Origin: Hydrogenophaga sp. SL48 | GTDB lineage: Bacteria; Pseudomonadota; Gammaproteobacteria; Burkholderiales; Burkholderiaceae_C | NCBI RefSeq assembly: GCF_021729865.1 | Contig: NZ_CP063400.1 | Coordinates: forward strand, 3,782,001-3,846,000 | DNA: 64,000 nucleotides | Direction of reading: 5' to 3' | Shown here: positions 1 through 64,000 of the stretch, piece after piece | Layout of the letters: every line of letters starts with the position of its first letter | Position numbering within the stretch: position 1 is the first letter of the stretch | Position numbers and translations under genes: made by a program | Notes under the pieces: generated by a model | What the model was told of the DNA's origin: nothing | What the model saw: the letters and a program-made list of their open reading frames with translations, nothing else | Database searches by the model: none

Positions 1-165
1 CGGCAGAAACGCGTGGGCGTCGAACCGCTCGCCCTGGAGCGCCACGAACAGGTCGCCGGGCTGCAGGCTGCGGGTGTCGGTGTGCACGCGGCTCACCTCG
101 GCATCCGGCGTGCCGACCGGGCGTGCCCCCGTGAGGCGTGCCATGAGCGGGAACAGGCCGTTCAT
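1..165 (-). CDS. murF: UDP-MurNAc-tripeptide--D-alanyl-D-alanine ligase, N-terminal part (cut by window edge)
   Basis: Only the first 55 codons are in the window. MurF adds D-Ala-D-Ala to the UDP-MurNAc-tripeptide in the cytoplasm, the last soluble step of peptidoglycan precursor synthesis. The visible part contains the Mur N-terminal pattern VHTDTRSLQPGDLFVAL followed by GERFDAHAF, typical of MurF. Its ATG overlaps the murE stop in an ATGA arrangement, so the two are probably translationally coupled. The identification rests on this short stretch and on the conserved dcw order murE-murF. Confidence 0.88.
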   Translation of the reverse strand, partial: MNGLFPLMARLTGARPVGTPDAEVSRVHTDTRSLQPGDLFVALQGERFDAHAFLP

Positions 166-1706
166 GCGGCGGCCCCTTGCTGTGCGCGGCGAAGGCTGAG
201 CGCCTCGCGCGCCTGCGCCACATCGGAAAACGGTCGCTTCACGCCCATGACGTCCTGGTAGTCCTCGTGTCCCTTGCCGGCGATCAGCACCACGTCGCGG
301 GCGTCGGCGCGCTGCACGGCGAGCGCGATGGCCGCCGCGCGGTCCGCTTCGACCAGGGCGTTGGCGGGCTGTGCCAGCCCGGCCACCATCTGCCGCAGGA
401 TCGCCTGCGGATCTTCGCTGCGCGGGTTGTCGCTGGTGAGCACCACGAACCGGGCTTCGCGTTCGGCCACGGCCGCCATGAGCGGGCGCTTGCTGGCGTC
501 GCGGTCACCGCCACACCCGGCCACCGCCCAGATCGCGCCGCCCCGCTGTTGCGCCAGCGGCTGCAAGGCCTGCAAGGCCTTTTCGAGCGCGTCGGGTGTG
601 TGGGCGTAATCGACCAGGACCAGCGGCAGGCCGTCTGCTGCGGCCACCTGCTCCATGCGACCGGGCACGGGGGTGAGCGCGCCGCAGGCCGCGACCGCAT
701 CGACCAGGCTCACGCCGAGCGCACGGGCCGCTGCCAGCACGCCCAGCAGGTTGGACACGTTGTAGCGGCCCACCAGGGGCAGGCTCATGGCGCGTGATTC
801 GATCACCTGTCCCGAAGGGTCGCGTTCCTGCACGACCCAGCACATGCCACTGTCGGTGAAGCCGATCTCGAGCGCACACAGCCGGGGCGCCATCGCCTGC
901 GCACCCTCTTCCAGACCAAAAGTCCAGAGGTCCAGGCCGCGACCGGCCAGAGAGACGGCCAGCGCCACCCCCTGGGCATCGTCGAGGTTCACCACCGCGT
1001 GCGCCAGCCCCGGCCAGTCGAACAGCGCGGCCTTGGCCGCCCAGTAGTCGGCCATGCTGCCGTGGAAATCCAGGTGGTCCTGGGTGAAATTCGTGAACAC
1101 CGCGACCTGGATCTGCGTGGCGTTGAGCCGGCCTTCAATCAGGCCGATGGACGAGGCCTCGATGGCGCAGGCCTGGATGCCCGCGTCCACCATGCCGCGC
1201 AGGCGCGCCTGCAACAGCACCGGGTCGGGTGTGGTCAGGCCGGTGGGCACGAGGGGTTGGCCCGGCTGTCCGGCCAAGGGCGGTTGGCCGATGCCCAGCG
1301 TGCCCACCAGCGCGCAGGGCCGCCCCACCGAGGACAGCAGTTGCGCCATCCACCAGGCGCTGGAGGTTTTGCCGTTGGTGCCGGTGAAGGCGACCACGTC
1401 CAGCGCGTGGCTGGGGTGGCGCTGGTAAGCGCTCGCGATGAAACCGGCCTGCGCCTTGAGGCTCGGCACGGCGACCACCCGGTCGTCCTGGAAATCGAAC
1501 GCCTCCACGCCCTCGCGCTCGACCAAAGCCGCCACCGCCCCGGCCTGCAGCGCACCGGCCACATAGCGCCGGCCATCGGTGGCGGCACCCGGCCAGGCCA
1601 CGAAGGCGTCGCCAGCGTGCACCCGCCGGCTGTCGCATTGCAGGTCGCCGCGCACGCGCTCGCGAAGCCAGTCGGCCACGGTCTGGGGATGTTGCATGAC
1701 CTGCAT
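162..1706 (-). CDS. murE: UDP-MurNAc-L-Ala-D-Glu:meso-diaminopimelate ligase
   Basis: 514 residues, the usual MurE length. It adds meso-diaminopimelate to UDP-MurNAc-L-Ala-D-Glu using ATP. The ATP-binding P-loop GTNGKTS is at residues 109-115. The motif DNPRSEDP in the C-terminal third is the signature that selects meso-DAP rather than lysine. Its start overlaps the ftsI stop by one base (TGATG), and a second ATG three codons further in is also possible. The gene sits in the dcw operon between ftsI and murF, so it is probably transcribed from the mraZ promoter region. Confidence 0.96.
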   Translation of the reverse strand: MQVMQHPQTVADWLRERVRGDLQCDSRRVHAGDAFVAWPGAATDGRRYVAGALQAGAVAALVEREGVEAFDFQDDRVVAVPSLKAQAGFIASAYQRHPSHALDVVAFTGTNGKTSSAWWMAQLLSSVGRPCALVGTLGIGQPPLAGQPGQPLVPTGLTTPDPVLLQARLRGMVDAGIQACAIEASSIGLIEGRLNATQIQVAVFTNFTQDHLDFHGSMADYWAAKAALFDWPGLAHAVVNLDDAQGVALAVSLAGRGLDLWTFGLEEGAQAMAPRLCALEIGFTDSGMCWVVQERDPSGQVIESRAMSLPLVGRYNVSNLLGVLAAARALGVSLVDAVAACGALTPVPGRMEQVAAADGLPLVLVDYAHTPDALEKALQALQPLAQQRGGAIWAVAGCGGDRDASKRPLMAAVAEREARFVVLTSDNPRSEDPQAILRQMVAGLAQPANALVEADRAAAIALAVQRADARDVVLIAGKGHEDYQDVMGVKRPFSDVAQAREALSLRRAQQGAAA

Positions 1707-3451
1707 CAGAAGGACTCTTCCACCGCTTCGGTCACGATCTGCGGCTTGACGTTCATGTCAGGCTGCACCCCCAGCACGCGCAAGCTCTGCTGCACCGTTT
1801 CGCTGAACACAGGCGCGGCCACCAGGCCGCCAAAGTACGCGCCGTTGGACGGCTCATCGATCATCACGGCGACCACGATGCGCGGCGCCTCCACCGGCGC
1901 CAGCCCGACGAAGAAAGAGCGGTATTTCTTGTCGGCGTAGCCTTTGCCTTCCTGCTTGTGTGCGGTGCCGGTTTTGCCACCCACCGAATAGCCCATGGTC
2001 TGAGCCTTGGGGGCCGTGCCACCCGGCCCGGCGGCCAGCTCCAGCATCTTGCGCACCGACACCGAGTTCTTCTCGCTGAACACCCGGACACCGGCAGCCG
2101 GGGTCTCGGACTTGAGCATGCTCACCGGAATCAACTCACCGTCGCGCGCAAAGATCGTGTACGCCTGAGCCAGCTGGAACAGCGACACGGACAGACCGTA
2201 GCCATAGCTCATCGTTGCCTGCTCGATCGGACGCCAGCTCTTGTAGGGACGCAGACGCCCTGTGACCGCACCCGGGAAAGGCACCTGTGGCTTCTGCCCG
2301 AAACCGGCCTGGGCAAAGGTCTCCCACATCTCGCGCGGGTGCATCTGCATCGCCATCTTCACCGTGCCGACGTTGCTCGATTTCTGGATGATCTCGTTGA
2401 CCGTGAGTATTCCGTGCGGATGCGAGTCACCGATGGACGAGCCCCCGATGCTGATGCGTCCCGGCGCGGTCTGGATCTGGGTGGTGGGCCTGACCAGCCC
2501 TTTGTCCAGCGCCAGCGCAGCGATGAAGGGCTTCATCGTCGAACCCGGCTCGAAGCTGTCGGTCAGCACGCGGTTGCGCAACTGCTCACCCGTCAGGTTG
2601 AGGCGTTTGTTGGGGTTGTAGCTGGGGTAGTTGGCCAGCGCGAGCACCTCGCCCGTCTGGGCATCGAGCACGATCACGCTGCCCGCCTTGGCCTTGTTGC
2701 TCTTCACCGCATCGCGCAGCTTCTCGTAGGCGAAATACTGCACCTTGCTGTCGATGGAGAGCTGGAGGTCGGGGCCGTCCACCGGCGGAATGACGTCGCG
2801 CACATCCTCGATCACCCGGCCCAGCCGGTCCTTGATCACCCGGCGCGACCCGGCCTTGCCGGAGAGCTGCTGGTTGAAGGCCAACTCAACACCCTCCTGG
2901 CCACGGTCCTCGACGTTGGTGAAGCCCACCACGTGCGCTGCCGCTTCGCCTTCGGGGTACTGGCGCTTGTACTCGCGACGCTGGTAAATGCCCTTGATGC
3001 CCAGGGCGGCGATCTCCTTGGCGATCGGCTCATCGACCTGACGCTTGACCCAGACAAAGGTCTTGTCCTCGTTGGCCAGCCGCTTCCTCAGCTCCGCCAG
3101 CGGCATCTCCAGCAACTTGGCCAGTTGCCGGAGTTTGGGGTCGGTCTTGTCCACATCTTCGGGGATCGCCCAGATGCTTTGTGCAACCACGCTCGACGCC
3201 AGGATCAAGCCATTGCGGTCCAGCACTCGCCCCCGGTTGGCGGGCAGCTCCAGGGTGCGGGCGAAACGCACCTCTCCCTGGCGCTGGAAGAAGTCGTTGC
3301 CAAACACCTGCACATAGGCGGCACGGGCACCCAGGCCCACGAAGGCCAGTGCCAGCGCGGCAACGATGAACTTGCTGCGCCAGACCGGTGTCTTGCTGGC
3401 CAGCAGCGGGCTGGCACTGTAGTTGATGGCGCGACTGCGTGCCTTGCTCAT
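1706..3451 (-). CDS. ftsI: Penicillin-binding protein 3, septal transpeptidase
   Basis: 581 residues. FtsI cross-links septal peptidoglycan in the divisome. A short cytoplasmic N-terminus is followed by one membrane segment (about residues 28-46), the PBP dimerisation region and the transpeptidase domain. All three active-site motifs are present: STMK with the acylated serine at 304, SSN at 358-360 and KTG at 493-495. It overlaps ftsL upstream by four bases and murE downstream by one. Nothing unusual was noted. Confidence 0.97.
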   Translation of the reverse strand: MSKARSRAINYSASPLLASKTPVWRSKFIVAALALAFVGLGARAAYVQVFGNDFFQRQGEVRFARTLELPANRGRVLDRNGLILASSVVAQSIWAIPEDVDKTDPKLRQLAKLLEMPLAELRKRLANEDKTFVWVKRQVDEPIAKEIAALGIKGIYQRREYKRQYPEGEAAAHVVGFTNVEDRGQEGVELAFNQQLSGKAGSRRVIKDRLGRVIEDVRDVIPPVDGPDLQLSIDSKVQYFAYEKLRDAVKSNKAKAGSVIVLDAQTGEVLALANYPSYNPNKRLNLTGEQLRNRVLTDSFEPGSTMKPFIAALALDKGLVRPTTQIQTAPGRISIGGSSIGDSHPHGILTVNEIIQKSSNVGTVKMAMQMHPREMWETFAQAGFGQKPQVPFPGAVTGRLRPYKSWRPIEQATMSYGYGLSVSLFQLAQAYTIFARDGELIPVSMLKSETPAAGVRVFSEKNSVSVRKMLELAAGPGGTAPKAQTMGYSVGGKTGTAHKQEGKGYADKKYRSFFVGLAPVEAPRIVVAVMIDEPSNGAYFGGLVAAPVFSETVQQSLRVLGVQPDMNVKPQIVTEAVEESF

Positions 3452-3744
3452 CGGCCTGCCTCCTCGGCCACGGCGGGCTGCGCCGGCAGCGTCACATACT
3501 GCGTGATGCCCGGGCTGACCGGCCTCATCTGCAACTGCCGCGCGGCCAGCTGCTGGACGCGGGCGGGGGTCGCCTGCGCGCGCTTCTGGACCTGCAGCTG
3601 CTCGTGATCGGCCTCCAGCCGGAGCGACTGGGCACGCGACTTGTCGATCGCCGTGTACAGGCGGCGCGACTCGTACTGCGTGTGCACCAGGTAGAACGCG
3701 CTGACGAGCACCGCCAGCAGCAGCATCAGGTTCAGGCGGACCAT
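3448..3744 (-). CDS. ftsL: Cell division protein FtsL
   Basis: 98 residues from the chosen ATG. This bitopic divisome protein links FtsB/FtsQ to FtsW/FtsI. One N-terminal hydrophobic segment (LNLMLLLAVLVSAFYLVH) is followed by a periplasmic coiled-coil-like stretch rich in Arg/Gln/Leu. The open frame continues 60 bases upstream, but that part reads [11 protein letters not shown] and would overlap rsmH, so the internal ATG just before VRLNLMLL is preferred. Family sequence similarity is weak by nature; position between rsmH and ftsI is the strongest evidence. Confidence 0.9.
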   Translation of the reverse strand: MVRLNLMLLLAVLVSAFYLVHTQYESRRLYTAIDKSRAQSLRLEADHEQLQVQKRAQATPARVQQLAARQLQMRPVSPGITQYVTLPAQPAVAEEAGR

Positions 3745-3772
3745 GACAGGGCCCCCATGCTTGGCGCTGCGA

Positions 3773-4699
3773 TCATGCTGGCGCCTCCGTGCGCGTGGCC
3801 ACACGCATCACCGCGCTGCGCGAGCGCGGGTTGGCCTGGACCTCGGCGTCCGAGGGCATCACGCGGCGCACTGCCGTCAGCGGCATGGGCGCCGGCTCGG
3901 CAAACGGCACGCGGCGGTCCACCACGGCGCGCGAATGGCGCGCCATGAATTGCTTGACCATGCGGTCTTCCAGTGAATGGAAGCTGATCACGACCAGCTG
4001 ACCTCCGGGGCGCAGGACATGCAGAGCCGCCTCTAGCGCTTGTTGCAGTTCTTCAAGCTCGGCGTTGATGAAAATCCGAAAAGCCTGAAATGTGCGCGTT
4101 GCAGGGTCCTTGCCCGGCTCGCGGGTTTTGACCGCGCCAGCCACGACTTCGGCCAACTCACGGGTGGTTCGAAGAGGGCCCCGTTCCTGTCGGCGACGAT
4201 CAATCGCCTTTGCAACCTGTTGAGCAAACCGTTCTTCGCCATAGTCACGGATGACCTCCGACAGGGTGGATACATCGGCCGTTTCCAGCCACTGAGCCAC
4301 GCTCTGGCCGCGCGTGGTGTCCATGCGCATGTCCAGAGGACCATCGTGGCGAAAAGAAAAACCCCTCTCGGGGTCGTCGATCTGGGGCGAACTCACACCC
4401 AGGTCCATCAACACCCCGTCCGCGCTCGCCCTCCCCAGTTCGCCCAGATGGCAGAAGCCCTGGTGACGGATGGCGAAACGCGCATCGCCCGCCGCCAGCG
4501 CCTCGGCGGCCGCCACCGCCTGCGGGTCCTTGTCGAACGCCGTCAACCGACCGGCCGACGACAGCCCCTGCAGGATGAGCGCCGAGTGACCGCCGCGGCC
4601 AAACGTGGCATCGACGTAATGTCCATCCGGGTTGATCGCCAGTGCTTGCACGGCTTCGTTCAACAGGACGGTGTGGTGTTTCCATGCGCCTTGCACCAT
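3773..4699 (-). CDS. rsmH: 16S rRNA (cytosine(1402)-N(4))-methyltransferase
   Basis: 308 residues. RsmH (formerly MraW) methylates N4 of C1402 in the 16S rRNA decoding centre. The SAM-binding motif [15 protein letters not shown] lies near residue 30, and the family pattern [28 protein letters not shown] is intact. It follows mraZ by only five bases and precedes ftsL, the normal dcw order. Confidence 0.97.
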
Positions 4700-4704
4700 C
4701 GTCC

Positions 4705-5130
4705 TCAGAAAGAGAAGTCCTTGAGCACATCGGGCATCGGCTTCTGCATCTCCTCAGCCTCCTTGGCGGCGTAGGACGGGGCATCCCACAACTCCAGATA
4801 GGAGCCCATGCCGAGCAGCACGGCGTCCTTCGTGATGCCGGCCGCAGCGCGCAGCTCGGGCGAGACCAGCAGACGCCCGGAACCGTCCATCTCCACGTCC
4901 ATCGCGTTGCCCAGGAAGATGCGGCGCCACCACTGGGCGTCCATCGGCAACGAGGCGATGCGGCTGCGGAACTTCTCCCACTCGTCGCGAGGGAATACCA
5001 TCAGACAGCCGTGAGGGTGTTTGGTGATGGTGAGCTGACCCGCCGCGGTGCTCAGGGCGTCACGGTGCCGGGTCGGCATCGAAAGCCGACCCTTGGCATC
5101 AAGACTGAGAGAGGAAGCACCCTGAAACAC
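4705..5130 (-). CDS. mraZ: Transcriptional regulator MraZ
   Basis: 141 residues from the chosen GTG. MraZ has two AbrB-like SpoVT half-barrels and represses its own dcw operon. The frame is open to a GTG at 5163, but the family starts at [20 protein letters not shown] directly before that motif has an AAGGA ribosome site nine bases upstream. The longer start would also lie inside the operator array. The two DAKGR/DGSGR-type repeats (about residues 10 and 80) are present. It heads the division operon. Confidence 0.93.
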
Positions 5131-5150
5131 CGCGATCGATCCTTGAAAAA

Positions 5151-5185
5151 CACTTTTCACCACTTAATGGCACTTTTTTCCACTT
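5151..5185 (-). promoter_or_regulatory. mraZ: MraZ operator: four AAGTG boxes at exact 10-bp spacing
   Basis: On the minus strand AAGTG occurs at 5185-5181, 5175-5171, 5165-5161 and 5155-5151, a perfect 10-bp period on one DNA face, ending 20 bases before the chosen mraZ start. MraZ is known to bind repeated GTGGG-type boxes with 10-bp periodicity, so this is the expected autoregulatory site. A clear -35/-10 pair could not be assigned around it. A 12-bp palindrome ATGGCGCGCCAT lies just upstream at 5199-5210. The rest of the gene-free 5131-5453 stretch holds only this site and the hslU terminator. Confidence 0.8.
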
Positions 5186-5394
5186 TATCAGGAAAAGGAT
5201 GGCGCGCCATGGGGTTGGCAGAAGTTTTTCAATGAAATCAATCACTTAGAACACATTTTGAAGCAACTTTGGCTTCAAAAATGCAGCAAAAGCAAGCACT
5301 TACAACAGGCACTGAAAGTGATGCTTGAAACCCTGTTACATCCAGGGACCGCCGTCAACCCGACGAATGGCCAGAAGCCCGCGCGGTTCACTCA

Positions 5395-5432
5395 GAAAAA
5401 AGCCTCGCTCACCGCTGTTCCGGTGGCGAGGC
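5395..5432 (-). terminator. Rho-independent terminator downstream of hslU
   Basis: On the minus strand a perfect stem GCCTCGC/GCGAGGC, extended by CACCG/CGGTG across one unpaired base, encloses a six-base loop and is followed by TTTTTT. It begins 22 bases after the hslU stop and separates hslVU from the mraZ promoter. Confidence 0.92.
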
Positions 5433-5453
5433 CTGGTTCACGCCGAGCCTGTT

Positions 5454-6782
5454 TCAGAGGATGTAGCGCGACAGATCCTCGTTGCGGCTGAGCTCGGCCA
5501 GCCGCCCGTCGACATACGCTGCGTCGATCACAACGGTCTGCCCCTCCAGCGCAGTGGCGCCAAAACTGACCTCGTCGAGCAGGTGTTCCATGACGGTGGC
5601 GAGGCGGCGTGCGCCGATGTTTTCGGTGCGCTCGTTGACATCGCAGGCGATCTGCGCGAGCTGTCGGATCCCGCTGGGCTGGAATTCCAACGTCACGCCT
5701 TCCGCCGCGAGAAGGGCCTGGTACTGGCGCACCAGTGAGGCGTGGGTCTGGGTCAGGATCGCCTCGAAATCGTCCACCGACAGGGATTGCAGCTCGACGC
5801 GGATCGGGAATCGCCCCTGCAGCTCCGGAATCAGGTCGCTCGGCTTGGCCAGGTGAAACGCCCCGCTGGCGATGAAGAGGATGTGGTCGGTCTTGATCAT
5901 CCCGTACTTGGTGGAGACGGTGGTGCCCTCGACCAGCGGCAGCAGGTCGCGCTGCACCCCCTGACGGGACACCTCGGGGCTGCCGGTGTCGCTGCGGGAA
6001 GCCACCTTGTCGATCTCGTCGATGAAGACGATGCCGTTCTGTTCGGCCGATAGCAGGGCGCGGCTGCGCACCTCCTCTTCGTTGACCAGCTTGCCCGCTT
6101 CTTCTTCCACCAGCAACTTCATCGCCTCGGCGATCGGCAGCTTGCGCGTGCGCCGCTTGCCCTGCCCCATCTGACCGAACATGCCCTTGAGCTGTTCGGC
6201 CATGTCCTCCATGCCCGCAGGCCCCATGATCTCCATCGTGGGGCGCGTCTCCATCAGGTCCACCTCGATCTCCCGATCATCCAGCAGGCCTTCGCGCAGT
6301 TTCTTGCGAAACGCCTGTCGCGCCGTACCGTCCGGTGAAGACACCGGTTCCGCACCCATGCCGCGGGGTGGCGGGATCAGGACATCGAGGATGCGGTCCT
6401 CGGCCGCGTCTTCGGCGCGCATGCGCTGCTGGCGCATCGCCTGCTCGCGTCCCTGCTTGACCGCGATTTCCACCAGGTCCCGGATGATGCTGTCGACATC
6501 CTTGCCCACGTAACCCACCTCGGTGAATTTGGTGGCTTCGACCTTGATGAAAGGGGCGTCGGCCAGCCGCGCCAGCCGGCGCGCGATCTCGGTCTTGCCC
6601 ACGCCAGTGGGACCGATCATCAGGATGTTCTTGGGCGTGATCTCGGGCCGCAGCGCCTCGTCCACCTGCTGGCGCCGCCAGCGGTTGCGCAAGGCGATGG
6701 CGACAGCGCGTTTGGCGGCCTTCTGTCCAATGATGAAACGGTCGAGTTCGGAGACGATCTCCTGCGGGGTCATCGAAGACAT
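5454..6782 (-). CDS. hslU: ATP-dependent protease ATPase subunit HslU (ClpY)
   Basis: 442 residues, the family length. HslU is the AAA+ unfoldase ring that feeds substrates to the HslV peptidase. Walker A GPTGVGKT is at 57-64, the pore motif GYVGKD at about 90 and Walker [10 protein letters not shown] in the middle. The C-terminus ends RYIL, the tail that inserts into HslV to activate it. The start [10 protein letters not shown] could also be the second methionine. It lies downstream of hslV but is separated from it by an unusual 264-base repeat array. Confidence 0.97.
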
Positions 6783-6797
6783 GGTGACCCCACGTTT

Positions 6798-7046
6798 GTC
6801 ACTTCGTGTACTTCGCTGCCCCCCGAGGGGGGGCGAGCTTGCTTGGGGCGGCCCTGCGCTGCGGCCATGAAAGCCCCCGCGCTCGTCACTTCGTGTACTT
6901 CGCTGCCCCCCGAGGGGGTGCGAGCTTGCTTGGGGCGACCCTGCGCTGCGGCCATGAAAGCCCCCGCGCTCGTCACTTCGTGTACTTCGCTGCCCCCCGA
7001 GGGGGGGCGAGCTTGCTTGGGGCGGCCCTGCGCTGCGCTCATGTTG
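6798..7046. repeat. Three tandem copies of an 87-bp type A intergenic element
   Basis: Copies begin at 6798, 6885 and 6972, an exact 87-base period; each starts GTCACTTCGTGTACTTCGCT and ends with AAAGCCCCCGCGCTC except the last, which runs into the hslV end. Copies are almost identical: one has GGGGGTG instead of GGGGGGG and one GGCGACC instead of GGCGGCC. Because 87 is divisible by three, the array is open in several frames, but no coding evidence supports a gene. It fills the whole gap between hslV and hslU. A fourth, diverged copy of this family is at 15195-15285. Confidence 0.93.
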
Positions 7047-7595
7047 TCAGTCCAGTGTTTCAACGGTGTGGTTCATGTTGGTGTAGATGCAGATCTCGCC
7101 TGCGATGGCCAGCGACTGCCTCACCACGTCCTCTGCGCTGAGCGAGGTGTGCTGGGTCAGCGCCCGCGCGGCGGCTTGCGCATAGGCGCCGCCCGAGCCG
7201 ATGGCCACCACGCCGTGCTCGGGTTCCAGCACGTCGCCGTTGCCGGTGATGATCAGCGCAGCGCTGCGGTCTGCCACGGCGAGCATCGCCTCCAGGCGTC
7301 GCAGCACGCGGTCGGTGCGCCAGTCTCGGGTGAGTTCGATCGCCGCGCGCACCAAGTGACCCTGGTGCTTTTCCAGCTTGGCTTCAAAGCGCTCGAACAG
7401 GGTGAAGGCATCGGCGGTGGCACCGGCGAAGCCCGCCAGCACCCGGTCGTGGTGGAGCTTGCGCACCTTGCGCGCGGTGCCCTTGACGACGATGTGCCCC
7501 AGCGTGACCTGTCCGTCGCCACCGATGGCGACCTGAACGCCCTCAGGCGTCTCGCGACGCACACAGACGATGGTGGTTCCGTGAAAAGTATCCAT
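7047..7595 (-). CDS. hslV: ATP-dependent protease proteolytic subunit HslV (ClpQ)
   Basis: 182 residues. HslV forms the two-ring threonine peptidase that works with HslU. The start chosen is the ATG giving [10 protein letters not shown]; removal of the short propeptide exposes the catalytic threonine of TTIV. A longer TTG start at 7607 is possible but would lie inside the heat-shock -10 element. The pattern [16 protein letters not shown] and the GDGQVTLG motif match the family. There is no Shine-Dalgarno upstream, consistent with a near-leaderless message (see the promoter entry). Confidence 0.95.
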
Positions 7596-7605
7596 ATAAA
7601 TCGGC

Positions 7606-7633
7606 AAATGGGGATGAACAAGGCGAGCTCAAG
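7606..7633 (-). promoter_or_regulatory. Sigma-32 type heat-shock promoter of hslVU
   Basis: On the minus strand CTTGAGC (7633-7627), a 13-base spacer and CCCCATTT (7613-7606) match the sigma-32 consensus CTTGAAA-N13-CCCCATNT at 5/7 in the -35 and fully in the -10. HslVU is a classical heat-shock operon. The expected transcription start is only a few bases before the ATG at 7595. Confidence 0.82.
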
Positions 7634-7660
7634 CCCAGAGACAAAACGAGGGGGAGTCAT

Positions 7661-7738
7661 CCAAGGGCACCGCGGAACCGGCTTTGCCGGGCCGCCAGTG
7701 CCGCCCCCGGGGGTGACGCCGCAGGCGGCGCGGGGGGA
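7661..7738 (+). repeat. Type B intergenic element, copy 1 (forward)
   Basis: Contains the three type B modules in order: hairpin CCGGCTTTGCCGG, a C-run/G-run hairpin, and GACGCCGCAGGCGGCGCG followed by a G-run. It lies between the end of the STAS gene and hslV. Confidence 0.9.
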
Positions 7739-7745
7739 ACCAAAT

Positions 7746-9623
7746 TCAGTCGTTCCTGACGACCACTTTGGCGTATTCGGTGATACCGATCACGTGGAAA
7801 AACGCCGACACCAGACGGTGGGCGTCCACGAACTGAACCAGGCGACCACTGGTGTGGTGGCTGGTGACCCAATTCAACAAGGTGCCCGCCGCAGAAAAAT
7901 CCACACGGATCAGGTTGCGGCACGAAATGATCAACACATCCGCACCCTGCAGACGGCGCTCCAGATCTTCCAGCGTGGCCTGCGGATCACCGCGGATCTC
8001 ACCGGACAGCTCCACCAGCCCCAGTTGATTGAATTCGCTGCTCGGCCCATCGACGCCCGAATCCCCACCAGAGAACCCAGACGGCACCTGCTCCATCACC
8101 ACATCGCTCAACACCGAGCTGCCTTCGTCGGGGTCGGGCACCCCGCCGGACAGAGCCTGGAAATGGCAGCGTGGTCGCTCCCACCCGGGGGGTGACACCT
8201 CGTAGGTGACACAAAAATCCAGGGCGGTGAGCTCGAATTCGTCTGGTCGGTTCATGACGCGCAGGGCGCCCATGCGGAGCTCCCACCACAACTGCTCCAC
8301 GTCGCGCCGACCGGAGGGCGTGACCTCTTTGAGCAACTCACGCAAACGCGTTGCGCCCAGGAAACACAGTTCCACGTCCTGATCGCCCCACAGCGTGAAC
8401 ATCCCCACCAGGGCGCGTGCGGCCTTGACGTCGATGGATTCGACCTCCGTCCAGTCCAGCACCCAGGGCTGGTTGACCCGGAGCAACACGTTTTGCAAGG
8501 TGCCGACGGCGTGCGCGTCGAGCTCACGATCACAGGTCCAGACGGCCCTGGCAGACGCTGAGGACGGCTTGTACACCTTGCCCGTCATCGCCGAGACCAG
8601 CTCCGGCATGTCGTACCACTGGGGCGCTGAACGGCCGAAACGGTTCACGAAATCGACCGCCTGGCTCTCGAATGGCGCCAGCTGCCCCGTCGCTCGGTAG
8701 AGATCGAACAAGGCAAGCCAGTCATCAAGCTGGTTTTCGCGTGGCCCTCCTTCGGTGATCGTTTCCTTGAGCCCCTGCTCTGCGCCTGCGTCGTCCCCGT
8801 TGGCGAACCGGATGGCGGCTTCTTCCACCTCCGGATCCTGGGCAATTTCATGAACGTCGAGCGCATAAAAGTGCGAAGCCGAAAACCCCGAACCCGAACT
8901 TGAACCTGAACGCCCCCCGCCTCCCGCTGCCGAGCCGTGCTGGGTGGGCGCCATCAGACCGGTGCGCGCTATGGCAGGTGGCGGTGCAGATTCCGGACCA
9001 CCTCTGGGCGAAGGCACCGCCTCGCGGAGCGTCGGAATCCGGGCCAAGGCGGGTGGTGCCGAGGTGGGTCCGGGCTCGGTGCTCAGCAGCTCACCGTGCT
9101 GCAGAGGCGACGCCTCGGTTTCGTTGTACTGGGCATTGACGCGCTTGACATCGGGCGCGGCCGCTGCCGCTCTGGCCATGGCAGCCTTGCGATCCAGCGG
9201 GGTGCCACCGGTGGAATGGGCCCCCGAATTGAGGCTGGATCCTGTGGTGGCCAACGTGTCAGGGCCCTTGGTCTTCCACCACTGCATGGACATCTGGGCT
9301 TCGATCTCATCGATCTTCTTCAGTGTCATGGCCCGATCGTCGGGCTTGGAGGGCAAGCTGCTCTGGAAAAAAGAGGGCCGAACCCTCTGGCCGGCCTCAC
9401 CGGACGCTTCTCGGCTGCGAATCTTGCGCAGCATGTCGAATTCGCGCTTGCGCACGAAATCGTTGCGCCGTTTGCGTTCGATCATCTCCTTGAGCGCGGC
9501 CTTGCTGTACTCGCTTTCTCCGTCGGCACTGCGCGTGTCCAGGTCCGACCAGCTCGTGGTCGGATGACGCACGAATTTCACCACCTTGGACAGGAAGCCG
9601 CGGTTGGAGTCGTCCTTGGACAT
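7746..9623 (-). CDS. STAS-domain protein of unknown function
   Basis: 625 residues. The N-terminus is charged and predicted soluble (rich in Lys/Arg/Glu, no signal peptide), followed by a long low-complexity Ala/Pro/Ser/Gly region (about 130-240). The C-terminal half resembles STAS/MlaB-like folds: WTCDRELDAHAVGTLQNVLL with VESIDVKAARALVGMF, then a second copy ending VDFSAAGTLLNWVTSHHTSGRLVQFVDAHRLVSAFFHVIGI. STAS domains act in anti-sigma antagonism or as NTP-sensing modules; here no partner kinase is visible. The gene lies between dksA and hslV on the same strand. The function is not known to me; the STAS call is by pattern recognition only. Confidence 0.75.
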   Translation of the reverse strand: MSKDDSNRGFLSKVVKFVRHPTTSWSDLDTRSADGESEYSKAALKEMIERKRRNDFVRKREFDMLRKIRSREASGEAGQRVRPSFFQSSLPSKPDDRAMTLKKIDEIEAQMSMQWWKTKGPDTLATTGSSLNSGAHSTGGTPLDRKAAMARAAAAAPDVKRVNAQYNETEASPLQHGELLSTEPGPTSAPPALARIPTLREAVPSPRGGPESAPPPAIARTGLMAPTQHGSAAGGGGRSGSSSGSGFSASHFYALDVHEIAQDPEVEEAAIRFANGDDAGAEQGLKETITEGGPRENQLDDWLALFDLYRATGQLAPFESQAVDFVNRFGRSAPQWYDMPELVSAMTGKVYKPSSASARAVWTCDRELDAHAVGTLQNVLLRVNQPWVLDWTEVESIDVKAARALVGMFTLWGDQDVELCFLGATRLRELLKEVTPSGRRDVEQLWWELRMGALRVMNRPDEFELTALDFCVTYEVSPPGWERPRCHFQALSGGVPDPDEGSSVLSDVVMEQVPSGFSGGDSGVDGPSSEFNQLGLVELSGEIRGDPQATLEDLERRLQGADVLIISCRNLIRVDFSAAGTLLNWVTSHHTSGRLVQFVDAHRLVSAFFHVIGITEYAKVVVRND

Positions 9624-9662
9624 GGATGCGCCGTGCTGTGAGGTGGATCAGGATGTGACGGG

Positions 9663-10727
9663 TCAGTCCCCGAACATCTTCTGCTTCAGCTCTCGCCGTT
9701 GTTGCGCTTCCAGCGACAGGCTGGCGGTGGGGCGGGCCATCAAACGGCCCACACCGATGGCTTCACCGGTTTCCTCGCAATAACCGTAGTCGCCCGAGTC
9801 GATGCGGGTGATCGCCTGCTCGATTTTCTTGAGCAGTTTGCGCTCGCGGTCGCGGGTGCGCAGCTCCAGGGCATGCTCTTCCTCAATGGTCGCACGGTCG
9901 GCCGGATCGGGCACCACGACGGTGTCTTCACGCAGGTGCTCGGTGGTTTCACCGGCATTGGCCAGCATGTCCTCCTTGAGCAGCGTGAGCTTGCGACGGA
10001 AGAATGCGAGCTGGACGTCGTTCATGTACTCGGTGTCGGGCATCGCTTGCACGTCCTGGTCGCTGAGTTGTTCGACGGACATGGACTTCCAGTTGTTCGC
10101 CCGCTTGGGGTCTTTCTGGATGGAAGAGGGCACGGGAGGTGTCATTACGCGTTCATTCGAGGTGAAAAATGTCGCTTTCGCGGCATCGGGGGCATGGGTC
10201 GGAACCACCGCCGCCTGGGTCATTTGCTCCATCATGACCTTCTTGGCCGCTCGCTTGCCCAGAGGACGGGGCGTCGGCTCGACAACGATGGGGGCTGGTT
10301 TGGGAACAGCCGCAGGCTTGGTCACTCCCGACGGGGAGGCCGGCTTGCCGGACTTGACCGCAGGCAGCGGCGTCGGCTTGGGCTTGACCACCACGGGGGG
10401 TTTGGTAGCCGATTTTGCAGCGGATTTGGCCGGCGGTGCAGATGCTCGCGGGGCGGCTTTGGCCGGCGCCTTCTGGGCCAACGCCTTCACGGCCGGTTTG
10501 GATGCCGCCTTGACCACGGGGGCCTTGGCCACTGGGGCGGGCACGGGCTTTTTCACCGGCACGGCCTTCTTCGCTGGAACGGACTTCCCGACAACGGCCT
10601 TGGGCGCGGGCTTTGCCGCGGCCTTGACCGGCGATGGGGTGGCTGCCGCGACCGGTGAGTTCCGCACTTTGCCGGCGCCGGGCGCGGGCTTTTTGTTCTT
10701 TGCGGTGGGGGTGGCCGGGGCTTTCAC
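9663..10727 (-). CDS. dksA: RNA polymerase-binding transcription factor DksA with Lys/Ala/Pro-rich N-terminal extension
   Basis: 354 residues from the chosen GTG. DksA binds the RNA polymerase secondary channel and, with ppGpp, reprograms rRNA and amino-acid promoters. The C-terminal 150 residues are the DksA core (coiled coil with LREDTVVVPDPADRATIEEE, then the globular end GYCEETGEAIGVGRLMARPTA). Only one of the four zinc-finger cysteines is kept. The first ~200 residues are repetitive Lys/Ala/Pro/Val, like histone H1 or AlgP tails. The frame is open to 11012, but the GTG at 10727 has a GAGGAG ribosome site seven bases upstream, and the residues before it look non-coding. Confidence 0.9.
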   Translation of the reverse strand: MKAPATPTAKNKKPAPGAGKVRNSPVAAATPSPVKAAAKPAPKAVVGKSVPAKKAVPVKKPVPAPVAKAPVVKAASKPAVKALAQKAPAKAAPRASAPPAKSAAKSATKPPVVVKPKPTPLPAVKSGKPASPSGVTKPAAVPKPAPIVVEPTPRPLGKRAAKKVMMEQMTQAAVVPTHAPDAAKATFFTSNERVMTPPVPSSIQKDPKRANNWKSMSVEQLSDQDVQAMPDTEYMNDVQLAFFRRKLTLLKEDMLANAGETTEHLREDTVVVPDPADRATIEEEHALELRTRDRERKLLKKIEQAITRIDSGDYGYCEETGEAIGVGRLMARPTASLSLEAQQRRELKQKMFGD

Positions 10728-11053
10728 AAGGGGTCTCCTCTCAGTGCCTGACGATGCCTGTTCCTGGGGCGGTGCGCTGCTTCGGGCAAGCTCCCGAGGC
10801 GCGTCACGAAGCTCGGTCGAGACCGGCTGGTCTGTTGTTATACCCCGTTTGCGGACCGCACCGGCTCCCCGCTTCACATGCACACGGGCAACAGGCCCGA
10901 CCGGATCACCGGCACCCGACTTGGGGGGCGATTGTAACGACGCGCGCGGAGCCTTCACCGACTGGGGGTCGGATTGAAAGCCGAGGCGTTGGAGAAGCGA
11001 GACAAAGAACACAGCCGGACCTGTTTCTGATGTGAAGGAGCCGGCCCGGGGAC
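10728..11053 (-). other. dksA upstream region, probably non-coding
   Basis: This stretch before the preferred dksA GTG holds the ribosome site (GAGGAG, 10735-10740 complement) and a possible extended -10 TATAAC at 10842-10837, with only a poor -35 17 bases further upstream. It is an open frame continuous with dksA, but the residues encoded show no domain. I see nothing else in it. Confidence 0.45.
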
Positions 11054-12130
11054 TCAGACCAGCGACTGGTCAAGCCCCTGGACCAGGATGTCCTTGGGCA
11101 GATCCAGACCGATGAACACCATCTTGCTCACGCGCGGCTCGCCTTCAGCCCAGGCGGGACCGAGGTCGCTGCCCATGAGCTGGTGCACGCCCTGGAAGAT
11201 GACCTTGCGGTCGGTGCCTTGCATGTCGAGCACGCCTTTGTACCGAAGCATGCGCGGACCGTAGACCTGCACGATGGCGCCCAGGAAGTCTTCCAGCTTG
11301 GCCGGGTTGAACGGCCGGGTGGCGCGGTAGACGAAGCTCTTCACATCGTCGTCGTGGTGATGGTGGTGGCCGTGGCCTTCGTGACCGTGCTGGTGAGAAG
11401 GGTGGTTACAGGTTTCGCCAGGGGCGTGGTCGTGGTGCTCGTGACCATGATCGTGGTGATCGTGGTCGTCATCGACCTTGAGAAAGTCCGGGTCGATGTC
11501 GAGCTTGGCGTTCAGGTTGAAGCCGCGCAGGTCGAACACCTCGCTCAGCGCCACCTCGCCGAAATGCACCGGGCGCATGGGCGCACGCGGGTTCATGTGC
11601 TTCAGGCGGTGGGTGAGCGCGTCCAGCTCGTCCTGGTCCACCAGATCGGCCTTGCTGATGAAGATCTGGTCGGCAAAGCCCACCTGGCGGCGGGCTTCCT
11701 GGCGGTCGTTGAGCTGCTGGGCGGCGTGTTTGGCGTCCACCAGGGTCAGGATGGAGTCCAGCAGGTACTGCTCGGCGACCTCGTCGTCCATGAAGAAGGT
11801 CTGGGCCACGGGGCCGGGATCGGCCAGGCCGGTGGTCTCGATCACCACGCGCTCGAAATCGAGCTCGCCCTTGCGCTTCTTTTCGGCGAGATCCTGCAGC
11901 GTGGCGCGCAGGTCGTCGCGGATGGTGCAGCAGATGCAGCCGTTGCTCATCTGGATGATGTTTTCCTGCGTGTCGGCGACGAGGATTTCGTTGTCGATGT
12001 TTTCTTCACCGAACTCGTTCTCGATCACCGCGATCTTCTGGCCGTGGGCCTCGGTCAGCACGCGCTTGAGCAGCGTGGTTTTGCCCGACCCGAGGAAGCC
12101 GGTGAGGATGGTGGCGGGAATCAGTGACAT
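11054..12130 (-). CDS. COG0523 (CobW/ZigA/YjiA-type) GTP-dependent metal chaperone
   Basis: 358 residues. COG0523 GTPases load metals, often zinc, into client proteins. Walker A GFLGSGKTT is at 11-19 and the metal-binding CxCC motif (GCICC) at 64-68. ETTGLADP is the switch region, and SKADLVD replaces the usual NKxD guanine-specificity motif. A His-rich linker of about 45 residues (near 220-265) separates the GTPase from the CobW C-terminal domain. It is in tandem with dksA. No Zur-type operator was seen upstream. The precise client and metal are unknown. Confidence 0.88.
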   Translation of the reverse strand: MSLIPATILTGFLGSGKTTLLKRVLTEAHGQKIAVIENEFGEENIDNEILVADTQENIIQMSNGCICCTIRDDLRATLQDLAEKKRKGELDFERVVIETTGLADPGPVAQTFFMDDEVAEQYLLDSILTLVDAKHAAQQLNDRQEARRQVGFADQIFISKADLVDQDELDALTHRLKHMNPRAPMRPVHFGEVALSEVFDLRGFNLNAKLDIDPDFLKVDDDHDHHDHGHEHHDHAPGETCNHPSHQHGHEGHGHHHHHDDDVKSFVYRATRPFNPAKLEDFLGAIVQVYGPRMLRYKGVLDMQGTDRKVIFQGVHQLMGSDLGPAWAEGEPRVSKMVFIGLDLPKDILVQGLDQSLV

Positions 12131-12211
12131 GGCAGGAAAAGCTCCAGCAAAAAGCGGTCGGGAACGGTACAGCGGGGGCAGTGTATGCGACGCGTAGGCA
12201 GTGCCACCGGA

Positions 12212-13396
12212 TTACGCCTTTTTCATCACCACCAATCCCTTGAGGTATTCGCCTTCGGGGAAGTTGATGGTCATCGGGTGGTCGCAGGCGCCGCCCAGGC
12301 GCTGCAGGATCGCACCGTCCACGCCCGCGTCCAGCCCAGCCGAGGCCACGATCTTGTGGAACAGCTCCACGCCGATGCCGCCGGAGCAGCTGAAGGTGAA
12401 CAGCACGCCGCCCGGGGTGAGCAGCTTGAAGGCCTGGCGGTTCAAATCTTTGTACGCCCGGGCGGCACGCTCGGCGTGGGCCGCCGTGGGCGCGAACTTG
12501 GGCGGATCGAGCACGATGGCGTCAAACGTGCGGCCTTCGGCCACAAACTGACGCAGCGAGGTGTTGACGTCCGCGTCCATGAAGCTGGCCTGCGCCGGGT
12601 CCAGGCCGTTGAGCAGCAGGTTGGCGCGTGCCTGCTCCAGCGCCAGACCCGACGAGTCGATGCTGGTCACGTGCTCCGCCCCACCCGCCAGCGCGGCCAC
12701 GCTGAAGCCGCCGGTGTAGCTGAAGCAGTTGAGCACCTGGGCAAAACCCAGGCGCTTCGTGTACTGGTACAGGGCCAGGCGGCTGTCGCGCTGATCCAGG
12801 TAATAGCCGGTCTTGTGCCCCTGGGCGATGTCCAGGCCCAGGCGCCAGCCGTGCTCCAGCAGCTCGAACGCGGTGTCGCCATTGCCCCGCAACCAGCCGG
12901 TGACCTCGGGCAGGCCGTCGAGCTTGCGGCTGCTGGTGTCGGAGCGTTCGTACAGGCGCGGGCAGCCGGTGAGCTCGATCAGCGCGTCGGCAATCGGCGC
13001 CTTCCAGCGCTCCACGCCGCAGGCGGTGAATTGCGCCACCAGGGTGTCGCCGTAGCGGTCCACGATCAAGCCCGGCAGGCCGTCGGACTCGCCATGCACC
13101 AGGCGGATGCCGTTGCTATCGATGCCCAGACGCGAGCGCAACGCGATGGCGCGGGCCAGCGTGTCGCGGAAAAAGGCTGCGTCGATGCGCTGGGCCTCGT
13201 CGAAACTCCAGGCCCGCACGCGGATGCGAGAGGCCGGAGAGAACGCGCCCCAGGCCAGGAACTGGCCCTCATGGCTCTCCACGCGCACGGTCTCACCCGC
13301 ATCACCGCCGCCCCGGGCCACGGCCCCGTCGAATACCCAGGGGTGGCGGCGTTGCAGCGAGCGTTCTTTGCCCGGCTTGAGTCGAATGATTTTCAT
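12212..13396 (-). CDS. Class I SAM-dependent rRNA methyltransferase, RlmI-like
   Basis: 394 residues from the ATG giving MKIIRLKPGKERSL. An N-terminal PUA-like domain (HPWVFDGA) is followed by the RlmI/RlmK Rossmann methyltransferase: LNCFSYTGGFSVAALAGGAEHVTSIDSS is the SAM-binding motif, and VLDPPKFAP is the catalytic-type DPPxF motif. RlmI makes m5C1962 in 23S rRNA in E. coli, and this is the closest match. The frame is open upstream into a type B repeat, so the longer start is rejected. Confidence 0.9.
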   Translation of the reverse strand: MKIIRLKPGKERSLQRRHPWVFDGAVARGGGDAGETVRVESHEGQFLAWGAFSPASRIRVRAWSFDEAQRIDAAFFRDTLARAIALRSRLGIDSNGIRLVHGESDGLPGLIVDRYGDTLVAQFTACGVERWKAPIADALIELTGCPRLYERSDTSSRKLDGLPEVTGWLRGNGDTAFELLEHGWRLGLDIAQGHKTGYYLDQRDSRLALYQYTKRLGFAQVLNCFSYTGGFSVAALAGGAEHVTSIDSSGLALEQARANLLLNGLDPAQASFMDADVNTSLRQFVAEGRTFDAIVLDPPKFAPTAAHAERAARAYKDLNRQAFKLLTPGGVLFTFSCSGGIGVELFHKIVASAGLDAGVDGAILQRLGGACDHPMTINFPEGEYLKGLVVMKKA

Positions 13397-13408
13397 CTGG
13401 CCTATTGT

Positions 13409-13488
13409 CCCCCCCGCGCCGCCTGCGGCGTCACCCCCCAGGGGGCGGCACTGGCCGTCCGGCAAAGCCGGCCCGGCGGTGCCCTGGG
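13409..13488 (-). repeat. Type B intergenic element, copy 2 (reverse)
   Basis: Reverse-oriented copy directly upstream of the RlmI-like gene: GCGCCGCCTGCGGCGTC, then the C/G hairpin, then CCGGCAAAGCCGG. Confidence 0.9.
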
Positions 13489-13540
13489 TTCAACTGCCCC
13501 TCGTCCGCCCCATCAACTCGCCGACGCGAAGTGCATGGCG

Positions 13541-13619
13541 CCAGAATGCGGCGGAACCGGCTCTGCCGGGCCGCTCGCATTGCCCCCTTGAGGGGGTGAC
13601 GCCGAAGGCGGCGCGGGGG
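13541..13619 (+). repeat. Type B intergenic element, copy 3 (forward)
   Basis: Forward copy facing away from copy 2, ending just before the stop of the DsrE gene. The third module reads GACGCCGAAGGCGGCGCG, a one-base change in the hairpin loop. Confidence 0.88.
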
Positions 13620-13628
13620 TGTTCCTGT

Positions 13629-14066
13629 TCAAGGCCGCAGGTACACAAACCCCTCGCGTGCCTGCAACCGGGCCACCTCGGCCACACCCGATGGCACGAT
13701 CTTGGCTTCCATCGCGACCTTGCTGGCGTCGATCTTGCGCGACACCAGGGTGTTGTTGCAGACCCGGAACTCCACACCCTTGGCCGCGAGTTCGCCAATG
13801 GCACCCGCAAAGGGCTGCTCCATCTGGTTGGTGGCGCCATCCAGCAGGAAGTCGATGCCCAGACCATGGGTCACGACCACGATCTTGGCTTTGGGGTCGG
13901 CCGCCAGGTGGTTGCGGATGTTGTTGATGGCGCGCGAGGCCTGGGGAATGCCTTCGCTCATGTGATAGACCGTCTTGATCGCGTCGTCGGCCGCCTGCGC
14001 CGACAGCGAGGTGGACAGCAGCGCCGCGAGCAGCAAGGACTTAAGCGCAATGAGGAACCTGAACAT
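13629..14066 (-). CDS. Periplasmic DsrE-family protein
   Basis: 145 residues. The start at 14066 has a GGAGAG ribosome site six bases upstream and gives a clean signal peptide (MFRFLIALKSLLLAALLSTSLSAQA), so export to the periplasm is likely. The mature part reads KIVVVTHGLGIDFLLDG and GVEFRVCNNTL, matching DsrE/YchN-type sulfur-relay folds; the cysteine in RVCNNTL is the position usually conserved. The frame continues upstream to 14408 but that part overlaps xerC and is a shadow. Possible role in sulfur or thiol chemistry is inference from family only. Confidence 0.85.
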   Translation of the reverse strand: MFRFLIALKSLLLAALLSTSLSAQAADDAIKTVYHMSEGIPQASRAINNIRNHLAADPKAKIVVVTHGLGIDFLLDGATNQMEQPFAGAIGELAAKGVEFRVCNNTLVSRKIDASKVAMEAKIVPSGVAEVARLQAREGFVYLRP

Positions 14067-14184
14067 GGAGCTCTCCAAAAAATAGAAGTGGTTGCTTATA
14101 GAACGATTGTCAAGCCTGGGCTGGCGAATCCTACAGGGATAACCCGGCCCCGCTCGACCGCCGAGACCCCGTGCATCCGCCCAG

Positions 14185-15195
14185 TCAACCCTTGGGCTTG
14201 GGCACCACGGGCACCGCCACTGGGGGCGGGCTGACCATGCCCTCGTCGCCCGCGCCCCTGCCACGGGCCAGCGCCCGCGGGTGCGCCGCGTCGTACACCT
14301 TGGCCAGGTGCTGGAAATCCAGCCGCGTGTAGACCTGCGTGGTGCTGATGCTCGCGTGGCCCAGCAGCTCCTGAACCGCGCGCAGGTCACCGCTGGACTG
14401 CAGCACATGGCTGGCGAACGAGTGGCGCAGCATGTGGGGGTGCACGGGTGTGGCCAGCCCGGCGAGTTGCGAACGGCGCTTCAGTCGCACGCGGATGTGC
14501 TGCGGCGTGAGGCGCTGGCCGCGGCTGCCGATGAACAGCGCCGGATCGTCCTTGGCCCACGCCGCGCGCTGCACCAGCCAGCGCTCCAGAGCCGCCAGCG
14601 CCGCCCGCCCCACCGGCACGCTGCGGCGCTTGGACCCTTTGCCCAGCACATGGGCTTCACCGGCGTCGGCGTCGATCCAGCCGCGCGCAGTCACACCTGC
14701 CCGCACGTCCAGCCCCACCAGTTCGCCGATGCGCAGGCCGCAGCCGTAGAGCAACTCGGTGATGCAGGCGTCGCGGGCCTCCAGCGCGGGGTGGTCGGCC
14801 TCTTCCACATGGGACGCGAGCTGCACCGACTCGTCCACCCCCAGCGCCTTGGGCAGGGGCTTGCCCGCCTTGGGCGCGCGCACGTCCTGCACCGGGTTGT
14901 GGTCGATCAGGCCCTGGCGACCGAGCCAGACATAGAAACCGCGCCAGCCCGACAGGATCAGCGCGATGCCGCGCGCGCTGCGCCCGGCGCTGTGCATCTG
15001 GGCCACCCAGCGGCGGATGTGGGCGCTGTGCACCTCGCGCAACGCCAGCGCGGCCTGCGACGCGTGTTGCGACAGGCGCTGCAGGTCCAGGGTGTAGAGC
15101 TCGACCGTGCGGGTCGCCAGGCGCTTCTCCACCCGCACATGGGCCAGATAGGCCTGCACCAGCGCGGCATCGTCCACGCTGGCCGCTGCTTTCAT
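14185..15195 (-). CDS. xerC: Tyrosine recombinase XerC
   Basis: 336 residues from the ATG giving MKAAASVDDAAL. With XerD it resolves chromosome dimers at dif. The N-terminal SAM-like core-binding domain is followed by the catalytic domain with the Arg of CGLRIGEL, the Lys of GKGSKRR, HMLRHSFASH, the LGHAS His and the nucleophile Tyr of QVYTRLD. The open frame extends 69 bases upstream into a type A repeat and that part is rejected. It is downstream of DUF484 and dapF, the same group of neighbours as in enterobacteria. Confidence 0.94.
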   Translation of the reverse strand: MKAAASVDDAALVQAYLAHVRVEKRLATRTVELYTLDLQRLSQHASQAALALREVHSAHIRRWVAQMHSAGRSARGIALILSGWRGFYVWLGRQGLIDHNPVQDVRAPKAGKPLPKALGVDESVQLASHVEEADHPALEARDACITELLYGCGLRIGELVGLDVRAGVTARGWIDADAGEAHVLGKGSKRRSVPVGRAALAALERWLVQRAAWAKDDPALFIGSRGQRLTPQHIRVRLKRRSQLAGLATPVHPHMLRHSFASHVLQSSGDLRAVQELLGHASISTTQVYTRLDFQHLAKVYDAAHPRALARGRGAGDEGMVSPPPVAVPVVPKPKG

Positions 15196-15285
15196 GCCGG
15201 CGAACGGCCTGCCGCCGGGCCGCCCCAAGGCAGGCCAGCCCCCTCGGGGGGCAGCGCCGTACACGAAGTGACCAGCGTGGGGGTC
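15195..15285 (-). repeat. Type A intergenic element, single diverged copy (reverse)
   Basis: On the minus strand it reads GTCACTTCGTGTACGGCGCT, CCCCCCGAGGGGGC and TTGGGGCGGCCC, the same order as the 87-bp tandem copies at 6798-7046 but with many differences near its end. It fills the gap between DUF484 and xerC and runs into the xerC start codon. Confidence 0.8.
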
Positions 15286-15964
15286 ATGGTCTCAGGCGCG
15301 AGAGCGCCGCGCTGGTGAGTTCACCCATGCGCTCCAGGAAGTCGGTGCCCATGTCGGCCGCGAAGCGCTGGGCCTCGGGCGAGCCCAGCACCAGCAGGCC
15401 GAACGCCGGTGAGCCCGCAGCGGTCCGCAGCGGGATCAGCGCCATCGAGGCCACCGCCTTCGGATCGTCCAGCCAGCCGGCGGCCTCCAGCCCCGGGTTG
15501 CTGCCGCAGTAGGGACGGCTGAGCGAGCTGGAAAACGCCTTCACGTCTTCGCTGGCCCCTTGGGCACAGGCGAGGGTCATGAACGCGGGCGCCACGTCCC
15601 AGACCTTGATCGCGACCTGCGGCACCAGAAACTGGGTGGCGATCTCCCGGGCGGCGACCTCTGGCAGATCACGGGCTTCGCGGGTCCGCAGCAGTTCGCG
15701 GGTCCAGCGCTGCAGGCGGTCGGCGATGGCGGAGTTGTCCTGACCGTGGCGGATCATGTCGGCCGCCTTGAGCTCCAGCCCCTTGATCTTGTCGCGCAGC
15801 AACTCGGCCTGCCGTTCCTGCAGGCTCACGGCGCGTTGACCGTGCGGGCTGCTGAGCTGGACCGAGGCCAGCACGCTGGCGTGCCGATCAAAGAAGTCCG
15901 GCGTGTTGGCCAGGTAGTTGGCGATGTCGTCTTCGGTGATGGGGGGGATGAAGGGATCGGTCAT
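15284..15964 (-). CDS. DUF484 family protein
   Basis: 226 residues. The N-terminus TEDDIANYLANTPDFFDRHASVL followed by PHGQRAVSLQERQ is the hallmark of DUF484; the C-terminal part resembles a GAF-type sensor fold (IPLRTAAGSPAFGLLVLGSPEAQRF). The function is unknown. In many proteobacteria this gene lies between dapF and xerC, as here. It follows dapF by 28 bases, so the three are probably one transcript. Confidence 0.9.
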   Translation of the reverse strand: MTDPFIPPITEDDIANYLANTPDFFDRHASVLASVQLSSPHGQRAVSLQERQAELLRDKIKGLELKAADMIRHGQDNSAIADRLQRWTRELLRTREARDLPEVAAREIATQFLVPQVAIKVWDVAPAFMTLACAQGASEDVKAFSSSLSRPYCGSNPGLEAAGWLDDPKAVASMALIPLRTAAGSPAFGLLVLGSPEAQRFAADMGTDFLERMGELTSAALSRLRP

Positions 15965-15992
15965 GGTCGGGTGAGCATATAGGAGGCTGTCA

Positions 15993-16868
15993 TCAAACCA
16001 ATTCGGGCACGTCGATCTCGCCCTCGAAGACGGTGGTGGCGGGGCCGGTCATGAACACCGGCGCGTCGTGCGCGGGCGTGTCCTGCCATTGAATGGTGAG
16101 CACGCCACCGTGGGTGTGCACATCGACCGTCGAATCCAGCAGGCCCAGGCGGATGCCGGCCACGACGGCCGCGCAGGCGCCGGTGCCGCAGGCCAGCGTT
16201 TCGCCGGCGCCGCGTTCGTAGACGCGCAGGCGCACCTGGCCGCGGTTCACGACCTGCAGAAAACCGGCGTTCACGCGCGCCGGGAAACGCGGGTGCCATT
16301 CGATCTGCGGGCCTTGGAGCAGGACCGGGGCGGTGTCCACGTTGTCCACCAGCTGCACCGCGTGCGGGTTGCCCATGGACAGCACACACACCAGCGCCTC
16401 GCCGCCGTCCGGCAAGGACAGCGGCCAGCGCTCGACGTTGCCCATCGTGTTTGAGACCAGCCCGCTCGCGTCGAAGGGCACACGCTCCAGCGCGAACACG
16501 GGTGCGCCCATGTCCACGGTCACGCGACCGTCGTGATTCAGCGCCAGGCTGATCTCGCCCTGCTTCACCTTCACCCGCACCGGGTTGACGGTGGTCAGGC
16601 CCTTGTCGTGCACATAACGAACGAAGCAGCGCGCCCCGTTGCCGCAGTGTTCCACCTCGCCGCCGTCGGCGTTGTGGATCACGTATTCAAAGTCAAGACC
16701 CGGGCCGGGCGAGGGCCGCACGCTCAGGATCTGGTCGGCCCCGACACCGAAGTGGCGGTCGGCCAGCCAGCGGTACTGCGCGTGGGTCAGACCCAGGCGC
16801 CCGCGCGTCTCGTCGAGCACGACAAAATCGTTGCCCGCGCCCTGCATTTTGGTGAACCGGATGTGCAT
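15993..16868 (-). CDS. dapF: Diaminopimelate epimerase
   Basis: 291 residues. DapF converts LL- to meso-diaminopimelate, the residue used by MurE and the lysine precursor. The two catalytic cysteines are in HCGNGARC (Cys75) and [10 protein letters not shown] (Cys227), and the start [19 protein letters not shown] is the family N-terminus. It heads the dapF-DUF484-xerC group and is divergent from the ABC importer operon. Confidence 0.96.
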
Positions 16869-17006
16869 CGCCGGATTATCCGTCCAGAGCGGTGCGCACC
16901 GTCAGCACGCAGCGCCGCCGCGTGGTGCGCTTCACACCGGTGCGCGCGCACCGCAACCGCCCTTCGCCCTTTGCTCAGGCCCCTTTGCGCACAACACTTG
17001 TGCCAC

Positions 17007-17039
17007 TTTGTATGCAATCCGGTGCATATTGCATACAAA
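17007..17039 (+). promoter_or_regulatory. Large inverted repeat, probable GntR operator
   Basis: Perfect 11-base arms TTTGTATGCAA and TTGCATACAAA are separated by 11 bases, 32 bases before the ABC importer start. FCD-type GntR regulators bind palindromes of the TTGTATACAA class, and a GntR gene sits in this operon at 21484. The 11-base spacer is longer than usual and the spacer holds a further GCATA, so two adjacent dimers are possible. Confidence 0.68.
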
Positions 17040-17071
17040 ATGGCTGGCACGGTTGATGCTGAGCTGGAGGC

Positions 17072-18079
17072 ATGGACGACCCCACACCCACACCCGCCGC
17101 CATCGAACTCATCGCGCTGACCAAACGCTACGCCCAGGGCAGCGTGGCGGTGGACAGCATCAATCTGCGCATCGCCAGCGGCAGCTACTGCTGCCTGCTC
17201 GGCCCGTCGGGCTGCGGCAAGAGCACCACGCTGCGCATGATCGCGGGCCACGAGAGCACCACCAGCGGCGACATCCTGCTGGACAACCGCAACATCACCA
17301 TCCTGCCGGCCGCCGCGCGCGGCACGGCCATGATGTTCCAGAGCTTTGCGCTGTTCCCGCACCTCACCGCGCTGGACAACGTGGCCTTCAGCCTGAAGAT
17401 GAAAGGCGTGGACAGGGCCACCCGCCAGCGGCAGGCACAGGACCTGCTGGAGCGCGTGGCCATGGGGCACCTCGCGCAGCGCAAGCCGGGCGAACTCTCG
17501 GGCGGCCAGCAGCAGCGCGTGGCGCTGGCGCGGGCCCTCATCACCCAGCCGCGCGTGCTGCTGCTCGACGAACCGCTGTCCGCGCTCGACCCCTTCCTTC
17601 GCATCCAGATGCGCGCCGAGCTGCGCCACTGGCAGCGTGAACTCGGCCTGACCTTCATCCACGTCACGCACTCGCAGGAAGAGGCGATGGCCCTGGCCGA
17701 CACGATGGTGGTGATGAACCACGGCCGCATCGAGCAGGTGGGCGCGCCGCGCGAGGTCTACAACCGGCCGGCCAGCGAATTCGTCGCGCGTTTCATGGGC
17801 GGCCACAACGTGCTCAACACCACCGGCGGCAAGCTCGCCGTGCGCAACGACCACATCCGCCTCGCACCCACCACCAGCACCGGCTGGCCTGCCACCGTGA
17901 GCGACGTGGAGTACCAGGGCACCTACGTGCTGCTGGGCCTGCAACTCGACGGCGAGGCGAGCACCGTCCCGGTCTCGGTGATGTTGCCCGAGGCCGTGTT
18001 CGTGCAGCAGCCCTACCGCCCAGGCGATCGCGTGGACCTGAGCTGGGACCCGGCCCTGGCCCACGCACTCGCCGCCTGA
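17072..18079 (+). CDS. ABC transporter ATP-binding protein, polyamine/spermidine (PotA) type
   Basis: 335 residues. It energises an importer. Walker A GPSGCGKST is at 44-52, the signature LSGGQQQRVALARAL follows, and Walker B is VLLLDEPLSALD. A TOBE-like C-terminal domain (YQGTYVLLGLQLDG) is present, as in PotA. A GGAGG ribosome site lies one base before the ATG. It is the first gene of an operon with a binding protein, two permeases, a GntR regulator and a hydantoin-racemase-like protein. The real substrate is unlikely to be deduced from the ATPase alone. Confidence 0.9.
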   Translation: MDDPTPTPAAIELIALTKRYAQGSVAVDSINLRIASGSYCCLLGPSGCGKSTTLRMIAGHESTTSGDILLDNRNITILPAAARGTAMMFQSFALFPHLTALDNVAFSLKMKGVDRATRQRQAQDLLERVAMGHLAQRKPGELSGGQQQRVALARALITQPRVLLLDEPLSALDPFLRIQMRAELRHWQRELGLTFIHVTHSQEEAMALADTMVVMNHGRIEQVGAPREVYNRPASEFVARFMGGHNVLNTTGGKLAVRNDHIRLAPTTSTGWPATVSDVEYQGTYVLLGLQLDGEASTVPVSVMLPEAVFVQQPYRPGDRVDLSWDPALAHALAA

Positions 18080-18124
18080 TCGCTCCCGCTTTCTTCCCTC
18101 TTCCCCCAACCCAGGAGTTCTCCC

Positions 18125-19414
18125 ATGTCCGACACGTTTGATTCCAAGCCCGCCGACACCACCGCCGGCCTCTCGCGCCGCAGCCTGCTGCAGGGCACCG
18201 CCGGCATGGCCGGCATCCTGGCCAGCGGCATGTCGCCGGCCATCGGCCAGGAAAAGATCACCCTGCGCTACCTGGGCACCGCAGTGAACCAGGACAAGGC
18301 CATCGGTGACAAGTTCGAAAAAGACACCGGCATCAAGATCCAGTACGTGGCCGTGACCACCGACGACGTGACCAAGCGCGCCGTCACCGCACCCAACAGC
18401 TTCGACCTGATCGACACCGAGTACTTCTCGCTCAAGAAGATCGTGCCCACCGGCAACCTCAAGGGCATCGACGTCAAGAAGATCAAGAACGCCGACAAGA
18501 TCACGCCGCTGTTCACCACCGGCACCGTGGCCGGCAAGGCCGTGGGCGACCAGGGCACCGCGCCCAAGAAGGTGATCTACCTCGAAGGCGAAAAGAGCAA
18601 GGTCTTCGCCAAGAGCCCGACGCAGTTCATGTCGCTGATCCCGACGGTCTACAACGCCGACACGCTGGGCATCCGCCCCGACCTGATCAAGCGCCCCATC
18701 AATTCGTGGGCCGAGTTGCTGAACCCCGAATTCAAGGGCAAGACCGCGATCCTGAACATCCCGTCCATCGGCATCATGGACGCGGCCATGGTCGTGGAAG
18801 CCATGGGCCTCTACAAGTACCCCGACAAGGGCAACATGACCAAGGCCGAGATCGACCTCACGATCAAGACCCTGATCGAAGCCAAGAAGGCCGGCCAGTT
18901 CCGCGCGCTGTGGAAAGACTTCAACGAGTCGGTCAACCTGATGGCCTCGGGCGAAGTGGTGATCCAGTCGATGTGGAGCCCGGCCGTGACCGCCGTGCGC
19001 ACCAAGGGCATCGCCTGCAACTTCCAGCCGCTGAAAGAGGGGTATCGCGCCTGGGCCGCCGGCTTCGGCCTGCCCGCCACGCTGAGCGGCCGCAAGCTCG
19101 ACGGTGCCTACGAGTTCATCAACTGGTTCCTCGACGGCTGGGCCGGCGCCTACCTGAACCGCCAAGGCTACTACAGCGCCGTGCTCGACACCGCCAAGTC
19201 CAAGATGGAAGCCTACGAGTGGGCCTACTGGATGGAAGGCAAACCCGCCACGCAAGACATCAAGAGCCCGAATGGCGACGTGCTGGCCAAGGCCGGCCAG
19301 GTGCGCGACGGCGGCAGCTACGAAGCGCGCATGGGCGGCATCGCTTGCTGGAACGCGGTGATGGATGAGAACGAGTACATGGTGAGGAAATGGAATGAAT
19401 TCGTCGCGGCCTGA
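18125..19414 (+). CDS. ABC transporter substrate-binding protein, PotD/PotF-like, with Tat-type signal
   Basis: 429 residues. The N-terminus carries SRRSLLQG at 17-24, a twin-arginine motif, followed by a hydrophobic stretch ending AIGQ, so Tat export to the periplasm is likely. The rest matches polyamine-type family 1 extracellular binding proteins (KFEKDTGIKIQYV, WAELLNPEFKGKTAI, EAYEWAYWMEGKPA). An AGGAG ribosome site precedes the ATG. Substrate cannot be read from the sequence; polyamine, amino acid or hydantoin-type compounds are possible. Confidence 0.87.
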   Translation: MSDTFDSKPADTTAGLSRRSLLQGTAGMAGILASGMSPAIGQEKITLRYLGTAVNQDKAIGDKFEKDTGIKIQYVAVTTDDVTKRAVTAPNSFDLIDTEYFSLKKIVPTGNLKGIDVKKIKNADKITPLFTTGTVAGKAVGDQGTAPKKVIYLEGEKSKVFAKSPTQFMSLIPTVYNADTLGIRPDLIKRPINSWAELLNPEFKGKTAILNIPSIGIMDAAMVVEAMGLYKYPDKGNMTKAEIDLTIKTLIEAKKAGQFRALWKDFNESVNLMASGEVVIQSMWSPAVTAVRTKGIACNFQPLKEGYRAWAAGFGLPATLSGRKLDGAYEFINWFLDGWAGAYLNRQGYYSAVLDTAKSKMEAYEWAYWMEGKPATQDIKSPNGDVLAKAGQVRDGGSYEARMGGIACWNAVMDENEYMVRKWNEFVAA

Positions 19415-19420
19415 AGGCGG

Positions 19421-19503
19421 CCCCCCCCCGCGCCGCCTGCGGCGTCACCCCCCGGAGGGGGGCGCCACTGGCGGCCCGGCAAAGCCGGTTCCGCGGTGGC
19501 CTG
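19421..19503 (-). repeat. Type B intergenic element, copy 4 (reverse)
   Basis: Lies inside the importer operon between the binding protein and the first permease; begins seven bases after the stop codon with a nine-base C-run. Confidence 0.9.
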
Positions 19504-19577
19504 GAGGGGGCTTCGCTGCGCTCGTCGCGGGCGCGCCCCCTTCATGTGGCTTCTGTTTCTTTTCTGATTGACCTTCC

Positions 19578-20501
19578 ATGAGCAGCACATCCACCGCCAC
19601 CGCCGGTCCTGTCGCCGACAGCCCGAACCGCACGCTGCACGCCTGGTGGCAGGCGGCGCCGTTCACGCTGGTGTTTGTGCTGTTCTTCCTCATTCCGCTG
19701 GCGCTGATCGTGATGGTCAGCTTCTGGGATTTCAACGAGTACGAGCTGCTGCCGGCGTTCACGCTGCGCAACTACTTCGCCATTTTTGAAGGCTGCTCGA
19801 CGCTCACCGAACACGGTGATTTCTGCGTCTCGCTCTCCACCTATCTGTCCACGCTGAAGTTCAGCCTGCTGGTGTGGCTGATCACCCTGGTGCTGGGTTT
19901 TGCGGTGGCGTACTTCCTCGCCTTTCACGTTCGTTCCTCGGGCATGCAGACAGCGCTCTTCATCCTGTGCACCGTGCCGTTCTGGACCTCCAACGTCATC
20001 CGCATGATCTCGTGGGTGCCGCTGCTGGGACGCAACGGTCTGGTGAACCAGTCGCTGCAAGGCATCGGGCTGATCGATCAGCCCATCGAGTGGTTGCTGT
20101 TCTCCGACTTCTCGGTGGTGCTGGCCTTCGTGCACCTCTACACCATGTTCATGATCGTGCCCATCTTCAACAGCATGATGCGCATCGACCGCAGCCTGCT
20201 CGAAGCCGCGAACGATGCGGGCGCCAGCGGCTGGCAGACGCTGTGGAACGTGATCGTGCCGCTGTGCAAGACCGGCATCATCATCGGTTCGATCTTCGTC
20301 ATCACCATCGTCATGGGCGACTTCGTGACCATCGGCGTCATGGGCGGTCAGCAGATCGCCTCAGTGGGCAAGATCATCCAGGTGCAGACCAGCTACCTGC
20401 AGTTCCCGCTCGCCGCCGCCAACGCCGTGATCCTGCTCGCGGTGGTGCTCATGATCATCTGGGGCCTCACGCGCCTCGTGGACATCAGGAAGGAACTGTG
20501 A
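19578..20501 (+). CDS. ABC transporter permease, PotB-like
   Basis: 307 residues with about six membrane segments. The cytoplasmic coupling motif EAANDAGASGWQTLWNVIVPL matches the EAA loop that contacts the ATPase. It overlaps the second permease by one base (TGATG). The 76-base gap before it contains the end of a type B repeat copy and no strong ribosome site. Confidence 0.9.
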   Translation: MSSTSTATAGPVADSPNRTLHAWWQAAPFTLVFVLFFLIPLALIVMVSFWDFNEYELLPAFTLRNYFAIFEGCSTLTEHGDFCVSLSTYLSTLKFSLLVWLITLVLGFAVAYFLAFHVRSSGMQTALFILCTVPFWTSNVIRMISWVPLLGRNGLVNQSLQGIGLIDQPIEWLLFSDFSVVLAFVHLYTMFMIVPIFNSMMRIDRSLLEAANDAGASGWQTLWNVIVPLCKTGIIIGSIFVITIVMGDFVTIGVMGGQQIASVGKIIQVQTSYLQFPLAAANAVILLAVVLMIIWGLTRLVDIRKEL

Positions 20502-21487
20502 TGAGCACACACCCCGTAGAGAGCCAGGGTTCCAGACCGGAAACACCGCGGAACCGGCTTCGCCGGGCCGCTGGTGTTGCCCCCCTGGGGGGGAAGGCGG
20601 CGCAGCCGCTTTCGGGGGGGACTCCTGGATTTTGGTCCCTGGCCGCCGTCTTCGCGCTCTTCGTGCTGTTCATGTACGGCCCGATGTTCGTCATCTTCGT
20701 GCTGAGCTTCCAGGGTCCCGAGGGTGGCCTCACCTTCCCGATGCGGGGAGCTTCGCTGCACTGGTTCCGCCAGCTGGCCGAGGGCTTGGGCACGGTGGAC
20801 ATCGGCGCGGCCTTCCTGCGCTCGCTCATGCTCGGTGGCGTGGTGATGCTGTTCACCGTGTTGCTCTCGGTGCTGGCGGGTCTGGCGTTCCGCAAGAAGC
20901 TCAGCGGCGGCAACGCGCTGTTCTACGTCACCGTGGCCAGCCTGATCATGCCGTCCATCATCGTGTCGCTGGGCATCGGCCTGCAGTTCCGCCTGCTGGA
21001 TGGCGGCCTCAAGTGGCTGCTGGAAGCGGTGGGCGCGACCACGACGCTGGAGGAATACGGCACCGCGCTGGGCCTGTTCACCTCGGCCCTGGGCGCGCAC
21101 CTCACCTGGACCCTGCCCTTTGGCCTGCTGATCATGTTCGCCGTGTTCAACCGCTTCAACCCGGCGTATGAGGAAGCCGCACGCGACCTGGGCGCCACGC
21201 CCTGGCAGACCTTCCGCCACGTGGTGCTGCCACTCATCGGGCCTTCGGTGGTGGGCATCGGCATGTTCGGCTTCACGCTCAGCTGGGACGAAATCGCCCG
21301 CACCTCGCAGGCCATCGGCGACGTCAACACGCTGCCGCTGGAGCTGCAAGGCCTCACCTCGACCGTCACCACGCCGGCCATCTACGCGCTCGGCACGGTG
21401 ACCACCGTGGTGTCGTTCGCGGTGATCGGCGTCACGGTCGGTCTGGCCATGCTTTTGGGTCGGCAGAAAAAAGGACGCGTCGGATGA
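20501..21487 (+). CDS. ABC transporter permease, PotC-like, with a repeat-encoded N-terminus
   Basis: 328 residues. From about residue 45 it is a normal permease: FWSLAAVFALFVLFMYGPMFVIFVLSF as the first membrane segment, and the EAA loop EEAARDLGATPWQTFRHVVLPL. Residues ~8-43 are instead encoded by a type B intergenic element and look foreign (PRNRLRRAAGVAPLGGKAAQPL). No other plausible start remains after the element without losing most of the first membrane segment, so the ATG overlapping the upstream stop is kept. It overlaps the GntR gene by four bases. Confidence 0.85.
   Translation: MSTHPVESQGSRPETPRNRLRRAAGVAPLGGKAAQPLSGGTPGFWSLAAVFALFVLFMYGPMFVIFVLSFQGPEGGLTFPMRGASLHWFRQLAEGLGTVDIGAAFLRSLMLGGVVMLFTVLLSVLAGLAFRKKLSGGNALFYVTVASLIMPSIIVSLGIGLQFRLLDGGLKWLLEAVGATTTLEEYGTALGLFTSALGAHLTWTLPFGLLIMFAVFNRFNPAYEEAARDLGATPWQTFRHVVLPLIGPSVVGIGMFGFTLSWDEIARTSQAIGDVNTLPLELQGLTSTVTTPAIYALGTVTTVVSFAVIGVTVGLAMLLGRQKKGRVG
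20542..20620 (+). repeat. Type B intergenic element, copy 5, within a reading frame
   Basis: The forward element (CGGAACCGGCTTCGCCGGGCC, C/G hairpin, GGCGGCGCAGCCGC, G-run) lies entirely within the PotC-like permease coding region. The third module is altered and the GAC before it is lost. Confidence 0.85.
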
Positions 21488-22209
21488 ACGCCACCCGCGT
21501 CCGCAAGCCCGCCGACGAGGGTCCGGGTCCGCTGACGGACAACGACATCTACGAGCGCATGGTCTCGGCCATTCTCGACCACCAGCTCCCGCCCGGCACC
21601 AAGCTGGTCGAAGACCGGCTGGCCGAGGCGTTTGGTGTCTCGCGCACGCGCATTCGGCCGGTGCTGGTGCGGCTGGCGAACGAACAGGTGGTCACGCTGA
21701 CGCCCAACCGGGGCGCGTCCATCGCCCAGCCCACCGAGCAGGAAGCGCGCGAGGTGTTCGAGGTGCGGCGCCTGATCGAGCCGACCCTGGTCGAGCGCTT
21801 CGTGGCGGTGGCCACGGCCGCCCACCTCCAGACCCTCACCCGCTGCATCCGCGACGAAGAGGCCGCGCGCGCCGCCGGCGACATGCGCCGCGCGATCCGC
21901 CTCTCGGGCGACTTCCACCTGCACATCGCCGACCACGCCGGGCACGGCACGCTGGGCCGCATCCTGCGCGAGCTGGTCTCGCGCACCTCGCTGATCCTCA
22001 TGACCTACAGCGCGCCGCACAGCCAGGCGCGCGACGACGCCACCGCCTGCGGCTGCCAGGAGCACCGCGCCCTGCTCGCCGCGCTCAAGCTGCGCGATGC
22101 GCGCGAGGCGGCGCGCCTGATGCGCGAGCACCTGGAGCGGCTGGAGTCGCAGCTGAGTTTTTCACCCACGCCCGATGCAGCGCCTGACCTGCTGCAGCTG
22201 TTCGGTTGA
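21484..22209 (+). CDS. GntR-family transcriptional regulator, FCD (FadR/VanR) type
   Basis: 241 residues. The N-terminal winged helix (NDIYERMVSAILDHQLPPGTKLVEDRLAEAFGVSRTRIRPVLVRLA, with the PNRGASIAQP wing) is followed by an all-helical FCD ligand domain (EVFEVRRLIEP, FHLHIADHAGH, CQEHRALLAALKLRD). It is co-transcribed with the importer and the racemase-like gene, and its likely operator is the 33-bp palindrome at 17007. The effector is probably the transported compound or a metabolite of it. Confidence 0.92.
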   Translation: MNATRVRKPADEGPGPLTDNDIYERMVSAILDHQLPPGTKLVEDRLAEAFGVSRTRIRPVLVRLANEQVVTLTPNRGASIAQPTEQEAREVFEVRRLIEPTLVERFVAVATAAHLQTLTRCIRDEEAARAAGDMRRAIRLSGDFHLHIADHAGHGTLGRILRELVSRTSLILMTYSAPHSQARDDATACGCQEHRALLAALKLRDAREAARLMREHLERLESQLSFSPTPDAAPDLLQLFG

Positions 22210-22211
22210 GC

Positions 22212-22958
22212 ATGAAGCGCTTGCTGGTCATCAACCCCAACACCTCGGAGCGCGTGAGCGCGCTGCTGCAGACCCACGTGCAGGCTGCCGCCGGGCTGCA
22301 CGTGGCGGTGCGCACCGTCACCGCGCGCTTCGGCGCGCCCTACATCGCCGACGAAGCGAGCTACGCCGTGGCCGGCCACGCCGCGCTCGACGCCTGGGCC
22401 GCCGCGCTGGCCGGCCCCGACCCCGCGCCCGACGCGGTGCTGATCGGCTGCTTCGGCGACCCCGGCCTGATGGCGCTGCGCGAGTCCAGCCCGGCGCCGG
22501 TCACCGGCCTGGCCGAGGCCGCCTTCATCGAGGCCGCGCGCCACGGCCGCTACGCCATCGTCACCGGCGGCGAGCGCTGGGGCCCGATGCTGCAGCGCCT
22601 GGCGCAGGCGCTCGGCCAGGCGCAGCAGCTCGCCGGCATCCACACCGTGGTGCCCACCGGCGCCCAGCTCGCCGCCGACCCAGCCGCCGCCCACCGCCTG
22701 CTCGCGCAGGCCTGCCGCGACGCCGCACACCAGCTCGGCGTGCAGGCCGTGATCCTCGGCGGCGCGGGCCTGGCCGGCATGGCCGCCGCCATCCAGGGCG
22801 ATGTGCCCGTGCCGGTGATCGACAGCGTCACCGCCGGAACTCATTGGGCGCTGCGCACGCCGCCGCTGCCACCGGCGCGCAGCACCCCGGGCTTCGACAT
22901 TGCCTGGCAAGGTTTGTCGACTGAGATGACCGCACTGGCGCCGACCTCGGCAACCTGA
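22212..22958 (+). CDS. Aspartate/glutamate/hydantoin racemase superfamily protein
   Basis: 248 residues. The N-terminus MKRLLVINPNTSE and IGCFGDPGL with Cys80 match hydantoin racemase-type enzymes. In that family a second catalytic cysteine follows in an LGCAG motif; here the same place reads VILGGAGLAGM, so the second cysteine is absent. The protein may therefore catalyse a one-base reaction or act differently. The ATG at 22212 begins three bases after the GntR stop; a TTG at 22206 is less likely. The position after GntR in the importer operon suggests it acts on the imported compound. Confidence 0.85.
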   Translation: MKRLLVINPNTSERVSALLQTHVQAAAGLHVAVRTVTARFGAPYIADEASYAVAGHAALDAWAAALAGPDPAPDAVLIGCFGDPGLMALRESSPAPVTGLAEAAFIEAARHGRYAIVTGGERWGPMLQRLAQALGQAQQLAGIHTVVPTGAQLAADPAAAHRLLAQACRDAAHQLGVQAVILGGAGLAGMAAAIQGDVPVPVIDSVTAGTHWALRTPPLPPARSTPGFDIAWQGLSTEMTALAPTSAT

Positions 22959-23012
22959 TCCGGCACCGTGAAGGCGACAGCCGGGATGCTTGGGCTGTCG
23001 CACAATGTCCGG

Positions 23013-24701
23013 ATGGTCCGACTCACCCAACTGCTCCACCCCGCCCGCACGCCCGCCGCCGTGCGCCCCGCCGCCACCGTGCTGCTGCTGCGCGACAGCG
23101 CCGACGGCGTCGAAGTGCTCATGACCCGCCGCTCCATGACGGCGAGCTTCGCGCCAGGTGCCTATGTGTTCCCGGGCGGCGGTATCGACGCCGCCGACGC
23201 GCTGGCCCACGGCCAGTCCACCCGCCGCGTCACGCAGAGCGACCTGCACCTGACGCAGGCCATCGCCGCCATCCGCGAGAGCTTCGAAGAGCTGGGCATC
23301 CTGCTGGCGCGCCGCGCCGACGGCACCCACCTGGGCACCACCGACATCGCCTCGCTCGACCGCCAGACCCCGTTCAACGCACAGTGCACCGCTCAGGGCC
23401 TGACGCTGTCCGGAGCCGAGGTCTTCGTGCTCGCGCACTGGATCACCGACCGCGACCTGCCGCGCCGTTTCGACGTGCCCTTTCTGGTGGCGCGCATGCC
23501 CGAGGGCCAGGAGCCGGTGGCCGACGAATCCGAGCAGTTCGAACCGGTCTGGGTGCGCCCGGCCGACGCGCTGGCGCGCCACGCGGCGGGCGATTTCTTC
23601 ATCATCTTCCCGACCATCCGCACGCTGGAGCGGCTGCAAGCGTTTGCCACCGTGTATGCGTTGTTACAGGCCTGTGCGGTCAATGATGAACCCCTGTTCA
23701 CCAGCTGCCCGCGTGCCGGGCTGCTGAACGGCCACGAATCGCGCCACATGGAGCACGAGCCGCCCTTCGGTGAACTCGCCCTGGTCTGCCCGGGGGGCCA
23801 GATCGTTCACGAGCTGGCCTGGCAGACCGAACGGCCGGTGCCGCTGCTGAAGAACGTGATGCGCCTGACCGCGCCCAACCCCGGCTTCATGACCGGCCCG
23901 GGCACCAACAGCTACCTGGTGGGCGACCCGGTGAGCGGTCACATCGCCATCGACCCCGGCCCGGACGATCCGGGACACATCGAGCGGCTGTGGCGCGCCG
24001 CGGGCGGCGACATCCGTTGCATTGTCTGCACCCATTCGCACCCCGACCACTCGCCCGGCGCAGCGCGGCTGCAGGCCCTGTGCACCCACAAACCGCCCAT
24101 CCTCGGCCTGCCCAGCGCGCCCACTTCGCGCGAGAACAGCCGCTTCACGCCCGAGCGTGCGCTGGCCGACGGTGAACGCCTGGTGCTGCAAGGCGCAGAT
24201 GGAATCACACACACCCTGCAGGTGGTGCACACCCCCGGCCACGCGGCCAACCACCTGTGCCTGCTGCTCGAAGAAGACGGCCTGCTGTTCAGTGGCGACC
24301 ACATCCTCAACGGCAGCACCACGGTGATCGACCCGCCCGACGGCCACATGGGCGACTACCTCGATTCGCTCGACAAGCTCGACCGCCTGTGCGCGCAGCA
24401 CGGCGTGGACTTCATCCTGCCGGCCCACGGCTACGTGCTGGGCGACCTGCAACGCACACCGGACAACCCGAGCGCCCCCGAACACGGCGGTGCCCGCGGG
24501 GCCATCGCCCACCTGAAGGCCCACCGCCTGGCGCGCGAGGCCAAGGTGGCGCGCGCCATGCAGGCGCGGCCCGAGGGCACGGTGGACGACTGGGTGAAGC
24601 TCGCCTATGACGACGTGCCCGAGCGCCTGTGGCCTGTGGCCAAACGCTCGATGCAGGCACACGTCGAGCGCATCCAGAGCCTGGGCGGCTTCAACCTCTG
24701 A
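23013..24701 (+). CDS. NUDIX hydrolase fused to a metallo-beta-lactamase-fold hydrolase
   Basis: 562 residues. The first ~230 residues are NUDIX-like: VLMTRRSMTASFAPGAYVFPGGG, then REx2EExGI as AIRESFEELGI. An insertion separates the glycine-rich part from the REx2EE part, as in the NUDT19-like group. From about 265 the MBL fold has THSHPDH, GHAANHLCLL and LFSGDHIL, then a C-terminal helical tail (LAREAKVARAMQARP) as in LACTB2-like proteins. The chosen ATG gives MVRLTQLLHPART; a GTG at 22968 would add 15 residues. Separate single-domain versions are common, so the fusion is notable. No substrate can be assigned. Confidence 0.85.
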   Translation: MVRLTQLLHPARTPAAVRPAATVLLLRDSADGVEVLMTRRSMTASFAPGAYVFPGGGIDAADALAHGQSTRRVTQSDLHLTQAIAAIRESFEELGILLARRADGTHLGTTDIASLDRQTPFNAQCTAQGLTLSGAEVFVLAHWITDRDLPRRFDVPFLVARMPEGQEPVADESEQFEPVWVRPADALARHAAGDFFIIFPTIRTLERLQAFATVYALLQACAVNDEPLFTSCPRAGLLNGHESRHMEHEPPFGELALVCPGGQIVHELAWQTERPVPLLKNVMRLTAPNPGFMTGPGTNSYLVGDPVSGHIAIDPGPDDPGHIERLWRAAGGDIRCIVCTHSHPDHSPGAARLQALCTHKPPILGLPSAPTSRENSRFTPERALADGERLVLQGADGITHTLQVVHTPGHAANHLCLLLEEDGLLFSGDHILNGSTTVIDPPDGHMGDYLDSLDKLDRLCAQHGVDFILPAHGYVLGDLQRTPDNPSAPEHGGARGAIAHLKAHRLAREAKVARAMQARPEGTVDDWVKLAYDDVPERLWPVAKRSMQAHVERIQSLGGFNL

Positions 24702-24719
24702 ATGCCCACGGCAGGACGC

Positions 24720-25520
24720 ATGCGCTTCGCACTGGTCTCCGACATCCACGGCAACCTGTCCGCGCTGCAGGCCGTCGCGCGCGACATCGCCCACCGCGGC
24801 ATTCAGCAGGTCGTCAACCTGGGGGACACGCTGAGCGGCCCCTTGATGCCACTGGACACCGCGCAATGGCTGCGCCAGCAAGCCTGGTTGCACGTGGCCG
24901 GCAACCACGAACGCCAGGTGCTGAGCTGGCCGCTGGAGCGGCAAATCGCGTCCGACGCGTTCACCATCGGTCAACTCGACGGCCCGTCCAGGGACTGGCT
25001 TCAGAGCCACACCAACCCCTGCGACCCACGCCTGCACCGCGGCGAGATGTGGCCCGAGCGCCTGGGCGCCGACGTGGCCCTGTGCCACGGAAGCCCGCGC
25101 AGCGACATCGAGTACCTGCTGGAGACGCCGGTGGGCGAGACCGCGCGGCTGGCCACCGCGGCGGAAATCGACGAACGCCTGGATGGGCGCCTTCCCCCGC
25201 ACATCCGCCTGCTGGCCTGCGGACACTCCCATGTCCCACGGTCCGTGCGCACCACCAGCGGCCTGCTGATCGTCAACCCGGGCAGCGTGGGCCAGCCCGC
25301 CTACGACGACGACCACCCCTACCCGCACTCAAGTTACCACCGCATCGAAACCGGCAGCCCCGATGCCCGCTACGCCGTGGTGGAACAACGGGGCGGCCGG
25401 TGGGCCTGCGAGCTGGTCAGCGTGGCCTACGACTTTGAACCCATGGCTTCGCTGGCCGATCAGCGCGGCCGTCCCGACTGGTCCCACGCCCTGCGCACGG
25501 GTTACATGCCCAGACCCTGA
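24720..25520 (+). CDS. Calcineurin-like metallophosphoesterase
   Basis: 266 residues from the ATG giving MRFALVSDIHGNLSAL, preceded by AGGA; an ATG at 24702 right after the previous stop adds six residues. All binuclear metal-site motifs are visible: SDIHGN, LGDT, GNHERQ and GHSHVPR. The single-domain YfcE-like architecture suggests a phosphodiesterase on a small substrate. It is in tandem with the NUDIX-MBL gene, possibly a nucleotide-cleanup pair, but this is inference. Confidence 0.88.
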   Translation: MRFALVSDIHGNLSALQAVARDIAHRGIQQVVNLGDTLSGPLMPLDTAQWLRQQAWLHVAGNHERQVLSWPLERQIASDAFTIGQLDGPSRDWLQSHTNPCDPRLHRGEMWPERLGADVALCHGSPRSDIEYLLETPVGETARLATAAEIDERLDGRLPPHIRLLACGHSHVPRSVRTTSGLLIVNPGSVGQPAYDDDHPYPHSSYHRIETGSPDARYAVVEQRGGRWACELVSVAYDFEPMASLADQRGRPDWSHALRTGYMPRP

Positions 25521-25546
25521 GTCAAACCGTTCAACGACGACGCCCC

Positions 25547-25957
25547 ATGCAAAACACCAGTTGGTACTCGCGCTTCGCCAAGGCCGCCTCGCATTTCTGC
25601 GGACGGCCGCGTGTGTTCACGTTGGCGGTGGCGGTGATCGCCGTGTGGCTGGTGACCGGGCCGCTGTTTCACTTCAGCGACACCTGGCAGCTCGTCATCA
25701 ACACAGGCACCACCATCGTCACCTTCCTGATGGTGTTCCTGATCCAGAACACGCAAAACCGCGACACCGAAGCCATTCAGGTGAAGCTGGACGAACTCAT
25801 CCGCGCCACCAAAGGCGCGCACAACGCCCTGCTGGACCTGGAAGAACTTGAAGAAGACAACCTGGACGCGTTCCGCGCCAGGTACCAGGCCCTGGCCGCG
25901 GCCGCCCGCGCCCAGCTGGATCAGGGATTCAAGGACACCGACACGCCGGACGCGTGA
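25547..25957 (+). CDS. Low-affinity iron permease-like membrane protein
   Basis: 136 residues. Two membrane segments (about 24-43 and 50-68) are followed by a soluble helix with VKLDELIRATKGAHNALLDLEELEEDNLDA. This is the pattern of the bacterial proteins assigned to the low-affinity iron permease family. Transport has not been shown for most members, so the name is by family only. Confidence 0.75.
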   Translation: MQNTSWYSRFAKAASHFCGRPRVFTLAVAVIAVWLVTGPLFHFSDTWQLVINTGTTIVTFLMVFLIQNTQNRDTEAIQVKLDELIRATKGAHNALLDLEELEEDNLDAFRARYQALAAAARAQLDQGFKDTDTPDA

Positions 25958-25983
25958 GGGAAGGAAGGCAGCGGCGGGCGGTT

Positions 25984-26385
25984 CTATGACCTGACCTGCT
26001 CGTGGCAACCGCACGAGCACCGGGCCAACTGCTCGCGGTCCCGCAGGGTGATGCCGCGCTCACCGCGTGAAATCGCCCCCTCTGCGACCCATTGATCGGT
26101 GGCCTGGGCCACGGCACTGGGCTCTGCCCCCAGCCAGACGCTCAGGACGTCGGGTTCGATGTGCAGGGTGGTGTCGGGCACACGCTCAAAAGCATCCTGC
26201 AGCCAGCGCCCCATGCGCTGGTAGGGCGTGAGCCCCGGAAGCAGGTCGACCACGCCACAGGCGACAGACCCGGCCGACACCCCCGGTAAAACGGCGCGGG
26301 CCACGTACACAGCAGCGCTGCGGGCGCCGGTCCGCCACAGAGACATGGCCCGACGACACCTGTCGACATCTGGTCTTTCAACCAT
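25984..26385 (-). CDS. Short protein with a Crp/Fnr-type winged helix and CxCxCH tail
   Basis: About 133 residues from the ATG at 26385; an ATG at 26346 (120 residues) is also possible, and neither has a clear ribosome site. The C-terminal half (TTLHIEPDVLSVWLGAEPSAVAQATDQWVAEGAISRGERGITLRDREQLARCSCGCHE) resembles the winged helix of Crp/Fnr proteins. There is no cyclic-nucleotide-binding domain before it, only an Ala/Val-rich stretch. It is divergent from the next regulator. Function is unknown; it may be a degraded or domain-lost regulator. Confidence 0.5.
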   Translation of the reverse strand: MVERPDVDRCRRAMSLWRTGARSAAVYVARAVLPGVSAGSVACGVVDLLPGLTPYQRMGRWLQDAFERVPDTTLHIEPDVLSVWLGAEPSAVAQATDQWVAEGAISRGERGITLRDREQLARCSCGCHEQVRS

Positions 26386-26399
26386 GAACGGGCGCTGGA

Positions 26400-27071
26400 T
26401 TGAACTTGTTGCACAACGGCCTGGTGGCGCAACGGCCACCCGCCGATCAGGCACTGCTCCTGCGTCGATGCGAGCCGGTGGAGCTCAAGGCAGGCGAGGT
26501 CCTTTCTGCACCGGGTGCGGCCAGCGGGCATGTCCACTTCCTGCTGAGCGGCGCCAGCGTGGCGATGGTGGTGCGCCACGGCGGGGGCGGGGGACTGGCG
26601 GTCGGGCTCACGGGCCGGGAAGGTGCCGTGGGCCTGCAGTTCGCGCTGGGTCTGGGCGCGGGCCATTTCACCTGGCTGGTTCAAAGCAGCGGCGCGGCGT
26701 TGCAGCGCCTGTCGAACCGGCGCCTGGGCATGTTGCGGACCTTCGCGGGTGACCTCTGGGGGGTTTCGCAGGAGGTGGCCGAACTGGCCGCGTCGGCCCA
26801 GGTGCAGGACATCCAGGCGCGGCTGGCCCGCTGGATCCTGCTCAGCCAGGCGCGGACGCACCAGACCGAACTGCACCTCACGCACGTGCACCTCGCCGAC
26901 ATGCTGGGCGTGCGCCGCGCGGGCATCACGCAGGCGGCGAACAACCTGAAAGACCTGGGCCTGGTGGACTACCGCCGCGGGCGCATCCAGATCCTGAACC
27001 TGGCAGGCCTGGCCGCCGTGGCGCACGCCCCGCAGGGCGCACCGGAAGGGCGGGATAGGGACAAAAAATAA
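26400..27071 (+). CDS. Crp/Fnr-family transcriptional regulator
   Basis: 223 residues. The N-terminal cyclic-nucleotide-binding-type fold is weak (LKAGEVLSAPGAASGHVHFLLSGASVAMVV), but the C-terminal helix-turn-helix (HLTHVHLADMLGVRRAGITQAANNLKDLGLVDYRRGRIQILN) is typical. A TTG start at 26400 gives the usual length and N-terminus but has no good Shine-Dalgarno, so the exact start is uncertain. No Fnr-type cysteine cluster is visible. The gene ends just before the rnpB terminator. Confidence 0.78.
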   Translation: MNLLHNGLVAQRPPADQALLLRRCEPVELKAGEVLSAPGAASGHVHFLLSGASVAMVVRHGGGGGLAVGLTGREGAVGLQFALGLGAGHFTWLVQSSGAALQRLSNRRLGMLRTFAGDLWGVSQEVAELAASAQVQDIQARLARWILLSQARTHQTELHLTHVHLADMLGVRRAGITQAANNLKDLGLVDYRRGRIQILNLAGLAAVAHAPQGAPEGRDRDKK

Positions 27072-27480
27072 GTGTGAAGCGCGCCGATACGCCGGATTTT
27101 GTGCGTCCCGAACCCCCTTGCGGGGGCCCTGAACGTGACCGTCATTCCTCTGGGCCGGGGGTCACCCACCCGGCTCGGTGCTACCTACCCGCCAGCACGC
27201 CTCGCGGAACCACGGGGATCCACAACACGGCGAACCGTGTCGCCTCAGGCTGGCCTATTTGGTATTGCTGCGCGCAGAGATTGCCCGTTTCACCCGAACT
27301 GAATCGGCTCGTCTCTGTTGCTCTGATCCTCACCTTAGGGCCCTCCAGGTTGCCCTGACTGGCTTGTCGGTGGAGAGGTGTTACCTCCTGCGCTGTCCTG
27401 TGCAGTCCGGACGTTCCTCCAGTGCTCCCTTTCGGGTCCTCTTTCGAGGGTGCACCAGCGACGGCCTGGCGCGCTTCACC
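27062..27480 (-). ncRNA. rnpB: RNase P RNA
   Basis: Read on the minus strand, the ends GTGAAGCGCGCC and GGCGCGCTTCAC form the P1 stem. Between them are conserved type A bacterial RNase P blocks: GAGGAACGTCCGGACTGC, GGAGGTAACACCTC, and GAAACGGGCAATCTCTGCGC followed by AATACCAAATAGG. A T-run follows the 3' end at 27068-27062. It processes tRNA 5' ends with RnpA protein. The exact ends were not mapped. Confidence 0.93.
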
Positions 27481-27485
27481 CGGCA

Positions 27486-27513
27486 ATTATCGCCTGCCCG
27501 GACCCTGCGTCAG
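27486..27513 (-). promoter_or_regulatory. rnpB promoter
   Basis: On the minus strand -35 CTGACG (27513-27508), a 16-base spacer and -10 GATAAT (27491-27486) end six bases before the P1 stem. The -35 overlaps the MATE gene stop codon at 27510-27512. Confidence 0.72.
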
Positions 27514-28874
27514 ACCAGGCGCTCGATCTTCTTGAAGCGCCACACCAGCTGGTGGTAGCCGGTCTGCAGCGCCAGCATGGCCGCGTAGGTGACCGGGAAG
27601 GCCATCCACACGCCTTCCAGCCCGAAGCGCTGGTTCAGCCCGTAGGCCACCGGCAGCTGCACCACCAGGATGCAGGCGATGGAGATCGCCACCGGCACCA
27701 GCACCACACCGCTGGCGCGCATGATGCCGCCCACCACCGACTGGAAGCCGAACAGCAGCATGCTCCACAACATGATGTGCAGCAGGTGCTCGGCCTGCGC
27801 CAGCACCTCGGGCTGCGTGAGGAACAGGCCGAGCATCCCGTGCGACAGCGCGTAGCCCAGCAGCACCAGCGAGCCGGTCACGCCCACGTTCATCCACAGC
27901 CCTGTGCGCAGGATCGCGCCCAGGCGTTCCACCCGGCCCGCGCCGATGGCCTGCGCGCCGAGGATGGACGCGGTGATGGCGATGGACAGCGCGGGGAACT
28001 GCACGTAGTTGACGATCTGCGTGACCGCGCCGTAGGCCGCCGTGGCCTGCGAGCCGTGGCCGTTGACCAGCGACAGGATCACCAGCTCCGAGATCGAGAT
28101 CACCACCATCTGCAGCCCGGTGGGCAGGCCGATGCGCATCACCTGGGCCAGGATCTTGCCGTCCAGCCGCAGGGACTTGAGCAGCGCCCGGTCTGGCGCG
28201 AGCACGCTGGCCTTGCGCCGCAGGCGCCAGACCAGGAAGCCCAGCGACGCCGCCTGGGACACAAAGCCGGCCAGCGCCGCGCTCTGGATGCCCATGGGCG
28301 GCAGCCCCAGCCAGCCTTTGATCAAGGCCGGCGTCAGCACCAGCCCCAGGCCGGTGGACAGCAGCAGGGCCAGCAGCGGTGTCACGGTGTCGCTCACGCC
28401 GCGCAGCAGCTGCGTGTAGAGGATCACCAGCAGCAGCAGCGGCATAAGCAACATCATCATCCGCGCGTAGGCGGTGGCGTCGTCGAGCACGTCGGCCGGT
28501 GTGCCCAGCGCTTGCAGCCCCTCGCGGGCGAACACGCTGCCCAGCAGTGCGGCCACCACGCCGATCAGGGCGCCCAGCGCCAGCGCCGAGCCCGCGATGG
28601 CCTTGACCTTCTCGGGTTCGCGCGCGCCCCAGGCCTGGCCGATCAGCACCGAGGCGCCCGCGCCCAGGCCGATCACCAGCGAGATGAAGAAAAAGAACAC
28701 CGGGAACATGCCCGACACCGCCGCCAGCGCGTGGGTGCCGAGCATCTGGCCGATGAAGATGCCGTTGAGCGTGCCCGACAGGCTTTGCAGGAAATTGGAC
28801 AGCACCATGGGCGCGAGAAACACCAGGTAGATGCGCCAGAGGGCCTGGGGTGGGCCGGAGGGTTGGGGTGGCAT
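27510..28874 (-). CDS. MATE-family efflux transporter
   Basis: 454 residues from the ATG giving MPPQPSGPPQALWRIY, with about twelve membrane segments. The N-terminal signature APMVLSNFLQSLSGTLNGIFIGQMLG and the mid-protein half-repeat (LPTGLQMVVISISELVILSLVNGHG) match MATE transporters, which export drugs or metabolites using Na+ or H+. The open frame extends to 28979 but the Pro/Arg-rich extension is not convincing. Its stop codon is shared with the rnpB -35. Confidence 0.9.
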   Translation of the reverse strand: MPPQPSGPPQALWRIYLVFLAPMVLSNFLQSLSGTLNGIFIGQMLGTHALAAVSGMFPVFFFFISLVIGLGAGASVLIGQAWGAREPEKVKAIAGSALALGALIGVVAALLGSVFAREGLQALGTPADVLDDATAYARMMMLLMPLLLLVILYTQLLRGVSDTVTPLLALLLSTGLGLVLTPALIKGWLGLPPMGIQSAALAGFVSQAASLGFLVWRLRRKASVLAPDRALLKSLRLDGKILAQVMRIGLPTGLQMVVISISELVILSLVNGHGSQATAAYGAVTQIVNYVQFPALSIAITASILGAQAIGAGRVERLGAILRTGLWMNVGVTGSLVLLGYALSHGMLGLFLTQPEVLAQAEHLLHIMLWSMLLFGFQSVVGGIMRASGVVLVPVAISIACILVVQLPVAYGLNQRFGLEGVWMAFPVTYAAMLALQTGYHQLVWRFKKIERLV

Positions 28875-28917
28875 GGTTCGGAACGCTGAAAAAATGGGAT
28901 GGGAGAAAGGGCGGCGC

Positions 28918-29520
28918 TCAGGCGGCGCTGGAGGCCACGATCGGGGTGGTGGGAAAGGCGTCGCGCGCCAGCCAGGCAAGGTGGTCCTTCACGTCGGCAG
29001 GCCAGTGCGCCGTGCGGTGGGCGAAGGCCGCGCCGTCCTGCGCGAACAGCGCGCGCGAGGCCTCTTCGAAGCCGGGCAGACCGCCGCCGATGGCGCTCAT
29101 GAAGCGGTAAACCCGCTCCTTGGCCAGGCGTTGCGCGTCCTGGTCGCCCTGGCTGCGCCGGGCCTCATCCACCAGCCGGCGCAGCGCCGCGGAGGCGCCA
29201 CCGCGCTGTTGTGCGAGCCACTCCCAGTGGCGCGGCAGCAGCGTGACCTCGCGCGCCACCACGCCCAGGCGCGGACGGCCCACGCCGGGCGCCGCGGCCT
29301 CCGGAGGCGAGTCGGTCGGTGACTCGGCGGGCTGGGCCGGCGCGTGACCCGGCGGCCAGGGGTGGTCCACGAGGGCGCCGCTGGTGTCGTCGAACACCAG
29401 CAGGCCGCCCGCGCTCAGGTCCAGCGCGCGCAGCGCCGTGTCCACCTCGGCGTAGGGGCCGTGGGCGACGCGGCGATGGCCGAGAAAAGCGGTGCAGGTG
29501 CACACAGTGACGTGGTTCAT
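28918..29520 (-). CDS. DUF2239 family protein
   Basis: 200 residues. The segment RPRLGVVAREVTLLPRHWEWLAQQRGGASAALRRLVDEAR is characteristic of DUF2239, followed by a helical C-terminus (FMSAIGGGLPGFEEASRALFAQD). An early low-complexity Pro/Ala linker (about 55-80) separates a short N-terminal domain. Function is unknown. It ends 43 bases before the MATE start, so they may be co-transcribed. An AT-rich region with CGGGT/ACCCG arms precedes it. Confidence 0.8.
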   Translation of the reverse strand: MNHVTVCTCTAFLGHRRVAHGPYAEVDTALRALDLSAGGLLVFDDTSGALVDHPWPPGHAPAQPAESPTDSPPEAAAPGVGRPRLGVVAREVTLLPRHWEWLAQQRGGASAALRRLVDEARRSQGDQDAQRLAKERVYRFMSAIGGGLPGFEEASRALFAQDGAAFAHRTAHWPADVKDHLAWLARDAFPTTPIVASSAA

Positions 29521-29535
29521 GCGGTCAATTCTACA

Positions 29536-29556
29536 CGGGTTTTATTATTTTACCCG
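29536..29556 (-). promoter_or_regulatory. AT-rich element with CGGGT/ACCCG arms before DUF2239
   Basis: CGGGT at 29536-29540 and ACCCG at 29552-29556 flank an 11-base A/T-only spacer, starting 16 bases before the DUF2239 ATG in an otherwise GC-rich region. On the minus strand TAAAAT could be a -10. The role is not known. Confidence 0.35.
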
Positions 29557-29661
29557 GGTTTATTTGAATCCACCCACCCGAGACCCCGCGCACACCAGCC
29601 GGCCCGCGGCTTTGACGACAATAGGCCCCCCCCTGCTTGATAAACACAAGCCCTCCTGACC

Positions 29662-31497
29662 ATGATCCGACTCTCCGAACTCAAGCTCCCGCTGGCCGAC
29701 GTCCCGGCCGAACACCGCCGCGCGTCCGACGCCCCCACCGAAACCGACGCGGACCGCACGCCGCCGCCGCACCCGGTGGACGCGCTCACCCGCCTCGCCG
29801 CGCAGGCGCTGGGCATCGCGCCCGAGGGCATCGCCCACCTGCACGTCTTCAAGCGCAGCTTCGACGCGCGCAAGGCCGACCTGCTGGCGGTGTACATCGT
29901 CGACGTGACCCTGGCCGACCCGGCGCTGGAGCCCGGCCTGCTGGCGCAGCACGACAAAAGCCCGCACATCCAGCCCACGCCCGACATGGCCTGGCATCCG
30001 CCGGGCCACGCGCCGGCCGGCTGGCCGGCGAGCGAGGCACAGCGTCCGGTGGTGATCGGCCTCGGGCCTTGCGGCCTGTTCACCGCGCTGGCGCTGGCGC
30101 AGATGGGCCTGAAACCCATCGTGCTCGAGCGCGGCAAGCCGGTGCGCGAGCGCACCAAGGACACCTGGGGCCTGTGGCGCAAGAAGGTGCTCAACCCACA
30201 GAGCAATGTGCAGTACGGCGAAGGCGGCGCCGGCCTGTTTTCCGACGGCAAGCTCTACAGCCAGATCAAGGACCCGCGTTTCCTCGGCCGCAAGGTGATG
30301 AACGAGTTCGTGGACGCGGGCGCGCCGCCCGAGATCCTGTACCAGGCGCACCCGCACATCGGCACCTTCAAGCTGGTCAAGGTGGTCGAGGCCATGCGCG
30401 AGAAGATCATCGCGCTGGGCGGCGAGATCCGCTTCCAGCAGCAGGTGGTGGGCCTCACGCTGGCGCCGGCGGGCGAGGGCCAGCAGCAGCTCACCGGCCT
30501 GCGCGTGCTGCACCTGGACAGCGGCGTCACCACCGTGCTGCCCGCGCAACGCGCCGTGCTGGCGCTCGGCCACAGCTCGCGCGACACCTTCGCCTTGCTG
30601 CACGATGCCGGCGTGTTCCTCGAAGCCAAACCGTTTTCGGTGGGTTTCCGCATCGAGCACCCGCAGAGCGTGATCGACCGCGCGCGCTGGGGCCGCCACG
30701 CCGGCCACCCGCTGCTGGGCGCGGCCGACTACAAGCTGGTGCACCACGCGAAAAACGGCCGCGCGGTCTACAGCTTCTGCATGTGCCCGGGTGGCACCGT
30801 GGTGGCTGCCACCAGCGAGCCGGGCCGCGTGGTCACCAACGGCATGAGCCAGTACTCGCGCAACGAGCGCAACGCCAACGCCGGCATGGTGGTCGGCATC
30901 GACGTCGCAGACTTCCCGCAGAGCTTTCCGCAAGACACGCCGCTGTGGACCGCCGCCTTCGGCGAGACGGACGGCGCGCGCTACGCCACGCAGGCCGAGG
31001 CCATGGCCGCGCAGGGCCAGACGCACCCGCTCGCCGGCATCGTGCTGCAGCGCCAGCTCGAAGCCCGGGCCTTTGAACTCGGCGGTGGCACCTACGAAGC
31101 CCCCGGCCAGCTGGTGGGCGACTTCGTGGCACAGACACCGTCCACCGCGCTGGGCGCGGTGGAGCCCTCGTACAAGCCGGGGGTGAAGCTCGGCGACCTG
31201 TCGCCCGCCCTGCCAGCCTACGCCATCGAGGCCATGCGCGAAGCCATTCCCGTGTTCGGCCGCAAGATCAAGGGCTACGACATGGCCGACGCGGTGCTCA
31301 CCGGCGTGGAAACCCGCACCTCGGCGCCACTGCGCATCACGCGCGGCGACGACCTGCAGAGCCTGAACACGCGCGGCCTGTACCCGGCCGGCGAAGGCGC
31401 GGGCTACGCGGGCGGCATCCTTTCGGCCGGGGTGGACGGCCTCAAGGTGGCCGAGGCGCTCGCCAAAGACCTGCTGGGCCAGCCGGTCGCGGGCTGA
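29662..31497 (+). CDS. FAD-dependent oxidoreductase, COG2509 type
   Basis: 611 residues, long for a flavoprotein because of a ~120-residue N-terminal domain containing LHVFKRSFDARKADLLAVYIVDV. The FAD-binding glycine motif GLGPCGLFTALALAQMG is near residue 130, followed by LERGKPV and the conserved YGEGGAGLFSDGKL. The C-terminus has YPAGEGAGYAGGILSAGVDGLKVAEAL. COG2509 members are uncharacterised dehydrogenases. It is divergent from DUF2239 and seems monocistronic. Confidence 0.85.
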   Translation: MIRLSELKLPLADVPAEHRRASDAPTETDADRTPPPHPVDALTRLAAQALGIAPEGIAHLHVFKRSFDARKADLLAVYIVDVTLADPALEPGLLAQHDKSPHIQPTPDMAWHPPGHAPAGWPASEAQRPVVIGLGPCGLFTALALAQMGLKPIVLERGKPVRERTKDTWGLWRKKVLNPQSNVQYGEGGAGLFSDGKLYSQIKDPRFLGRKVMNEFVDAGAPPEILYQAHPHIGTFKLVKVVEAMREKIIALGGEIRFQQQVVGLTLAPAGEGQQQLTGLRVLHLDSGVTTVLPAQRAVLALGHSSRDTFALLHDAGVFLEAKPFSVGFRIEHPQSVIDRARWGRHAGHPLLGAADYKLVHHAKNGRAVYSFCMCPGGTVVAATSEPGRVVTNGMSQYSRNERNANAGMVVGIDVADFPQSFPQDTPLWTAAFGETDGARYATQAEAMAAQGQTHPLAGIVLQRQLEARAFELGGGTYEAPGQLVGDFVAQTPSTALGAVEPSYKPGVKLGDLSPALPAYAIEAMREAIPVFGRKIKGYDMADAVLTGVETRTSAPLRITRGDDLQSLNTRGLYPAGEGAGYAGGILSAGVDGLKVAEALAKDLLGQPVAG

Positions 31498-31600
31498 AGA
31501 CACGGGGTGTTACACCTGCCTCCGCAGCTTTACACAGGGTGCGGGCCGGCTTGACACAGCCCCCGCACGATGGAGGCTCCCATCCACCGAGGAGCTTTCC

Positions 31601-32260
31601 ATGAAATTCCCTGACCGTTCCCTCCTGATGCCCGTCCTCACCGGCGTGATCGCCCTGGCCGCCGCTTCCACCGCCCAGGCGCAGGACGAACGTGGCCGCG
31701 TGCTCAGCACCACCCCGATCATTCAGCAGGTCGCCGTGCCGCGCGAGGTCTGCCAGAACGTGACCGTGCGCGAACCCGCCCACCGGTCGGGTGCCGGCGC
31801 CCTGCTCGGCGCCGTGGCCGGCGGCGCCGCGGGCAACGCGATTGGCGGCGGCTCGGGCCGCGCGGCCGCCACCGCCCTGGGCATCTTCGGCGGCGCCATC
31901 CTGGGCAACCACATCGAAGGCCGTGGCGAATCCCACACCCGCACCGTGCAGGAATGCACCACGCAGAACACCTATGAGAACCGCACCGTGGCCTACAACG
32001 TGGTCTACGAATACGCCGGCCGCCAGTACAGCATGCAGACGGCCCAGGCCCCCGGCCGCTACGTGCCCCTGAGCGTGCAGCCGGTGGGCGTGGCCCCGGT
32101 GCAGCCAGCCCAGGGCTACTACCAGCCACAGCCCGAACCAGAGATCGTGCGCATCGGCGGCCAGCGGCCGGGCGGGTACTACCGCGACAACGACCGCCGA
32201 TATCAGGATGATGGTCGCCGGTACCGCGATGACGGCCAGTGGGACCGCAACTGGAGATAA
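31601..32260 (+). CDS. Glycine-zipper 2TM-domain surface protein
   Basis: 219 residues. A signal peptide (MKFPDRSLLMPVLTGVIALAAASTAQA) leads to the periplasm or outer membrane. The glycine zipper SGAGALLGAVAGGAAGNAIGGG followed by AATALGIFGGAILGNHIEG is the family mark (17-kDa antigen type, usually outer-membrane associated). The C-terminus is a repetitive Tyr/Arg/Asp region (DNDRRYQDDGRRYRDDG). An AGGAG ribosome site is present seven bases before the ATG. Confidence 0.88.
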   Translation: MKFPDRSLLMPVLTGVIALAAASTAQAQDERGRVLSTTPIIQQVAVPREVCQNVTVREPAHRSGAGALLGAVAGGAAGNAIGGGSGRAAATALGIFGGAILGNHIEGRGESHTRTVQECTTQNTYENRTVAYNVVYEYAGRQYSMQTAQAPGRYVPLSVQPVGVAPVQPAQGYYQPQPEPEIVRIGGQRPGGYYRDNDRRYQDDGRRYRDDGQWDRNWR

Positions 32261-32265
32261 CCCCC

Positions 32266-32346
32266 TCCCCCCGCGCCGCCTGCGGCGTCACCCCCCAGGG
32301 GGCAACGCGAGCGGCCCGGCAAAGCCGGTTCCGCCGCGTTCTGGGT
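32266..32346 (-). repeat. Type B intergenic element, copy 6 (reverse)
   Basis: Begins five bases after the glycine-zipper gene stop; the copy is complete. Confidence 0.9.
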
Positions 32347-32380
32347 GAAAACCCCTCGCGCCGGAACCCGATGCAGAAAT

Positions 32381-32410
32381 GAAAAGAGCGACCCGTGGGT
32401 CGCTCTTTTC
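32381..32410. terminator. Bidirectional terminator between convergent genes
   Basis: A perfect palindrome with 14-base arms (GAAAAGAGCGACCC) and a GT centre. It carries an A-run at one end and a T-run at the other, so it can stop transcription from the glycine-zipper gene and from htpX. Confidence 0.9.
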
Positions 32411-32444
32411 ATTGGGTGATCTCACCGGAGCACGTGCCTCCGGC

Positions 32445-32524
32445 CCAGGATGCGGTGGAACCGGCTTCGCCGGGCCACTCGCATCGCCCCCTTGGGGGGT
32501 GACGCCGTCAGGCGGCGCGGGGGG
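32445..32524 (+). repeat. Type B intergenic element, copy 7 (forward)
   Basis: Forward copy whose final G-run abuts the stop codon of htpX. Together with copy 6 it flanks the terminator in inverted orientation. Confidence 0.9.
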
Positions 32525-33394
32525 TCACAATTTCTGGAGGGCCGCTATGCGGTCCTCCATCGGCGGGTGCGTCGAGAACAGCTTGCCCAGGCCGCCAGCG
32601 ATGCCCATGGCCTGCATGGTCTTGGGCAGTTCGCCGGGGGTGAGGCCACCCAGGCGGGCCAGCGCGTTGATCATGGGCTGCTTGCGGCCCATGAAGTTGG
32701 CGGCGCCGGCATCGGCGCGGAATTCGCGCTGGCGGCTGAACCAGGCCACGATGATGGCGGCGACGAAACCGAGCAGGATGTCCAGCACGATGGTGGTGAC
32801 CATGTAGCCGATGCCGGGGCCGGAGTTGCTGTCGCTGCCACGGCGCAGGAAGCTGTCCACGGCGTAGCCGATCACGCGGCTCAGGAACACGACGAAGGTG
32901 TTCATCACGCCCTGGATCAGCGTCATGGTGACCATGTCGCCGTTGGCCACGTGGGCCACCTCGTGGCCGATCACGGCCTCAACCTCTTCCCGCGTCATGC
33001 TCTGCAACAGGCCGGTGGACACCGCCACCAGGGCCGAGTTCTTGAAGGCGCCGGTGGCGAACGCGTTGGGTGCGCCGTCGTAGATCGCCACTTCGGGCAT
33101 GCCGATGCCGGCCTTGTCGGCGAACTTCTGCACCGTCTGCACGATCCAGGCTTCGTCGGCGTTGCGCGGCTGGGTGATCACCTGCGCGCCGGTGCTGGCC
33201 TTGGCCATGGTCTTGCTCATGAGCAGCGAGATGATCGCGCCGCCAAAGCCCATCACCAGCGAGAAGCCGGCGAGCGCGGTCATGTTCAGCCCGTTGGCCG
33301 TGAGGTAACGGTCCACGCCGAGCAGGCGCGTGGTGACCATCAGCACCGCCATCACGGCGAAGTTGGTCAGGACAAACAGGAAGATGCGTTTCAT
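32525..33394 (-). CDS. htpX: Membrane-bound heat-shock protease HtpX
   Basis: 289 residues from the ATG giving [17 protein letters not shown]. Two N-terminal membrane segments are followed by the zinc-protease motif [10 protein letters not shown] and two further membrane segments, with the third zinc ligand probably in the FRADAGA stretch. HtpX degrades damaged inner-membrane proteins. The longer open frame to 33523 is rejected because the extra residues are unrelated and the promoter lies inside it. The upstream heat-shock-type promoter fits the known regulation of the family. Confidence 0.95.
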
Positions 33395-33428
33395 GGGGGC
33401 TCCGTGGAAAGAAACAACGGACGGATCA

Positions 33429-33457
33429 TAGTGGGGGCGGCCTTCCGCGAATTCAAG
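33429..33457 (-). promoter_or_regulatory. Sigma-32 type heat-shock promoter of htpX
   Basis: On the minus strand CTTGAAT (33457-33451), a 14-base spacer and CCCCACTA (33436-33429) fit the sigma-32 consensus, 34 bases before the ATG. Confidence 0.68.
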
Positions 33458-33476
33458 CGGGGGCCTTGTATCGCGC

Positions 33477-34871
33477 TCAGACTTGCGGCAACAGGTAGCG
33501 CCGCTCCCAGGCGCTGATTTCACTCAGGTAATGGTCGTGCTCCAGCGCCTTCACCGCCAGGTAACCGCGCACAAAGCGCTCACCCAGCAGGCGCGGCGCG
33601 TGGTCGCTCGCTGCCATTTGTGCATGGGCGGCGCCAAAAGTTCGCGGCAGGCCGCGCGCCTGGTGATACCCGTTGCCCGCCACGGGCTCCATGGGTTGCA
33701 GGCGCTCCTGCATGCCCGCCAGCCCGGCGGCCAGCGTCGCGGCCATGGCGAGGTAGGGGTTGGCATCGGCGCCGGCCAGGCGGTTCTCCACCCGGCGTGC
33801 CACGGGCGCGCTCACCGGCACACGCAGGCCGGCGGTGCGGTTGTCGTGGCCCCATTGCACGTTGGTGGGCGCCTGGCTGCCGGCCACGTAGCGGCGGTAG
33901 CTGTTCACCGTAGGCGCGTAGACCAACATCAGGTCCGGCGTGTAGGCCTGCAGACCGCCGATGAAGTGGAAAAAGGACCCGCTGGCCGAGCCTTCGGGCT
34001 GGCTGAACACGTTGCGCCCCTGCGCGTCGACCACGCTCTGGTGCAGGTGCATGGAACTGCCGGCCTGGCCCGCGATGGGCTTGGCCATGAAGACGGCGTT
34101 CAGCCCGTACTGCAGCGCGATTTCCCGCGCCGCCGTCTTGAACAAAAACGCCTGGTCGGCCACCGCCACCGGGTCGCCGTGTTGCAGGTTGATCTCGTAC
34201 TGGTTCTCGCCCACCTCGTGCAGCCAGGTGTCGGCCCGAATGCCCAGGCCGTCGATGGCGGCGTGGAAGGCGTCCCAGAACGGCGCCAGCTCGTTGAGTG
34301 CGTTCAGGCTGAAGGCCGACTGGCCCACCTCGGGCCGACCGCCCTTGCCCAGCGGCGAGGCCAGCGGCAACGCCGGGTCGCTCATGGCGGCGGTCAGGTA
34401 GAACTCGATCTCGGGCGCCACCACCGGCGTGAGGCCCGCAGCGGCGTAACGCGCGACCACGTTCTTCAGCACCGAGCGCGGCGCGAACTCGCACAGGCTG
34501 CCGTCCATTTCATGGGCGTCGTGCACCGCCAGGTAACGCGGCACGCTGGCCCAGGGCGAGCGCTTGAGCGTGGCCAGGTCGGGCACCAGGCGCACGTCCG
34601 GGTCGCTGTCCGGAAAAACCGGGTCATCGCTGTATTCGCCGGTCACGCACTGCATGGGAATCGCCTGACAGATGCGCAGCTCGCTGCCGGCCGCGAAACT
34701 GGCCGCGGGCATGAGCTTGCCGCGCGGGTAGCCGGTGACGTCGGCGAACAGGCACTCGACGTCGCGCACGCCGGTCTCGCGAAAGTGCGCGGCGAGGGTG
34801 GCGCGGTCGGCGTCCGTTGACAGGTTGAGGTGGGCCCACGAGGGCACAGAAGACGTTGAGGTCAATGTCAT
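33477..34871 (-). CDS. Glutamine synthetase-type ligase, PuuA-like
   Basis: 464 residues. It belongs to the GS I superfamily. The N-terminal beta-grasp region ([18 protein letters not shown]) is followed by the ATP-grasp-like catalytic domain with [44 protein letters not shown] and [13 protein letters not shown]. The closest functional type is gamma-glutamylputrescine synthetase (PuuA), which starts putrescine breakdown, but the substrate amine cannot be fixed. No other puu genes are adjacent. Confidence 0.82.
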
Positions 34872-34924
34872 GGGTTGTCCAGCAAAACAATCGGGAGCGC
34901 CGTCGGCCGACGGCGCGGCGCGCC

Positions 34925-35701
34925 TCAGGCGGGCACGCGCCTGGGGCGGAACACCCCGGCATCTTCATAGTAAGCGGGGTCTTCATTGGCGAGGCACCAG
35001 CCCGGCACACCGAGCACCGGCAGCGGCGTGAAGGGTTTGGCGCCCAGCTCGGCCGCCGTCAGGCGAGCGGCCAGCCAGGCGTCCCACGCCGCCAGGTCGT
35101 CGCCCAGGGCCAGTGGCACCGGCTCGCGGTAGACATGGCCGGTGATGGACTTGTAGGGCGCGACCAGCTTCTCCAGCAAGGCGTGGCCAAACAGCACCAG
35201 CCGCGCCTGTGCCCACAGGGGCCGCAGCTCCACGAAAAGGCGCGGCCACTCGCGCGCGATCAGCGCGTCCCAGAGCGCGTCCGGGGCCTGCAGCAGCACG
35301 GCGTTTTCATCGAACAGCGTGATCGCGTCGCGCACCGGCCCCCGCACCTGGCCCACGCCGGCCTGCTGGATCTCGGCCGCCTGCAACCGGTTGAGCAGGC
35401 GCTTGGTGGCGGGGAAACGTTGCCAGCACAGGCCGTTGAAGAAGTCGTGCAGGCCTTCGCGCGTGGGCACGCTGCCGGTGTCGAAGATGAACCGCTCGTA
35501 GGCCATGCCCTCGGGCAACTCGGTCTGTGGGACGAAGCGCGGGCCGGCGGCGCCCACGCGCTGCGTCAGCGCCTGCGGCAGCGGCACGCCTTGTTCGCAG
35601 GCGCTGCGCACCGCCTCGCCCGCTTCGGCGAACGGCGCGTTCCAGGGCTGAGCCCAGTCGGGCGCCGGCCAGGTCTGCTCCGTCTTGCCCACCGCACACA
35701 T
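34925..35701 (-). CDS. DUF3025 family protein
   Basis: 258 residues. The pattern ETELPEGMAYERFIFDTG-like QTELPEGMAYERFI, and HDFFNGLCWQRFPATKRLLNRLQA identify DUF3025, a betaproteobacterial family of unknown function. It begins only five bases after the pyrC stop, so it is probably in the same transcript. Confidence 0.88.
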   Translation of the reverse strand: MCAVGKTEQTWPAPDWAQPWNAPFAEAGEAVRSACEQGVPLPQALTQRVGAAGPRFVPQTELPEGMAYERFIFDTGSVPTREGLHDFFNGLCWQRFPATKRLLNRLQAAEIQQAGVGQVRGPVRDAITLFDENAVLLQAPDALWDALIAREWPRLFVELRPLWAQARLVLFGHALLEKLVAPYKSITGHVYREPVPLALGDDLAAWDAWLAARLTAAELGAKPFTPLPVLGVPGWCLANEDPAYYEDAGVFRPRRVPA

Positions 35702-35706
35702 GCGGA

Positions 35707-36759
35707 TCAGGCCACCAGCTTCCAGGGCAATGCCTCACCCGAACGCAGCGGCTTCAGCTCGGCCTCACCGAAGGCAAAGCTCTCGGGCGGCGTCCAGCTT
35801 TCGCGCTTCAGCGTGATGGTGCCGGTGTTGCGCGGCAGGCCGTAGAAGTCCGCGCCGTGGAAGCTCGCGAAGCCTTCCAGTTTGTCGAGCGCTCCGGCGA
35901 CATCAAACGCCTCGGCGTACATCTCGATCGCGGCGTGCGCGGTGTAGCAGCCGGCGCAGCCCGTGGCGTGCTCCTTCAGGTGCGCCGGGTGCGGCGCGCT
36001 GTCGGTGCCGAGGAAGAATTTGGCGTTGCCACCCGTGGCGGCGGCCACCAGGGCCTGGCGGTGGGTCTCGCGCTTCAGGACCGGCAGGCAGTAGTAGTGC
36101 GGGCGGATGCCGCCGGTGAAGATGGCGTTGCGGTTGTAGAGCAGGTGGTGCGCGGTGATGGTCGCGCCGAGGTGGCGATCAGACCCGGCCACGTACTGCG
36201 CGGCCTCCTTGGTCGTGATGTGCTCCATCACGACCTTGAGTTCGGGGAAGTCGCGGCGCAGCGGGATCAGTTGCTGCTCGATGAACACGGCCTCGCGGTC
36301 GAACAGGTCGATGTCGGGGCTGGTGACTTCGCCGTGCACCAGCAGCAGCATGCCGGCCTTCTGCATGGCTTCGAGCGTCTTGTACGTCTTGCGGAGGTCG
36401 GTCACGCCGGCGTCGCTGTTGGTGGTGGCACCGGCCGGGTAGAGCTTGGCGGCGACCACGCCGGCGTCCCTGGCACGCGCGATCTCGTCGGCCGGCAGGT
36501 TGTCGGTGAGGTACAGGGTCATCAGCGGTTCGAAGGCCATGCCCGCGGGCACAGCGGCGCGGATGCGCTCGGCGTAGGCCAGGGCCTGGGCCGCGGTGGT
36601 CACCGGCGGCTTGAGGTTGGGCATGATGATCGCGCGGCCGAACTGGGCCGCCGTGTGCGGCACCACGGTGTGCAGGGCCTCGCCGTCGCGCACGTGCAGG
36701 TGCCAGTCGTCGGGGCGGGTGATGGTGAGGGTTTGGGGGGAAGAGACTGGGGCGTTCAT
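35707..36759 (-). CDS. pyrC: Dihydroorotase
   Basis: 350 residues. PyrC closes carbamoyl aspartate to dihydroorotate in pyrimidine synthesis. The zinc motif HLHVRD is at 20-25; Lys105 in AAKLYPAG is the lysine that is carboxylated to bridge the metals, and HHLLYN and GTDSAPH hold further ligands. It lies downstream of a type B copy, with DUF3025 following. Confidence 0.95.
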
Positions 36760-36779
36760 GCCCCGGATTCTCCCACCGC

Positions 36780-36852
36780 TGCGCCGCCTGCGGCGTCACC
36801 CCCTCAAGGGGGCGCAGCCAGCGGCCCGGCAAAGCCGGTTCCGCGGCTGCCT
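36780..36852 (-). repeat. Type B intergenic element, copy 8 (reverse)
   Basis: Reverse copy just upstream of the pyrC start region and downstream of the LysR gene. Confidence 0.88.
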
Positions 36853-36882
36853 TGTCAGAGCCTCGGCAAGCGAACGGTTCCG

Positions 36883-37809
36883 TCAGGCCTTGGCCGCAGC
36901 GGCCAGGTGTTTTTCCAGGTCTTCCCAGAACACATCCACCGTGCCCTTGGCCTTGCGCGTGCCGGGCCGCTCGCGGTAGATGCGGATGTCCAGCGAGGTG
37001 TCCAGTCCCTGCCCTGCGCTCACCAGCCGCTTGCCTCGCAGCTCGCGCCGCACAGCGCTGGCGGGCAGGAACGCGACGCCGTGGCCCTCGAGCGCCATGG
37101 CCTTGAGGCCTTCGGACATGTCGGTTTCGTAGATGCGGTCCAGGTGCACCGGCGTCGGGCTCTGCTTGAGCACCTGCTCCACCGCACGGCCCATGTAGGC
37201 GCCGGGCGCATAGGCCAGGTAGGGCAAGGGGTGGGCCACCGTGCCGGGCAGCGTGAACAGCGGTTCGCCCTGCTCGTTGGGCTTCACGAACGGCGCCAGC
37301 GTCTCGCGCCCGAGTGGCAGCATCTCGTAGCGCGCGGCGTCGAGCTGGATCGGCTGCGAGGTGTGGTGGTAGGCGATCAGCAGGTCGCAGCTGCCTTCAA
37401 CCAGCCGCATCACGGCATCGTGCACGTTGAGCGCGATCAGGCGGCTCTTGATGGGACCGCAGCTCTCGCGCAGGCCCGAGAGCCAGGCCGGAAAGAAGGT
37501 GAAGGCCAGCGTGTGCGGCACGGCGAACTCGATCACGTCCTGCGCCGCGGCGGTGTGGGCGCGCAGCATGGCGCGTGTGCTCTGCAGCGCCTGCAGCATC
37601 TCGATCGACTGGTCGTAGAGCGTCTGCCCGGCGGGCGTGAGCCGCGTGGGATAAGACGAGCGGTCCACCAGATCGGTGCCGGCCCAGGCCTCCAGCGACT
37701 GGATGCGGCGCGAGAACGCGGGCTGGGTCACGTGGCGCAGCTGCGCCGAGCGGCTGAAGCTGCGCGTTTCAGCCAGGCTCACAAAGTCTTCCAGCCACTT
37801 GGTTTCCAT
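36883..37809 (-). CDS. LysR-family regulator, HypT (YjiE)-like
   Basis: 308 residues. The N-terminus METKWLEDFVSLAETRSFSRSAQLRHVTQPAFSRRIQSLEAW is the HypT-type helix-turn-helix, and YMGRAVEQVL with GLKAMALEGHGVAFLP matches the effector domain of that group. HypT in E. coli responds to hypochlorite. Here the gene is divergent from a CoA-transferase gene, which it may regulate, so the ligand could differ. Confidence 0.82.
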   Translation of the reverse strand: METKWLEDFVSLAETRSFSRSAQLRHVTQPAFSRRIQSLEAWAGTDLVDRSSYPTRLTPAGQTLYDQSIEMLQALQSTRAMLRAHTAAAQDVIEFAVPHTLAFTFFPAWLSGLRESCGPIKSRLIALNVHDAVMRLVEGSCDLLIAYHHTSQPIQLDAARYEMLPLGRETLAPFVKPNEQGEPLFTLPGTVAHPLPYLAYAPGAYMGRAVEQVLKQSPTPVHLDRIYETDMSEGLKAMALEGHGVAFLPASAVRRELRGKRLVSAGQGLDTSLDIRIYRERPGTRKAKGTVDVFWEDLEKHLAAAAKA

Positions 37810-37892
37810 GGCCGCGGATTATGCGCGCGGGGGAATCCGGCCGCTGTTTGACGCTTTGCGATCCCGGGCATCCGTTACGATAGCCAAAACCT

Positions 37893-37904
37893 AGGGTTAA
37901 CCCT
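37893..37904 (+). promoter_or_regulatory. AGGGTTAACCCT palindrome before the CoA-transferase gene
   Basis: A perfect 12-bp palindrome 13 bases before the start of the CoA-transferase gene and in the LysR/CoA-transferase gap. A related sequence (complement CTAGGGTTGACCCC) is at 52088-52101. Candidate regulator site; the protein is unknown. Confidence 0.5.
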
Positions 37905-37917
37905 GATATCTCACGAC

Positions 37918-39504
37918 ATGACACAGAATCCGCCCCCCGTCTTCCCGTCCCGCATCGCCCACGCCGGCCTGCGCCAGAAAATCATGTCGGCCGACGCGGC
38001 CGCCGCCCTCATCGAACACGGCGACCACGTGGGCATGAGCGGCTTCACCGGCGCCGGTTACCCCAAAGCCATTCCACTCGCGCTGGCGCAGCACATTCAG
38101 ACGCACCACGACGCGGGCAAGGATTTCCGCATCGGCGTCTGGACCGGCGCCTCGACCGCGCCCGAGCTCGACGGCGCGCTCGCCAAGGTCGGCGGCATGG
38201 ACATGCGCCTGCCCTACCAGTCGGACCCGACCTGCCGCGCGCGCATCAACGACGGCGAGATGGCCTACATCGACATCCACCTCTCGCACGTGGCGCAGTA
38301 CGTGTGGTTCGGTTTCCTCGGCAAGCTCAACGTGGCGGTGATCGAGGTCGCGGGCATCCTGGAAGACGGCCGCCTGATCCCGGCCACCTCGGTGGGCAAC
38401 AACAAGACCTGGCTGGACCAGGCCGACAAGGTGATCCTGGAGGTCAACCACGGCCACACCCTGGGCCTGGAAGGCATGCACGACATCTACTACGGCACCG
38501 AGCGCCCGCCGCACCGCAAGCCGATCCCCATGACGCACGCGGGCGACCGCATCGGCGAGCCCTACCTGCGCTGCGACCCGGCCAAGGTGATCGCCATCGT
38601 CGAGACGAACCTGCCCGACCGCGACACGCGCTTTTCGGCGCCCGACGAAGCCTCAAAGCGCATCGCCGGCCACCTGATGGCCTTCCTGCAAGACGAAGTG
38701 AAACAAGGGCGCCTGCCGCCCGAGCTGCTGCCGCTGCAGTCGGGCGTGGGCAACATCGCCAACGCCGTGATGGAAAGCCTGAACGATGGCCCGTTCAATG
38801 ACCTGCAGGGCTACACCGAGGTGCTGCAGGACGGCATGCTGGCCATGCTCAAGTCCGGCAAGATGGCCATGGCCTCGTCCACCGCGCTCTCGTTTTCGGC
38901 GCCTGTGATGCAGGAGTTCCTGGCCAACCTGGACTTCTACCGCGAGCGCATCGTGCTGCGGCCACAGGAGATCAGCAACCACCCCGAGGTGATCCGCCGC
39001 CTGGGCATCATCGCCATGAACGGCATGATCGAAGCCGACCTCTACGGCAACGTGAACTCCACCCACGTGATGGGCACGCGCATCATGAACGGCATCGGCG
39101 GCTCGGGCGACTTCGCGCGCAACGCCTACCTTTCGGTGTTCATGACGCCGTCCACCGCCAAGGGCGGCAGCATCAGCTGCATCGTGCCCATGGTCAGCCA
39201 CGTGGACCACACCGAACACGACGTGCAGATCATCGTGACCGAACAGGGCCTGGCCGACCTGCGCGGCCTGTCACCGCGCCAGCGTTCGCGCCGCATCATC
39301 GAACGCTGTGCGCACCCCGACTTCCAGCCCGCGCTGCTGGACTATGTGGAACGCAGCGAGGCCAACGCCCGCGCGGGCCACGCGGGCATGCACACGCCGC
39401 ACCTGCTGGACGAGGCACTGTCGTGGCACAGCCGGTATGAGCAAACGGGCAGCATGAAGTCTCAGTCGGAGCCCGACTGCTGCAGCGCCCACATCCCTGC
39501 GTAG
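37918..39504 (+). CDS. Acetyl-CoA hydrolase/transferase family, succinate-CoA-transferase type
   Basis: 528 residues. The N-terminal domain has GFTGAGYPKAIPLALA, and the C-terminal domain GSGDFARNAYLSVFMTPSTAKGGSISCIVPMVSHVDHTEHDVQIIVTEQG. The catalytic glutamate that forms the glutamyl-CoA intermediate in this family is Glu301 in GYTEVLQDG. Members transfer CoA between succinyl-CoA and acetate or another acid. The last 43 bases overlap the convergent Atm1-like gene. Confidence 0.9.
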   Translation: MTQNPPPVFPSRIAHAGLRQKIMSADAAAALIEHGDHVGMSGFTGAGYPKAIPLALAQHIQTHHDAGKDFRIGVWTGASTAPELDGALAKVGGMDMRLPYQSDPTCRARINDGEMAYIDIHLSHVAQYVWFGFLGKLNVAVIEVAGILEDGRLIPATSVGNNKTWLDQADKVILEVNHGHTLGLEGMHDIYYGTERPPHRKPIPMTHAGDRIGEPYLRCDPAKVIAIVETNLPDRDTRFSAPDEASKRIAGHLMAFLQDEVKQGRLPPELLPLQSGVGNIANAVMESLNDGPFNDLQGYTEVLQDGMLAMLKSGKMAMASSTALSFSAPVMQEFLANLDFYRERIVLRPQEISNHPEVIRRLGIIAMNGMIEADLYGNVNSTHVMGTRIMNGIGGSGDFARNAYLSVFMTPSTAKGGSISCIVPMVSHVDHTEHDVQIIVTEQGLADLRGLSPRQRSRRIIERCAHPDFQPALLDYVERSEANARAGHAGMHTPHLLDEALSWHSRYEQTGSMKSQSEPDCCSAHIPA

Positions 39505-41324
39505 GTGCCGCCTCTGGACACGAGGTCGGCGTGCGTGCCACGCTCGACGATCTCGCCATTGACGAGCACCAGGATCTCGTGCGCATCCACCACCGTCGAC
39601 AAGCGGTGCGCAATCACCAGCGAGGTCTTGTTGCGCGCCGCGCTCTTCAGCTCCGCCTGGATCGCGCGCTCGTTGGCCGAGTCCAGCGCCGAGGTCGCCT
39701 CGTCGAAGATCACGATGGGTGGGTTCTTCAGCAGCGTGCGCGCGATCGCCACCCGCTGCTTCTCGCCACCCGACAGCTTCAGGCCACGCTCGCCCACCGT
39801 CGTGGCGTAACCCAGCGGCAGCTTTTCGATGAAGCCGTGGATGTGCGCGGCCTGCGCCGCGGCCACCGCGGCCTCGTGCCCCGCGTCGGGCCGGCCATAA
39901 AGGATGTTGTATTCGATGGTGTCGTTGAACAGCACCGTGTCCTGCGGCACGATACCGATGGCCTGGCGCACGCTGGACTGCGTGACCTCACGGATGTCCT
40001 GGCCGTTGATGGTGATGCGGCCACCACCGTGCGGACCGCCCGGCTCATGGTTCGTCACATCGTAGAAGCGGTAAAGCAAGCGGGCCAGCGTGCTCTTGCC
40101 CGAACCCGAAGGCCCGACCACCGCCACCGTCTTGCCCGCCGGAATGTCGAAACTGATGCCGTGCAGGATCTCGCGCGCCGGTTCGTACGAGAAACGCACG
40201 TTCTCGAACTTCACCGCAGGCGGGCCGTCGAGCACCAGCGGCTGCGCGCCCGGCTGGTCGGCGATCTCGCGCTCCTTCTCCAGCAGCACGAACATCTTGT
40301 CCAGATCGGTCAGGCTCTGCTTGATCTCGCGGTACAGCACACCCAGAAAACCCAGCGGGATGTAGAGCTGGATCATGAAAGCGTTGACCATGACCAGGTC
40401 GCCCAGCGTCATGTGGCCCTCGGCCACGCCCTGCGTGGCCCGGTACAGCATCAGCACCAGTGCCACCGCGATCACCAGCTGCTGCCCGGTGTTGAGCAGC
40501 GAGAGCGTGGTCTGGCTCTTGATGCGCGCACGGCGCAACTTCTCCAGCGCCTCGTCGTAGCGCCGCGCCTCGAAGGCTTCGTTGTTGAAGTACTTGACGG
40601 TCTCGTAGTTCAGCAGCGAGTCGATGGCGCGCGTCTGGCTGGTCGATTCCAGCTCGTTCATCTCGCGCCGGAACTTGGTGCGCCACTCGGTCACGGTCAC
40701 GGTGAAGCTCACATAGAGCACCAGCGCCACCAGCGTGATCCACACATAACCCATGTCGAACTTGGTGCCCAGCAGCGTGAGCACCATCACCACCTCGATG
40801 AGCGTGGGGAAGATGCTGTAGAGCGAGTACGAGATCAGCGACTGCACGCCGCGCGTGCCGCGCTCGATGTCGCGCGTCATGCCGCCGGTCTGGCGCTCCA
40901 GGTGGAAACGCAGGCTCAAGGCGTGCAGGTGGCCGAACACCTGCAGCGCGATGCTGCGCGTGGCGCCCTCGGTGGCCTTGGCGAACACCAGCTCGCGCAG
41001 CTCGGTGAACAGGCTGGTGGACAGGCGCAGCAGGCCGTAGGCCAGCAGCAGGCCCAGCGGCACCACCAGCATCGCCTCGACGCTGCCGGGCTTGATCGTC
41101 ATCGCGTCCACCAGCTCCTTGAGCAGCAGCGGCACGCCCACGTTGGCCATCTTGGCCGCCACCATGAAGCCCAGCGCAAAACCGACGCGCCATTTGTATT
41201 GCCACAGGTAGGGGAACAGGCGCTGCAACGTGGCCCAGTCGGAGCGGCGCGGCGCCGGCCCGGCAGCGGTGTCCGGCCCGGCGGGCAAGGGAATGGAGGC
41301 ACGGGACGAAGAAGAGGGGCGCAT
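39462..41324 (-). CDS. Atm1/ABCB7-like ABC half-transporter
   Basis: 620 residues from the ATG giving MRPSSSSRASIP (a TTG three codons earlier is possible). Six membrane segments include the Atm1 mark SLLNYETVKYFNNE, followed by an ATPase domain with Walker A GPSGSGKST, signature LSGGEKQRVAIART and VIFDEATSALDS. Atm1-type exporters move glutathione polysulfide-like compounds for cytosolic iron-sulfur assembly. It runs convergently with, and overlaps, the CoA-transferase gene; the thioesterase is divergent 39 bases away. Confidence 0.87.
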   Translation of the reverse strand: MRPSSSSRASIPLPAGPDTAAGPAPRRSDWATLQRLFPYLWQYKWRVGFALGFMVAAKMANVGVPLLLKELVDAMTIKPGSVEAMLVVPLGLLLAYGLLRLSTSLFTELRELVFAKATEGATRSIALQVFGHLHALSLRFHLERQTGGMTRDIERGTRGVQSLISYSLYSIFPTLIEVVMVLTLLGTKFDMGYVWITLVALVLYVSFTVTVTEWRTKFRREMNELESTSQTRAIDSLLNYETVKYFNNEAFEARRYDEALEKLRRARIKSQTTLSLLNTGQQLVIAVALVLMLYRATQGVAEGHMTLGDLVMVNAFMIQLYIPLGFLGVLYREIKQSLTDLDKMFVLLEKEREIADQPGAQPLVLDGPPAVKFENVRFSYEPAREILHGISFDIPAGKTVAVVGPSGSGKSTLARLLYRFYDVTNHEPGGPHGGGRITINGQDIREVTQSSVRQAIGIVPQDTVLFNDTIEYNILYGRPDAGHEAAVAAAQAAHIHGFIEKLPLGYATTVGERGLKLSGGEKQRVAIARTLLKNPPIVIFDEATSALDSANERAIQAELKSAARNKTSLVIAHRLSTVVDAHEILVLVNGEIVERGTHADLVSRGGTYAGMWALQQSGSD

Positions 41325-41363
41325 GCGGGACAATGGGGCAAGAGTTATTCAGAGATTGTGCCC

Positions 41364-41795
41364 ATGTCCAACGAATCAAGCCCCCGCCCGGAAACCACCT
41401 TGCCGCAAGACCGTGAACTCGTGCTCAAGGTCATCCCGATGCCGGCCGACTGCAACGCCAACGGCGACATCTTCGGCGGCTGGGTCATGGCCCAGGTCGA
41501 TCTGGCGGGGGCGGTGGTGCCGGCCCGCTACTGCCGGGACCGCATGGTCACCGTGGCGGTCAACCAGTTCATCTTCAAGCAACCGGTGCGCGTGGGCGAC
41601 ATCCTGAGTTTCTTCGCCCACGTCACGCGCATCGGCAACACCTCGATCACCGTGCAGGTCGAGGTGTTCGCCGAGCGCTTTGGCACCCAGGGTCAGTACG
41701 TGAAGGTGACCGAGGCCAGCCTGACCTACGTCGCCATCGGACTGGACGGCCGGCCGCAGCAGATCCCCCGCGAGGGGTGGCAGCCGCCCGCCTGA
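41364..41795 (+). CDS. Acyl-CoA thioesterase, YciA-like hotdog
   Basis: 143 residues. The motif MPADCNANGDIFGGWVMAQVDLAG is the YciA/BFIT-type signature with the catalytic Asp in GGWVMAQVD. The family hydrolyses acyl-CoA. A longer frame reaches far upstream into the Atm1-like gene and is a shadow. The start is divergent from the Atm1-like gene. Confidence 0.9.
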   Translation: MSNESSPRPETTLPQDRELVLKVIPMPADCNANGDIFGGWVMAQVDLAGAVVPARYCRDRMVTVAVNQFIFKQPVRVGDILSFFAHVTRIGNTSITVQVEVFAERFGTQGQYVKVTEASLTYVAIGLDGRPQQIPREGWQPPA

Positions 41796-41828
41796 TCGGG
41801 CCCCGGCCCGGGGTGGGTCCGGCTAAGA

Positions 41829-41842
41829 TTGTCCATGGACAA
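41829..41842 (+). promoter_or_regulatory. TTGTCCATGGACAA palindrome before the IclR gene
   Basis: A perfect 14-bp palindrome ending 26 bases before the IclR ATG. The same arms TTGT-N6-ACAA recur at 47743 and 48512, so it is the probable IclR binding site and autoregulatory operator. Confidence 0.65.
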
Positions 41843-41868
41843 ATTCTTTCCATGGAGCCACAACCCCG

Positions 41869-42681
41869 ATGCCACCCGAAACCAAAACCGCCCGGCAGTC
41901 CAGCGCACCGGTGAAGAAGAGCGTGCGCGTGCGCGATGTGCCGGCGGTGACCCGGTCCATCGCCATCCTGCGGCTGCTGGGGCGAACCAACCAGGCCATG
42001 GGCGTCAAGGCCATCGCCGACGAGCTGGGCCTGGTGCCCAGCACCTGCCTGCACATCCTGCGGGTGCTGGTGAGTGAAGAGCTGGTGAAGCTGGAGCCGG
42101 GCACCAAGCACTACGCGCTCGGCAGCGGCATGATCAGCCTGGCCCGCAGCGTGCTCAAAGGGGGAAGTTTTGCCCAGCTGGCCCAGCCAGGGCTGGACCG
42201 GCTGGCGTCGGCCTATGGCGTGACGGCGATGGGCGTGGAGGTGACCCCCAAGCAGACGGTGGTGGTGCTGGCCCTGTCGAAGTCGGACCAGCCGTTCCGC
42301 GTGCACACCGATGTGGGCAGCCAGTTTTCGTCCCTGGTGAGTGCCACCGGGCGCCTGATCGCCGCGTACAGCGGTGACAACTGGACCGTGCTGCGCAAGA
42401 AGTTCGGGGCCATCGAGTGGGACAAGGCCCCGGGCTTTGCCCAGTGGAAGAAGGAAGTCGAAGAAACCCGGGTTCGGGGCTGGAGCGTGGACCGCGACAA
42501 CTTCATGAGTGGCATCACGGTCGTGGCGGTGCCCATCTTCGAGCCCTCGGGCCGCCTCATGCACACGCTGGTGGCCGTCGGCCTGTCCAGCCAGCTGAAT
42601 GCGGCCGCCACGTCGCAGCTGGCGGCCGCGATGCAGCGGGAAGCCCGGTCGATCGCGGACCTGCTGCTCGACCGGCACTGA
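41869..42681 (+). CDS. IclR-family transcriptional regulator
   Basis: 270 residues. The N-terminal winged helix (VTRSIAILRLLGRTNQAMGVKAIADELGLVPSTCLHILRVLVSEELV) is followed by an IclR effector domain (GRLIAAYSGDNW, GWSVDRDNFMSGITVVAVPIFEPSGRLMHTLVAVGL). IclR regulators control aromatic and carboxylic acid catabolism. It is the first gene beside the catabolic cluster and convergent with the Bug gene. Three likely operators in the region are listed separately. Confidence 0.93.
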   Translation: MPPETKTARQSSAPVKKSVRVRDVPAVTRSIAILRLLGRTNQAMGVKAIADELGLVPSTCLHILRVLVSEELVKLEPGTKHYALGSGMISLARSVLKGGSFAQLAQPGLDRLASAYGVTAMGVEVTPKQTVVVLALSKSDQPFRVHTDVGSQFSSLVSATGRLIAAYSGDNWTVLRKKFGAIEWDKAPGFAQWKKEVEETRVRGWSVDRDNFMSGITVVAVPIFEPSGRLMHTLVAVGLSSQLNAAATSQLAAAMQREARSIADLLLDRH

Positions 42682-42712
42682 CGCCACCCGCCGGCCGCGC
42701 TCCGGACCGGCC

Positions 42713-43675
42713 TCAATCGACCCGGATGTCGGCGCGTTTGATCACCGGCTCCCACTTCCTGCGCTCGGCGTTCGCGAAGTCGGCCAGTTGCGCAGGCGTC
42801 CCGCCCGCGGGGTCAAAACCCAGCTCCAGCAGGCGCTGCCGGGTTTCCGGTTGCATCAGCACCTTGTTGACGGCCGCATTCAAGGTCTGGATGACCGCCG
42901 GTGGCGTGCCCCTGGGCGCATAGAGGGCGTTCCAGGCCACCACCTCGAACCCGCTGAAGCCCTGCTCCGCCACGGTCTTGACACCCGGAACCAGGCCGCT
43001 GGGCTGGGCCGAGGTCACCCCCAGGGCCCGCACCTTGCCCGAAGCCAGGTGGGGGCGCAGCGCCGTCGGGGTGTCGACCACCGCCGGGAGTTGCCCGCCC
43101 AGCAGGTCCGTCATGGCGTTGCCCGAGCCCTTGTACGGCACGCCGAAGAGCTCCACCGACGAGAGGTCCTTCAGCAACTCGACCACCAGCCGCGCGGTGG
43201 TGCTGGGCATGGCGATGTCGGCGCTGCGCGGGTTGCGTTTCGAAAGGGCCACGAGTTCGGCGGCCGAGGTGATCCGCGAAGCGCTGTTCACGGCCATCAC
43301 CATGGGGAAGGTGCCGACGAGCGCGATCGGCTCAAAGTCCAGCGCGGGATCGAACGGAAGCTTGCCGTACAGAAACGGGTTGAGCACATGGGTGGCGTTG
43401 GTGCCCATGGTCAGGGTGTACCCGTCGGGCGCGGCCTGCTTGACCAGTTCGGTGCCGAGGTTGCCCCCGGCGCCGGCGCGGTTCTCGATCACGATCGGCT
43501 GCCCCAGGTCCTTGGCCATCAGGCCGGCCAGGTAGCGGGTGGCGATGTCGGTGCCCTGCCCTGCGGCGTAGGCGACGACGATCTTGATGGGCCGCGACGG
43601 GTAGGGCTGCGCGTGGACGGCCATGGTGGTCGTCAGTGCGCAAGCGGCGGTGATGAAGATGTTGAGCAATCGCAT
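42713..43675 (-). CDS. Bug-family periplasmic binding protein (TctC type)
   Basis: 320 residues with a cleavable signal peptide (MRLLNIFITAACALTTTMAVHAQ). Typical Bug features follow: YPSRPIKIVVAYAAGQGTD, VIENRAGAGGNLGTELV and APDGYTLTMGTNATHVLNPFLY. Bug proteins capture carboxylates and aromatic acids, sometimes without a dedicated TctAB pair; none is nearby. It is the last gene of the CoA cluster. Confidence 0.9.
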   Translation of the reverse strand: MRLLNIFITAACALTTTMAVHAQPYPSRPIKIVVAYAAGQGTDIATRYLAGLMAKDLGQPIVIENRAGAGGNLGTELVKQAAPDGYTLTMGTNATHVLNPFLYGKLPFDPALDFEPIALVGTFPMVMAVNSASRITSAAELVALSKRNPRSADIAMPSTTARLVVELLKDLSSVELFGVPYKGSGNAMTDLLGGQLPAVVDTPTALRPHLASGKVRALGVTSAQPSGLVPGVKTVAEQGFSGFEVVAWNALYAPRGTPPAVIQTLNAAVNKVLMQPETRQRLLELGFDPAGGTPAQLADFANAERRKWEPVIKRADIRVD

Positions 43676-43710
43676 GTCTGTCTCCTTCTATTGTGATGAC
43701 CAAATGGCCT

Positions 43711-44913
43711 TTAGGTACGGGGTCCGGGCGCGGCCCCCGTGTCTCGCAGTCGCTGACGGTCTTCCTTTGAATAGCCCAGGCCGGTCAGCACGGCCTCCGT
43801 GTCCTGGGCAAAACCCGGCGGCCGCTTGCCCGGCGACCCGGGTGTTCCCAGCAACCTCATGGGGGAGCGCAGGCCGGTGTAGTGGTCGCGGCGGACGACG
43901 ATGTCGCGGTGTTCGCAGTGCGCGTGCGCGAGCGCCTGCGGCACCGAATTCACCGCGCCGGCCGGCACGCCCGCCCGCATGAGCGCTTCGCACAGCGGCC
44001 CGCACGCCCGGTCTGCGATGGCCGCCTCGATCACCGCCTTCAGCGCGGCGCGGTGGCCCACGCGCAGGCTGTTGGAGGCAAACCGCGCGTCGTCCGGCAG
44101 GTCGGGCAACCCCAGGCAGGCGCCCAGGCGGCGGAACTGAGCGTCGTTCAGGATGCCGATGAACAGCTCCCCGTCCTGCGCCCTGAACTTGTCGTACGGG
44201 GCGATGTTCGGGTGCGCACTGCCCAGCAGCCGCGGCGAGTCCTTCGAGGCGAACCAGTTGGACGCGTGCGGCAGCAGCAGGCTGAGGGCCGTGTCGTACA
44301 GCGTGGCCTCCACCCGCTGCCCCCGCCCGCTGGCGTGCCGGGCCTGCAGTGCCATGAGGATGCCGGTCAGGGCGACGTAGCCGGTGAGGTGGTCCACGAT
44401 GGGCATGCCCACCCGCGTGGTGCCGCTGCACTCGTCGCCGTTGATGCTCATCAGGCCGCACATCGCCTGCAGCACGGCGTCGTATCCGGGCAACCCGCCG
44501 AGCGGGCCGTCGTTGCCGAAGCCGGTGATGCTGCAGTGGATGAGCCGGGGGTAACGCGCCGACAGCGTCTGCTCGTAGCCCAGCCCCCAGCGCTCCAGCG
44601 TGCCCGGCAGGAAGTTCTCGACCAGCACGTCCGCATCGGCCAGCAGGCGGTGGAGCACGTCCTGCGCCTCCGGCTTCGACAGATCGAGGCTGATCGCCTG
44701 CTTGCCCCGGTTGAGCGCCAGGAAGTACGCTGCGTTGCCCTCGCCGTCGAACGGCGGCCCGAGGCCCCGGGTCTCGTCGCCCGAAGGCGGCTCGACCTTG
44801 ACCACCTGGGCGCCGTGATCCGCCAGCATCTGGGTGCACAGCGGTCCCGCCAGCACCCGGGTGAGGTCCACGACCTTCACGCCGTTCAGTGCGCCACTGG
44901 CGGTGGTGGTCAT
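43711..44913 (-). CDS. CaiB/BaiF-type CoA transferase (class III)
   Basis: 400 residues. The N-terminus VKVVDLTRVLAGPLCTQMLADHGAQVVKVEPP is typical of formyl-CoA transferase, and PIVDHLTGYVALTGILMAL contains the catalytic aspartate (Asp174) that forms the aspartyl-CoA intermediate. It follows the MaoC-type gene by six bases, so they are co-transcribed. It probably shuttles CoA from a donor acyl-CoA to the pathway acid. Confidence 0.91.
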   Translation of the reverse strand: MTTTASGALNGVKVVDLTRVLAGPLCTQMLADHGAQVVKVEPPSGDETRGLGPPFDGEGNAAYFLALNRGKQAISLDLSKPEAQDVLHRLLADADVLVENFLPGTLERWGLGYEQTLSARYPRLIHCSITGFGNDGPLGGLPGYDAVLQAMCGLMSINGDECSGTTRVGMPIVDHLTGYVALTGILMALQARHASGRGQRVEATLYDTALSLLLPHASNWFASKDSPRLLGSAHPNIAPYDKFRAQDGELFIGILNDAQFRRLGACLGLPDLPDDARFASNSLRVGHRAALKAVIEAAIADRACGPLCEALMRAGVPAGAVNSVPQALAHAHCEHRDIVVRRDHYTGLRSPMRLLGTPGSPGKRPPGFAQDTEAVLTGLGYSKEDRQRLRDTGAAPGPRT

Positions 44914-44918
44914 GGTCT

Positions 44919-46058
44919 TCAGCCCTTGGAAGGCAGGATGACGATGCCGCTGCCGATCACCGAGAGTTCGTCGTTCTGGTTGCGGGCTTCCTGCTCGATC
45001 TCCACCATGTGCTGGCCGTTCTCGATGAACTTGCGCTTGACCTTGGCCTTGATGAACAGCATGTCGCCCTCGGGGTTGTGGCGGCGGATCTTGCAGCTGG
45101 CCTTGTGCAGGAAGCCGGCGTCACCGATCCAGTTGGTGAGCTGGTGCGTGAGCCACGAGGTGCGCTCCGGACCGTAGTCGTAGGCACCGGGCGCGCCCAC
45201 TTCCAGCGCGAAGTCTTCTTCCCAGTGCACACGCTCCGGGCAGTCGGGGATGCCGAAGCGGTTCTTGATGCCGACGCCCGGGTGCTGGTCGATGAGTTTC
45301 CAGGCCAGCTTGTTGGCGCGGATGTACAGACCGCCCCAACCCTGGGCGTAGGCGATGAACCCCGTCACGGTCATCGGGCCCTTGAACATCACGGGCAGGG
45401 CTTCGCCTTCCTTCACGTCTTCCCAGTAGCGGGGCGTGGCACCGCGGATTTCTTCGTCGCGGTACAGCTGGTAGGCCGCGCCCAGCTCTTCATCGGTGTA
45501 ACGGCGCGGCGCGCTCGACCGGGCCTCGGTGTACTTGGTGCCCTGCTCGCGGGCGTGGTCGCGCTCGGTGCGGAAGCACCAGCTGTCGGCTTCGGCCACC
45601 TTGTCACCGGTCTGGTTGAAGAAGTCCACGTGGTAGGTCTGCTGGACGGCACGACCGGCGAAGCGGGTCTGGTGCTCGACCAGGTCCTTCAGGTGGGCTT
45701 CGGTGTGGATCTCGTCGTTGCGGTGCACCGGCTTGTGCCAGGTCCAGTCGGCACCCGACCACATGGCGTGCACGCCCGGCAGACCACCGACGTAGCCCGA
45801 CACGATGCGGCTGGTCGAAAACAGGAAGCTGGGCAGCGCCACGATGCCACCGTGGTGGCTCTTGGCCGCGTAGTCGGGATCGCACCAGAGCGGGTTGTCG
45901 TCGCCGATGCCGTGGGCGTAGTGGCGGATGTTGTCGCGTGTGGCCTCGTGGCACCAGGGTTCGACGGTGTGGCCGATCTTGACGCCGATGCGCTCGCGCA
46001 ACTCGTCGAGGCCGCTTTCGGTGATCTTGGGAAACTGGCGGGGTTCGGTGCTGGACAT
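44919..46058 (-). CDS. Acyl-CoA dehydratase with two hotdog domains (FAS1-DH/MaoC type)
   Basis: 379 residues from the ATG that gives MSSTEPRQFPKITESGLDELRER, with GGAG upstream. The N-terminal hotdog has ATRDNIRHYAHGIGDDNPLWCDPDYA (the MaoC-type Asp/His pair region) and LPSFLFSTSRI. The second domain ends SCKIRRHNPEGDMLFIKAKVKRKFIENGQHMVEIEQEARNQND. The arrangement matches FAS1-DH-region proteins such as mesaconyl-CoA hydratases. The frame extends far upstream, but that part overlaps the ligase gene. Hydration of an enoyl-CoA is the likely step. Confidence 0.86.
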   Translation of the reverse strand: MSSTEPRQFPKITESGLDELRERIGVKIGHTVEPWCHEATRDNIRHYAHGIGDDNPLWCDPDYAAKSHHGGIVALPSFLFSTSRIVSGYVGGLPGVHAMWSGADWTWHKPVHRNDEIHTEAHLKDLVEHQTRFAGRAVQQTYHVDFFNQTGDKVAEADSWCFRTERDHAREQGTKYTEARSSAPRRYTDEELGAAYQLYRDEEIRGATPRYWEDVKEGEALPVMFKGPMTVTGFIAYAQGWGGLYIRANKLAWKLIDQHPGVGIKNRFGIPDCPERVHWEEDFALEVGAPGAYDYGPERTSWLTHQLTNWIGDAGFLHKASCKIRRHNPEGDMLFIKAKVKRKFIENGQHMVEIEQEARNQNDELSVIGSGIVILPSKG

Positions 46059-46108
46059 GTGGTCTCCTGGGGTGGTTGGGTGAATGGGTGAACGAATGGG
46101 GTGGGTGA

Positions 46109-47671
46109 TCAGGACGCCGTCGCGACCGCAGCAGCGAGCTCCTGCTCGCGCAGCTTCTTGCGGTGCACTTTCCCGGCGGGGGTCTTGGGCAGTTCGGGCA
46201 CGACGGCAACGTGGCGCGGGTATTCGTGCTGGCTCAGCTTGTGGCGCACCAGGTCCTGGATCTCTTCGGTGAAGGCCTCGGACTCGGGCCGCGCGCTCAC
46301 GACAAAGGCCTTGACCACCTGTCCGCGCACGGCGTCGGGCACGCCGATGGCGGCCGCCTCCAGCACATCGGGGTGCATGAGGATCACGTTCTCGATCTCG
46401 ACCGCGCTCATGGTCCAGCCGGCCGAGATGATCACGTCGTCGGCCCGGCCACCGTGGTGGAAGTAGCCCGCGCTGTCGATGCGCCCCAGGTCCTTGGTGG
46501 GAATCCACTGGCCACGGCGCTGGACCATCAATTGCCCGGTGGTGCCGACGGGACACAGCTGGCCGTCGACGTCGTGCACCTCCACCCGGGTGCCTGGCAC
46601 GGGCTTGCCGAGCGAGCCGCGTTTCACCCGGAAATCCGGCGCGCCCGGGTAGCTGACCAGCACCACACCGATCTCGGTGGTGCCGTACATGCTGCAGACC
46701 TCCAGGCCAAAGGTCTGGTGCACGAAGTTCGCGGTCTCGTCGTCGATGGGCTCGCCGGTGAACGACAGCTTCTCGAAGGCGTAGGTGTAGCGGTCGGCGA
46801 CAACGCTGTTCTTCATCATGCGGTAGTGCGTGGCCGCGGCCGACATGTTGGTGAAGCGGTGTTCTGAGAGGGCCTGCAGCAGCCGCTCGGGCTTGAAGCG
46901 CCCGCTGTAGGCACCCACCGTCAGGCCGAGGGCCAGCGGTGCCAGCGTGCCGTGCCACAGCCCATGCCCCCAGGCCGGCGACGAGGGACAGAAGAAGCGG
47001 TCACCCGGGCGCAGACCGGTGCCGTACAGCGCCGCCACCATCAGGGTGATCAGGGCGCGGTGTGAATGTTTGACGGCGTCGGGCAGCTCGCGGGTGGTGC
47101 CCGAGGTGTACTGGAACACCGCCAGGTCGTCGGCCCGCGTCTTCACCTCAAAGGTCGAGGGCAGGTGCTGGATGGACGACAGGAAGTCGGCGTTGAAGAC
47201 CAGCACGCCATCGCCAACGATGGACCGCGCCACCGCCTGCTTCTCGTCGTTGGTCACCAGCAGCGCCGGCTGGCAGTCGTTGACACGCAGGCGGATGCCG
47301 TCGGGGCCGAACAGCGTGAACAGCGGCACCGCGATCGCGCCGCTCTTGATGACGCCGAACATGGCGACATAGAACGCCCGCGAGGGCTCCAGCATGATCG
47401 CCACGCGCTGGCCGGGCTGAATGCCCAGCGCCACCAGGTGGTGGGCAAAACGCGAGGAATCCTCGGCCAGTTCTTTGAAGGTGATGACCTCGTCGGCGCC
47501 TTCGGCGTTCACCACGATCAGCGCCTCGCGCCCGGAGGCGGCGTAACGGTCCACGCACTCGTGGCCCATGTTCAGGTGTTCGCGGTTGCCATCGAACAGC
47601 TCCCACAACTTGTCGTTGGAGAAGTGCGCCTGGGCATCGGCGTAGCTGGTGAAGTCGGTCAGTTTTTTCAT
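46109..47671 (-). CDS. Acyl-CoA synthetase (ANL superfamily) with an unusual P-loop
   Basis: 520 residues from the ATG that gives MKKLTDFTSYADAQAHF. The adenylation core is present: FQYTSGTTRELPDAV at the P-loop, then SSPAWGHGLWHG, MYGTTEIG, and the C-terminal lid GRADDVIISAGWTMSAVEIEN and PKTPAGKVHRKKL with the catalytic lysine. The usual GxPKG after YTSGTT is replaced by RELPD, so the normal lysine is missing. The likely operator and strong promoter lie 66 bases upstream. The substrate is unknown. Confidence 0.9.
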   Translation of the reverse strand: MKKLTDFTSYADAQAHFSNDKLWELFDGNREHLNMGHECVDRYAASGREALIVVNAEGADEVITFKELAEDSSRFAHHLVALGIQPGQRVAIMLEPSRAFYVAMFGVIKSGAIAVPLFTLFGPDGIRLRVNDCQPALLVTNDEKQAVARSIVGDGVLVFNADFLSSIQHLPSTFEVKTRADDLAVFQYTSGTTRELPDAVKHSHRALITLMVAALYGTGLRPGDRFFCPSSPAWGHGLWHGTLAPLALGLTVGAYSGRFKPERLLQALSEHRFTNMSAAATHYRMMKNSVVADRYTYAFEKLSFTGEPIDDETANFVHQTFGLEVCSMYGTTEIGVVLVSYPGAPDFRVKRGSLGKPVPGTRVEVHDVDGQLCPVGTTGQLMVQRRGQWIPTKDLGRIDSAGYFHHGGRADDVIISAGWTMSAVEIENVILMHPDVLEAAAIGVPDAVRGQVVKAFVVSARPESEAFTEEIQDLVRHKLSQHEYPRHVAVVPELPKTPAGKVHRKKLREQELAAAVATAS

Positions 47672-48006
47672 GGTGTTCGTCGTTCGTCTGGTGTGGATGA
47701 ATTCTTGGTGGATTTTCAATTTTTGTCAAATGGCACATTATTTTGTACATAGACAATTTGTCAAATCACCCAAAAACGGTCTTGAGAAGCGCTTCTCCAG
47801 CGCATGAACGTCAATGCATCAGCAAGGGGGATATCGGGTGATGGAGGGGCCGGCGGCCTGGCGCGGACAGCGCCCGGGGAGTGCTCCGCGCCGGCACGCG
47901 GGCGCGCTGACAAAAAGCCTCACAAGGCCTCGAGGCCCCGATGGTCAGGCGGTGCCGACCGGCATCAAGTGCAGGGACCGTCCGGTCGCGGACAGGCCGC
48001 GGCCGG
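47672..48006 (-). other. Intergenic region with the ligase promoter; otherwise unremarkable
   Basis: A gene-free stretch of 335 bases between the ligase and the thioesterase-like gene. It holds the promoter and operator listed separately, a 10-bp direct repeat TTTGTCAAAT (47722-47731 and 47757-47766) and a 14-bp palindrome GAGAAGCGCTTCTC (47784-47797). I see no gene or terminator in the rest. Confidence 0.6.
47737..47764 (-). promoter_or_regulatory. Promoter of the CoA ligase gene with operator inside the spacer
   Basis: On the minus strand -35 TTGACA (47764-47759), a 16-base spacer and -10 AATAAT (47742-47737) form a near-consensus sigma-70 promoter, 66 bases before the ATG. The palindrome TTGTCTATGTACAA (47756-47743) fits entirely within the spacer, so a bound protein would block polymerase. 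Confidence 0.75.
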
Positions 48007-48441
48007 TCACCTCGCCGGAGCGGGTCTCAGCGGTTTCAGGATGGCGCGGGCGACCAGGACGGGCCGGTCTTCGACCTGCACCGAGCCCTCCATGAACACC
48101 AGGCTGCCGGTGCGCGCGGTGACACTCGCCCGGGCCAGCGCGAACTGCCCCGCGCGCACCTCGGCGAGGAAGTGCGTGTCGAGCTGCACGGTCACACACG
48201 GCGTGCGATCACAGGCCTCCCAGGCCACCGTGCTCAGCACGTGATCGATCAGCGTGCCCAGGGCGCCGCCGTGCACCACCCCGGCGGGGTTCAGGTGCCG
48301 GTCTTCGGCGAACAGCCCGTACACCCAGCCAGCGCCCTCGCGTCGCGTCCACAAAGGCCCGGCCAGCCCCATGAAGCCGCCCAGCTGACGGGGCTTCCAG
48401 CCTTGCTCCTGCAAACGATCCATCGGTTCCGAACGGGTCAT
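48007..48441 (-). CDS. PaaI-type thioesterase
   Basis: 144 residues from the ATG preceded by AGAGGA. The hotdog motif NPAGVVHGGALGTLIDHVL is typical of PaaI-like thioesterases, with VTVQLDTHFLAEVRAGQFALARASVTARTGSLVFMEGSV after it. It may release stuck CoA esters in the pathway. It is co-directional with the cluster. Another TTGT-N6-ACAA site lies 71 bases upstream. Confidence 0.87.
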   Translation of the reverse strand: MTRSEPMDRLQEQGWKPRQLGGFMGLAGPLWTRREGAGWVYGLFAEDRHLNPAGVVHGGALGTLIDHVLSTVAWEACDRTPCVTVQLDTHFLAEVRAGQFALARASVTARTGSLVFMEGSVQVEDRPVLVARAILKPLRPAPAR

Positions 48442-48511
48442 GAGGTCCTCTTTCTGGTGGCTTGGGTGGGGCGATCCCGGTGCAATCAATGGATGCCTTG
48501 AAGCAAACAAA

Positions 48512-48525
48512 TTGTACGGACACAA
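48512..48525 (-). promoter_or_regulatory. TTGT-N6-ACAA palindrome before the PaaI-type gene
   Basis: On the minus strand TTGTGTCCGTACAA; with flanking bases it is AATTGTGTCCGTACAA. A TTGGGA -35 precedes it with the same 16-base spacing as in the ligase promoter, but the -10 (TTTGTT) is poor. Shares arms with the IclR sites at 41829 and 47743. Confidence 0.55.
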
Positions 48526-48558
48526 TTTCCCAAGCCACCCGGATCGCAGCGGGAAGCC

Positions 48559-49293
48559 TCAGCGCCAGCGCGAACGCCACTCCGTGTAGATGTGGCCGGC
48601 CAGCGCCTGGCTGCCGGACAGGTGCCGCCCGGTGGCGGCGCGCATGCCCACCGGGTCCTGCACGCTGTCCCGGTGCAGCAACACCTGAACCGGGTACACC
48701 GCACCCGGGTGCGCCAGCCAGTCGTCGATCTTCTGCGGCGTGATCTCGATGTGGAACTGCATCGCCAGGTGCTGCCGCAGGGCGAAGGCCTGGTGGGCGC
48801 AGGCCGGTGAGCTGGCGAGCAGCTCGGCACCGGGCGGCAAATCGACGAAGCTGTCGTGGTGCCACTGGTAGACCGTGGCATCGGGGGCCTCGCCCAGCCA
48901 GGTGCGGGCCGTGGCGCTGCCGTTGTGGGTGATGGCATGCCAGCCGATCTCGGGCTGTGCCAGCGTCTCGACGCGACCGCCGAAAGCGCGCGCCATGAGC
49001 TGGCCGCCCAGGCAATGGCCCAGCACCGGGATGCCCAGCGCATCGGCCTCGCGGATCAAGGCTTCGGCCTGGCGCAGCGAGGGACGGTCATCGTTGGCGC
49101 TCCAGGCGCCGCCCAGCACCGCGAGGCCCTTGAAGCCCGCCACCGACGCGGGGTAGGCCTCGCCGGCTTCGGTGCAACACACCTGCCAACACACCCCCTG
49201 TTCATCGAGCCACTGACCGAGAAAGCCCGGACCGTCTTCGTTCAGGTGTTGCAGCACGAGCACGTCTGCATGGGGGATGGGCGATGGGTTCAT
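48559..49293 (-). CDS. Class I glutamine amidotransferase-like protein
   Basis: 244 residues. The nucleophile cysteine is in LGHCLGGQL (Cys94) and the catalytic histidine in MQFHIEIT. Such stand-alone GATase-1 proteins belong to the GuaA-like family and often act on gamma-glutamyl compounds. The chosen ATG gives MNPSPIPHADVLVLQHL. Its role in a CoA cluster is unclear. Confidence 0.86.
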   Translation of the reverse strand: MNPSPIPHADVLVLQHLNEDGPGFLGQWLDEQGVCWQVCCTEAGEAYPASVAGFKGLAVLGGAWSANDDRPSLRQAEALIREADALGIPVLGHCLGGQLMARAFGGRVETLAQPEIGWHAITHNGSATARTWLGEAPDATVYQWHHDSFVDLPPGAELLASSPACAHQAFALRQHLAMQFHIEITPQKIDDWLAHPGAVYPVQVLLHRDSVQDPVGMRAATGRHLSGSQALAGHIYTEWRSRWR

Positions 49294-49374
49294 GGCGCCC
49301 ATGATGGGTGGGCAAGAACCTGCGTGGGGGACCAATCGGGTGCGGTTGGCGGGGGCCGCCGGGCAGCGGGTCCG

Positions 49375-50175
49375 TCAGAACCCGCCGTGACGCCCCTGCC
49401 CTGCCGCAAAACGCTGGGCGCCCTCCAGCGCGTCGGGGATGCGGGCCTTGCCGCGTTGCCATTCCTGCTGCAGGGCGTCACCCAGCGGCAGATCCCACTG
49501 GGCGTAGGCGCTCTCGCGATCGGCGCGCATCGTGGCCTGCGGGAAGGCCGCGAGCTGCCGGGCGAGGGCGATGGCGGCTTCGCGCGCCTGCCCGGTGGGC
49601 ACCACGCGGTTGGCCAGCCCCATCTGCAGCGCTTCAGCGGCGTCCACCTGGCGCCCAGTGAGGATCAGGTCCATCGCATGGCCCATGCCGATCAGGCGCG
49701 GCAGGCGCACGGTGCCGCCGTCGATCAGCGGCACGCCGAAGCGGCGGCAATAGACGCCGAAGTACGCGTCGTCTTCCATCACGCGCAGGTCGCACCACAG
49801 CGCGAGCTCCATGCCACCGGCCACGGCCGCGCCGCTGACCGCCGCGATCACCGGCTTGGACAGGCGCAGGCGCGACGGGCCCATGGGGCCGAGGACGCGC
49901 GGGTCTTGTGCATCAAAGTCCAGCTGATCCAGACCGCCGGACGCTCCCGATGCGGCGAGCCGGGCACCGTGTTGCAGGTCCCAGCCGGCGCAGAAGTGAC
50001 CGTGGGCACCGTGGAACACCGCGACCTTGGCGACCGGGTCGTCTTCAAACGCCAGGAAGGCGGCGCGCAGGGCCACCGCGGTGGCGCTGTCCACGGCGTT
50101 GCGGACCTCGGGGCGGTCCAGGGTGACGATCCAGATGTCGTCCTGTTTGTCGGTGGTGACGGCTGGGTGGCTCAT
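49375..50175 (-). CDS. Enoyl-CoA hydratase/isomerase (crotonase) family protein lacking both catalytic glutamates
   Basis: 266 residues. The crotonase fold is clear: AVFHGAHGHFCAGWDLQ and KPVIAAVSGAAVAGGMELALWCDLRV form the oxyanion hole. The two glutamates used by hydratases are replaced: the first position reads Cys in GVYCRRFGV and the second Asp in MDLILTG. It may therefore catalyse another crotonase-type reaction. It overlaps the AtuA-C-like gene by four bases. Confidence 0.86.
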   Translation of the reverse strand: MSHPAVTTDKQDDIWIVTLDRPEVRNAVDSATAVALRAAFLAFEDDPVAKVAVFHGAHGHFCAGWDLQHGARLAASGASGGLDQLDFDAQDPRVLGPMGPSRLRLSKPVIAAVSGAAVAGGMELALWCDLRVMEDDAYFGVYCRRFGVPLIDGGTVRLPRLIGMGHAMDLILTGRQVDAAEALQMGLANRVVPTGQAREAAIALARQLAAFPQATMRADRESAYAQWDLPLGDALQQEWQRGKARIPDALEGAQRFAAGQGRHGGF

Positions 50176-50585
50176 CGCGGGCCTTCCAGCGCCTGGGCGG
50201 GCGGGTCATCCCCCCACCAGCCCACGCGCGGCGCGTTCAGCGCCTCGGCCAGCTCGGCGGCCGTCACCTCGATCTCCATGCGCAGCAGCGCGCCGGCCAT
50301 GGCCTTGCCCAGGTTGTCGAGCCGCAGGTTGCGCGCGCCGCCGCCCTGCAACGCGCCCTTGAGCACGAACTTGAGCGCCAGGATGTGGGGCAGCGCCCAG
50401 GCGTCCACCTCGCCCGGCAGCCAGGGCGCGAAGTGCGCGCGCACGCGCTCGGCCGTGACCTCGCGCTCCAGCAGGCGGTAGCCAGTGGCGTTCCAGGCGA
50501 AGAGCCCGAAGTCCACCCAGTCGGCCTTGTCGCCGCTGCGTGCGTGGGCGATGCGGGCCAGGGGAATGCGGGTGTTCGCGCTCAT
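50172..50585 (-). CDS. AtuA C-terminal-like (ferredoxin-fold) protein
   Basis: 137 residues. The sequence (PLARIAHARSGDKADWVDFGLFAWN, YRLLEREVTAERVRAHF, ALNFVLKGALQGGGARNLRLDNLGKAMA-like ALKFVLKGALQGGGARNLRLDNLGK) matches the C-terminal domain that follows DUF1446 in AtuA. Here it is a separate gene overlapping AtuA by four bases (ATGA), so the two probably form a complex. Confidence 0.8.
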   Translation of the reverse strand: MSANTRIPLARIAHARSGDKADWVDFGLFAWNATGYRLLEREVTAERVRAHFAPWLPGEVDAWALPHILALKFVLKGALQGGGARNLRLDNLGKAMAGALLRMEIEVTAAELAEALNAPRVGWWGDDPPAQALEGPR

Positions 50586-51982
50586 GAAACGTCTCCCATC
50601 ATCTCGACCCGCACCATCGGCTCCACCTCCGCACGCGGAATCAGCGTCGGCCAGATGCCCAGCAGCTCGCTGGTGTTGTGCAGCCCCATGAAGCCGCAGG
50701 TGTAGGCCGGGCCGCTCAAGGCCATCCACGGGAACAGGCGGCCGAAGCCGTCGGCGGCGGCCTTGCTCTGTGTGCGCAACACCATGCGGGTCCAGATTTC
50801 GTTCGTGCCGTTCAGCGTGGCCGCATCGGGCAGCGGCGCCAGCGGACCGTGCGCCGAGTTCAGCCCCGGGTGCTCGACAAACAGCTCGTCGTGCGGGATG
50901 CGCTTCTCGGCCAGCTGGGTCTGGACGGTGGCGATGGCCGCCTGCGCCTTGTCCCACGCATCGGGCCAGGAGAAGCCCCAGGTCACCTCGGCCTTGAAAC
51001 CGTCGCGAAAGCCCGCCACCACCTTGAGCCGATCGCCCGGCGCCGTGCCGCGTGCGCCGGTGAGGCGCACACGGTCATGGCCTTCGTCGTGCAGCGTGAC
51101 GCCGCTCATGTCGAGCACCACGTCGGGCGAGTGGTAGGCGTGCGGGTTGTGCACCTCGTAGAGCAGTTGCTGGCGCACGGTGTCGAAGTTGATCCGCCCG
51201 CCGGTGCCGGGTGCCTTGGTGATGAGCGCCGTGCCGTCTTCCCACACCTCGGCGAGGGGGTAACCGATGTGGGCCAGATCGGGGATGTCTTTCCACGCGC
51301 CCTGGCTGCCGAAGTTGCCACCGCTGCCCTGGCCGGAACACTCCAGAAGGTGGCCCACGGTGAGGCCCTGCGCCAGGCGGTCCAGCCCGCTGGCGTCGGT
51401 AGGCTTCAGGTCCCAGCCCAGGCTGTGCGCGATGGGCCCCAGGAACAGCGCGGCGTCGGCCACGCGGCCGGTGATCACGATCTCGGCGCCCGCCTCCAGC
51501 GCCTGCACGATGGGTGCCGCGCCCAGGTAGGCGTTGCCGAACACCAGCCGTTCGCGCACCCGCGCCACCGGTTCGCCGGTGAACAGGTGCACCAGTGCAT
51601 CGGCCGGCGTCGAGGTGTCCAGCAGGCGCGGCAACACGTCGTCGCCGCTCACCACCGCGATGCGCGCCCGCCAGCCCTTCGCGGCGAAAGCGGCGAGCAC
51701 CGCCTGCGCCGCACCCATCGGGTTCAGGCCGCCCGCGTTGCAGACGAAGCGCACGCCGCGCGCCTGCATCAGCGGCCACAGCCGCAGCAGCATGGGCACC
51801 ACGTCGCGCGCGTAGCCGAGCGACGGGTCGCGCTGCCGGTCTTTCTGAAGGATGGCGAGCGTGAGTTCGGCCAGGTGGTCGCTGGCGATGAACTGCACGT
51901 CGCCGCGCTGAATGCTGGCGACCACCGGTTCCCAGTGGTCGCCGTAAAAGCCGAGGCCGGCGCCGATGCGGATGGACTTCAT
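50582..51982 (-). CDS. AtuA-type DUF1446 protein
   Basis: 466 residues. Hallmarks are SIRIGAGLGFYGDHWEP, GVRFVCNAGGLNPMGAAQAVLA, VITGRVADAALFLGPIAHSLGWD and GHLLECSGQGSGGNFG. AtuA is needed for terpene (citronellol/geraniol) degradation in Pseudomonas, but this family occurs in other CoA pathways too. It is the first gene of the minus-strand cluster and divergent from the Liv importer. Confidence 0.88.
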   Translation of the reverse strand: MKSIRIGAGLGFYGDHWEPVVASIQRGDVQFIASDHLAELTLAILQKDRQRDPSLGYARDVVPMLLRLWPLMQARGVRFVCNAGGLNPMGAAQAVLAAFAAKGWRARIAVVSGDDVLPRLLDTSTPADALVHLFTGEPVARVRERLVFGNAYLGAAPIVQALEAGAEIVITGRVADAALFLGPIAHSLGWDLKPTDASGLDRLAQGLTVGHLLECSGQGSGGNFGSQGAWKDIPDLAHIGYPLAEVWEDGTALITKAPGTGGRINFDTVRQQLLYEVHNPHAYHSPDVVLDMSGVTLHDEGHDRVRLTGARGTAPGDRLKVVAGFRDGFKAEVTWGFSWPDAWDKAQAAIATVQTQLAEKRIPHDELFVEHPGLNSAHGPLAPLPDAATLNGTNEIWTRMVLRTQSKAAADGFGRLFPWMALSGPAYTCGFMGLHNTSELLGIWPTLIPRAEVEPMVRVEMMGDVS

Positions 51983-52034
51983 GAGGTGTTTCCCGAAGCA
52001 GATGGCGCAGCATACGGGTTTGCGCTATTTATGA

Positions 52035-52048
52035 AAAGCATTTGCTTT
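52035..52048. promoter_or_regulatory. AAAGCA-TT-TGCTTT inverted repeat between AtuA and Liv genes
   Basis: Perfect 6-base arms around TT in an AT-rich patch between divergent genes. On the minus strand it lies inside a possible TTTACA-N16-TAAATA promoter of the AtuA gene. A possible Liv -10 TATAAA is at 52124-52129. The binding protein is unknown. Confidence 0.4.
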
Positions 52049-52213
52049 GTAAAAATAAATCGCACTGGCGCATCCGCGACTTCCCATGGGGTCAACCCTA
52101 GCGTCGGTCTGGTGCAAGGCCGCTATAAACACCGCACAACGTCAGGGCGGCGTGCCACACAGCTTGCAGCAGCGACCTCGGCCCAGACCACCCGAACCAC
52201 AGGAGACAAGCGC

Positions 52214-53089
52214 GTGCAATTGCTGCAACTGCTCATCAGCGGCGTGGCCCAGGGGTGCATCTACGGGCTCATCGCCCTGGGTTTCGTGCTGATCTACAAG
52301 GCCACCGAAACGGTGAGCTTCGCCCAGGGCGACCTGATGATGGTCGGCGCCTTCGGCGGCCTGGCCGCCATGACGGCCCTGGGTTTTCCGTTCTGGCTGG
52401 CGGTGCCGGCGGCCATCATCGGCATGGGGCTGTTTGGCGTGGTGCTGGAGCGCCTGGTGATCCGGCCGATCCTGGGCCAGCCCGCGTTTTCCATCGTGAT
52501 GCTGACCATCGGCGTGGGCTACGTGCTGCGCGGCCTGATCACCATGATCCCCAACATCGGCACCGACACCCACACCCTGCCCGTGCCCTACGCGGGCGAG
52601 TTGCTGCGCCTGGGCACGCTGGTGGTGTCGGCCGAACAGATCGTGGTGATCGGCGTCACCGGCCTGCTGTGCGCCGGGCTGTTCGCCATGTTCCGCTACT
52701 CCAAGCTGGGCGTGGCCATGCAGGCCTCGTCGCAGAACCAGCTCGCCGCCTACTACATGGGCATCCCGGTCAAGCGGCTCAACGGCCTGGTCTGGGGCCT
52801 GGCGGCGGGCGTGGCCGCCGTGGCCGGCCTGCTGCTCGCACCCATCACCTTCGTGCACGCCAACATGGGCTTCATCGGCCTCAAGGCCTTCCCGGCCGCC
52901 GTGGTCGGCGGCTTCGGCAGCCTGCCCGGCGCCATCGTCGGCGGTCTGATCATCGGCCTCGTCGAATCGTTCTCGGGCTTCTACCTGCCCGAAGGCTTCA
53001 AGGACATCGCGCCCTACATCGTGGTGCTGCTGATGCTGGTGCTGAAACCGAACGGCCTGTTCGGCGAAAAACTCCGAAAAAAAGTATGA
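52214..53089 (+). CDS. livH: Branched-chain amino acid-type ABC permease
   Basis: 291 residues from a GTG preceded by AGGAGA. About eight membrane segments; QGCIYGLIALGFVLIYKATETVSFAQGDLMMVGAF is the LivH N-terminus and FPAAVVGGFGSLPGAIVGGLIIGLVESF its C-terminal end. The longer frame upstream to 50678 crosses the AtuA gene and is a shadow. First gene of the Liv operon; in this setting the substrate may be a carboxylate or acyl acid. Confidence 0.92.
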   Translation: MQLLQLLISGVAQGCIYGLIALGFVLIYKATETVSFAQGDLMMVGAFGGLAAMTALGFPFWLAVPAAIIGMGLFGVVLERLVIRPILGQPAFSIVMLTIGVGYVLRGLITMIPNIGTDTHTLPVPYAGELLRLGTLVVSAEQIVVIGVTGLLCAGLFAMFRYSKLGVAMQASSQNQLAAYYMGIPVKRLNGLVWGLAAGVAAVAGLLLAPITFVHANMGFIGLKAFPAAVVGGFGSLPGAIVGGLIIGLVESFSGFYLPEGFKDIAPYIVVLLMLVLKPNGLFGEKLRKKV

Positions 53090-53128
53090 AGACGCCCAAG
53101 CACAGCGAGCGCCGACACCCCAACCAGA

Positions 53129-53206
53129 GCCACCGCGGAACCGGCTTTGCCGGGCCGCTGGTGGCGCCCCCCCGGGGGGGTAGCGCCGCAGGCGCTGCGG
53201 GGGGGA
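53129..53206 (+). repeat. Type B intergenic element, copy 9 (forward)
   Basis: Lies between livH and livM. Its last G-run (53199-53205) ends two bases before the livM ATG and may serve as a Shine-Dalgarno surrogate. Confidence 0.9.
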
Positions 53207-53207
53207 T

Positions 53208-54284
53208 ATGAGATTCATTTTCAAAACGGACTACAACCAGGACGTCAAGCTCGCCAAACACGGCGGGCACGTGTTCTGGTACAGCCTGCTGGGCCTGTTC
53301 CTGCTGACCGCGCCGTGGGTGATGGAGGAGTACTGGCTGGCGCAGCTCACCTTCGTGCTGATCTACGCCGTGGTGGGCCTGGGGCTGATGCTGCTGGCGG
53401 GTTTCACGGGGTTGTTCTCGCTCGGCCACGCGGCCTTCCTCGGCGTGGGCGCCTACACCGAAACGGTGATGGTCAACGCCGGTGTGCCCTTTCCGATTGC
53501 GATGGCCTGCGCCGGCCTGCTGGCCGCGGCCGTGGGCATGGTGGTGGGCCTGCCGGCGCTGCGCGTGAAGGGCATCTACCTCGGCATGGCCACGCTGGCC
53601 TTCGGCTTCATCGTCGAAGAAGGCCTGGCACGCTGGGAGAGCGTGACCGGTGGCAACTCGGGGCTCTCGGTGAACCCGCCGGCCATGTTCGGCTGGGAGC
53701 TGGAGTCCACCAACGAGTTCTACTTCCTGTGCCTGGTGGTCACCGTGCTCGCCACGCTGGCCATCGTGAACCTCATGCGTTCGTCCACCGGCCGCGCCTT
53801 CGTGGCGATCCGCGACTCGGAGATCTCGGCACAGAGCATGGGCATCCACCTCGCGCGCTACAAGACCATGAGCTTCGCGCTCTCGTCGGCGCTGGCCGGC
53901 ATCGGCGGCGCGCTGTACGCGCACAAGATCCAGTTCCTCTCGCCCGACCAGTTCAGCATCATCCAGTCCATCGACCTGCTGCTGATGGTGGTGATCGGCG
54001 GGCTGGGCTCCATCCACGGCGCTTTCCTCGGTGCGATCTTCCTGATCGTGATGCCGCAGCTGATCTCGCTCGGCAAGGACTACCTGCCCGAGGCCATCGG
54101 CCAGTCCACCGGCCTGCAGGGCACGGTGTACGGACTGGTGCTGATCACCTTCGTGCTGTTCGAGCCCATGGGCCTGTACGGCCGCTGGCTCAAGATCCGC
54201 ACCTGGTTCCAGCTGTTCCCGTTCTACCGCAAGGGCATGTTCAAGCGGCAGAAGTCGTTCCAGAAATCCGACCGATTGAAATGA
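53208..54284 (+). CDS. livM: Branched-chain amino acid-type ABC permease
   Basis: 358 residues, about ten membrane segments. The LivM marks GLGLMLLAGFTGLFSLGHAAFLGVGAYTE, LRVKGIYLGMATLAFGFIVEE and LVVIGGLGSIHGAFLGAIF-like MVVIGGLGSIHGAFLGA are present. The only ribosome-site candidate is the G-run of the type B element just before the ATG. Partner of livH. Confidence 0.92.
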   Translation: MRFIFKTDYNQDVKLAKHGGHVFWYSLLGLFLLTAPWVMEEYWLAQLTFVLIYAVVGLGLMLLAGFTGLFSLGHAAFLGVGAYTETVMVNAGVPFPIAMACAGLLAAAVGMVVGLPALRVKGIYLGMATLAFGFIVEEGLARWESVTGGNSGLSVNPPAMFGWELESTNEFYFLCLVVTVLATLAIVNLMRSSTGRAFVAIRDSEISAQSMGIHLARYKTMSFALSSALAGIGGALYAHKIQFLSPDQFSIIQSIDLLLMVVIGGLGSIHGAFLGAIFLIVMPQLISLGKDYLPEAIGQSTGLQGTVYGLVLITFVLFEPMGLYGRWLKIRTWFQLFPFYRKGMFKRQKSFQKSDRLK

Positions 54285-54317
54285 CCCACCCCCGTTGCTT
54301 GCTCACTGCGTGTAGCC

Positions 54318-54379
54318 GCATCCCCCCTCAAGGGGGCAACACCTGCGCCCCGGCAAAGCCGGTTGCGCGGTGTCCTGGG
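54318..54379 (-). repeat. Type B intergenic element, copy 10 (reverse, truncated)
   Basis: Lies between livM and livG. The C/G hairpin and CCGGCAAAGCCGG are kept but the GCGCCGCCTGCGGCGTC module is missing. Confidence 0.8.
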
Positions 54380-54423
54380 CTAGTGCATCTGCGCTTGTGC
54401 CATTCCTTCTTTGACGGCGCCTC

Positions 54424-55254
54424 ATGACGGACGACATCCTTCTTTCAGCGAAAAACCTCAGCGTGCGCTTCGGCGGCGTGCTGGCGGTGAACAACGTGAG
54501 CTTTGACGTGAAGAAGGGCGAGGTGTTCACGCTGATCGGCCCCAACGGCGCCGGCAAGACGACCGTGTTCAACCTCATCAGCCGCATCTACACGCCGACC
54601 TCCGGCCAGATCGACTACGCGGGGCCGCACGGCACGCTGCGGCTCACCGAGCAGCCGCCGCACAAGATCGCGGGCCTGGGCATTGCGCGCACCTTCCAGA
54701 ACATCGAGCTGTTCGAGCATGCAACGGTTCTGCAGAACCTGCTGATCGGCCGCCACACGCACCGCCGCACCGGCCTGTGGAGCGAGATCTTCTTCAGCGG
54801 CAAGACGCGCGCCGCAGAGATCGAGGCGCGCGAGAAGGTCGAGCAAGTGATCGACTTTCTCAACCTGCAGCATCACCGCGAATCCATGATCGCCGGCTTG
54901 CCCTACGGCGTGCGCAAAGTGGTGGAGCTGGCGCGCGCGCTGTGCACCGAGCCCAAGCTGCTGCTGCTCGATGAACCGTCTTCGGGCCTGAACGTGGAGG
55001 AAACCGAAGACATGGCGTTCTGGATCGCCGACATCAAGAACGAACTCGGCATCACGGTGCTGATGGTCGAACACGACATGACGCTCGTGTCCAAGGTGTC
55101 CGACCGCGTGCTGGCCATGAGCATGGGTGCCGAGCTGGCCACCGGCACGCCGGCCGAGGTGCAGCGCGACCCCGGCGTGATCGAGGCCTACCTCGGCTCG
55201 GTGGACGACGTGTCCAGCCTGCGGCGAGAGAACCACGGAAGGGTCACCGCATGA
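54424..55254 (+). CDS. livG: Branched-chain amino acid-type ABC ATPase
   Basis: 276 residues. Walker A GPNGAGKTTVF, YGVRKVVELARAL in place of a standard LSGGQ, and LLLDEPSSGLN. The LivG marks LGIARTFQNIELF and GITVLMVEHDMTLV are present. It overlaps livF by four bases (ATGA). Confidence 0.93.
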   Translation: MTDDILLSAKNLSVRFGGVLAVNNVSFDVKKGEVFTLIGPNGAGKTTVFNLISRIYTPTSGQIDYAGPHGTLRLTEQPPHKIAGLGIARTFQNIELFEHATVLQNLLIGRHTHRRTGLWSEIFFSGKTRAAEIEAREKVEQVIDFLNLQHHRESMIAGLPYGVRKVVELARALCTEPKLLLLDEPSSGLNVEETEDMAFWIADIKNELGITVLMVEHDMTLVSKVSDRVLAMSMGAELATGTPAEVQRDPGVIEAYLGSVDDVSSLRRENHGRVTA

Positions 55255-56039
55255 CCGCGCCTGTGACCGACAACGCCGTGCTCAAGTTGCTCAACGTCGA
55301 GAGCGCCTACGGTCCCATCAAGGCGATCCGCGGCGTGAGCCTGCAGGTGCGGCGCGGCGAAATCGCCACCGTGCTGGGCAGCAATGGCGCGGGCAAGACC
55401 ACCATCCTCAAGACCATCAGCGGCATCATCGACCCGCGCAAGGGCAGCATCGAGTTCAAGGGCAACAACATCACCGCGCAAGACCCGGCGCACATCGTGC
55501 AGCAGGGCCTGATGCACGTGCCCGAGGGGCGCGAGGTGTTCCCGCTGCTCTCGGTGCGCGACAACCTGATGATGGGCGCCTACACCCGCAAGGACCGCGA
55601 CGGCGTGGGGCGCGACATGGAGGTGGTCTTCAACTACTTCCCCATCCTGCGTGAGCGCGCCGCGCAGGACGCCGGCCTGCTCTCGGGTGGCCAGCAGCAG
55701 ATGCTCGCGATCAGCCGCGCGCTCATGGCCAACCCCGACCTGATCCTGCTCGACGAGCCCAGCCTCGGCCTTTCCCCGAAGCTCACCAAGGAGATCTTCG
55801 AGATCGTCGTGCGCATCAACCGCGAGCGCGGCACCACCATCCTGCTGGTGGAGCAGAACGCCAACATGGCGCTCAACGCCTCGGACTACGGCTACGTGCT
55901 GGAGAACGGCCGCATCGTGATGGAAGACACCTGCGCCCACCTGCGCGAGAAGGACGACATCAAGGAGTTCTACCTCGGCATGAAGGAAGAAGGCGTGCGG
56001 GCGGACCGGCGCTGGAAGAAGAAGAAAAACTGGAGATGA
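55251..56039 (+). CDS. livF: Branched-chain amino acid-type ABC ATPase
   Basis: 262 residues. Walker A GSNGAGKTTIL, signature LSGGQQQMLAISRAL, and Walker B LILLDEPSLGLS with LLVEQNANMALN, typical of LivF. The C-terminus is extended by a Lys/Arg/Trp-rich tail (RWKKKKNWR). The ligase gene follows after two type B copies. Confidence 0.93.
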   Translation: MTAPVTDNAVLKLLNVESAYGPIKAIRGVSLQVRRGEIATVLGSNGAGKTTILKTISGIIDPRKGSIEFKGNNITAQDPAHIVQQGLMHVPEGREVFPLLSVRDNLMMGAYTRKDRDGVGRDMEVVFNYFPILRERAAQDAGLLSGGQQQMLAISRALMANPDLILLDEPSLGLSPKLTKEIFEIVVRINRERGTTILLVEQNANMALNASDYGYVLENGRIVMEDTCAHLREKDDIKEFYLGMKEEGVRADRRWKKKKNWR

Positions 56040-56048
56040 AGATGACCC

Positions 56049-56130
56049 ACCCCCGCGCCGCGCTTTCAGCGCGTCACCCCCTCAAGGGGGCAATGCCAGT
56101 GGCCCGGCAAAGCCGGTTCCACGGCATTCC
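56049..56130 (-). repeat. Type B intergenic element, copy 11 (reverse, altered loop)
   Basis: Reverse copy directly after livF. The first module reads GCGCCGCGCTTTCAGCGCGTC, so stem and loop have changed while pairing is kept. Confidence 0.85.
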
Positions 56131-56170
56131 CGGTTCAAGTCACGCCTCGCCGAGAACGAGGTTGTTCAGC

Positions 56171-56248
56171 CAGGGCACCGCGGAACCGGCTTTGCCGGGC
56201 CGCCAGTGCCGCCCCCTGGGGGGTGACGCCGCAGGCGGCGCGGGGGGT
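56171..56248 (+). repeat. Type B intergenic element, copy 12 (forward)
   Basis: Forward copy whose final G-run ends three bases before the CoA ligase ATG at 56251; with copy 11 it forms an inverted pair. Confidence 0.9.
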
Positions 56249-56250
56249 CT

Positions 56251-58107
56251 ATGAGTTACCTCTGGGATCTCTCCCACATCCAGCCCGAGAACCAGATCGT
56301 CGTCCCCGGCGACACGATGACGGCGATCTTCTGGAACGCGGTGAAGCAGCGTGGTCCGAACGTGTGGATGCGGCAGAAGGACTTCGGCATCTGGCGCAGC
56401 TGGACCTGGGACCAGACGGCAGAGGCGGTGCGCGAGATCGGCCACGGCCTGATCGCGCTGGGCTTCGGCGAGCGCGAGACCGCGTCCATCCTCTCCAACA
56501 CCACGGTGGAATGGGTGCTCTGCGACCTCGCGGTGCTCAGCGCCAACGGCGTCTCCAACGGCATCTACCCGACCGACGCGGCCGAGCAGGTCGAGTACCT
56601 GTGCCAGGACTCGGGCACCACCATGCTCTTCGTGGAAGACGACGAGCAGCTCGACAAGGCGCTGGAGGTGCGCGACAGGCTGCCGAAGCTGAAGAAGATC
56701 ATCGTGGACGACATGGACGGCCTGCGCGACCTGAACGACCCGCAGGTGATCAGCCTGGCCGCGCTGCGCGAACTCGGCCGCGAGCACCTGCGACAACACC
56801 CCGAGGCATTGAATCAGCGCATCGCCGCCAGCCGGCCCGACGATCTGGCCATCCTGGTCTACACCTCGGGCACCACCGGCCGCCCCAAGGGCGCCATGCA
56901 CAGCCACCGTGGCCTGGTCCATGCCGTGCACGGCTACAACACGCTGGTGGCGCGCCACGAAAGCGACGAGTGCATGTGTTTCCTGCCGCTGTGCCACATC
57001 GCCGAGCGCCTGGGCGGCGAGTACTTCTCGCTCTACACCGGCGGCAAGCTCAACTTCGTCGAGAACCCCGAGACCGTGCCCGAGAACGTGCGCGAGATCG
57101 CGCCCACCGTGTTCACCGCCGTGCCGCGCGTGTGGGAGAAGTTCTATTCCGGCGTGATGATCACGCTCAAGGAAGCCAGCAAGCTGCAGCAGGCCGCCTA
57201 CGCCTGGGCCATTGGCGTGGGCCAGCGCGTGGCCGACCACGTGCTCAAGGGCGAAGCCGTGCCCAGCGGCCTGAAGCTGCAGTTCCGCGCGGCGCGCCTG
57301 CTGGTGCTGGACAACGTGCGCAAGCTCATCGGCATCCACCGCGCGCGTTTTCTCGTCACCGGCGCGGCGCCGATCTCGCCCGAGCTGGTGCGCTGGTACC
57401 TCGCGCTGGGCGTGCCCATGCTGGAGGTCTGGGGCATGACCGAGACCTGCGGCGCGGCCACCGGCGTGCCGGCGAACCGCATGAAGCCCGGCAGCATCGG
57501 CCCGGCCGCGTCGTTCAACGAGGTGCGACTCGACCCCGAGACGAGCGAGATCCTGGTGCGCGGCACCAACGTGTTCATGGGCTACCTGAACCTGCCCGAG
57601 AAAACCGCCGAGACCATCGACGCCGACGGCTGGCTGCACACGGGCGACGTGGGCGTGGTCGATGAGGAAGGGTTTTTCCGCATCACCGACCGCATGAAAG
57701 ACATCATCATCACCGCGGGGGGCAAGAACATCACGCCCAGCGAACTGGAGAACGAACTGAAGTTCTCGCCCTACGTGACCGACGCCGTGGTGATCGGCGA
57801 CAAGCGGCCCTACCTCACCGTGATCATCATGATCGACCAGGACAACGTGGAGAAGTTTGCGCAGGATGCCGACGTGCCGTTCTCGAACTACGCCAGCCTC
57901 ACCCGCGCCCCCGAGGTCCAGGCGCTGATCCAGACCGAGATCGACCGCGTGAACAAAAAGTTCGCCCGCGTGGAACAGATCAAGAAGTTCTTCCTGCTCG
58001 ACACCCAGCTCAGCGCCGAAGACGAAGAACTCACCCCGACCATGAAGCTCAAACGCAAGCTGGTGCAGCAGAAGTACGCGCCCCAGATCGACGAGATGTA
58101 CCGCTGA
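56251..58107 (+). CDS. Long-chain acyl-CoA synthetase-type CoA ligase
   Basis: 618 residues. An ANL adenylating enzyme with the P-loop YTSGTTGRPKGAMHSH, EVWGMTETCGA, GYLNLPEKTAETIDADGWLHTGDVG and the lid DRMKDIIITAGGKNITPSE. The C-terminal MKLKRKLVQQKYAPQID is typical of FadD15/long-chain types. Its place inside the Liv operon suggests it activates the imported acid. The G-run of a type B element is the only ribosome-site candidate. Confidence 0.92.
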   Translation: MSYLWDLSHIQPENQIVVPGDTMTAIFWNAVKQRGPNVWMRQKDFGIWRSWTWDQTAEAVREIGHGLIALGFGERETASILSNTTVEWVLCDLAVLSANGVSNGIYPTDAAEQVEYLCQDSGTTMLFVEDDEQLDKALEVRDRLPKLKKIIVDDMDGLRDLNDPQVISLAALRELGREHLRQHPEALNQRIAASRPDDLAILVYTSGTTGRPKGAMHSHRGLVHAVHGYNTLVARHESDECMCFLPLCHIAERLGGEYFSLYTGGKLNFVENPETVPENVREIAPTVFTAVPRVWEKFYSGVMITLKEASKLQQAAYAWAIGVGQRVADHVLKGEAVPSGLKLQFRAARLLVLDNVRKLIGIHRARFLVTGAAPISPELVRWYLALGVPMLEVWGMTETCGAATGVPANRMKPGSIGPAASFNEVRLDPETSEILVRGTNVFMGYLNLPEKTAETIDADGWLHTGDVGVVDEEGFFRITDRMKDIIITAGGKNITPSELENELKFSPYVTDAVVIGDKRPYLTVIIMIDQDNVEKFAQDADVPFSNYASLTRAPEVQALIQTEIDRVNKKFARVEQIKKFFLLDTQLSAEDEELTPTMKLKRKLVQQKYAPQIDEMYR

Positions 58108-58154
58108 CCGCTCACCCTTCACCGACCCGCATCAACCCCAAGGAGACCAGCCAG

Positions 58155-59318
58155 ATGAACAAGACATTCCCCCTGATCGGCGCCGCCCTGCTGCTGGCCA
58201 CCAGCGGCGCGTGGGCGCAGTCGCAAGGCGTGAGCAAGGACGAGATCGTGCTCGGCTCGATCCAGGATTTGTCCGGCCCGCTTGCCGGCTTCGGCAAGCA
58301 GATCCGCCTGGGCATGACGCTGCGTGTGGACGAGGTCAACGAACAGGGCGGCATCAACGGCCGCAAGCTCAAGCTGCTGGTCGAAGACTCGGGCTACGAC
58401 CCCAAGCGCGCCGTGCTCGCCGCGCAGAAGCTGGTGAACCAGGACAAGATCTTTGCCATGGTCGGCCACCTCGGCACGGCGCAGAACATGGCCGCCATGC
58501 CGGTGCAGTTCCAGAAGAACGTGGTCAACTTCTTCCCGGTCACGGCCGCGCGCGAAATGTACGAGCCCTTCCACCGGCTCAAGTACAGCTTCGCCGCCAC
58601 CTACTTTGACCAGATGAAGAACTCGCTGCCCGCCCTGGTGAAAGAAAAGGGCGCCAAGAAGGTCTGCACCATGTACCAGGACGACGAGTTCGGCCTGGAG
58701 GTGGTGCGCGGCGCCAAAGAAGGCCTGAAGACCATCGGCATGGAGATGGCCGAAGAGACCAGCTTCAAGCGCGGCGCCACCGACTTCGCCTCGCAGATGC
58801 AGAAGCTCGCCTCCTCGCAGTGCGACTTCGTGGTGCTCGGCACCATCATCCGCGAGACGATTGGTGGCATCGCCACCGCGCGCAAGCTCGGCTTCAACCC
58901 CACCTTCATGGGCAGCAGCGCGCTCTACACCGACCTGATCCACAAGCTCGGCGGCCCGGCCATGAACGGCCTCTACGCCACCATGACGGTGCAGAACCCC
59001 TACACCGACGACGCCTCGCAGCCGATCCGCTTCTGGGCCAACAAGTACAAGACCAAGTTCAACGAAGACCCCACCGTGTTCTCGGTCTACGGCTACAACA
59101 TCATCGACACCTTCACCAAGGCCGCCGGAAAGACCGGCGCCAACCTCACCACCGACAGCTTCGTGAAGGTGATGGACGGCATGACCATCCCGCCCGACAT
59201 CTTCGGCAGCGCGCAGGCCACCTTCGGCCCCAACAAGCGCCTGGGCAGCAACGTCTCGCGCATGTCGCAGATCACCGACGGCAAGTGGAAGGTGATTTCC
59301 GACTATCCGAAGAACTGA
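58155..59318 (+). CDS. ABC importer substrate-binding protein, LivK type
   Basis: 387 residues with a signal peptide (MNKTFPLIGAALLLATSGAWAQ). Marks of family 5/6 binding proteins: DEIVLGSIQDLSGPLAGFGKQIRLGMTL, INGRKLKLLVEDSGYDPKRAV, HLGTAQNMAAMPV. It is the last gene of the importer operon, with an AAGGAGA ribosome site. A strong terminator follows. Confidence 0.92.
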   Translation: MNKTFPLIGAALLLATSGAWAQSQGVSKDEIVLGSIQDLSGPLAGFGKQIRLGMTLRVDEVNEQGGINGRKLKLLVEDSGYDPKRAVLAAQKLVNQDKIFAMVGHLGTAQNMAAMPVQFQKNVVNFFPVTAAREMYEPFHRLKYSFAATYFDQMKNSLPALVKEKGAKKVCTMYQDDEFGLEVVRGAKEGLKTIGMEMAEETSFKRGATDFASQMQKLASSQCDFVVLGTIIRETIGGIATARKLGFNPTFMGSSALYTDLIHKLGGPAMNGLYATMTVQNPYTDDASQPIRFWANKYKTKFNEDPTVFSVYGYNIIDTFTKAAGKTGANLTTDSFVKVMDGMTIPPDIFGSAQATFGPNKRLGSNVSRMSQITDGKWKVISDYPKN

Positions 59319-59360
59319 ACACCCTTTACCGCGCCGCCTGCGTTGTCAGGCCATGCGTGA

Positions 59361-59395
59361 AAGCCGCCGAGCCTGGTGCTCCGGCGGCTTTTTTC
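59361..59395 (+). terminator. Rho-independent terminator of the Liv operon
   Basis: AAGCCGCCG and CGGCGGCTT form a 9-base stem around a 12-base loop, followed by a T-run, 42 bases after the stop of the binding-protein gene. Confidence 0.9.
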
Positions 59396-59486
59396 ATCGG
59401 GCGACCAGCGTTGACCCGCGACCACGATCGCGCCGGAAAAGACCCTTCGGGTCATCCACCTTTTATCATGCAACTCATAATGTTAC

Positions 59487-59972
59487 ATGAAATCAAACAA
59501 CCAGCTCTCTGACGTCCTGCATGTGCTGCTGCACATGGCCGAGTGCGAAAACCCGGCCACGTCCGACACGCTCGCCGCGGCCATGCAGACCCACCCTGTC
59601 GTGCTCCGGCGCCTGATGGCCGGGTTGCGCGAAGCCGGCTTCGTGACCTCGGCCAAGGGCCACGGTGGCGGCTGGGTGCTGTCGTGCCCGCTCGACCGCA
59701 TCACGCTGCTCGACGTGCACCAGGCCCTGGGCACGCCCGCCCTGGTCTCGCTCGGCTTTCGGGAAGACCGGCCGGCGTGTCTGGTGGCCCAGGCCGTCAA
59801 CGGGTCGCTCGCCCTGGCCGTTCAAGAGGCCGAAGCCGTGCTGCTCAAACGCCTCGGCTCCGTCACGCTGGCGGCGCTCTCCAGCGACTTCCACCAACGC
59901 CTGGCGGCCCACCGGACAAGCCAGCAACCCTGTCACCATCACCTGGAGGAACACCTGCATGAAACACGTTGA
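59487..59972 (+). CDS. Rrf2-family transcriptional regulator
   Basis: 161 residues. The Rrf2 winged helix (QLSDVLHVLLHMAE, TSDTLAAAMQTHPVVLRRLMAGLREAGFVTSAKGHGGGW) is clear. The three clustered cysteines of IscR/NsrR are not present, so it is probably not an iron-sulfur sensor. It overlaps the next gene by 14 bases and likely controls that flavoprotein. An AT-rich stretch before it (TTATCATGCAACTCATAATG, 59463-59482) is a candidate site. Confidence 0.88.
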   Translation: MKSNNQLSDVLHVLLHMAECENPATSDTLAAAMQTHPVVLRRLMAGLREAGFVTSAKGHGGGWVLSCPLDRITLLDVHQALGTPALVSLGFREDRPACLVAQAVNGSLALAVQEAEAVLLKRLGSVTLAALSSDFHQRLAAHRTSQQPCHHHLEEHLHETR

Positions 59973-60855
59973 CTTCGCCGTCATTGGCGGCAGCTACGCC
60001 GGCCTGTCCGCTGCGCTGCAGCTGGCGCGGGCGCGCCGCCAGGTGCTCGTGGTCGACGCGGGCGTGCGTCGCAACCGCTGTGTGGACGAAGCGGGAGAAA
60101 CCTCGCACGGGTTCCTGACCCAGGACGGGCGCGCGCCGGCCGAGATCGCCGCCGTTGCCAAGCAGCAGCTGCTCGCCTACGGCACCGTGCAATGGATGGA
60201 GGGCCTCGCGGACGAGGCCCACGTCGCGGCCGATGGTCGACTGGCATTCCGCGTGGGCGAGACCACGGTCAGCGCAGGCCGGCTGATCCTGGCCACCGGC
60301 GTTCGCGACGAGCTGCCGCCCGTGCCCGGTCTGGCCGAGCGCTGGGGACGCAGCGTGTTCCATTGCCCGTATTGCCACGGCCACGAGATGAACGCCGGGC
60401 CCATCGGCATCGTGGCCAGTTCACCGCTGGCGCAGCACCACGGCCTCATGCTGGCGGACTGGGGCACCCCCACCCTGTTCCTCAACGGTGCCTTCGCCCC
60501 GGACAACGACGAACTGGCCGCGCTTCAGCGCAGGGGCACCCGGGTCGAGACCACGCCCATCGACCGCATCGAGGGCCACGCCGACGTGCTGCTGAAAGAC
60601 GGCCGAAGGCTGGTGATGAACGGCCTGTTCGCCCAGCCGCGCACGCACCTGGCCAGCCCCATCGCGCAGCAACTCGGTTGCGCCCTGGAAGAAGGCCCCA
60701 CGGGCCCCTTCATCCGGGTCGACCCAGGCCAAGCCACCAGCGTCACCCATGTCTTCGCGTGTGGCGACGCGGCCAGGGCGGCGGGCAACGTGACACTGGC
60801 GGTGGCCGACGGCGCCATGGCGGCCTTCGGCGCCCACCGCTCCACCATGTTCTGA
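59959..60855 (+). CDS. Thioredoxin-reductase-like FAD/NAD(P) oxidoreductase
   Basis: 298 residues. FAD motif GGSYAGLSAALQLARARRQVLVVD at the start, LATGVRDELP in the middle, FHCPYCHGHE with the CxxC redox pair, and FACGDAARAAGNVTLAVADGAMAA at the C-terminus. It belongs to the single-enzyme type that often pairs with an Rrf2 regulator. The start at 59959 has TGGAGGA upstream. The real electron acceptor is unknown. Confidence 0.9.
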   Translation: MKHVDFAVIGGSYAGLSAALQLARARRQVLVVDAGVRRNRCVDEAGETSHGFLTQDGRAPAEIAAVAKQQLLAYGTVQWMEGLADEAHVAADGRLAFRVGETTVSAGRLILATGVRDELPPVPGLAERWGRSVFHCPYCHGHEMNAGPIGIVASSPLAQHHGLMLADWGTPTLFLNGAFAPDNDELAALQRRGTRVETTPIDRIEGHADVLLKDGRRLVMNGLFAQPRTHLASPIAQQLGCALEEGPTGPFIRVDPGQATSVTHVFACGDAARAAGNVTLAVADGAMAAFGAHRSTMF

Positions 60856-60883
60856 CCCAGCCAGTCACCCCGAGGGCACACCC

Positions 60884-61294
60884 ATGAACGCCACCGCGGC
60901 CACCCTGCTCGCCGACGCCCTGCTCGCGCTGCATGTGGGCATCGTGCTGTTCGTGGTCGGGCTGCTGCCGCTGGTGATCGTCGGCGGCCTGCGCGGCTGG
61001 CGCTGGGTGCGCCACCGCGGCCTGCGGCTCACCCACCTGGGCCTGATGCTGTTCATCGCCGCCCAGAGCTGGCTCGGCCAGCTCTGCCCGCTGACCGTGT
61101 GGGAACAGGGCCTGCGGCGCATGGCCGGGCAAGCCGCCTACCGCGAGAGCTTCATTGAACACTGGCTTTCGCGCCTGCTGTACTGGGACCTGCCGTGGTG
61201 GGTGTTCGTGGCCGCGTACACGGCGTTTGCGGTGCTGGTGGCGGGGGCCTGGTGGGGGGTGCGGCCGGTGGCGCGCACCGTTGACCGCGGCTGA
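60884..61294 (+). CDS. DUF2784 membrane protein
   Basis: 136 residues with about four membrane segments. The pattern LHVGIVLFVVGLL, LTHLGLMLFIAAQSWLGQLCPLTVWEQGLR and FIEHWLSRLLYWDLPWWVF identify DUF2784. Function is unknown. It lies 28 bases after the flavoprotein and may share its transcript. Confidence 0.86.
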   Translation: MNATAATLLADALLALHVGIVLFVVGLLPLVIVGGLRGWRWVRHRGLRLTHLGLMLFIAAQSWLGQLCPLTVWEQGLRRMAGQAAYRESFIEHWLSRLLYWDLPWWVFVAAYTAFAVLVAGAWWGVRPVARTVDRG

Positions 61295-61306
61295 ACCGGC
61301 CCAGGC

Positions 61307-62188
61307 TCAGAGGCCTTCCACCAGCCCCTGCGCCAGCGCCTCGAACACCACCCGCATCGGTCGCGAGGTGCGCAGTTCGCGGTGGGTGACCAGCCAGATC
61401 GGGAAGCGCACCGCCGGCACCTCGTCGAGCACGCGCACGATGCCCGGCGTGTCGCGGGCGATCTCTTCCATCATGGCGCCGATGCCCATGCCCTGACGCA
61501 CCAGCGCCCAGTGCGCCACGGTGTGGTCGCAATAGCAGCTGAAGTTGGCTTCGCTCACGGGCAGGCCGTGCGCCCGCAGGTAGCCCAGGTACTGGCCGGT
61601 GCGGTCGGAGCCGACGAAGGGCAGCTGGGCGGCGTCTTCGCTGTTGCGCGGGTGGCCGTGGGTCTTCACCCAGTCCTCTGAGGCGTAGAAGTGGGCCGTG
61701 GCCTCGCGGATGAACCGGGCGATCAGGTCCGGCTGTTCGGGCTTGACGTGGCGGATCGCGATGTCGGCCTCGCGCCGCAGCAGGTCGCTCAGCGCATTGG
61801 ACGGGATCACCTCGATGGTGATGCCCGGTTCCTGCTCGCGCAGCCGCTGCACCAGCGGCGGCAGCAGGAAGGCGGCGACCGCATCGGTGGCCGAGACCGA
61901 GACCACGCCGCCCACGGCCATCGAACGGCCGCTGGCCGCCAGGCCTAGGGCCTGTGCGGCCGCGCCCATGGCGCGGGCGTGTTCCAGCAGGTCCAGCCCG
62001 GTGGGGGTGAGCGCCATGGCCTTGCCCACGCGCTCGAACAGGGTCACGCCCATCTGCCGCTCGATGGCGGCCACCTGGCGGCTCAGCGTGGGCTGGGTCA
62101 GGCCCAGCTTGCGCGCGGCCGCCGAGAGCGAGCCGGTTTCAGCGGTCTCCAGAAACGCCTTGAGCTGGTTCCAGTCGAGTTGGTTCAT
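61307..62188 (-). CDS. LysR-family transcriptional regulator
   Basis: 293 residues from the ATG giving MNQLDWNQLKAFLETAETGSLSAAARKLGLTQPTLSRQVAAIERQ, a standard LysR helix-turn-helix. The effector domain contains LSDLLRREADIAIRHVKPEQPDLIARFIREA. Upstream extension to 62257 is rejected because it overlaps the divergent gene. It probably regulates the divergent methyltransferase gene or itself. Confidence 0.9.
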   Translation of the reverse strand: MNQLDWNQLKAFLETAETGSLSAAARKLGLTQPTLSRQVAAIERQMGVTLFERVGKAMALTPTGLDLLEHARAMGAAAQALGLAASGRSMAVGGVVSVSATDAVAAFLLPPLVQRLREQEPGITIEVIPSNALSDLLRREADIAIRHVKPEQPDLIARFIREATAHFYASEDWVKTHGHPRNSEDAAQLPFVGSDRTGQYLGYLRAHGLPVSEANFSCYCDHTVAHWALVRQGMGIGAMMEEIARDTPGIVRVLDEVPAVRFPIWLVTHRELRTSRPMRVVFEALAQGLVEGL

Positions 62189-62235
62189 GCAAAAACGTAT
62201 ATGTTCACTGCAATTTAGCGCAATTCCCTGCGGCG

Positions 62236-62958
62236 ATGTGCATGGATAGCATCCCACCCATGCCGCTGTCCACCGCCACCCCGACCCCCGAAGCCACCCG
62301 CCCGCCGCAGGCCGGCGACCCGGCCGCCCGCAAGGCCCGCTTCTGGGACCGCATCGCCCGCAAATACGCCGCCGACCCGATCGCCGACATGGCGGGCTAC
62401 GAGGTCACGCTGCGGCGCGTGCAGGGCCTGCTGACCATGGAGCAGAGCGTGCTGGAGATCGGCTGCGGCACCGGCAGCACCGCGCTGCGCCTGGCGCCGT
62501 TCACCGGACGGCTGCTGGCCACCGACGTGTCGTCCGAAATGATCACCATCGCCCGCGAGAAGCTGGCGGCCCAGCCGGTGCCGCAGCTGGTCTTTGCCGT
62601 GGCCGACGCCGACGCGCTGGTGGCCCGGCCCGGTGAGCACGACGCGGTGCTGGCGTTCAACCTGCTGCACCTGGTGAGCGACCTGGACCAGACCCTGGCG
62701 CTTGCGGTGCGGGCCCTGCGGCCGGGCGGCCTGCTGATCTCCAAGACGGCCTGCATCTCGGAGATGAACCCGCTGATTCCCTGGCTGGCGATTCCCCTGA
62801 TGCGCGCCATCGGCAAGGCGCCCCATGTGCTGTGTTTCGACGCCGAAACGCTGCAGGCCGCCATGGTCCGACAGGGCCTGGAGATCGAGGCGGTCGAGCG
62901 GCACGGCACCAGGGGCAAGGACATCCGCGTCTTCATCGTGGCCCGCAAGCCGGGCTGA
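62236..62958 (+). CDS. Class I SAM-dependent methyltransferase
   Basis: 240 residues. Motif I VLEIGCGTGSTALRLAP, motif II LLATDVSSEMITIAREKL, and AFNLLHLVSDLDQTLALAVRALRPGGLLISKT mark a small-molecule UbiE/Methyltransf_25 type. The start may instead be the ATG eight codons later (MPLSTATP). Substrate unknown. It is divergent from the LysR gene. Confidence 0.88.
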   Translation: MCMDSIPPMPLSTATPTPEATRPPQAGDPAARKARFWDRIARKYAADPIADMAGYEVTLRRVQGLLTMEQSVLEIGCGTGSTALRLAPFTGRLLATDVSSEMITIAREKLAAQPVPQLVFAVADADALVARPGEHDAVLAFNLLHLVSDLDQTLALAVRALRPGGLLISKTACISEMNPLIPWLAIPLMRAIGKAPHVLCFDAETLQAAMVRQGLEIEAVERHGTRGKDIRVFIVARKPG

Positions 62959-63066
62959 GTTTCCCCTTCCCTTCCACCGACCGGGTACCGACCCAGGCGG
63001 GGCGCCGTTCGCCCTGCCGGCCGGCGCTCGCCCGCGTTTTCATCCCGACCGACACAGGAGCTTTCC

Positions 63067-63618
63067 ATGCCGACCCTGCCCACGCTGCCCGGCCTTGCAC
63101 GCCGCCCCGCCGCCACCCTCACGGTGGTCGCCACACTGGCCCTGGGGGCCTGCGGTGGTGGGGGCGACGACGCGCCCGACGGCGGCTCCGGCGGGCCCAC
63201 GCCCTCGGCGTCCATCGAGACGCTCGCGGGCGACTGGGTGCAGAAAGGCTGCGTGAAGACCGGCGGCCAGTCGTTCAAGAAGATGCTGCGCGCCCGCGTC
63301 ACGGGGGCGAACACGCTCGACTACGCCGAGGGGGTGCTGAGCTTCGGCGGCAACGGATGCGAAGGCGCGTCGGTGCTGGCCGGCCCGTCCAGGCTGGGGA
63401 CCGTGAGCTTCGACCGGTCAGAAGCGAACGGTGGGCTGGCCGCGCACTGGGGCGTGTTCCGCACCGTCACCGGCACCCGCTTCGGCGCGATCTGGACGCT
63501 GCGCTCGCCGCCGCTGCTGTGCCTGCTGGGCGACGAGATCCCGAGCATCCAGCCCTCGCTCTCGGCGGTGTCCGCCAGCCTGGGCACCGTGCCCACCGAC
63601 AACTGCTTTGTCCGATGA
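63067..63618 (+). CDS. Lipoprotein of unknown function
   Basis: 183 residues. A signal peptide ends in a lipobox LALGACGGGG, so it is probably acylated at the cysteine. The mature part has several further cysteines (KGCVKTG, GNGCEG, LLCLLG, DNCF), which suggests disulfides. An AGGAG ribosome site precedes the ATG. I recognise no family. Confidence 0.75.
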   Translation: MPTLPTLPGLARRPAATLTVVATLALGACGGGGDDAPDGGSGGPTPSASIETLAGDWVQKGCVKTGGQSFKKMLRARVTGANTLDYAEGVLSFGGNGCEGASVLAGPSRLGTVSFDRSEANGGLAAHWGVFRTVTGTRFGAIWTLRSPPLLCLLGDEIPSIQPSLSAVSASLGTVPTDNCFVR

Positions 63619-63641
63619 ACCCTATGAACCCCATGAACCCC
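63615..63641 (+). repeat. Three tandem ATGAACCC(C/T) 9-bp repeats
   Basis: ATGAACCCT, ATGAACCCC and ATGAACCCC occur back to back. Each begins an in-frame ATG of the next gene, and the first overlaps the previous stop codon as ATGA. Confidence 0.9.
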
Positions 63642-63653
63642 ACGGAGCCTTTC

Positions 63654-64000
63654 ATGCCCCTTCGATCCTTCGTCACGCGCTGTGCCCCCCTGGCCGCGGC
63701 CCTGGCCCTCGCCCTCGTGGCCGGGTGCGCCGCCACCATCGACCAGGACGGCCTGGAGCAACGCACCGCGCAGGCCATCGGGCGACCCGTCGGCCAGTTC
63801 ACCGTCACCGACCGCAGCGAGGAAACCGGCGGCCGCATCAACTACACCGCCAACACCCGCGACGGCAAGACCTACCGCTGCTACCTGTATGGGGCCACCG
63901 GTTTCCAGAAGGCCATGAGCTTCGGGCAGACCCCGCATTCCGACGCCATCTGCACCGCCATGGTGGGGGGATCGGGCAAGGCCCTGCCGGCCCAGCCCGC
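63654..64000 (+). CDS. Lipoprotein, N-terminal part (cut by window edge)
   Basis: 115 codons are visible. The signal peptide ends in a lipobox LALVAGCAA. The rest has INYTANTRDGKTYRCYLYGATGFQKAM. The chosen ATG at 63654 has GGAG six bases upstream; in-frame ATGs at 63615, 63624 and 63633 in the tandem repeat are weaker. It follows another lipoprotein gene. Function is unknown. Confidence 0.72.
   Translation, partial: MPLRSFVTRCAPLAAALALALVAGCAATIDQDGLEQRTAQAIGRPVGQFTVTDRSEETGGRINYTANTRDGKTYRCYLYGATGFQKAMSFGQTPHSDAICTAMVGGSGKALPAQP

Follow-up and report, generated by a model that had tools for sequence, protein, structure and literature searches.

The closest described systems are the local catabolic regulons of the IclR family, in which the regulator is encoded beside its genes, the sites are palindromic, and half-sites or tandem sites stand about 20 nt apart. 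In the text of the comparative study available to us (Suvorova and Gelfand 2021, PMC8222616), 94 groups are reported to have tandem sites 18–22 nt apart and 32 to have three-box sites, and PcaU, PobR and HmgR are cited for an external direct repeat of the half-site. The locus under study shares these properties and, judging from its sequence organization, the regulon is of this familiar type, a local IclR regulon, here for an uncharacterised CoA-thioester module. Like the operators of PcaU, PobR and HmgR, as described in that text, the operator before the ligase gene appears to combine an inverted pair of half-sites with an external direct repeat of the half-site, but its putative third box lies inside an invariant TTGACAA containing the −35 hexamer, and both box sequence and inner spacing are different. 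A short GTC...GAC palindrome with a downstream half-site is also described there for IphR of Comamonas sp. E6 (isophthalate), the spacing being GTC-N4-GAC in that case and GTC-N6-GAC here, where the site reads so, and the target genes being other ones. In respect to the motif types given in the same text, the TGT-N6-ACA spacing is shorter than in the group 1 consensus GKTYCRYW3-4RYGRAMC, whose W3-4 centre was not found on comparison by eye as the arms are closer together, and the arm direction differs from that of group 2 (TGRAACAN1-2TGTTYCA). The dyad ATTGT-N6-ACAAT is shared with EnuR/EutR, regulators of ectoine catabolism from the unrelated MocR family (PMC8739950, PMC5320631, in the portions accessible). 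A literature string search for the dyad forms retrieved the EnuR paper only, and the orthologous group may already be contained in the site tables of PMC8222616.

We have analysed a 64 kb stretch of the Hydrogenophaga sp. SL48 genome (hereafter the window), whose relevant features are given in Table 1. The regulator is assigned to the IclR family since its HTH_IclR and IclR_C domains both exceed the curated cut-offs; with the BhcR equivalog NF045644 it scores 80.5 bits, below the threshold of 350 bits. Its closest named matches are from Hydrogenophaga, and it is 96% identical to the IclR protein of H. aromaticivorans. We propose, at a probability of roughly 0.6, that this protein is a local regulator acting through a composite operator, by which it would activate the ligase operon and repress its own gene. 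Binding to the palindromes would place under its control an uptake and CoA-thioester module that comprises receptor, ligase, CoA-transferase, hydratase and thioesterase. At the ligase operon the predicted operator is rigid, with the palindrome at about −62 to −49 and the GACAA half-site in TTGACAA at the −35, so that half-sites 20 nt apart would be separated by two helical turns. Liganded IclR would most likely help RNA polymerase here, as the promoter has a weak −10 in all the relatives examined, the ligand being presumably an organic acid or a CoA thioester of the pathway.

Table 1. Features of the iclR–ligase locus, in window coordinates.
Feature	Position	Strand	Details
−10-like hexamer before iclR	41824-41829		TAAGAT
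Operator 1	41829..41842	+	TTGTCCATGGACAA; perfect palindrome before iclR; first base is the last base of TAAGAT
IclR-family regulator gene	41869..42681	+	270 aa; PF09339 36.4 bits, PF01614 51.4 bits
TctC/Bug periplasmic receptor gene	42713..43675	−	PF03401 219 bits
Family III CoA-transferase (CaiB-type) gene	43711..44913	−	PF02515 386 bits
FAS1-like/MaoC dehydratase (hydratase) gene	44919..46058	−	PF13452 58.8 bits
AMP-forming acyl-CoA ligase gene	46109..47671	−	First gene of the operon; PF00501 220 bits
Conserved ligase promoter	47729-47701	−	TTGACA-17-AAGAAT; −35 TTGACA at 47729-47724; predicted start near 47694
Predicted −10	47701..47706	−	AAGAAT; 17 nt past TTGACA
Conserved TTGACAA	47723..47729	−	−35 hexamer plus invariant A; contains half-site GACAA
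Operator 2	47743..47756	−	TTGTCTATGTACAA; separated by 13 nt from the downstream TTGACAA; centred at about −55 relative to the predicted start
Spacer promoter of the first-pass annotation	47737..47764	−	TTGACA-16-AATAAT; in the window only, among promoters compared
PaaI/4HBT thioesterase gene	48007..48441	−	PF03061 48 bits
Operator 3	48512..48525	−	TTGTGTCCGTACAA; 84 nt upstream of the PaaI gene start; the weakest operator

Orthologous loci were fetched by similarity to IclR, by similarity to the dehydratase, from plasmid records and from the family of a genome found by pattern search (G983). The dyad stands exactly 13 nt before TTGACAA in 27 of the 29 distinct loci with IclR and ligase, from both Beta- and Alphaproteobacteria and with IclR identities down to 44%; the conserved operator expected of a local regulon is hence found in the orthologous clusters. 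Twenty-six of these dyads are exact and one reads TTAT-N6-ACAA (L061). Left out of this count were a locus whose ligase lies outside the available stretch (L033), a 34% paralogue without the cluster (L056), the iclR locus of G224, whose operon is L110 (L057), a second locus of the genome of L121 (L119), and two loci with sequences identical to L034 and L032 (L062, L063). The 27 loci do not represent 27 independent events, because many are close relatives, and 26 were found by protein similarity, whereas L121 (G983) is not independent since it entered through the search for palindrome-N13-TTGACAA. Gene order varies, iclR being found after the operon, divergent from the ligase gene, beside PaaI or, in G224, on another contig than the operon, which nevertheless keeps the ligase operator. 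A single palindrome is placed between divergent iclR and ligase genes in L052–L055, L061 (the TTAT variant), L116 and L121–L123, and in Pseudosulfitobacter the dehydratase gene is followed by genes of a TRAP transporter in the place that CoA-transferase and Bug genes take in the others.

A promoter scan recognised TTGACA-17-AAGAAT downstream of the ligase palindrome, which the first-pass annotation had not mentioned and which is the conserved promoter. In one genome (G148) the Bug gene is separated from the operon and is preceded by a further copy of this architecture (L051); together with the 27 ligase promoters this makes 28 elements, all of which have TTGACAA at the fixed distance of 13 nt and, 16–18 nt after TTGACA, a −10-like hexamer with A2 and T6. 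The best −10 match reaches 3 or 4 of 6 positions in the 27 ligase promoters and exceeds 4 of 6 in none of the 28 elements. In a reduced set of 16 rows the four outermost positions of each arm do not vary, save one base in one row, and in the information profile all seven TTGACAA bases are invariant and the −10 forms a lesser peak; conservation is partial in some intervening columns (up to 0.9 bits) and in the palindrome centre (0.9–1.3 bits). The GACAA inside TTGACAA is a repeat, 20 nt away, of the right half of the palindrome, which reads GACAA or TACAA. Since the conserved promoter lies downstream of the palindrome, the latter is positioned near −55, and it is a second half-site that coincides in part with the −35.

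The position of the palindrome upstream of the conserved promoter, and not inside it, suggests a role in switching on over simple blocking. Indeed, because a strong and widely kept element precedes the −35 and none of the −10 hexamers is better than weak (at most 4/6), as expected of a promoter needing help, activation of the ligase operon by IclR is the mode of action that we prefer. Activation from a comparable distance is seen with MhpR of E. coli. Against activation, the half-site overlapping the −35 can be read just as well as a sign of occlusion, and the geometry of tandem sites, rather than polymerase contact, could account for the fixed spacing. A close rival is thus plain repression from the same operator, in which a tetramer bound to the palindrome together with the half-site in TTGACAA would cover the −35 until released by the ligand. 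The half-site is inside the −35 in 28/28 elements, the −35 is a perfect consensus, tandem sites at this spacing are common in the family (PMC8222616, available text), and some characterised IclR proteins do repress, such as PheR, which protects −21 to +23 (PMC13273656, available text). These features are compatible with blocking, but the conserved upstream element and the uniformly weak −10 hexamers are less so, and we consider plain repression possible rather than probable. A more far-reaching reading would have the −35 doubling as operator half-site, on which a ligand-switched IclR tetramer blocks or recruits sigma, with a compact palindrome that belongs to none of the principal IclR motif types published, a geometry kept between Alpha- and Betaproteobacteria by descent or old transfer, and letters changed in Sphingobium; taken as a whole, this is rather doubtful.

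Returning to the preferred composite operator with activation of the ligase operon and iclR autorepression, the position of the site before iclR suggests the latter, because in the Hydrogenophaga clade the palindrome adjoins a −10-like hexamer and covers the presumed iclR start, where bound IclR would repress its own gene. By eye, the palindrome starts on the last base of TAAGAT or TAACAT in the window and in L030, L031, L032 and L034. In L055, which has another gene order, it abuts TATAAT on the iclR side and lies near −55 on the ligase side, also by eye. The promoter scan recognised neither a −35 nor a promoter before iclR. From this arrangement we regard autorepression of iclR as probable.

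As to the identity of the binding protein, regulator and module mark the same genomes. Of 200 family genomes the same 13 have IclR (E ≤ 1e-40) and the dehydratase (E ≤ 1e-120), and of 67 genus genomes the same 9 have IclR (E ≤ 1e-60) and the dehydratase. Across these two samples, 20 genomes besides that of the window encode the dehydratase, at 80–98% identity. Among 399 genomes of the order, 2 have IclR (E ≤ 1e-70) and 8 the dehydratase (E ≤ 1e-100), both IclR genomes being among the 8; the other six have dehydratases 48–66% identical, and their eight loci, of about 4 kb each, contain no exact dyad. At most 12 candidates per genome were scored in the family sample and 4–6 in the order sample, so that distant copies could escape. 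The pattern palindrome-N13-TTGACAA occurs in 15/200 family genomes against 0/200 for its backwards control, and the 15 are all 13 cluster genomes, with the pattern at the ligase gene, plus G008 and G092, in which no cluster gene was found within the 2.4–3 kb loci searched. In the phylum sample it occurs in 3/398 genomes, namely the window genome, G983, which has an orthologous cluster, and G923, which lacks one; as the backwards control marks 6/398, the number of matches is uninformative here and only their placement counts (two of three at the cluster, one being the window). In the family of G983, IclR is present in 3/29 genomes, all three with the same iclR–ligase architecture.

A census of conserved neighbours, carried out with crude reading-frame calls on families present in at least 4 of 21 loci, returned the six cluster genes, one antisense frame (9 loci) without match to cluster proteins, and two families confined to 4 Hydrogenophaga loci, the MsbA-type ABC transporter and a protein that, by eye, is presumably a LysR regulator. 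Among the families common to at least 13 of the 21 loci, which are the six cluster genes, the only regulator is IclR. Its recognition helix reads STCLHILR in 23/23 orthologue rows and in L116, and differs in the paralogue L056; L119 has STCMHILR, and the Sphingobium proteins of L117 and L118 both have STCLYVLR. Both genes are present in these Sphingobium loci, and their ligase promoters lack the TTGT-N6-ACAA dyad and have instead, by eye, TTC-N8-GAA at nearly the same place, 12 nt before TTTACAA. Operator and recognition helix have therefore changed together, which, although in one lineage, points at IclR as the binder. An alternative is that the sites belong to another regulator, such as an EnuR-like protein of the MocR/GabR type, with IclR standing by. 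The EnuR dyad is very similar (PMC8739950, in its accessible portion) and the genome has 25 GntR-domain matches, not sorted further, but no MocR-named gene occurs in the annotated stretches of L114, L116 and L118 (the last annotated in part), and no MocR protein is among the families common to most loci. Furthermore, iclR is itself preceded by a site, and the operator change in Sphingobium accompanies one in the IclR helix, so a binder other than IclR, EnuR-like or not, is improbable. We conclude from the comparisons that IclR very probably binds the palindromes. The local IclR regulon suggested by the first-pass annotation is strongly supported for this CoA-thioester module by co-occurrence, conserved position in two proteobacterial classes, shared divergent sites and the concerted change in Sphingobium.

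Less favourable was the outcome for the repression model of that annotation, in which the palindrome fills the spacer of a TTGACA-16-AATAAT promoter of the ligase gene. The window does contain the two hexamers, with 11 of 12 bases matching, and the upstream ATTTGACAAA is a repeat of the conserved block, 35 nt away. However, the upstream TTGACA occurs in 1/28 elements, that of the window, against 28/28 for the downstream TTGACAA; ortholog comparison rules out the spacer promoter as the conserved one, and repression from within it is very improbable.

The three TTGT-N6-ACAA palindromes annotated before the IclR, CoA-ligase and PaaI genes are the only exact ones in the window. Dinucleotide shuffles of the window gave a mean of 0.21 dyads and in 0/100 cases three or more, and a rough scan statistic for three dyads within 6.7 kb gives p of about 0.005. 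The proposed genome-wide search returned 19 distinct sites in the whole single-contig genome of 5.43 Mb, against 67 for the backwards control, so that the dyad is not over-represented; three of the sites are at the cluster. Scored with a matrix of 20 ligase sites from orthologous loci, to which the window did not contribute, the ligase (26.3) and iclR (22.8) sites are above all 16 extra-cluster sites, the best of which is TTGTCGAAGTACAA at 17.2, whereas the PaaI site (9.5) does not exceed them; by a crude reading-frame test 8 of these 16 lie inside a likely coding frame. Within 200 nt upstream, exact dyads were found in 21/22 loci for ligase against 0.16 expected and, with gene starts partly estimated, in 11/23 for iclR against 0.03 and in 9/21 for PaaI against 0.05. 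A chance or composition artefact, to which the genome-wide rarity of the dyad relative to its control and the undistinguished score of the PaaI site would lend themselves, is rejected for the ligase and iclR sites by the shuffles and these upstream counts and is hardly credible overall, chance being a possible explanation of the PaaI site.

The ligase site is the one kept in nearly all orthologous clusters, and the other two are less widespread. As the 200 nt ahead of the gene are free of exact dyads in 12/23 iclR and 12/21 PaaI loci, neither autoregulation nor control of PaaI is universal. Four of the 11 iclR cases (L052–L055) share the dyad of the divergent ligase gene and two (L044, L045) have it between PaaI and iclR, and one of the 9 PaaI cases (L051) is the ligase's own site. 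The PaaI site has the same offset from TTGGGA as the ligase palindrome has from the upstream TTGACA, as annotated, and in the five Hydrogenophaga-clade loci it is, by eye, exact in the window, L030 and L031, with TTGC for TTGT in L032 and L034. We regard control of PaaI by IclR as likely, but as the least certain part of the regulon.

Regarding the function of the module, ligase, CoA-transferase, hydratase, carboxylate receptor and thioesterase, taken together, presumably recall the CoA cycle of carnitine/crotonobetaine, and an acid would be primed by the ligase, hydrated as thioester and its CoA handed on by the transferase. Sequence searches of NCBIfam and PDB for the substrate of the module returned family-level names only, the AlphaFold model of the dehydratase is too poor to use (mean pLDDT 42), and a literature search for this gene combination found no paper.

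Altogether, a guess from the sequence becomes a well-supported regulon with a precise promoter geometry. Regulator and operon provide a handle on a conserved six-gene CoA-thioester module whose substrate we have not found described, and the operator change in Sphingobium offers a natural experiment, if a small one, on the residue by which the recognition helix reads the outer base pair.

At the ligase palindrome of the window the sequence ATTTGACAAA is repeated, its two copies lying 35 nt apart and flanking the palindrome on either side. The upstream copy is missing in all other promoters compared with the window, and it is this copy which creates the -35 element assigned by the first-pass annotation. 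A second local feature is a YciA-like thioesterase gene ending 33 nt ahead of the iclR palindrome, which at >80% identity occupies that position only in loci of the Hydrogenophaga clade (L030-L032 and L034).

Of the dyads elsewhere in the genome, away from the cluster, TTGTCGAAGTACAA ranks highest, with a matrix score of 17.2, versus 22.8 for the iclR site and 26.3 for the ligase site. Among the relatives, two genomes of one genus carry an extra dyad between the PaaI and iclR genes, and in genome G148 the Bug gene, located away from the operon, has its own copy of the palindrome-N13-TTGACAA arrangement. In the two Sphingobium loci (L117 and L118), TTC-N8-GAA replaces TTGT-N6-ACAA in the iclR-ligase gap, being followed 12 nt downstream by TTTACAA; the IclR recognition helix of these loci has His replaced by Tyr and also Ile by Val.

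Genome G275 harbours three dehydratase homologues (55-61% identical) inside 11 kb, and no IclR match at 1e-70 was found in this genome. In G235 the iclR frame is interrupted by a single in-frame TGA, which may be a sequencing error in this draft genome; the ligase operator is intact despite it.

Coordinates of the features described (window positions unless a genome, contig or locus is named)
Feature	Location	Strand
ATTTGACAAA repeat at ligase palindrome	47722-47766	-
YciA-like thioesterase gene	41364-41795	
TTGTCGAAGTACAA dyad	L011, G000:C1:2491552	
Extra PaaI-iclR dyads	L044 10419; L045 10638	
Bug gene palindrome-N13-TTGACAA, G148	L051 5615-5648	
Three dehydratase homologues	G275:C13:65633-76542	
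iclR with in-frame TGA	L060, G235:C19:220147-220935
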